Part shown: positions 1 through 20,119 of the stretch, piece by piece
How the letters are laid out: each line of letters starts with the position of its first letter
How positions within the stretch are numbered: position 1 is the first letter of the stretch
From: a virus
DNA length: 20,119 nucleotides
Reading direction: 5' to 3' (one strand)
IMG/VR virus record: IMGVR_UViG_3300034018_000032
Location: 1-20,119 of that record
The notes under the pieces: generated by a model
What the model saw: only the letters and a program-made list of their open reading frames with translations
The model's database searches: none
What the model was told of the DNA's origin: nothing
Translations under genes and position numbers: made by a program

Positions 1-219
1 TTGTTTGCCTCTGGACGGGTGTGGGCACCTGCCACTCGGTGGGCCGAAGAAGTGATTGATGAAGTTGCAGAATTTCCAGCAGGTACCCACGATGACTATG
101 TCGATACGGTATCTATGGCGATGCACCGCTTCCGTCGTGGAGGCTATGTGACTACTACGCTAGACGAACCGGACGAAATCCAGTATTTCAGGTCAAACCG
201 TAATCAGGGGTATTATTAA
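1..219 (+). CDS. Terminase large subunit, C-terminal fragment (partial)
   Basis: Last 72 residues of the DNA-packaging motor's large subunit; the gene begins upstream of the window, so the apparent TTG at base 1 is not a real start. The large terminase couples ATP hydrolysis to DNA translocation into the procapsid and cuts concatemers with an RNase H-like nuclease domain. The visible piece is the end of that nuclease: residues 28-46 carry the HDDYVDTVSMA pattern followed by a basic stretch (MHRFRR), typical of the last catalytic acidic cluster (D31, D32, D35) in phage terminases. The stop codon overlaps the portal ATG by one base (TAATG), the usual terminase-portal order in tailed phages. The ATPase domain is outside the window and cannot be checked. 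Confidence 0.85.
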   Translation: MFASGRVWAPATRWAEEVIDEVAEFPAGTHDDYVDTVSMAMHRFRRGGYVTTTLDEPDEIQYFRSNRNQGYY

Positions 220-2702
220 TGGACATCGACAAGGCCCTCAACCAAGCGCCGCTTGGCCTTTCACCTGAAGATATGATGGGCCAAGAGCCTGATATCGAGA
301 TTGAGATCGAAGACCCAGAGGAAGTAACCATCCGTTCTGGCGATATGGAGATCGAAATCGACCCTGATGAGGAAGAAAACGACGAGTTCAACGAGAACTT
401 GGCCGAAACCCTTGATGAAGGCCAGCTTACGCAGCTTGCGGGCGACCTTCTCGGCGAATTTGAGGAAGACCTGTCGAGCCGCAAGGACTGGATACAGACC
501 TACGTCGATGGTCTCGAACTGCTTGGTATGAAGGTCGAAGACCGGACTGAGCCTTGGCCGGGTGCCTGCGGCGTCTACCACCCGCTCCTCTCCGAAGCTT
601 TGGTTAAGTTCCAAGCTGAGACCATGATGGAGACATTCCCTGCCGCTGGACCAGTGCGCACGGAGATTATCGGTAAGGAAACGTCTGAAAAGCGTGATGC
701 CGCGCAGCGTGTCCAAGATGATATGAATTACCAGTTGACCGATGTGATGGTCGAGTATCGCCCTGAGCACGAACGCATGTTGTGGGGGTTGGGCCTCGCA
801 GGAAACGCGTTCAAGAAGGTGTATTTCGATCCATCACTCGGTCGTCAGGCGTCGATGTATATCCCGGCAGAAGATGTCGTGGTACCTTATGGCGCGTCCA
901 GTTTGGAAGTCGCTGGACGCGTCACCCATGTGATGCGGAAGACCCCGAACGAGCTTAAAAAGCTCCAAGCGTCGGGCTTTTACCGTGATGTCGATATGCC
1001 TGAGCCTGTCGATACGCTCGATGATATCGAGAAGGCTATCGCTGAGAAGATGGGCTTCCGAGCCACTTCTGACGACCGTTACAAACTCCTCGAAATGCAC
1101 GTAGAACTGGTACTACCAGACGACAAGTTTGCAAAAGACGAGGCAGAAGCTGAAATCGCCGTTCCTTACGTCGTGACCATGGACAAGGCGACCGAGATAA
1201 TCCTCTCTATCCGTCGTAACTGGGACCCCGATGACAAACTCAAGAACAAGCGCCAGCACTTCGTACATTATCCGTATGTTCCGGGCTTCGGCTTCTATGC
1301 TTTTGGTCTTATTCACCTTGTCGGTGCTTTTGCTAAGTCTGGTACCAGCCTTATTCGGCAGCTTGTTGATGCTGGTACTCTATCTAATCTACCGGGTGGC
1401 TTCAAAACTAAAGGTCTTCGGGTAAAGGGGGACGATACGCCGATTGCGCCTGCTGAATGGCGCGATGTGGACGTCGCTTCAGGCACAATGCGTGATAACA
1501 TCATGCCGTTACCCTATAAGGAACCAAGCCAAGTTCTGTATAGCCTATTAGGTACAATCGTAGAGGAAGGCCGTCGCTTCGCCTCTGCGGCTGATTTGCA
1601 GGTCTCTGACATGTCGGGCCAAGCCCCTGTCGGTACCACGCTGGCGATCCTTGAGCGCACGCTCAAGACCATGTCGGCTATTCAGGCACGCATCCACTAC
1701 TCGATGAAGCAGGAGTTCAAGCTCCTCAAAGTTATCATCGCGGATTATACGCCGGAAGAGTATAACTACGAGCCAGAAGAAGGCAGCCGCAAGGCCAAGA
1801 AATCTGACTATGACATGGTCACGGTCATCCCTGTTAGCGACCCTAACGCTGCGACGATGGCACAGAAAATCGTGCAATATCAAGCAGTTCTGCAACTCGC
1901 GCAGGGTGCGCCCCAGCTTTACGACATGCCATACCTGCATCGCCAGATGCTTGAGGTGCTCGGGATCAAGAACGCTGAGAAGCTCGTACCACTCAAGGAC
2001 GGTGACGACATGAAGCCGCGTGACCCTGTGTCTGAGAACATGGACGTCATCAACGGTAAGCCAGTCAAGGCGTTTATCTACCAAGACCATGAAGCGCATA
2101 TTCAGGTCCACATGAACGCGATGCAAGACCCCAAGGTCGCGCAGCTTATGGGTCAGAACCCCAACGCGCAGGCTATGCAGGCTGCCATGCAGGCGCACAT
2201 CGCTGAACACTTGGCCTTCGAGTATCGCAAGCAGGTCGAAGAGCAGGCCGGTGTGCCGCTGCCTCCGCCCAACGCTGAGATGGATGAGAACACTGAGCTT
2301 GCAATTTCGCGTCTGGCCGCAGCCGCGTCGAGCCAGTTACTCCAGAAGAACCAGTCTGAAGCTCAACAGCAGCAGAACCAACAGATGCAGCAGGACCCAA
2401 TCGTCCAGATGCAGATGAAGGAGCTTGAGATCAAACAAGGCGAACTCGACCTCAAGCGGCAGAAGCTTCAGGTTGACGCTGCCGAGAAGAACGACCGTCT
2501 CGAACTTGAGATGGCGCGCATCGAGTCACAAGAAGAAATCGCTGGCCTCCAAGTTGGGGCCAAGATTGCAACGGATGAGGCTAGCTTGTCCGCCAAGGAG
2601 CAGATGGAAGGACTTCGTATGGGCATAGAAGTTGCCCGCGAACAGTTCCAAGCTGCAAAACCCCCTGTTTCTCCAACCCAGCAACCGAAGGAAAATGAAT
2701 GA
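219..2702 (+). CDS. Portal protein
   Basis: Predicted portal (head-tail connector) of 827 aa. It would form the dodecameric ring at one capsid vertex through which DNA is packaged and ejected, and on which terminase and tail adaptors dock. The length is at the large end for portals, like P22-type and marine podovirus portals. Residues 1-65 are strongly acidic (DIEIEIEDPEE and similar). The central part (about 75-560) reads as the conserved portal body, with PAAGPVRTEI near 142 and an AGNAFKKVYFDP segment near 195. The last 130 residues are Gln-rich and then a long charged helix, as expected for a C-terminal barrel/coiled coil. An AGGGG site lies 8 nt before the ATG. It sits directly after terminase and before the scaffold and capsid genes. 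Assignment is by sequence character and synteny; a homology search would confirm it. Confidence 0.88.
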   Translation: MDIDKALNQAPLGLSPEDMMGQEPDIEIEIEDPEEVTIRSGDMEIEIDPDEEENDEFNENLAETLDEGQLTQLAGDLLGEFEEDLSSRKDWIQTYVDGLELLGMKVEDRTEPWPGACGVYHPLLSEALVKFQAETMMETFPAAGPVRTEIIGKETSEKRDAAQRVQDDMNYQLTDVMVEYRPEHERMLWGLGLAGNAFKKVYFDPSLGRQASMYIPAEDVVVPYGASSLEVAGRVTHVMRKTPNELKKLQASGFYRDVDMPEPVDTLDDIEKAIAEKMGFRATSDDRYKLLEMHVELVLPDDKFAKDEAEAEIAVPYVVTMDKATEIILSIRRNWDPDDKLKNKRQHFVHYPYVPGFGFYAFGLIHLVGAFAKSGTSLIRQLVDAGTLSNLPGGFKTKGLRVKGDDTPIAPAEWRDVDVASGTMRDNIMPLPYKEPSQVLYSLLGTIVEEGRRFASAADLQVSDMSGQAPVGTTLAILERTLKTMSAIQARIHYSMKQEFKLLKVIIADYTPEEYNYEPEEGSRKAKKSDYDMVTVIPVSDPNAATMAQKIVQYQAVLQLAQGAPQLYDMPYLHRQMLEVLGIKNAEKLVPLKDGDDMKPRDPVSENMDVINGKPVKAFIYQDHEAHIQVHMNAMQDPKVAQLMGQNPNAQAMQAAMQAHIAEHLAFEYRKQVEEQAGVPLPPPNAEMDENTELAISRLAAAASSQLLQKNQSEAQQQQNQQMQQDPIVQMQMKELEIKQGELDLKRQKLQVDAAEKNDRLELEMARIESQEEIAGLQVGAKIATDEASLSAKEQMEGLRMGIEVAREQFQAAKPPVSPTQQPKENE

Positions 2703-2893
2703 GGAATGATGTCCTAAAACACATCGCCGATAAAATCCAAGAAGAGATCACGGTCATGAGCGACGACCTCGCTCGTGGCGGTGCCAAGGATCACGGCGAT
2801 TACAAATATGCCTGCGGGATCATCCGTGGCTTGATGATGGCGACCAGCGTCCTTGCGGACACTGCACAGCGCTTGGAGAACGACGATGACTGA
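2699..2893 (+). CDS. Small helical protein of unknown function
   Basis: A 64-aa protein that overlaps the end of the portal gene by 4 nt (ATGA), with AAGGA six bases before its start, so it is probably translationally coupled to the portal. It is predicted to be mostly alpha-helical, with the pattern DYKYACGIIRGLMMATSV in the middle and an acidic tail (LENDDD). No signal peptide, membrane segment or known motif is visible. Its place between portal and GroES-like genes suggests a head-assembly accessory role, but I do not recognise a function. Confidence 0.65.
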   Translation: MRNDVLKHIADKIQEEITVMSDDLARGGAKDHGDYKYACGIIRGLMMATSVLADTAQRLENDDD

Positions 2894-3296
2894 CCTCGTT
2901 GATCTTTCTGGGCGTCCCATCCCCAAGGTAGGCGCAGCCCCTGAGCTTGCCTTTGAAGACCGCGCTAAGCAGCTTCCTGAGCCTTCTGGGTATCGCATCC
3001 TGTGCGCTATCCCTGAGATCGAGAAGACGACTGAGGGCGGCATTATCAAAGCCGAAGTAACCATCCACCACGAAGAACTGCTCGCCACAGTGCTCTATGC
3101 CGCAAAGCTCGGCCCAGACTGCTACGCTGACGAGAAGCGCTTCCCAAGCGGTCCTTGGTGCAAGGAAGGTGATTTCATTCTTGTGCGTCCGCACGCGGGC
3201 ACACGTATCGTAATTCATGGCCGTCAATTCCGTATCATTAACGATGATGCGGTTGAAGGCGTCGTGGAAGACCCTCGCGGGATTTCTCGCGGGTAA
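2886..3296 (+). CDS. GroES-like co-chaperonin (Cpn10 fold)
   Basis: A 136-aa protein predicted to have the GroES fold and so to cap host GroEL during folding of phage head proteins, as T4 gp31 does. Residues 32-60 give PSGYRILCAIPEIEKTTEGGI, matching the first strand and the mobile loop of GroES; the GGII at 51-54 aligns with the GroEL-contacting GGIV of GroES. Residues 94-127 (KEGDFILVRPHAGTRIVIHG, then FRIINDDAVEGVV) match the GroES GD.V......G..I...G.....I...D..A.V pattern. About 30 extra residues precede the domain. I chose the ATG at 2886 because GGAGAA lies 7 nt upstream and an in-frame ATG at 2853 lacks a site and would add an atypical tail. It overlaps the preceding gene by 8 nt. The fold call is moderately strong; the partnership with host GroEL is inference. 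Confidence 0.75.
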   Translation: MTDLVDLSGRPIPKVGAAPELAFEDRAKQLPEPSGYRILCAIPEIEKTTEGGIIKAEVTIHHEELLATVLYAAKLGPDCYADEKRFPSGPWCKEGDFILVRPHAGTRIVIHGRQFRIINDDAVEGVVEDPRGISRG

Positions 3297-3326
3297 AAAC
3301 GGGCAACCGTACAAAGGAGAAGTAAT

Positions 3327-4280
3327 ATGGCAGCAGAGCCAAATGATGACGACTTCCAGTGGGAAGCCGAAGACGAAACCCCTGTTTCCGACGAAGGCAA
3401 CGAGCCTGATATCGACGTTGAAGACGATACCCCTGAGGCGGATCGTGGGCGCGAGCCTATGCCAAAGGAAGTCGTTGATGAGCTTGAGGCTGACGAACTC
3501 GAAGAATACTCCGAGAAGGTTAAAATCCGCCTTAAGCAGATGAAGAAGGTCTGGCACGACGAGCGCCGTGAGAAAGAGCGTGTCATGCGTGAGCAGACAG
3601 AAGCTCTCAACGCAGCGCAGCGCCTCCTCGAAGAAAACCGCCGGTTGAAATCTACCCTTTCTGAGGGCGAACAGACACTGGTTGGTAGCTTCAAGCAGAA
3701 CGCTGAGTTCGAGCTTGCACAGGCCAAACGTGAGTATAAGGATGCTTACGAAGCTGGTGATACTGATCGCGTTTTAGACGCGCAGCAGAAGCTAACCGAA
3801 GCCCAATACAAGCTGCAACAGCTTGCTGGGTATAGACCTACTTTACAAGACGTAGGGGAAGATGTACAACTTGCTCAACCGCAGGTGCAAATCCCGCGAC
3901 CAGACCAGAAAACAGTTGCGTGGCAAGAGCGCAATATGTGGTGGGGTACTGATCCGGAGATGACTGCATCGGCACTTGGGCTTCACCAGAAGCTTGAGAA
4001 AGAACGTGGTCCGCAGTTTGTGGGCACCGACGAATATTGGGGCGCTATCGACACAACGATGCGTCGTCGTTTTCCGGAATATTTCGGAGACGAGTCCAAA
4101 GCGACCGAAGGCACTGCGAGAGCTTCACGGCAATCGAAGGCTGCCAATGTAGTCGCACCAGCTTCCCGAAGTACGTCCTCCAAAAAGATTGTACTTAAAC
4201 AGTCTCAGCTATCAATAGCTAAGAAACTGGGCTTAACCCCCGAGCAATATGCTCGTGAATTTGCGAAGATGGAGCGTTAA
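3327..4280 (+). CDS. Capsid scaffolding protein
   Basis: A 317-aa protein with the composition of a tailed-phage scaffold, which lines the procapsid interior, guides capsid-protein assembly and is then released or degraded. Residues 1-65 are very acidic (DIDVEDDTPEADRGR). Residues 58-170 form a long charged heptad-like helix (KIRLKQMKKVWHDERREKE and onward), as expected for a coiled-coil dimer. Residues 215-260 contain WWGTDPEMTA and RRRFPEYFGDE, and the last 45 residues are basic and helical (LTPEQYAREFAKMER), matching the helix-turn-helix that scaffolds use to bind the coat shell. AAGGAGA lies 7 nt before the ATG. It precedes the decoration and capsid genes, the usual place for a scaffold. 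No protease gene or protease motif is visible in the head module. Confidence 0.82.
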   Translation: MAAEPNDDDFQWEAEDETPVSDEGNEPDIDVEDDTPEADRGREPMPKEVVDELEADELEEYSEKVKIRLKQMKKVWHDERREKERVMREQTEALNAAQRLLEENRRLKSTLSEGEQTLVGSFKQNAEFELAQAKREYKDAYEAGDTDRVLDAQQKLTEAQYKLQQLAGYRPTLQDVGEDVQLAQPQVQIPRPDQKTVAWQERNMWWGTDPEMTASALGLHQKLEKERGPQFVGTDEYWGAIDTTMRRRFPEYFGDESKATEGTARASRQSKAANVVAPASRSTSSKKIVLKQSQLSIAKKLGLTPEQYAREFAKMER

Positions 4281-4281
4281 A

Positions 4282-4731
4282 ATGGCAGAAACTAGAATAG
4301 CACGTGAGCACGAAGATCGTACGAGCGCGAAGCGACCTGAGTCGTGGGCACCAGCAGCAGGGCTTCCTGAGCCTGAAAAGCAGCCCGGGTACTCATATAA
4401 GTGGATTCGCACTTCAACGATGGAGCAGTCAGACGCCAAAAACGTCTCAGCCAAGTTCCGCGAGGGATGGGAACCGGTACGGATTGAGGAGCAGCCCAAG
4501 CTCAGCTTTCTCGCCGATCCTAACAGCCGCTTTAAGGACAGCATTGAAATGGGCGGGTTGCTGCTCTGTAAGATTCCTGAAGAGTTCATGGCTCAACGTA
4601 AGCGTTATTACGCTAACAAGAACCGTGACCAGATCGAATCCGTGGACAACAACTTCATGAGAGAGAACGACGCTCGTATGCCTCTCTTCCGCGAGAAGAA
4701 GTCATCGACGTCATTTGGTAGAGGCAAATAA
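4282..4731 (+). CDS. Conserved head-module protein of unknown function
   Basis: A 149-aa soluble protein between scaffold and decoration genes. The ATG at 4282 lies one base after the scaffold stop, with GGAG seven bases upstream; an earlier in-frame start at 4249 would add an overlap with no site, so I reject it. Visible features are a basic N-terminus, a Pro-rich segment (WAPAAGLPEPEKQPGY, residues 23-38), a WIRTS..... KFREGWEPV segment near 41-66, a GGLLLCKIPEEF segment near 90-101 and a basic C-terminus. No signal peptide, membrane helix or catalytic motif is seen. I have the impression of similar proteins at this place in metagenomic marine phages, but no function is known to me. A minor capsid or assembly protein is the simplest guess. 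Confidence 0.65.
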   Translation: MAETRIAREHEDRTSAKRPESWAPAAGLPEPEKQPGYSYKWIRTSTMEQSDAKNVSAKFREGWEPVRIEEQPKLSFLADPNSRFKDSIEMGGLLLCKIPEEFMAQRKRYYANKNRDQIESVDNNFMRENDARMPLFREKKSSTSFGRGK

Positions 4732-4749
4732 GCTAGGAGCTTAGAAACA

Positions 4750-5355
4750 ATGGCATATCCTTCTGTTTCAGCCCCCTATGGGCTGATCCCGATCAATTTG
4801 ATCGGTGGGCAGGTGTTTGCAGGTGCTACACGCCAGATTCCTATTGCGACCAATTCTTCGACTGCCATTTTTTATGGTGACGTCGTAAAGCTGGCCGACA
4901 CGGGTACTTTGGCTAAAGACACCGGCACAACTGCCGCCACGCCAGTCGGCGTGTTCCTTGGTTGCTCGTACACCGATCCGGTGTTCGGGAAAACCTTCCG
5001 TCAGTACTACCCCGGTACGACGAACATCTCCGACGTTGTTGCATACGTGCAAGACGATCCGGACGCTCTGTTCAAGTGTGCCGTTGTGACGGCCTTCAAC
5101 TCGACCACGATTAGCTCTGTCAACCGTACTTCGGTCGGTAACAACGCTGTTTTGGCCCAGAACACAGGCTCGACCATTACTGGCAATTCACAGGTGGCCA
5201 TCACTGCCGCGACTAACACCACTTCGACGTGGCCGATTCGCGTTATTGATGTTGTTCCTGAAACCGCATTGGCGGGTAACCCCGGTTCTTACACCGAAGT
5301 TATCGTCAAGTGGAATCAGGGGATGCACCAGTATCTCAACCCTACTGGCGTGTAA
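4750..5355 (+). CDS. Putative capsid decoration/minor head protein
   Basis: A 201-aa protein rich in Thr, Ser, Val and Gly and predicted to be nearly all beta strand. It begins MAYPSVSAPYGLIPINLIGG, has a PVGVFLGCSYTDPVFGKTFRQYY segment (about 66-88) and ends with EVIVKWNQGMHQYLNPTGV. It lies immediately upstream of the major capsid gene, where lambda gpD-like or other capsid-stabilising proteins usually sit, and the GVFLGC type of segment also occurs in gpD-like decoration proteins. TAGGAGC lies about 10 nt before the start. The exterior-decoration role is inferred from position and composition; it could instead be another head-surface or plug protein. Confidence 0.6.
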   Translation: MAYPSVSAPYGLIPINLIGGQVFAGATRQIPIATNSSTAIFYGDVVKLADTGTLAKDTGTTAATPVGVFLGCSYTDPVFGKTFRQYYPGTTNISDVVAYVQDDPDALFKCAVVTAFNSTTISSVNRTSVGNNAVLAQNTGSTITGNSQVAITAATNTTSTWPIRVIDVVPETALAGNPGSYTEVIVKWNQGMHQYLNPTGV

Positions 5356-5367
5356 GGAGACTGACTA

Positions 5368-6279
5368 ATGGCAATTTCACGCGCACAACTCCTTAAGGAG
5401 CTATTGCCCGGTCTGAACGCTTTGTTTGGTCTGGAATACGCACGCTACGGCGAAGAGCACAAAGAGATTTTCGAAACCGAAAGCTCTGAGCGTTCGTTCG
5501 AAGAAGAAACGAAGCTGTCGGGTTTCTCGGCTGCTCCGGTCAAGAACGAAGGTTCTGCTATCGCCTATGACAACGCGCAGGAAGTCTTCACTGCTCGCTA
5601 CAACCACGAAACGATTGCCCTCGGGTTCTCGCTCACGGAAGAAGCGATTGAAGATAACTTGTACGACTCTTTGTCGTCGCGTTACACAAAGGCTTTGGCT
5701 CGTGCCATGGCGTACACCAAGCAGACTAAGGCTGCTGCAATCCTGAACAATGGCTTTGACACCGACTATGCCGGTGGCGATGGCCAACCGTTGTTCTCGA
5801 ACGCTCACCCGCTCGTCTCTGGTGGCACCAACTCGAACATCCCAACTACAGCCGCTGATTTGAATGAAACGTCGCTTGAAGCGGCTGTAATTCAGATTGC
5901 TGCGTGGACGGATGAACGTGGCCTGCTCATCGCGGCTAAACCGCGTAAGCTGGTAGTTCCGCCAAGCCTGATGTTTGTTGCTACTCGTTTGCTCGAAACC
6001 GAACTTCGCGTTTCGACGGCTGACAACGACATCAACGCGCTTAAGTCGAATGGCTCGATCCCAGAAGGTTACACTGTTAACCACTTCTTGACCGACACGG
6101 ATGCGTGGTTCTTGACCACCGACGTGCCAAATGGCCTGAAGCACTTCGTTCGTACGCCTATGCAAAACAGCATGGACGGTGACTTTGATACGGGCAACGT
6201 CCGTTACAAGGCTCGCGAGCGTTACAGCTTCGGCTGGTCCGATCCACTCGGCATGTACGGTTCCGAAGGCGCTGCCTAA
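5368..6279 (+). CDS. Major capsid protein (Mu gpT-like / HK97 fold)
   Basis: A 303-aa coat protein forming the icosahedral shell. Residues 22-60 are charged and helical (N-arm region). Residues 84-125 (IALGFSLTEEAIEDNLYDS, then ALARAMAYTKQTKAAAILN) match the long spine helix seen in HK97-fold coats. Residues 130-153 (FDTDYAGGDGQPLFSNAHP, then LVSGG) are the signature of the Mu gpT-like family. The C-terminal half has a PRKLVVPPSLMFVATRLL strand-helix segment (192-209) and ends in a beta-rich RYKARERYSFGWSDPLGMYG. AAGGAGA lies 8 nt upstream. No long acidic propeptide is present, consistent with use of a separate scaffold. A strong terminator follows within 12 nt of the stop, consistent with very high expression of this transcript. 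Confidence 0.88.
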   Translation: MAISRAQLLKELLPGLNALFGLEYARYGEEHKEIFETESSERSFEEETKLSGFSAAPVKNEGSAIAYDNAQEVFTARYNHETIALGFSLTEEAIEDNLYDSLSSRYTKALARAMAYTKQTKAAAILNNGFDTDYAGGDGQPLFSNAHPLVSGGTNSNIPTTAADLNETSLEAAVIQIAAWTDERGLLIAAKPRKLVVPPSLMFVATRLLETELRVSTADNDINALKSNGSIPEGYTVNHFLTDTDAWFLTTDVPNGLKHFVRTPMQNSMDGDFDTGNVRYKARERYSFGWSDPLGMYGSEGAA

Positions 6280-6290
6280 GGAAACAGGGG

Positions 6291-6327
6291 GAGGGGAAGT
6301 GGGAAACTACTTCCCCTCTTTTCTTTT
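6291..6327 (+). terminator. Intrinsic terminator after the capsid gene
   Basis: A perfect 10-bp inverted repeat, GAGGGGAAGT (6291-6300) and ACTTCCCCTC (6309-6318), continues inward with a G-U and a G-C pair to close a GAAA tetraloop (6303-6306). A T-rich tract TTTTCTTTT follows (6319-6327). This is a textbook Rho-independent terminator. It separates the head genes from everything downstream. Confidence 0.93.
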
Positions 6328-6429
6328 AGGTGTTATACCTAACGCATCTAGGTGATTAATTCGTACCGACTGCCCTAGCAGACATAGTAGAGACGGTACG
6401 TGCAAGTGCTACTACACGGAGATATTATC
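6328..6429 (+). promoter_or_regulatory. Non-coding stretch with inverted repeats; possible leader or promoter region
   Basis: About 100 nt between the terminator and the next start, the longest gap in the window. It holds a 7-bp inverted repeat CGTACCG (6362-6368) / CGGTACG (6394-6400), an inner CTGC-CCTA-GCAG hairpin (6370-6381), and a TAGTAG (6385-6390) / CTACTA (6409-6414) pair whose two halves straddle the first stem, so a pseudoknot is possible. GGAGA at 6418-6422 is the ribosome binding site of the next gene. I see no convincing -35/-10 pair; TTATACCT at 6334-6341 is only a weak -10 candidate. Transcription must resume here or be read through. Confidence 0.4.
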
Positions 6430-6741
6430 ATGGGTACTACAACTTTTTCAGGTCCAGTCGTCTCGCAGAACGGCTTCGAAGGCGCTGTTTCGGCTACAAC
6501 CATTACGGCTACCGGTAGTGTCGCTGCTCTAAGCGGCTCGGCTCTCACGGCTGGCGGCGCTGCTGCTTTCACCGGCACCAACACGGCTGCTGGCATGGGC
6601 GTATACTTTGGTTCAGGCGCTCCAACCGTAGCTGCCGCCAAGGGTTCGCTCTACCTGCGTAGCGATGGCTCGTCCACTTCGACACGGTTATACGTCTCGG
6701 ATGGCGGCACCACTTGGATTGCCGTAACGACTGCTTCGTAA
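6430..6741 (+). CDS. Putative head-fibre or decoration protein, Gly/Ala/Thr-rich
   Basis: A 103-aa beta-rich protein starting MGTTTFSGPVVSQNGFEG. I chose the ATG at 6430, with GGAGA 7 nt upstream; a GTG at 6400 lies in the structured leader. Residues 1-55 are low-complexity repeats of Ala, Thr, Ser and Gly of the type found in phage fibre shafts. Residues 70-103 (KGSLYLRSDGSSTSTRLYVS, then GGTTWIAVTTA) resemble the short repeat found at the ends of many phage head fibres and tail fibres (GSLYLR.DG...T.LYV......W.AV). No membrane segment is present. It follows the capsid terminator and likely encodes a surface-exposed virion protein. The exact location on the particle is not determinable from sequence. 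Confidence 0.6.
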   Translation: MGTTTFSGPVVSQNGFEGAVSATTITATGSVAALSGSALTAGGAAAFTGTNTAAGMGVYFGSGAPTVAAAKGSLYLRSDGSSTSTRLYVSDGGTTWIAVTTAS

Positions 6742-6769
6742 TCGGTAACCTCTAAGAAGGAGAAATCCG

Positions 6770-7078
6770 ATGGCAATGCAAAGTGACGTCAAGGTAACCA
6801 AGCCTCTGGCTGCTACCGGCGTATTCAAGACTCAGACAAATGCTGACTGTGCGTTTCGCGCACGTGTTAAGGGTATCTATGTCAAGAACGGCGCGTCGGC
6901 TGGTTCGGTAGTCGTTGCGGATGGGCAGAACGGTAGCGTGCTATTCACGCTCGAAACTTCCCCCTCTGCTGACACGGGTGATTTCTATATCCCGGTTCCA
7001 GACCAAGGTGTGCTTGCAGAAAATGGGTTATATGGTACGCTTACCAATACAGCGTCCATTACTATTTTTTACGGGTGA
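6770..7078 (+). CDS. Small beta-rich putative virion protein
   Basis: A 102-aa protein with a very good ribosome binding site (AAGGAGA, 6757-6763). It is predicted to be beta-stranded throughout: FRARVKGIYVKNGASAGSVV in the middle, then VLFTLETSPSADTGDFYIPV, ending ASITIFYG. No cysteine-rich, membrane or enzymatic motif is visible. An internal ATG at 6776 is an alternative start only two codons later. Its place beside the putative head fibre suggests a head-surface or cement protein. Function is not recognised. Confidence 0.6.
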   Translation: MAMQSDVKVTKPLAATGVFKTQTNADCAFRARVKGIYVKNGASAGSVVVADGQNGSVLFTLETSPSADTGDFYIPVPDQGVLAENGLYGTLTNTASITIFYG

Positions 7079-7081
7079 TAT

Positions 7082-7819
7082 ATGCAAGCACAAAAAGGTT
7101 ACGATTTAGCCGGTAAGAGCATCTTCATTGCTCTGCCTGCCTACGACTTCAAGGTCTCCTTGAAGCTGGCGGTTTCGCTGGCTCGGTTTACGCAAGTGGC
7201 CGGTCAACACGGCATTGCGGTACAGATTGGCAGCATCTGCGGATGCTCTGTCGTCTCCCGCGCTCGTAACCTGCTTGTTAAAGACATGCTGGAATCCACC
7301 TGCGACTATTTGCTCTTCATCGACAGCGACATCAACTTTGAGCCGGAGCACATCTTCCGTCTTATGGCTTGGGGTAGCGATCCGAAGAAGGGCATCGTCG
7401 CAGGTGTTCCGCGCACACGTAGCGAAAATAAGGTCTATATCGCTGACCTTGACTATGACGAGAACCATGAGCTTACCATGAACGGTATGGGTCTGGTCCG
7501 TGGTAAACGCGTTGCGACCGCTTTCATGCTGATTCGCCGCGAAGTATTTGAGCAGATGACTGCTGCTAACCCTGAGTGGGTTTATAAGGATCAGCGCTCA
7601 GACCGCATGATCCCCTGCCTCTTTGATTTCAAACTCACCGAAGAGGGCTACATGGGCGAGGACTTCTTGTTCTGCGACCGTGCTCGCGAGATCGGTTTCG
7701 AAGTTTGGATCGACCCCAGCATTCAACTTGGACACATGGGCGTACAAGAATACGAAGGCTGCTTCGGCACCGACGTTCTCTATCCGATGCTCGCCCCCAC
7801 ACAGAAGGAAGCAGCATAA
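7082..7819 (+). CDS. Glycosyltransferase, GT-A fold (GT2-like)
   Basis: A 245-aa predicted nucleotide-sugar-dependent glycosyltransferase. After an initial strand (SIFIALPAYD, 13-22), SRARNLLVKDML lies at 59-70, DYLLFIDSDINF at 75-86 with the metal-binding DSD triad at 81-83, and a C-terminal GEDFLFCDRAREIGFEVWID (192-211) followed by H218-M-G. This order, DxD then an acidic acceptor-side ED (193-194) then a late His, is that of GT-A enzymes. The length is short but complete for a single catalytic domain with no membrane anchor. The gene lies among virion genes, so it may modify a capsid, fibre or host surface polymer; the target is unknown. It starts 3 nt after the previous stop with only a weak GGGTGA site, and its stop overlaps the next gene by one base. 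Confidence 0.75.
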   Translation: MQAQKGYDLAGKSIFIALPAYDFKVSLKLAVSLARFTQVAGQHGIAVQIGSICGCSVVSRARNLLVKDMLESTCDYLLFIDSDINFEPEHIFRLMAWGSDPKKGIVAGVPRTRSENKVYIADLDYDENHELTMNGMGLVRGKRVATAFMLIRREVFEQMTAANPEWVYKDQRSDRMIPCLFDFKLTEEGYMGEDFLFCDRAREIGFEVWIDPSIQLGHMGVQEYEGCFGTDVLYPMLAPTQKEAA

Positions 7820-8250
7820 TGGGTATCAAGCTAGGTGACATTTCGCCGCTCGCAGGCGCGATAAGCGGTAAAGGTATGTTCGGTAAAGGACTGGGTGCGA
7901 TGAATAAGGCACTTGGTCCTATGGCGGGTATAATGCCCCGTTTGGCTGGATCGGCACAGAAAAAGAATGCCGCGAAGCGCGCAGCTATGGAAATAGAAAT
8001 GCAGAAGAAAGGCACAGGTATGCGGGGACGTCCGATGGTAGAAGACATTATGATGGCTGAAGAAGCTCCTGCCGGTGCACCGATGATGAAAAAGGGCGGT
8101 AAGGTTAGCGCCGCTCAAGCCGTGCATAAGCACGAGCGCAACATGCACAAGGGTAAGAAGCCCACTAAATTTGCCAAAGGCGGTTCGACTGCCTCCAAGC
8201 GCGCCGATGGCTGCGCTACCAAGGGCAAGACGAAAGGACGTTTTGTCTGA
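7819..8250 (+). CDS. Basic Lys/Gly-rich protein with C-terminal DGCA-type tag
   Basis: A 143-aa basic protein. The start at 7819 overlaps the glycosyltransferase stop (TAATG) and has AAGGAA eight bases upstream; longer in-frame extension to 7705 would lie inside the glycosyltransferase and is rejected. Residues 1-45 are Gly/Ala/Met-rich with MFGKGLGAMNKALGPMAGIM. A helical, charged stretch follows (KKNAAKRAAMEIEMQKK, 48-64), then MMKKGGKVSAAQAVHKHERN (90-109), FAKGG, and a C-terminal peptide DGCATKGKTKGRFV (130-143). Nearly the same peptide ends the 110-aa protein encoded at 8751-9083. No signal peptide or clear transmembrane segment is visible. A virion-internal or nucleic-acid-binding role is inferred from charge and location. 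Confidence 0.65.
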   Translation: MGIKLGDISPLAGAISGKGMFGKGLGAMNKALGPMAGIMPRLAGSAQKKNAAKRAAMEIEMQKKGTGMRGRPMVEDIMMAEEAPAGAPMMKKGGKVSAAQAVHKHERNMHKGKKPTKFAKGGSTASKRADGCATKGKTKGRFV

Positions 8251-8504
8251 TGGCTAAGACCCCGGCTTGGACACGTAAGGAAGGTAAGAACCCTAAGGGC
8301 GGCTTGAACGCCAAGGGTCGTGCGTCTTACAACAAAGCCAATCCGGGTAAGCCGGGGCTTAAGGCTCCGCAGCCTGAAGGCGGCTCACGTAAGAAATCAT
8401 TTTGCGCTCGGATGTCTGGGATGAAGAAGAAGCTTACATCTAAGAAGACTGCGAATGACCCCAACAGCCGCATCAATAAGTCGCTCCGAGCTTGGAAGTG
8501 CTGA
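8250..8504 (+). CDS. Small basic phage protein, likely DUF6321-type
   Basis: An 84-aa, strongly basic protein starting at the last base of the previous stop (TGATG). It reads MAKTPAWTRKEGKNPKGGLN, then AKGRASYNKANPGKPGLKAPQ, then PEGGSRKKSFCARMSGMKKK and ends INKSLRAWKC. The pattern PAW.RKEGKNP.GGLN.KGR..Y, KAPQPEGG.RKKSFCARM.GM and a final L..WKC is one I remember as a conserved small protein of many phages, possibly DUF6321; the domain number is from memory. Function is unknown. Two cysteines (one in SFCARM, one at the C-terminus) are conserved in that pattern and could matter structurally. Composition suggests binding to nucleic acid or to an acidic protein surface. Confidence 0.7.
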   Translation: MAKTPAWTRKEGKNPKGGLNAKGRASYNKANPGKPGLKAPQPEGGSRKKSFCARMSGMKKKLTSKKTANDPNSRINKSLRAWKC

Positions 8505-8505
8505 C

Positions 8506-8754
8506 ATGGAGATGATGATATGGAACATCGTTCTAACCGCTGTGGTAGGTATCATGGGCTTCCTGTTTAAAGGTAAGTTCGACGAGTTGGATCGTCTCGG
8601 CATTCTACTCAATAGGACCCGTGAAGAAGTGGCTCGTGAGCACGTCACACGTAGCGAAATGAACACGATGGTCGATAGGTTAGGAGACCGGTTTGACCGG
8701 GCCTTTGAGCGTCTTGAAGCTAAAGTTGAAGAGATAGGAAGGACAAAGTCATGA
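8506..8754 (+). CDS. Membrane-anchored coiled-coil protein
   Basis: An 82-aa protein with one hydrophobic segment at residues 5-21 (IWNIVLTAVVGIMGFLF) followed by a short basic stretch and a charged helix to the end (KFDELDRLGILLNRTREEVA, then FDRAFERLEAKVEEIG) with heptad spacing. That architecture, an N-terminal membrane anchor and a long coiled coil, occurs in phage lysis-associated and membrane accessory proteins. The ATG at 8506 follows the previous stop by one base with GGAAG 7 nt upstream; ATGs at 8512 and 8515 are alternatives. It is the only acidic/hydrophobic protein in an otherwise very basic cassette. It lies 10 kb from the lysis genes, so a spanin role is doubtful. Function is unknown. 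Confidence 0.62.
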   Translation: MEMMIWNIVLTAVVGIMGFLFKGKFDELDRLGILLNRTREEVAREHVTRSEMNTMVDRLGDRFDRAFERLEAKVEEIGRTKS

Positions 8755-9083
8755 TGGATAAGAAGAAAAAGTCAACGCCCCCACAGCCATCCGCTGCTGA
8801 TCGTGCGTCAGATGCTAAGTTCCGTAAGTCCGTAAAGGACCTCAAGGTTACGCCAGAAAATGCTGCGGCTATCGGGCGTGGAAACCGTTCTCCGGGTATG
8901 GCGAAAGGTGGTAAGGCTATGCCGTTTGCAGCAACTAAGTTTGGTAAGGCTCTCGTTAAGAAGTCTGCTGACACCAAGGGTCGTGCAATGGTCAAGAAGG
9001 CCGGTGGCGGCAAGTGCTACGCTAAGGGCGGCTCGATTGACGGCTGTGCCGTTAAGGGCAAGACCAAGGGTAAGATGGTCTAA
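8751..9083 (+). CDS. Basic Lys-rich protein with C-terminal DGCA-type tag (second copy)
   Basis: A 110-aa protein in which I count 23 Lys and 5 Arg against 7 acidic residues. It starts in an ATGA overlap with the previous gene, after a strong AGGAAGGA site. Residues 1-45 are polar and lysine-rich (DKKKKSTPPQP). The middle has MAKGGKAMPFAATKFGKALV (50-69), and the end reads CYAKGGSIDGCAVKGKTKGK then MV. The last 14 residues differ from those of the 143-aa protein at 7819-8250 at only three positions, although the upstream parts are not similar. This points to a shared functional tag or to recombination between the genes. No enzymatic motif is visible. Confidence 0.65.
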   Translation: MMDKKKKSTPPQPSAADRASDAKFRKSVKDLKVTPENAAAIGRGNRSPGMAKGGKAMPFAATKFGKALVKKSADTKGRAMVKKAGGGKCYAKGGSIDGCAVKGKTKGKMV

Positions 9084-9373
9084 TGCGCGCTTGTCGGGGC
9101 ATGGGGGCGATAAATCCCTCCAAGATGCCGGGTAAGAAGACGATCAAACGGAAGGACAACCCTGATGATGTCTCGATGTACGCAAAGGGAGGTCAAGCAA
9201 AGCTCGACATCTCCAAAGCGATCAAAAAGCCCGGCGCACTCCGTGCGCAGCTTGGCACTCCTGAGGGTAAGAAAATCCCAGCAGGAAAACTTGCTAAAGC
9301 TGCCAAGGCCCCCGGCAAGTTAGGTCAGCGTGCACGGTTCGCACAGATGCTGAAAGGCTTTAAGAAGAAGTAA
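9083..9373 (+). CDS. Basic helical protein with LGQRARFAQ-type C-terminus
   Basis: A 96-aa protein; I count 20 Lys and 6 Arg against 5 acidic residues. It contains MPGKKTIKRKDNPDDVSMYA (15-34), the AKGG element shared with its neighbours, and a C-terminal module GALRAQLGTPEGKKIPAGKL (51-70) followed by AKAAKAPGKLGQRARFAQML. I recall that last module, with its ...GKLGQRARLAQ... ending, from other phage proteins of unknown role. The start at 9083 is coupled to the previous stop (TAATG), but the internal ATG at 9101, behind CGGGGC, would give a protein starting MGAINPSKMPG and is equally plausible. No membrane segment is present. Confidence 0.6.
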   Translation: MRACRGMGAINPSKMPGKKTIKRKDNPDDVSMYAKGGQAKLDISKAIKKPGALRAQLGTPEGKKIPAGKLAKAAKAPGKLGQRARFAQMLKGFKKK

Positions 9374-9768
9374 TGGCACGGTCGGACGAACCTAAGTGGA
9401 AGCGCATCGTTGCCAGCGTAAAGGCTGGCACGAAGGGTGGAAACGCGGGTCAATGGTCCGCCCGTAAAGCCCAGCTTGCGACCCAACGGTATAAGAAGTC
9501 CGGCGGCAGCTATAGCGGCCCGAAGACAGAAGCGCAGAAATCCTTATCCAAATGGGGTAAGGAAGATTGGGGAACCAAGTCAGGCAAGCCGTCTACTCAA
9601 GGGCCGAAAGCAACTGGCGAACGCTACCTTCCGAAGAAGGCACGACAGGCGCTGACATCTTCTGAATATGCTGCTACAACCAAGGCGAAGCGCGAAGGTA
9701 CGAAGGCAGGCAAACAGTTCGTCAAGCAGCCCAAAACCGTTGCCAAGAAGACAGCGAGATTTAGATGA
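9373..9768 (+). CDS. Basic protein of DUF5872 type
   Basis: A 131-aa basic protein whose whole length matches a pattern I know as DUF5872: a W..I...VKAGTKGG..GQWSARKAQLA motif (9-36), then QRYKKSGGSYSGPKTEAQKS, SLSKWGKEDWGTKSGKPS, GERYLPKKARQAL (82-94), SSEYAATTKAKREGTKAGKQ (96-115) and FVKQPKTVAKKTARFR at the end. From memory this family is also found in giant DNA viruses and some bacteria; its function has not been established as far as I know. The three tryptophans and the GERYLP / EYAATT blocks are the most recognisable conserved parts. It starts at the last base of the previous stop (TAATG) and ends in an ATGA overlap with the connector gene, so it is embedded in the structural operon. 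Confidence 0.72.
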   Translation: MARSDEPKWKRIVASVKAGTKGGNAGQWSARKAQLATQRYKKSGGSYSGPKTEAQKSLSKWGKEDWGTKSGKPSTQGPKATGERYLPKKARQALTSSEYAATTKAKREGTKAGKQFVKQPKTVAKKTARFR

Positions 9769-10475
9769 CCACATCCGGCACTACAGCATTTAACCTGAAC
9801 CTTAACGAACTCGTTGAGGAAGCGTTCGAGCGCTGTGGTGCCGAGCTTCGGACGGGTTATGACCTGCGCACAGCGCGGCGTAGCCTGAACTTGCTCACCA
9901 TTGAGTGGGCAAACCGTGGCATTAACCTGTGGACCATCGAGCAAGGTTCAATCCCGATGGTGCAGGGGCAGATCGTCTATGACCTACCTGCGGATACCAT
10001 TGACCTCCTCGACCACGTGATACGTACGCAGACCGGCCAAGGCCAGACGGATATTAACATTACCCGTATCAGCGTAGACACATACTCGACCATCCCAAAT
10101 AAGAACGCGCAGGGCCGCCCTATTCAGGTGTGGATCAACCGCCAGTCAGGCGCGACCGAGCCGGTGTCTGGCGTGGCTTATCCGAACATCAACGTCTGGC
10201 CTGCCCCAGAGCAGTCCAACTATTACACCTTCGTCTATTGGCGGCTTCGCCGTATTCAGGATGCTGGCAACGGTATCACGACGCAGGACATCCCGTTCCG
10301 CTTCTTGCCGTGCATGGTGGCTGGGTTGGCTTTCCACCTATCAAAGAAAATCCCCGGCGCGCTTGAGCGCAGCCAGATGCTTAAGATGGAATACGAGGAG
10401 TTGTGGCAGCAGGCTGCTGACGAGGATCGCGAAAAGGCTGCGTTGCGCATCGCACCGCGTCAGATGTTCTATTAA
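9765..10475 (+). CDS. Head-tail adaptor (P22 gp4-like connector)
   Basis: A 236-aa protein predicted to attach below the portal and seal the packaged DNA, like P22 gp4 and related podovirus adaptors. The N-terminal helical block reads VEEAFERCGAELRTGYDLRT (17-36), then ARRSLNLLTIEWANRGINLW (37-56), with the E..F.RCG.E...GYDL..ARRSLN pattern typical of this adaptor class. A beta-rich middle (QGQIVYDLPADTIDLLDHVI) and WPAPEQSNYYTFVYWRLRRI follow. The helical C-terminus (LERSQMLKMEYEELWQQAAD) would pack on the portal ring. It overlaps the preceding gene by 4 nt. The family call rests on pattern memory and position. Confidence 0.75.
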   Translation: MTTSGTTAFNLNLNELVEEAFERCGAELRTGYDLRTARRSLNLLTIEWANRGINLWTIEQGSIPMVQGQIVYDLPADTIDLLDHVIRTQTGQGQTDINITRISVDTYSTIPNKNAQGRPIQVWINRQSGATEPVSGVAYPNINVWPAPEQSNYYTFVYWRLRRIQDAGNGITTQDIPFRFLPCMVAGLAFHLSKKIPGALERSQMLKMEYEELWQQAADEDREKAALRIAPRQMFY

Positions 10476-10484
10476 GGAGAAGCA

Positions 10485-10925
10485 ATGCCAAATAGGTTTG
10501 CCTCCGGTAAATGGGCAATTTCGCAGTGTGACCGCTGCGGGTTCCGCTATAAGCTCAAGCAGCTTCGGCGTCTCGTCATCAAGACGAAGAACGTCAATAT
10601 ACTCGTGTGCCCGTCATGCTGGGAACCAGATCAGCCACAGCTTCAACTTGGTATGTACCCGGTTGATGATCCTCAGGCGCTGCGTAACCCGCGTCCGGAC
10701 ACGACATATTTCCAAGGTGGTCTGACTGGTCTGCGGATCGAGACCCAAGGTGAAGTACCCAATGACAACGTGCTAGACTCCGGTACGCCGTCGGGCGGTA
10801 GCCGTATAATCCAGTGGGGTTGGAATCCTGTTGGCCTAAATAATCCTTTGGGTTTATCTGGGCTTCCAAATACGCTATTAGGTAGTGGTCAAGTAGGGAC
10901 CGTAACTGTTCAGACGGAGAATTAA
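10485..10925 (+). CDS. Zinc-ribbon protein conserved in marine phages
   Basis: A 146-aa protein with an N-terminal zinc ribbon: CxxC at C15/C18 (QCDRCGFRYKLKQLR) and CPSC at C42/C45, followed by WEPDQPQLQLGMYPVDDPQA (46-65). The two CxxC pairs, 23 residues apart, are suited to bind one zinc ion. The C-terminal half (WGWNPVGLNNPLGLSGLPNT and onward) is Gly/Asn-rich and poorly ordered. A strong AAGGAGA lies upstream. I recall this CDRCGF...VCP.CWEPDQPQLQLG sequence as frequent in metagenomic marine phages next to connector genes, with no known role. It could be a virion connector component or a DNA-binding factor; neither is shown. Confidence 0.7.
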   Translation: MPNRFASGKWAISQCDRCGFRYKLKQLRRLVIKTKNVNILVCPSCWEPDQPQLQLGMYPVDDPQALRNPRPDTTYFQGGLTGLRIETQGEVPNDNVLDSGTPSGGSRIIQWGWNPVGLNNPLGLSGLPNTLLGSGQVGTVTVQTEN

Positions 10926-10926
10926 T

Positions 10927-11052
10927 ATGGCTAAAGGTGGCAAGACTAACAAACAGATGTTGAGCATGGGCCGTAATCTCGCGAAGATTGCGAACCAGAA
11001 AAGCGGCAGCAAGCCGAAGAAGGACATGGGAAAGGTCAATAAAAATGGATAA
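10927..11052 (+). CDS. 41-aa basic protein
   Basis: A tiny gene lying directly behind the zinc-ribbon gene (the ATG starts one base after its stop codon). The product reads MAKGGKTNKQMLSMGRNLAK then IANQKSGSKPKKDMGKVNKN, ending in Gly, and is rich in Lys and Asn. It contains the MAKGGK element seen in the larger basic proteins at 7819-9373. Its last 8 nt overlap the following gene, a coupled arrangement that supports translation. The GRNLAKIANQ core resembles other short phage proteins I remember, without known function. Codon use resembles its neighbours. Confidence 0.6.
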   Translation: MAKGGKTNKQMLSMGRNLAKIANQKSGSKPKKDMGKVNKNG

Positions 11053-11188
11053 GATGCCAAAGACCTACACGCAGGCCGACCTCGGCAACAACGGCTATCC
11101 CAACAAGATTGCCAATACCCAAACGCAGAAGACCCGTGGTACGGGTGCAGCGACTAAGGGTACTGGGCACAGCAAGAAGATGGGCTAA
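11045..11188 (+). CDS. 47-aa basic protein with RGTGAATKGTG motif
   Basis: A tiny gene overlapping its predecessor by 8 nt and the following gene by one base (TAATG). The product starts MDKMPKTYTQADLGNNGYPN and ends KTRGTGAATKGTGHSKKMG. The RGTGAATKGT segment is a recurring element in short phage proteins that I recall from podovirus-like genomes. The upstream in-frame ATG at 10988 would add 19 residues, but it lies inside the 41-aa gene and has no site, so 11045 is preferred. No function is known; it may be a virion or assembly peptide. Confidence 0.58.
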   Translation: MDKMPKTYTQADLGNNGYPNKIANTQTQKTRGTGAATKGTGHSKKMG

Positions 11189-11868
11189 TGAACTACGCTA
11201 CTCTGTTCGAAACGATCAAAGGGTACGTCGAAAACGACTTCCCCAACACCTCATGGACCGGCTCTGACGGTTCCAGCACGGTGACGTTGACGTCTACCGA
11301 ACAGATTAACACGTTCATCCAAGAGGCTGAGCAGCGTATTTTCAACACCGTTCAGTTGCTGGACCTCCGCAAGAACGTAACAGGCAACTGCACGTCGGGG
11401 AATAAATACCTGTCCGTGCCTTCAGATTGGCTGGCCAACTTCTCAATCGCGGTGATCGACGGGGATGGGAACTACGAGTATCTGCTGAACAAGGATGTGA
11501 ACTTCATCCGGCAGGCGTATCCCAACCCCAACGATCAGGGTCTCCCATACTGCTACGCCTATTTCGACGAGAACTCGTATATCCTTGGCCCAACGCCAGA
11601 TAGCAATTACTCCGTCGAACTGCACTACTTCTACTACCCGCCTTCGATTGTGACGGCAGGTACGTCGTGGTTGGGCGATAACTTCGATAGCGTCCTGCTT
11701 TACGGCTCGCTGCTTGAAGCGTACACTTTCATGAAGGGCGAGGCAGATATCATCGCGGGCTACCAGAAGCGGTATGACGAAGCGATGGCGATGCTTAAAC
11801 AACTTGGCGAAGGCAAAAACCGTCAGGATATGTATCGTTCTGGTCAAGTTCGGTATCCGGTGAGGTAA
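11188..11868 (+). CDS. Second head-tail connector / tail adaptor protein
   Basis: A 226-aa protein that looks like a second-layer adaptor. The N-terminus MNYATLFETIKGYVENDFPN and STEQINTFIQEAEQRIFNTV (about 37-56) match the adaptor-type start in which an aromatic-rich helix is followed by an I..FI..AE.RI helix. A beta sandwich-like centre follows (NKYLSVPSDWLANFSIAVID; SYILGPTPDSNYSVELHYFY), and a helical C-terminus GEADIIAGYQKRYDEAMAML ends it. This arrangement resembles T7 gp11-type and DUF6682-type adaptors; the exact family is from memory. It starts in a TAATG overlap and lies 0.7 kb after the gp4-like adaptor, so two successive adaptor rings are likely. Confidence 0.7.
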   Translation: MNYATLFETIKGYVENDFPNTSWTGSDGSSTVTLTSTEQINTFIQEAEQRIFNTVQLLDLRKNVTGNCTSGNKYLSVPSDWLANFSIAVIDGDGNYEYLLNKDVNFIRQAYPNPNDQGLPYCYAYFDENSYILGPTPDSNYSVELHYFYYPPSIVTAGTSWLGDNFDSVLLYGSLLEAYTFMKGEADIIAGYQKRYDEAMAMLKQLGEGKNRQDMYRSGQVRYPVR

Positions 11869-11869
11869 T

Positions 11870-12151
11870 ATGTTTAGTGGTTCTAGCGATATCGGGAATG
11901 TGATGGTCATGGCGACCGAAGGACGTGGTTTCACGCCTGAGGAAACTGCTGAGCGCGCTCTCGACAAAATCATTTACGTGGGCAGTCAGGCACACCCTGC
12001 TATTCGCGATCAGGCCGAAGCTTTCAAGGATAGCATCCGCGCAGTGCTCGTCCACTATATGCACGAGGCTGTGCGGTCCCATAACGTAACTCTGGTAAAC
12101 AAATTTAAACAGGCGGGTCACCCAGAGTTGATCCCGATCCTCGACGCATAA
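11870..12151 (+). CDS. Conserved helical phage protein of unknown function
   Basis: A 93-aa protein, nearly all helix. It contains ATEGRGFTPEETAERALDKI (15-34), HPAIRDQAEAFKDSIRAVLV, HYMHEAVRSH and KQAGHPELIPI near the end. The GRGFTPEE.AER...KI ... IRDQA.AF....R.V..HY...AVRS ... AGHPEL pattern is widely shared among phages in my memory, but I know of no assigned role. GGTGAGG lies just upstream. It sits between the second adaptor and the fibre-side genes. A small virion or assembly factor is a plausible guess. Confidence 0.68.
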   Translation: MFSGSSDIGNVMVMATEGRGFTPEETAERALDKIIYVGSQAHPAIRDQAEAFKDSIRAVLVHYMHEAVRSHNVTLVNKFKQAGHPELIPILDA

Positions 12152-12163
12152 GGAGGCCGTAAG

Positions 12164-12643
12164 ATGGCAATTACCCAAGCAATGACCACGTCGTTTAAGG
12201 CCGAGCTTATGCTGGCCGTGCACGATTTCCGGGCTACCGGCGGCGACACTTTCAAACTGTCGCTATATACCTCGTCCGCTTCACTGGATGCCAACACAAC
12301 GGCATATACATCCAGCCAAGAAGTTTCCTCTTCGGGTACGAACTACACCGCTGGCGGTGGTACGTTGACGCGCCTTGGGGTTGTGACGTCGAACAACTCG
12401 GCCTCTTCTGGTACGGGCTTCACCGACTTTGGTGATCTGACCTTTGCCAACGCGACAATTACGGCCCGTGGCGCGCTAATCTATAACACGACCCCTTCGG
12501 CTAACTCGAACGCGAATACCACGCTTACGAACGCTGCTGTGGCTGTGTTGGATTTTGGTTCGGATAAGACCTCGACGGATGGTGATTTTACGATTATCTT
12601 CCCGACGGCCACAAACACGACGGCCATTATCCGTATCGCATAA
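12164..12643 (+). CDS. Putative virion surface protein, beta-rich
   Basis: A 159-aa protein, Thr/Ser/Ala/Asn-rich and predicted to be all beta. It begins MAITQAMTTSFKAELMLAVH, has DTFKLSLYTSSASLDANTTA (residues 28-47) and ends FTIIFPTATNTTAIIRIA. AGGAGG, the perfect complement to the 16S anti-SD core, lies at 12151-12156, so strong expression is expected, as for a structural protein. No catalytic motif is visible. Position directly before the fibre gene suggests a tail-tip, fibre-base or capsid-surface protein; I cannot tell which. Confidence 0.6.
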   Translation: MAITQAMTTSFKAELMLAVHDFRATGGDTFKLSLYTSSASLDANTTAYTSSQEVSSSGTNYTAGGGTLTRLGVVTSNNSASSGTGFTDFGDLTFANATITARGALIYNTTPSANSNANTTLTNAAVAVLDFGSDKTSTDGDFTIIFPTATNTTAIIRIA

Positions 12644-12652
12644 GGAAAACTA

Positions 12653-15600
12653 ATGGCTCTTGTCCTCGCTGATCGCGTTAGGGATACCACTACTACAACT
12701 GGTACAGGTACGGTAACGCTCAGCGGGGCCGCGCCAACCGGGTACCAGAACTTTTCGGTAATCGGTAACGCAAACACAACCTATTACACGATCAACGCGG
12801 ACTCTCAGTGGGAAGTCGGTATCGGCACCTACACGTCTTCCGGTACGACCCTATCACGTAACACAGTGTTGGCGTCGAGTAATGGTGGTGCGCTTGTAGA
12901 TTTTGCTGCGGGCATCAAGGACGTCTTCGTCACCTACCCATCCGAGAAGGCTGTCACGGAAGACTATGGCAATGCGCTAGCCGCAACCACTGCGGCTAAC
13001 CTAGCTGGCGGTGCAGCGGGTTCCATCCCTTACCAGACTGCGGCTAATACCACAGCAATGCTTGCAACGGGCACGGGCGTCCTGATTGGCGGCACAACTC
13101 CGTCATATACGATGTCTCCGTCGCTGACGCAGGTTACTGTGGCTGCGGACCCAACTACGAACCTAGAAGTAGCGACCAAGCAGTATGTAGATACTCAGAC
13201 GTCCGCTGGTATCCATTACCACGAGCCAGTGCGGGTCGAGTCACCGATCAACCTGAACGCGACCTACAACAATGGAACTGCTGGGGTAGGCGCTACCCTG
13301 ACCAATGCTGGTACGCAGGTCGCGCTGGTTATTGACGGTGTGACGGTTAGCGTGAACGACCGTGTCTTGGTTTACGAACAGACCGATGAGACCCAGAACG
13401 GCATCTACGTCGTGACAAGCGTGGGTTCTGGCTCGACTAACTGGGTACTGACGCGCTCCAGTGACGCAGACACTTACGTCAACGCTAGCCCAGACGGTCT
13501 AAGCGAAGGCTCAACTGTCTTCGTCCAACAGGGTACGACTGGCGCAGGCGAGACCTACACCTGCAATACCACTGGTACGATTGTCTTTGGTACGACGGCA
13601 ATCACGTTTGCCCAAATCTCCAGTGCCCAGATTTACTCGGCAGGCACCGGCCTGACACTGACTGGCACGACATTCAGCCTCACTTCACCTGTAGCTACGA
13701 CGTTAGGTGGTACAGGTCTCACCAGTTTTACAACTGACGGCGCGGTCTACGCGACGTCTTCCAGTACGCTAACCACAGGCACGCTACCCGCAACGGCAGG
13801 CGGCACAGGGCAGAGCAGCTACACAACTGGCGACCTGTTGTATGCGGCCTCGGCTACGACAATAGGTGTAATAGCTGACGTAGCCACTGGTAACGCACTT
13901 ATCTCAGGCGGTGCTGGCGCTGATCCTTCCTACGGCAAAATCGGTCTAACCACGCATATCAGCGGCACACTGGCTGTTGGTAACGGCGGTACGGGTGCAA
14001 CCACACTAACGGGCTATCTTGTCGGTAACGGCACTGCTGCGTTCAGTACGACATCGACTATCCCAACCAGTGACCTGTCTGGCACAATTAGCCTTACCAC
14101 ACAGATTAGCGGCACGCTGGGTGCAGGTAATGGCGGTACTGGGATCAGCAGCTACACCGTTGGCGACATCCTCTACGCCTCTGGGACCACGGCACTAAGC
14201 AAACTGCCCGATGTGGCGACTGGCAACGCGCTCCTCTCTGGCGGTGTCAGCAACGCCCCACTGTGGGGTAAGGTCGGCCTTGTAACGCATATTACCGGCA
14301 CACTAGAGGTGGGCAACGGTGGCACAGGCGCGGTCACTCTGACTACTCGGGGTGTGTTGATTGGTAACGGCACCAACGCTGTTAGTGCTACGCCTGCGGG
14401 CACCACTGGTCAGGTTCTAATCGGCAACACTGGTGCGGACCCATCATGGGCTACCCTCACTGGTATCGGCGTCACTTCGTTCAGCGCAGGCACGACGGGC
14501 TTTACGCCAGCGACAGCCACAACTGGCGCGGTCACACTCGCAGGCACACTAAACGTCGCCAACGGCGGCACCAGCAACACCACACTGGCGGCTATCTACC
14601 TCCTTAAAGGTAACGGCGTATCGCCTATTGCTACGTCTATAGTCTTCGACAACGGTACGAACGTCGGGATCGGTACGGCTTCGCCACTCGCAGGGTACAG
14701 GCTCGACGTATCAGGCAGTGCAAATGCTTCTGGTAGTTTTGTATCTGGTGGGGGCACTACATCGCAAGCCGCGTTAGGTAACAAGACACTCGAATTTTAC
14801 AACACAGGTGCAGGCGAGGGCCTTATAAAGTCTGCTGACGATACCTCGACGTTTAACTCAATAGGTATCAGCAAGACGACTTTGCGGTTCCTCACCTCCA
14901 ACACAGAACGTCTGTTCATCAATAGCATCGGCAGCGTGGGTATTGGTACGCCTGTACCAAGGGGTGACCTAAGTATCGGTACGCAGAGTTCTGCTAACGA
15001 TACCGTCAAATCTTTGCATTTTGGTTATACAGCAGCGGATTTCTATGGGTATCGGTTGGTGAACACCAACAGCCCCGGCGCTACAGCCGCAGGTATTTTC
15101 TCCATCCAGCGGGGCACAACAGCCGCGTGGGTAGATGCGCTGACTATTAATAACTCAGGCAGCGTCACGGCTTCAACCGATATACGTGCGCCAATCTTCT
15201 ACGACAGTAACGACACGAGTTACTATGTTAACCCAAACAGCACCTCTGTCCTCAACGCCCTTATCGCAACCAATTATATTGAAACGTATGGCGATCTTTA
15301 CACAAGAGGGAATATCTACAGCGTTAATGCGGCACTCAACGGTTGGAATACGATTGTTGACCGCAATGGCGGGAACCCGATTGTTTACGGATACGACTCT
15401 GTCCGTGCCCCCATCTTCTACGATAGCAACAACACTGCGTTTTACGTCGATCCGGCTAGTGGTACGAACCTCAACGGAACACTCGTAAACAACGGCGGCA
15501 CGGCGATGACTGCTGGCTGGAACCGCAACATTATGCTTGCGTCCACTTTCCCCGTGCTGGTGTTCAATTCGAATAACACAAAGTACTCAGGTATCGGTGT

Positions 15601-18460
15601 TGATTTCGGCTCCGCGCCTGCGGGCATGTATTTCTGGGTCAACGGGTCTTCGTCGGACCTTAGCGGTACCGGCACGATTGCGATGAGCATTAACACCGGT
15701 AATTATGTAGAGGCATACGGCTCGTTCCGCGCACCGATCTTCTACGATAGCAACAATACTGCGTATTACCTCAATCCGGAGACCACTTCGGTACTCAACA
15801 CCGTGCAATACGGGATAAACTACACCTCTGGTGGCGGTGGCGGTCGGATTATTCCGTCTACTGGTTCACCATATTCCATCCGCCAAGAGTTCGGTTCGGA
15901 CAACACCGGCTGGCGTTACGGCATCGCAAAGAACGTCAGTGGCACAGTCACTATCCAGTTTTACGTATCAGACAGCGGGACTGCCGAGGCTGTTGGTGAT
16001 ATGCGTGCGCCAATCTTCTATGATAGCAACAACACGGCTTTTTACATCAACCCCAATGGCGTATCGCAAGTAAGTGGCGCTAATTTTAATTTTGGCGCTA
16101 CTGGTAGGGTATACGATGATGGTAACTTCCACATCGACGGTCTTAGCTCTCCTGTATGGATAAATTCTATAGGTAATAGCACTATTGAATTGAATACACA
16201 GACCAGCGGGTATGTGAATATCGGAAACAGCGCACGCGCACCTATCTACTACGATAGCAATAACACTGGCTTCTATTTCGACGGGGCAGGCACCTCAGTT
16301 GCAAACGTATTTAGCATCATAGGTGCCCTCGGTGTTTCTGATAACAATAACGACCCTTACGGCAAGGTGGCGGTCACACGCGCAACTGGAAGCAACTTTA
16401 CCTACTACGGTCTGACGCGCAGTGGACAGATGGTCTATGGCATGGGCATCGACACCTCCAACAACTATTGGATCGGTGGCAGCACGGCTGGTGCTGATGG
16501 CGTGCGCTCTGGAACACCATATCTGAGCCTAAATACTTCTGGGCAAATCACGGCGTCAGGCGACTTCCGTGCGCCAATCTTCTACGACAGCAACGATACG
16601 GGCCGCTATCTTGACCCTTCATCTACGAGTGTTCTAACAACGGTAGAAGCCTACAATGGGTCTGGTTTCCGTACTTTTGCGGCGGGTTCCGCGTCAATCT
16701 CCAGCCAGCTTTATTTTGCTAACGCCTCCAACACCCGTGCGTGGAACTGGCAGCTTGACGAGAACAACAACGCTGCACTTTGGCACTTTACTGGTGCTGC
16801 ATGGGCAAGAAAATTAGCTATTGTACATGGCGGTGACGGGCAAGTAGCAGTACCGTCATTCATCCAAATGGATAATTCATATTCCACAACACCTCTATGG
16901 GATAGCCTAAAGTTTTACCTCTATAAAGACAGCGGTCAAAGTTATGGTATTGGGCTAGGGTCATCTGCTGATGTGCAATATTGGTCAGGTGCGTCTAATA
17001 ACGGGGTGCATAGGTTTTATACATCCCGTACACTGCAATTTGAAATTGGGCCGGGTGGGGCTTGTATTGCTACTGGCGATCTTCGCGCACCTATCTTCTA
17101 CGACAGCAACAACACTGGGTATTATCTCGACCCCAACAGCGGCGGTCTTGCGTTGCGCACTTCTGGCTACTGGATTGCGGACAGCACAGCATGGGCTGGA
17201 GATATCAACGGTAAAATCCAATACCACGACAACAGTTGGTATTTCAGCGCAGGGAACCAATGGGTTTTCCGCGCAAGCAGCGGTGCTGAACCATTTCGTG
17301 TTACCCAAGGCGGTATAGCAATCGCTAGTGCCGATATGCGTGCGCCGATCTTCTACGACAATAACAACACTGCATTCTATTTTGACGGTGCTTCTACCAC
17401 CAACATCAACGTGCTTTCTGGTAACGGAAAAACTATTTTTGATACCAATGACAGCTACCTTCGGATTAACCAAAGTAGCACGTTTAGCAACGGTATATGG
17501 ACAGGGTCGAGTAATTTCCTCAACTCTGGCGGTGTTCTTGGTTGGGGTAGTAACGGGGGCACCACAAACTCCCGTGTGTATATTAACGGCGGCACATATA
17601 ACGGTGCTAACGTAATTTCTTTGGATGGGGCAACAGGTATCGGAGGCGCTGCTGGTAGCTGGCGCGCACCTATTTTCTACGACAGCGATAATACTGGGTA
17701 TTACGTTGACCCCGCCGCTGGCTCGATACTGCGCGGTATGTTGCAAGTAGAAGGCGACCACGGCAGTACAGAAATCCGCCTCACAGCCCTTGGTTCGACG
17801 TTGGGGTCGGGTGTTACCTCCGCCATGTCGTGGTGGGTTTCGGAACCGGGCGTTAGTTGGAATGATGGGGGCTTCGGCTACAACGTCACAAATGACGGCG
17901 GTTCGCCGGGTGGTTTTGGTCGTTTAAACACCAGCTTCGGACAGGCATACACTCGCTATACGACTAGCGGGAATATGATTTTCTACTGTACTGACACCGC
18001 TGGAACCCGCTCGACGTTGATGGAGCTTTTCCCTGCTAATTACGTTCAGGTCTACAACGATTTCCGTGCGCCCATCATGTATGATAGCAACAACACGGCT
18101 TTCTACCTAGACCCGAACAGCACAGGCACATCGCTTAATGTGGCTGGGGCCATTGTCGCTGCTGGTAACGTCACTGCGTTTTCTGACATCCGCGTTAAGG
18201 ATAACGTCGAGACAATACCTAACGCATTGGACAAGCTCGATCAGATACGCGGCGTCACATACACCCGCACAGACCTTGATGACAAAGAACAGCGTTACGC
18301 GGGCGTGATTGCGCAGGAAATCGAAGCAGTCCTACCAGAGGCCGTGCGTGACCTTGGCAACATCAAGGCGGTGGATTACAACGCCACTATCGGCCTGTTA
18401 ATTCAAGCTGTAAAAGAACTCACAGATAAGGTAAAAGCCCTAGAAGCAAAGGAACAGTAA
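12653..18460 (+). CDS. Giant tail fibre/adhesin with C-terminal S74 self-cleaving chaperone
   Basis: A 1,935-aa fibre, presumably a trimeric receptor-binding protein. Residues 1-100 form a particle-attachment-like domain (LADRVRDTTTTTGTGTVTLS; DVFVTYPSEKAV). Residues 160-330 hold ATKQYVDT and GIHYHEPVRV, then beta-rich repeats. Residues 352-641 contain six GGTG-type elements (such as VGNGGTGATTL). Residues about 668-830 have two GIGT..P motifs. Residues 845-1829 contain ten copies of RAPIFYDSNNT-like motifs. The end is an intramolecular chaperone: SDIRVKDNVETI starts at S1844, with the Ser-Lys pair S1844/K1849 known from endosialidase-type S74 domains, then a coiled coil (LLIQAVKELTDKVKALEA). 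Cleavage before S1844 is expected after trimerisation. The receptor is unknown. Fibre identity is strong; no enzymatic depolymerase motif was seen. Confidence 0.9.
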   Translation: MALVLADRVRDTTTTTGTGTVTLSGAAPTGYQNFSVIGNANTTYYTINADSQWEVGIGTYTSSGTTLSRNTVLASSNGGALVDFAAGIKDVFVTYPSEKAVTEDYGNALAATTAANLAGGAAGSIPYQTAANTTAMLATGTGVLIGGTTPSYTMSPSLTQVTVAADPTTNLEVATKQYVDTQTSAGIHYHEPVRVESPINLNATYNNGTAGVGATLTNAGTQVALVIDGVTVSVNDRVLVYEQTDETQNGIYVVTSVGSGSTNWVLTRSSDADTYVNASPDGLSEGSTVFVQQGTTGAGETYTCNTTGTIVFGTTAITFAQISSAQIYSAGTGLTLTGTTFSLTSPVATTLGGTGLTSFTTDGAVYATSSSTLTTGTLPATAGGTGQSSYTTGDLLYAASATTIGVIADVATGNALISGGAGADPSYGKIGLTTHISGTLAVGNGGTGATTLTGYLVGNGTAAFSTTSTIPTSDLSGTISLTTQISGTLGAGNGGTGISSYTVGDILYASGTTALSKLPDVATGNALLSGGVSNAPLWGKVGLVTHITGTLEVGNGGTGAVTLTTRGVLIGNGTNAVSATPAGTTGQVLIGNTGADPSWATLTGIGVTSFSAGTTGFTPATATTGAVTLAGTLNVANGGTSNTTLAAIYLLKGNGVSPIATSIVFDNGTNVGIGTASPLAGYRLDVSGSANASGSFVSGGGTTSQAALGNKTLEFYNTGAGEGLIKSADDTSTFNSIGISKTTLRFLTSNTERLFINSIGSVGIGTPVPRGDLSIGTQSSANDTVKSLHFGYTAADFYGYRLVNTNSPGATAAGIFSIQRGTTAAWVDALTINNSGSVTASTDIRAPIFYDSNDTSYYVNPNSTSVLNALIATNYIETYGDLYTRGNIYSVNAALNGWNTIVDRNGGNPIVYGYDSVRAPIFYDSNNTAFYVDPASGTNLNGTLVNNGGTAMTAGWNRNIMLASTFPVLVFNSNNTKYSGIGVDFGSAPAGMYFWVNGSSSDLSGTGTIAMSINTGNYVEAYGSFRAPIFYDSNNTAYYLNPETTSVLNTVQYGINYTSGGGGGRIIPSTGSPYSIRQEFGSDNTGWRYGIAKNVSGTVTIQFYVSDSGTAEAVGDMRAPIFYDSNNTAFYINPNGVSQVSGANFNFGATGRVYDDGNFHIDGLSSPVWINSIGNSTIELNTQTSGYVNIGNSARAPIYYDSNNTGFYFDGAGTSVANVFSIIGALGVSDNNNDPYGKVAVTRATGSNFTYYGLTRSGQMVYGMGIDTSNNYWIGGSTAGADGVRSGTPYLSLNTSGQITASGDFRAPIFYDSNDTGRYLDPSSTSVLTTVEAYNGSGFRTFAAGSASISSQLYFANASNTRAWNWQLDENNNAALWHFTGAAWARKLAIVHGGDGQVAVPSFIQMDNSYSTTPLWDSLKFYLYKDSGQSYGIGLGSSADVQYWSGASNNGVHRFYTSRTLQFEIGPGGACIATGDLRAPIFYDSNNTGYYLDPNSGGLALRTSGYWIADSTAWAGDINGKIQYHDNSWYFSAGNQWVFRASSGAEPFRVTQGGIAIASADMRAPIFYDNNNTAFYFDGASTTNINVLSGNGKTIFDTNDSYLRINQSSTFSNGIWTGSSNFLNSGGVLGWGSNGGTTNSRVYINGGTYNGANVISLDGATGIGGAAGSWRAPIFYDSDNTGYYVDPAAGSILRGMLQVEGDHGSTEIRLTALGSTLGSGVTSAMSWWVSEPGVSWNDGGFGYNVTNDGGSPGGFGRLNTSFGQAYTRYTTSGNMIFYCTDTAGTRSTLMELFPANYVQVYNDFRAPIMYDSNNTAFYLDPNSTGTSLNVAGAIVAAGNVTAFSDIRVKDNVETIPNALDKLDQIRGVTYTRTDLDDKEQRYAGVIAQEIEAVLPEAVRDLGNIKAVDYNATIGLLIQAVKELTDKVKALEAKEQ
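13706..14575 (+). repeat. GGTG-element repeats in the fibre
   Basis: Six protein-level copies of a GGTG/GNGGTG element (starting near 13706, 13798, 13980, 14127, 14313 and 14560). Some are followed by SSYT.GD.LYA and then by DVATGNALLSGG-like segments. The spacing is irregular and the DNA copies have diverged, so this is an old, decayed repeat rather than a recent tandem duplication. Such glycine-rich turns are typical of trimeric fibre shafts. Confidence 0.75.
15185..18139 (+). repeat. Ten RAPIFYDSNNT repeats in the fibre
   Basis: Copies start at 15185, 15404, 15728, 16004, 16235, 16568, 17084, 17339, 17663 and 18065 (residues 845 to 1805). Each has the core RAPIFYDSN(N/D)T followed by two aromatic residues, D/N, P or G, and usually a TSVLN-like end. 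Copies vary at a few positions (IYYD, IMYD, DNNNT). The intervals between copies run from 73 to 172 residues and hold unrelated sequence, so each motif looks like a joint between variable insert modules. DNA in copies 1 and 6 agrees over the first 23 bases. Confidence 0.85.
18182..18460 (+). other. Peptidase S74 / intramolecular chaperone domain with predicted self-cleavage site
   Basis: The last 92 residues of the fibre start at the presumed nucleophile S1844 (codon at 18182-18184). In the S74 family the conserved Ser and a Lys five residues later carry out self-cleavage once the trimer has folded, as known for endosialidase and related tail proteins. Here SDIRVK provides both. RYAGVIAQEIEAVLPEAV is the conserved helix region and the C-terminus is a coiled coil. 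The released piece would not remain in the mature fibre. Confidence 0.85.
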
Positions 18461-18461
18461 T

Positions 18462-18863
18462 ATGGCACTTACGTACACTTGGGCGATCACGTCCCTGAAG
18501 AAGACCACAGACGGCACGGTCGATAACTTTGTCGTTCAATCCACATGGACCTGCACCGGCACGGACGAAGACGGCGACAGCGGTACCTTCAGTGGTGCGA
18601 CGCCATTCCCGTTGGACAGCCTCGATCCGGCTACGTTCATTCCCTATGAAGACTTGACAGAAGCCGATGTCCTTGGTTGGATAGAAGCCGTTGTTGTCGG
18701 TTCTTACAAGGAGCACGTCGATGCGCAAATCAACAAGCAGATTGCGCTAATCAAAGACCCAGTAGTGGACGTCCCTGAAGGCGATTTCCCGTGGGACCCA
18801 ACACCAACCCCAACCCCAACACCCCCTGTTACCCCCACCGCAGCACCTGAAGGAGAAGAGTAA
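18462..18863 (+). CDS. Small phage protein with Pro-Thr tail, function unknown
   Basis: A 133-aa protein starting MALTYTWAITSLKKTTDGTV, one base after the fibre stop, with AAAGGA upstream. The N-terminal 95 residues look like a compact beta/helix domain: FVVQSTWTCTGTDEDGDSGT, then GATPFPLDSL, DVLGWIEAVVVGSYKEHVDA and an Ile/Lys helix. I recall this YTW.ITSL.....V......GTDE.G..GTF.GATPF pattern from many marine and cyanobacterial phages (an uncharacterised small-protein family). The last 24 residues are a Pro-Thr linker (PTPTPTPTPPVTPTAAP) with an acidic tip. A fibre-associated or tail accessory role is only suggested by position. Confidence 0.62.
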   Translation: MALTYTWAITSLKKTTDGTVDNFVVQSTWTCTGTDEDGDSGTFSGATPFPLDSLDPATFIPYEDLTEADVLGWIEAVVVGSYKEHVDAQINKQIALIKDPVVDVPEGDFPWDPTPTPTPTPPVTPTAAPEGEE

Positions 18864-19054
18864 TGAATCCAGAACTTGATAAGTATGACGTTGAGAAGCA
18901 GGCCGCGCCGGAAATTACGGTCGTCCTGTCTATCCAAGAATTGAACACCGTTCTCGCTGCGCTTGCTGAAATGCCGCACCGTGTCTCCGACCCGGTTATC
19001 CGTAAGGTATTCACACAAGCCAACGAGCAGATACCGCAACAACGAGTAAACTAA
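18863..19054 (+). CDS. Small conserved protein, unknown
   Basis: A 63-aa protein coupled to its neighbours by TAATG overlaps on both sides, with AGGAG 7 nt upstream. It contains ITVVLSIQELNTVLAALAEM then PHRVSDPVIRKVFTQANEQI, a pattern of one strand and two helices that I remember from several phages as an unknown small protein next to lysis or fibre genes. No membrane segment, signal or metal motif is visible. Confidence 0.62.
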   Translation: MNPELDKYDVEKQAAPEITVVLSIQELNTVLAALAEMPHRVSDPVIRKVFTQANEQIPQQRVN

Positions 19055-19248
19055 TGTCTCGGCGGGTAGCTAGCTTGCTATTGGTCTTGGTAGCTCTTTC
19101 GGGTTGCCAAGACCGTTACCGTTACGACTGCCAAGACCCTGAGAACTGGCAGGATGAACTTTGCAAGAAGCCTCGCTGCATTGCGATGGGCTACTGCACC
19201 GAGTGGTTGATTGATACGGGTGAGAACGAAGTTGTCGAAGAAGGTTAA
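19054..19248 (+). CDS. Small Cys-rich lipoprotein
   Basis: A 64-aa protein with a lipoprotein signal: MSRR, a hydrophobic core (VASLLLVLVA, 5-14) and a lipobox LSGC (15-18) placing lipidated C18 at the mature N-terminus. The mature 47 residues begin CQDRYRYDCQDPENWQDELC and have four further cysteines (26, 37, 42, 48), suitable for two disulfides in the periplasm, then an acidic tail. It is the first gene of the lysis cassette. An outer-membrane spanin-like or inner-membrane accessory role is possible, but spanin lipoproteins are usually longer and Pro-rich. I recall similar CQDRYRYPCQDPENW proteins in marine phages. Confidence 0.7.
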   Translation: MSRRVASLLLVLVALSGCQDRYRYDCQDPENWQDELCKKPRCIAMGYCTEWLIDTGENEVVEEG

Positions 19249-19522
19249 ATATTGGTCGCCAGAGGAACTGCTACGTTTCATTGTCGGCGTTGTCCTGTCG
19301 TTTACGTTGATGTTCATTGTGGCGACGGTGTTGTATTCGCTGATATTTGTATCGCAGCCGATGGAGGGGCAGTCCCCGAATGACGCTGAGTTTTTTAAGC
19401 TGATTAACCCGATAGCGACTTTTATCGTGGGTGCATTGGCAGGACTTATGGCAGGGCAGGGCAGCGGCTCAATCAAGCCCAAGAAGCCAGACGAAGGAGA
19501 GAAAGATGAGCTTCCTGAGTAG
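19232..19522 (+). CDS. Two-pass membrane protein, holin-like (first copy)
   Basis: A 96-aa protein with membrane segments at about 15-40 (RFIVGVVLSFTLMFIVATVL and onward) and 57-78 (LINPIATFIVGALAGLMAGQ), and a charged, Pro/Lys/Glu-rich tail. The start is uncertain. I prefer the TTG at 19232, which has a GGTGAG site 7 nt upstream and gives MSKKVKYWSPEELL; TTG 19211 and GTG 19220 are alternatives. All three lie inside the lipoprotein gene, so expression may be low or coupled. It is followed by a second, similar membrane protein and a predicted endolysin, which fits a holin or holin regulator. That role is inferred from position and topology, not from a specific family match. Confidence 0.62.
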   Translation: MSKKVKYWSPEELLRFIVGVVLSFTLMFIVATVLYSLIFVSQPMEGQSPNDAEFFKLINPIATFIVGALAGLMAGQGSGSIKPKKPDEGEKDELPE

Positions 19523-19976
19523 TTTTGAAAGCAAGCATGACGGCGTCAATGATACCGTTGAGTTTGTTGTGCGCGTGGCAATCGTCACGCTATCGGCAGT
19601 TATCCTTGTCGTTGTGCTGGCACTTGTTGTGGGTATGTTTGTGCCTAACGACGTGGTGGACAGCACCGCTGTCTTGGATATGATTAATCCTGCCTTCCAG
19701 ACGATCATTGGTGCCTTCGTCGGCCTACTCGGTGGCCTTAGCCTTAACGCTAATGCGCGTGACAAAGAACCTGAGCCAGAAGCTCCGCTTGAACTGGACA
19801 CACCTGCGCCAGAACCGTTACCGCATGTCTTCATCGAAACTGAATTTCTTAACACACCTGATGACGACGACATGGAACCATGGGAAAAGTATCGCAACGA
19901 CCTACGCTATGACGCCAACGGTGACGGCGTGGTTGACGAAAATGACTTCCCTGATTGGCGGAGTGCTGGCAAATGA
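19506..19976 (+). CDS. Two-pass membrane protein with EF-hand-like C-terminus (second holin-like copy)
   Basis: A 156-aa protein starting within the end of the previous gene (17-nt overlap) behind AAGGAGA. Membrane segments lie at about 22-46 (VRVAIVTLSAVILVVVLALV) and 59-81 (INPAFQTIIGAFVGLLGGLS). The second echoes the first copy: INP..T.IGA..GL..G. A long Pro/Glu-rich segment (88-125) follows, and residues 136-147 read DANGDGVVDEND, a 12-residue EF-hand calcium loop with D, N, D, D and D at positions 1, 3, 5, 9 and 12. The upstream in-frame ATG at 19431 is rejected: it has no site and gives an unrelated 25-residue extension. The stop overlaps the endolysin start (ATGA). Confidence 0.65.
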   Translation: MSFLSSFESKHDGVNDTVEFVVRVAIVTLSAVILVVVLALVVGMFVPNDVVDSTAVLDMINPAFQTIIGAFVGLLGGLSLNANARDKEPEPEAPLELDTPAPEPLPHVFIETEFLNTPDDDDMEPWEKYRNDLRYDANGDGVVDENDFPDWRSAGK

Positions 19977-20119
19977 GCTTAATCAATCTTCAAAACAAAT
20001 GTGGATGTCATGCAGATGGTGCGTTCGGTCCGGGTACATTTAAATCGGCTGCGGCTTTTTATAAATTATCACCTAATCGGGCTGCGCATTTCTTTGCTCA
20101 AACGGCGCATGAGTCGGGC
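19973..20119 (+). CDS. Endolysin, GH19-like (chitinase/lysozyme fold), 5' part
   Basis: The first 49 codons of a gene cut by the window end. The product begins MSLINLQNKCGCHADGAFGP and continues GTFKSAAAFYKLSPNRAAHF then FAQTAHESG. The FGPGTF.SA..FY.LSP.RAAHFFAQ.AHESG pattern is that of phage lysozymes of the glycoside hydrolase 19 type, in which the Glu of the HES/HET motif (here E47) is the catalytic acid. The start is in an ATGA overlap with the holin-like gene. No signal peptide is present, so export would need the membrane proteins upstream. The rest of the domain lies outside the window. Confidence 0.78.
   Translation, partial: MSLINLQNKCGCHADGAFGPGTFKSAAAFYKLSPNRAAHFFAQTAHESG

Follow-up and report, generated by a model that had tools for sequence, protein, structure and literature searches.

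A conserved modular cassette of small cationic proteins, sharing a C-terminal tag, in the head operon of an uncultured short-tailed phage

The analysis of a 20,119-nucleotide stretch of viral DNA (IMG/VR record IMGVR_UViG_3300034018_000032, hereafter the window) revealed, between the genes of the major capsid protein (MCP) and a head-tail adaptor, a cassette of small cationic proteins conserved as a block and assembled from exchangeable parts. A first-pass annotation of the letters alone had noticed the row of basic genes and overlooked this modularity, which comprises a C-terminal tag shared by unrelated proteins, a conserved leader in p5 and two modules fused in p6. We tentatively favour the view that the cassette encodes virion-associated late assembly proteins gathered by the tag, which would serve as a docking label; docking, location in the virion and contact with DNA are predictions made by analogy. 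Most head-region genes of these phages have no assigned function, and the tag marks a fast-evolving set of proteins at a fixed genome position, predicting which of these genes belong together.

Organization and coding potential of the locus

The source phage is related to the HTVC023P/CRP-901/DSL-LC04 group, a lineage of short-tailed phages, and its MCP shares 64.5% identity with the capsid protein of HTVC023P. The cassette starts downstream of a family-2-like glycosyltransferase gene (Table 1). The five basic ORFs in a row described by the first-pass annotation (p1, p2, p4, p5 and p6) were recovered with the same lengths, as were the two tiny basic proteins p7 and p8, and the membrane-anchored coiled-coil protein among them is p3, which is not itself basic. 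The proposed coupling by overlaps of one to four bases holds for most junctions, with 1-base overlaps at glycosyltransferase/p1, p1/p2, p4/p5 and p5/p6 and 4-base ATGA overlaps at p3/p4 and p6/adaptor, but not for p2/p3, where there is a 1-base gap. The connector-type flank was also borne out, since both adjoining genes pass the cut-off of 27 bits for SU10-type adaptors (PF24175), at 9765–10475 (37.2 bits) and 11188–11868 (89.8 bits).

Table 1. Features of the cassette and of its borders in the window
Feature	Position	Strand	Description
MCP	5368..6279	+	PF25209, E 1.1e-14; upstream border, late head region
p1	7819..8250	+	143 aa, net +20; Gly-rich N-terminal part, C-terminal tag
p1 C-terminal tag	8170..8247	+	FAKGGSTASKRADGCATKGKTKGRFV
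p2	8250..8504	+	84 aa, net +20; DUF6321 (PF19846)
p3	8506..8754	+	82 aa, net -1; hydrophobic N-terminal helix and charged coiled-coil-like segment
p4	8751..9083	+	110 aa, net +21; body and C-terminal tag
p4 C-terminal tag	9018..9080	+	YAKGGSIDGCAVKGKTKGKMV
p5	9083..9373	+	96 aa, net +21; conserved leader and exchangeable module
p5 leader	9083..9193	+	MRxxRGMG..PSKMPG.K.I.RKDNPD.V.MYAKGG; 224 loci, 109 distinct sequences
p5 exchangeable module	9224..9370	+	KKPGALRxxLG..GKKIP..KLAKAAKAPGKLGxRARFAxxLKG
p6	9373..9768	+	131 aa, net +25; fusion of two modules
Head-tail adaptor, SU10-type	9765..10475	+	PF24175, E 5e-9; downstream border of the cassette
Zinc-ribbon-like protein (CxxC...CxxC)	10485..10925	+	146 aa; adjoins the adaptor
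p7	10927..11052	+	41 aa, net +10; begins MAKGG; homologues in 191 loci
p8	11045..11188	+	47 aa, net +6; homologues in 187 loci

The net charge per 100 aa ranges from +12.8 to +24.4 for p1, p2 and p4–p8, against -13.5 to +4.4 for the remaining 22 genes of the window, p3 among them. Recounting gave 28 basic and 7 acidic residues for p4 and 26 and 5 for p5, as previously reported, and layout and charge both agree with the earlier picture of compact, co-oriented and strongly cationic genes inside the head/adaptor operon. These ORFs are not due to chance: the two strands of the region hold 10 that reach 80 aa or more, versus a mean of 3.0 in shuffled sequences (maximum 7, n=300). They are also under purifying selection, with median dN/dS values of 0.07–0.20 for p1–p6 (0.19 for p1, 0.20 for p4 and 0.085 for p5) and 0.065 for the adaptor. 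No prohead protease was recognised within the 20-kb fragment, an Rfam search gave no match, putative promoters were no commoner than expected by chance, and a PDB sequence search with the MCP, the adaptor and a 201-aa protein gave no match.

A transferable C-terminal tag

The (M/F/Y)AKGG element that the first-pass annotation saw in several members is indeed present in p1 and p5, twice in p4 and at the beginning of p7, but it is only part of a more specific, transferable C-terminal tag. The consensus common to p1 and p4 is close to (S/K)RADGCAx(R/K)GKTKG(R/K)(F/M)V-COOH, and the longer form, of about 20–26 residues, reads (M/Y/F)AKGG..RADGCAx(R/K)GKTKG(R/K)(F/M)V-COOH. We found it on 172 distinct ORFs of relatives. 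In 98 of 108 instances its core lies at most eight residues from the C terminus, and the N-terminal parts preceding the core form 67 BLAST clusters. Between random tagged proteins, the bodies share 7–8% identity. For the same pairs, identity is 42% over the ten residues that precede the core and 58% over the final five residues (16% expected from composition); both stretches lie outside the search pattern. The tag is conserved as protein and not as DNA, and its third codon positions vary freely, which rules out a recombination or regulatory site as the element behind it. Transfer also reaches p2, to which the tag has been added in five distinct relatives, where it follows the WxC that normally closes DUF6321 at its C terminus.

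A scan of IMG/VR for the tag core alone yielded 78 new loci; the adaptor is present in 64 of them, p5 in 66 and p2 in 55. Nearly all tagged ORFs that could be placed (80/83) are on the same strand as the adaptor, at most 3.5 kb upstream of it. The tag is not indispensable, since 26 of 118 relatives lack it by the pattern used and HTVC023P has no match; HTVC027P and CRP-901 are likewise untagged. In 257 Gb of bacterial and archaeal genomes, the pattern matched 47 times, of the order of the roughly 30 matches estimated by chance, and a cellular origin was rejected on this ground; only three of these matches are in-frame C-terminal tags (L453, L463 and L468), which are probably phage sequences within the assemblies. 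Among cultured phages, tblastn with p1, p4, p5 and the tag found nothing, probably because of low-complexity masking, and profile searches of fetched loci did recover relatives where tblastn gave none. One of the cultured phages, the Planktothrix phage Pag-Yong1, encodes between its MCP and adaptor a 308-aa protein ending in YASGGMIGRDGCAKRGRTKGRFI, a variant of this tag; the tag is borne by UMO75986.1 in this phage. Unlike here, DUF6321 is encoded elsewhere in Pag-Yong1, near a holin gene.

Domains and exchangeable modules of the cassette proteins

The claim that no characterised system has this set stands as far as function is concerned; at the level of families, however, p2 belongs to a Pfam domain and p6 matches two PHROGs. 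The p2 protein matches DUF6321 (PF19846) over the entire profile (positions 1–72 of 72, E 2.8e-20, 73.2 bits, gathering cut-off 28.5). To our knowledge, no function is known for this family, which has conserved cysteines, corresponds to phrog_3477, 727, 11180 and 4689, and occurs widely in cyanophages and pelagiphages, either on its own or at the C-terminal end of longer proteins; in the present lineage it can itself bear the C-terminal tag. DUF6321 genes also occur in capsid regions of unrelated phages, namely HTVC304P (scaffold/capsid) and P-SCSP1a (capsid/tail tube), and between gp16 and gp17 in P-RSM4. The latter (PRSM4_120) is a T4-GC119 protein of cyanomyoviruses, of 365 aa and net charge +52, in which several small basic, Cys-containing segments are strung together with DUF6321 at the end; it differs from the cassette in being one long protein rather than separate small genes and in having no C-terminal tag.

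Modules are swapped in p5 and fused in p6. In relatives, the p5 leader is joined to KGALR-like, QWSARKAQ, DNINAKRKRI or DUF6321 modules. Residues 10–47 of p6 correspond to phrog_17747 (E 3e-13) and residues 53–131 to phrog_14910 (E 1.4e-33); each of these two modules has a gene of its own in CRP-13, HTVC035P, MEP402 and HMO-2011. We did not assign p6 to DUF5872 (PF19197), a domain reported in the algal giant virus CpV-BQ1 (PMC12085832), because its score of 14.1 bits is below the curated cut-off of 27.5; kinship is nevertheless plausible from profile matches, as 44 of 45 p6 relatives match DUF5872 at E <= 1 (best 2.2e-6).

AlphaFold models of p2 (four short helices, pLDDT 84, pTM 0.50) and p6 (pLDDT 78, pTM 0.46) suggest small helical folds, at moderate confidence, and do not decide the mechanism. 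The significant viral Foldseek matches of p6 are unnamed, the best ones being 32–62% identical to it; against the PDB, Foldseek found no solved relative, the best matches being insignificant (a linker-histone entry at E 3.5), and phmmer with p2, p5 and p6 gave no match. The p3 protein matches phrog_7885 (E 2.5e-6), and its family matches are only PHROGs of unknown function or annotated 'lipoprotein'. Its homologues lie near holin or M15 peptidase genes in QDWS535 and CRP-902. As p3 and its homologues look lysis- or membrane-related, adjacency by itself is no proof of a role in the virion.

Conservation of the block

Lack of conservation as a block in relatives would, in the terms of the first-pass annotation, have refuted its interpretation, and this was not what we found. 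The order MCP ... p2-p3-(p4)-p5-p6-adaptor-zinc ribbon-p7-p8 is kept across 118 distinct relatives, defined as those whose sequence covers the whole interval between p2 and the adaptor. In 117 of them p2 lies ahead of the adaptor, in 107 p5 is found between the two, in 84 no other recognised element separates p6 from the adaptor, and in 109 the zinc-ribbon gene is the first recognised element after the adaptor. The slot between MCP/glycosyltransferase and p2 is often occupied by a tagged ORF, as in p1, and one or more tagged ORFs are often found between p2/p3 and p5, at the p4 position. The lake metagenome assembly DSL-LC04 has the same order (MCP, cement, x, p2, p3, small basic genes, adaptor, zinc-ribbon protein), but its p4-like gene has no tag and its p5 leader was not recognised.

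Possible role of the cassette in virion assembly

In phage T4, an N-terminal capsid-targeting sequence loads unrelated internal proteins (IPI–IPIII, Alt) into the head. The present system resembles it in that late proteins of a single phage, most of them basic, have a short conserved peptide in common and are unrelated in the rest of their sequence; here these are p1 and p4, with diverged bodies and similar tag flanks. It differs in that the peptide is C-terminal in 98 of 108 instances, has another sequence and comes with no recognised cleaving prohead protease; packaging is here a prediction. By analogy, we propose that two kinds of short label tie the cassette together, the C-terminal tag (on p1 and p4, and on p2 in some relatives) and the p5 leader, through which cationic bodies of diverse kinds would dock to a single shared assembly partner, the candidates being the prohead scaffold, the capsid interior, the portal/adaptor or DNA. 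Docking would build the proteins into the particle, where they might touch the packaged DNA or enter the cell alongside it. A bolder generalization, which we hold to be possible though rather doubtful, is that the tag is a C-terminal cargo-loading signal of tailed phages, about 25 residues long, that builds fast-changing, unrelated cationic proteins into the particle, while bodies and modules move between the label, the leader and genes that stand alone. If so, it could carry chosen reporter proteins into phage heads. In any case, the tag makes packaging testable through a single fusion and provides a signature for finding the lineage in metagenomes.

The first-pass annotation suggested that the proteins might be packed in the virion with DNA or might neutralise acidic surfaces of host or capsid. 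Searches by fold gave no DNA-binding relative, and for packing in the virion the evidence from distant phages is divided. A protein of the cyanophage S-CREM2, ORF137, in which our analysis identified DUF6321, was detected with four unique peptides in CsCl-purified virions (PMC10665884 Table 3), at a coverage of 4.1% and in a study that also detected likely non-virion proteins (PMC10665884). Given this coverage and the acidic body of ORF137 (net -20 for the whole protein), the detected part may not be DUF6321. On the other hand, the table of 30 virion proteins of S-SZBM1 does not list its DUF6321 protein, SSZBM1_192 (PMC9146016); S-SZBM1_190, which was detected in the virions and is encoded in the gp16-gp17 interval, was rejected as a candidate because it has no DUF6321. 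A literature search found no virion proteome of the present lineage. Trypsin would yield few usable peptides from its proteins, 3–5 each for p2, p4, p5 and p6. In P-SCSP1u, whose capsid has no decoration proteins (PMC10575957), a role in an ordered shell is unlikely.

This divided evidence also bears on an unlikely but serious alternative, that the proteins stay in the cell and act there in assembly or in late control of the host, by binding RNA or ribosomes, in a chaperone-like way or by timing lysis. Besides the absence of SSZBM1_192 and the holin or peptidase neighbours of p3 homologues, p6/DUF6321 relatives near endolysin, holin or terminase rather than capsid genes (HMO-2011, CRP-13, MEP402, S-CRES1, MinM2) fit such a role, whereas the detection of ORF137 and the fixed position of the block between capsid and adaptor genes in this lineage do not. 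Nor do we consider it likely that the cationic bodies are themselves the function, as packaged DNA-binding or -condensing proteins in the manner of protamines or histones, with the tag as a mere conserved arm contacting DNA or RNA. The high K/R content and net charge, the cationic tag and the location in the head operon would suit such proteins, but no match to histone, HU, protamine or other DNA-binding proteins was found by sequence or fold, and the tag keeps specific residues (D, G, C, A) beyond charge alone.

The docking role that we favour also has to be set against a use of the tag at lysis or entry instead of assembly, as a membrane-, envelope- or protease-recognition label or a cysteine cross-linking element. 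The single near-invariant cysteine of the tag, the conserved cysteines of DUF6321, the short C terminus, whose last two residues are a hydrophobic one and valine, and the presence of the membrane protein p3 are compatible with this idea; we nonetheless judge it very improbable, as the tag lacks a hydrophobic stretch, its neighbourhood showed no processing enzyme, and tagged genes cluster with head/adaptor genes and not with the probable lysis genes (18.8–20.1 kb). Finally, the divergence of tagged-protein bodies to background similarity might evoke weakly constrained, low-complexity filler ORFs with no defined function, an explanation rendered scarcely credible by the dN/dS values, the conservation of the block and the re-use of modules across unrelated phages.

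Conservation of the cassette

Every ORF assigned by the first-pass annotation to a cassette of six small genes (p1 to p6) and a downstream pair (p7 and p8) is present at its given position, and the basic and acidic residue counts were correct on recount. The described row of overlapping genes stands except at p2/p3, where one base lies between the two. In this region 10 ORFs reach 80 aa or more, versus about 3 in shuffled sequence. Median dN/dS against relatives was 0.19 (p1), 0.067 (p2), 0.078 (p3), 0.197 (p4), 0.085 (p5) and 0.067 (p6), compared with 0.065 for the adaptor gene; p1 to p6 are genuine genes under constraint. Net charge per 100 residues is +12.8 to +24.4 in seven of the eight small genes, against -13.5 to +4.4 in the remaining 22 window genes, including the membrane-anchored coiled coil p3 (net charge -1), which is not basic.

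Among 52 adaptor-anchored relatives with sufficient upstream sequence, p5 was present in 52, p4 and p6 in 47 each, p2 (a DUF6321 protein) and p3 in 45 each and p1 in 41. The annotation had made its proposal depend on conservation of the block, and the order is kept across 118 distinct adaptor sequences whose loci extend to p2: usually p2, (p3), (tagged ORFs), p5, p6, adaptor, zinc ribbon, p7, p8. There, p2 precedes the adaptor in 117, p5 lies between them in 107, p6 is the final recognised element ahead of the adaptor in 84, and the zinc ribbon is the next element past it in 109.

The window capsid protein shares 58-73% identity with its counterparts in MinM2/Pag-Yong1, HTVC023P, HTVC027P, DSL-LC04 and CRP-901/902; Alcaligenes phage QDWS535 and Caulobacter phage RW have more distant kin of it, and portal matches came from roughly the same phages. 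DSL-LC04 (capsid 64% identical) retains the arrangement major capsid protein, cement, x, p2, p3, small basic genes, adaptor, zinc ribbon.

A transferable C-terminal tag and exchangeable modules

The ends of p1 (FAKGGSTASKRADGCATKGKTKGRFV) and p4 (YAKGGSIDGCAVKGKTKGKMV) resemble each other. In the loci first collected, the core pattern of this tag lay exactly three residues from the stop in 172 of 229 instances. Since the relatives counted above were collected through cassette or adaptor genes, a scan of IMG/VR by the core alone is a less biased test, and it yielded at least 78 new loci. Among the matches listed, 98 of 108 in-frame cores were no more than 8 residues from the C terminus, behind N-terminal parts forming 67 BLAST clusters. 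Of the 78 loci obtained by the core alone, 64 contained the adaptor, 66 p5 and 55 p2. Where a tagged ORF could be placed, it was on the adaptor's strand and at most 3.5 kb upstream of that gene in 80 of 83 cases.

When tagged proteins were paired at random, their bodies were 7-8% identical; identity was 42% in the ten residues ahead of the core and 58% in the final five, against 16% expected from composition alone. Only 12 of 300 random body-pair alignments exceeded shuffles by z > 6. The tag is conserved as protein, with synonymous positions free to vary; beyond the searched pattern, GKT is always followed by R/K, then G/A. In five distinct relatives it is added to a DUF6321 protein, past the usual C-terminal WxC. 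The pattern occurred at about chance level in genomes of bacteria and archaea, and in-frame C-terminal tags were found in just three loci of the prokaryote collection (L453, L463 and L468), likely phage sequence within metagenome bins or assemblies. The tag is therefore a transferable label and, within the sample examined, nearly a hallmark of a single phage lineage.

Modules are exchanged as well. A conserved p5 leader (224 loci) precedes an exchangeable module, KGALR-like in the window and QWSARKAQ, DNINAKRKRI or, in one case, DUF6321 in relatives; the QWSARKAQ module that follows the p5 leader elsewhere lies within p6 in the window. p6 fuses two modules (phrog_17747 and phrog_14910), which are separate genes in CRP-13, HTVC035P, MEP402 and HMO-2011. 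In cyanomyoviruses DUF6321 occurs as the C-terminal domain of long proteins, and P-RSM4 T4-GC119 strings several small basic segments in one protein (net +52).

AlphaFold, run on alignments of relatives, gave small helical models of p2 (mean pLDDT 84, pTM 0.50) and p6 (78 and 0.46). A PDB fold search returned no significant match for either; the best viral fold matches of p6 were unnamed proteins which, being 32-62% identical, are its own relatives.

Possible virion location and function

Published virion proteomes allowed a check for distant DUF6321 proteins only. ORF137 of S-CREM2 (108049-109521), whose C terminus is DUF6321, was detected in CsCl-purified virions (4 unique peptides, 4.1% coverage; PMC10665884, Table 3); it is acidic as a whole (net -20), and the detection may not concern the DUF6321 part, because that part has only two suitable tryptic peptides. 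The table of 30 virion proteins for S-SZBM1 does not include its DUF6321 protein, SSZBM1_192 (PMC9146016). Window p2, p4, p5 and p6 would yield 3 to 5 usable peptides each, so trypsin non-detection of small Lys-rich proteins is weak evidence. The P-SCSP1u capsid is reported from cryo-EM to lack decoration proteins (PMC10575957); its sibling P-SCSP1a carries a DUF6321 gene between the capsid and tail tube genes. S-SZBM1 also encodes S-SZBM1_194, with an embedded S-adenosylmethionine lyase domain and a below-threshold N-terminal DUF3008 match.

We regard as solid the existence and charge of the genes, conservation of the block, the tag and its transfer, and the module swapping. We infer that the tag may dock proteins onto a common assembly partner and that cassette products may lie within the virion, where charge is the sole pointer to a possible contact with DNA. 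Among known principles, the closest is the capsid-targeting sequence of T4, which acts from the N terminus, whereas the tag is C-terminal. We therefore liken the cassette to the T4 system, as possibly working in a similar way, and do not assign it there.

Flanking genes

The hairpin behind the capsid gene has a comparable counterpart in 60 of 62 distinct relatives and may lower cassette expression relative to the capsid protein. The operon has two SU10-adaptor-family genes, with the zinc-ribbon gene and p7/p8 between them. The glycosyltransferase gene is found in many relatives, not all; a GroES-like co-chaperonin is also annotated in all six related phages, cultured or assembled, that were examined. 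Two pieces tested from the probable lysis region had no Pfam match. The fibre-like protein carries 10 RAPI(F/Y/M)YDxxxT repeats spaced 73-172 residues apart.

Features of the IMG/VR record analysed (20,119 bases) and, in the last line, of a fetched S-SZBM1 locus
Feature	Position	Match	Context
GroES-like co-chaperonin	2853-3296	phrog_3188	portal gene on one side, scaffold gene on the other
Strong terminator-like hairpin with T-tract	6287-6322		immediately 3' of capsid gene
Family-2-like glycosyltransferase gene	7082-7819	phrog_1574	within head operon; 1-base overlap with p1
p1 to p6	7819-9768
Adaptor	9765-10475	SU10-type head-tail adaptor
p7, p8	10927-11188
Second adaptor	11188-11868	SU10-type head-tail adaptor
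Fibre-like protein, 1935 aa	12653-18460	Peptidase_S74	C-terminal chaperone domain
Probable lysis region	18863-20119		by inspection
Short lipoprotein with lipobox	19054-19248		in probable lysis region
Two membrane proteins	19211-19976		in probable lysis region
Possible endolysin, start only	within 18863-20119		gene cut by window end
S-SZBM1_194, 707 aa, highly basic	L313 5253-7376		between cyanophage gp16 and gp17 genes
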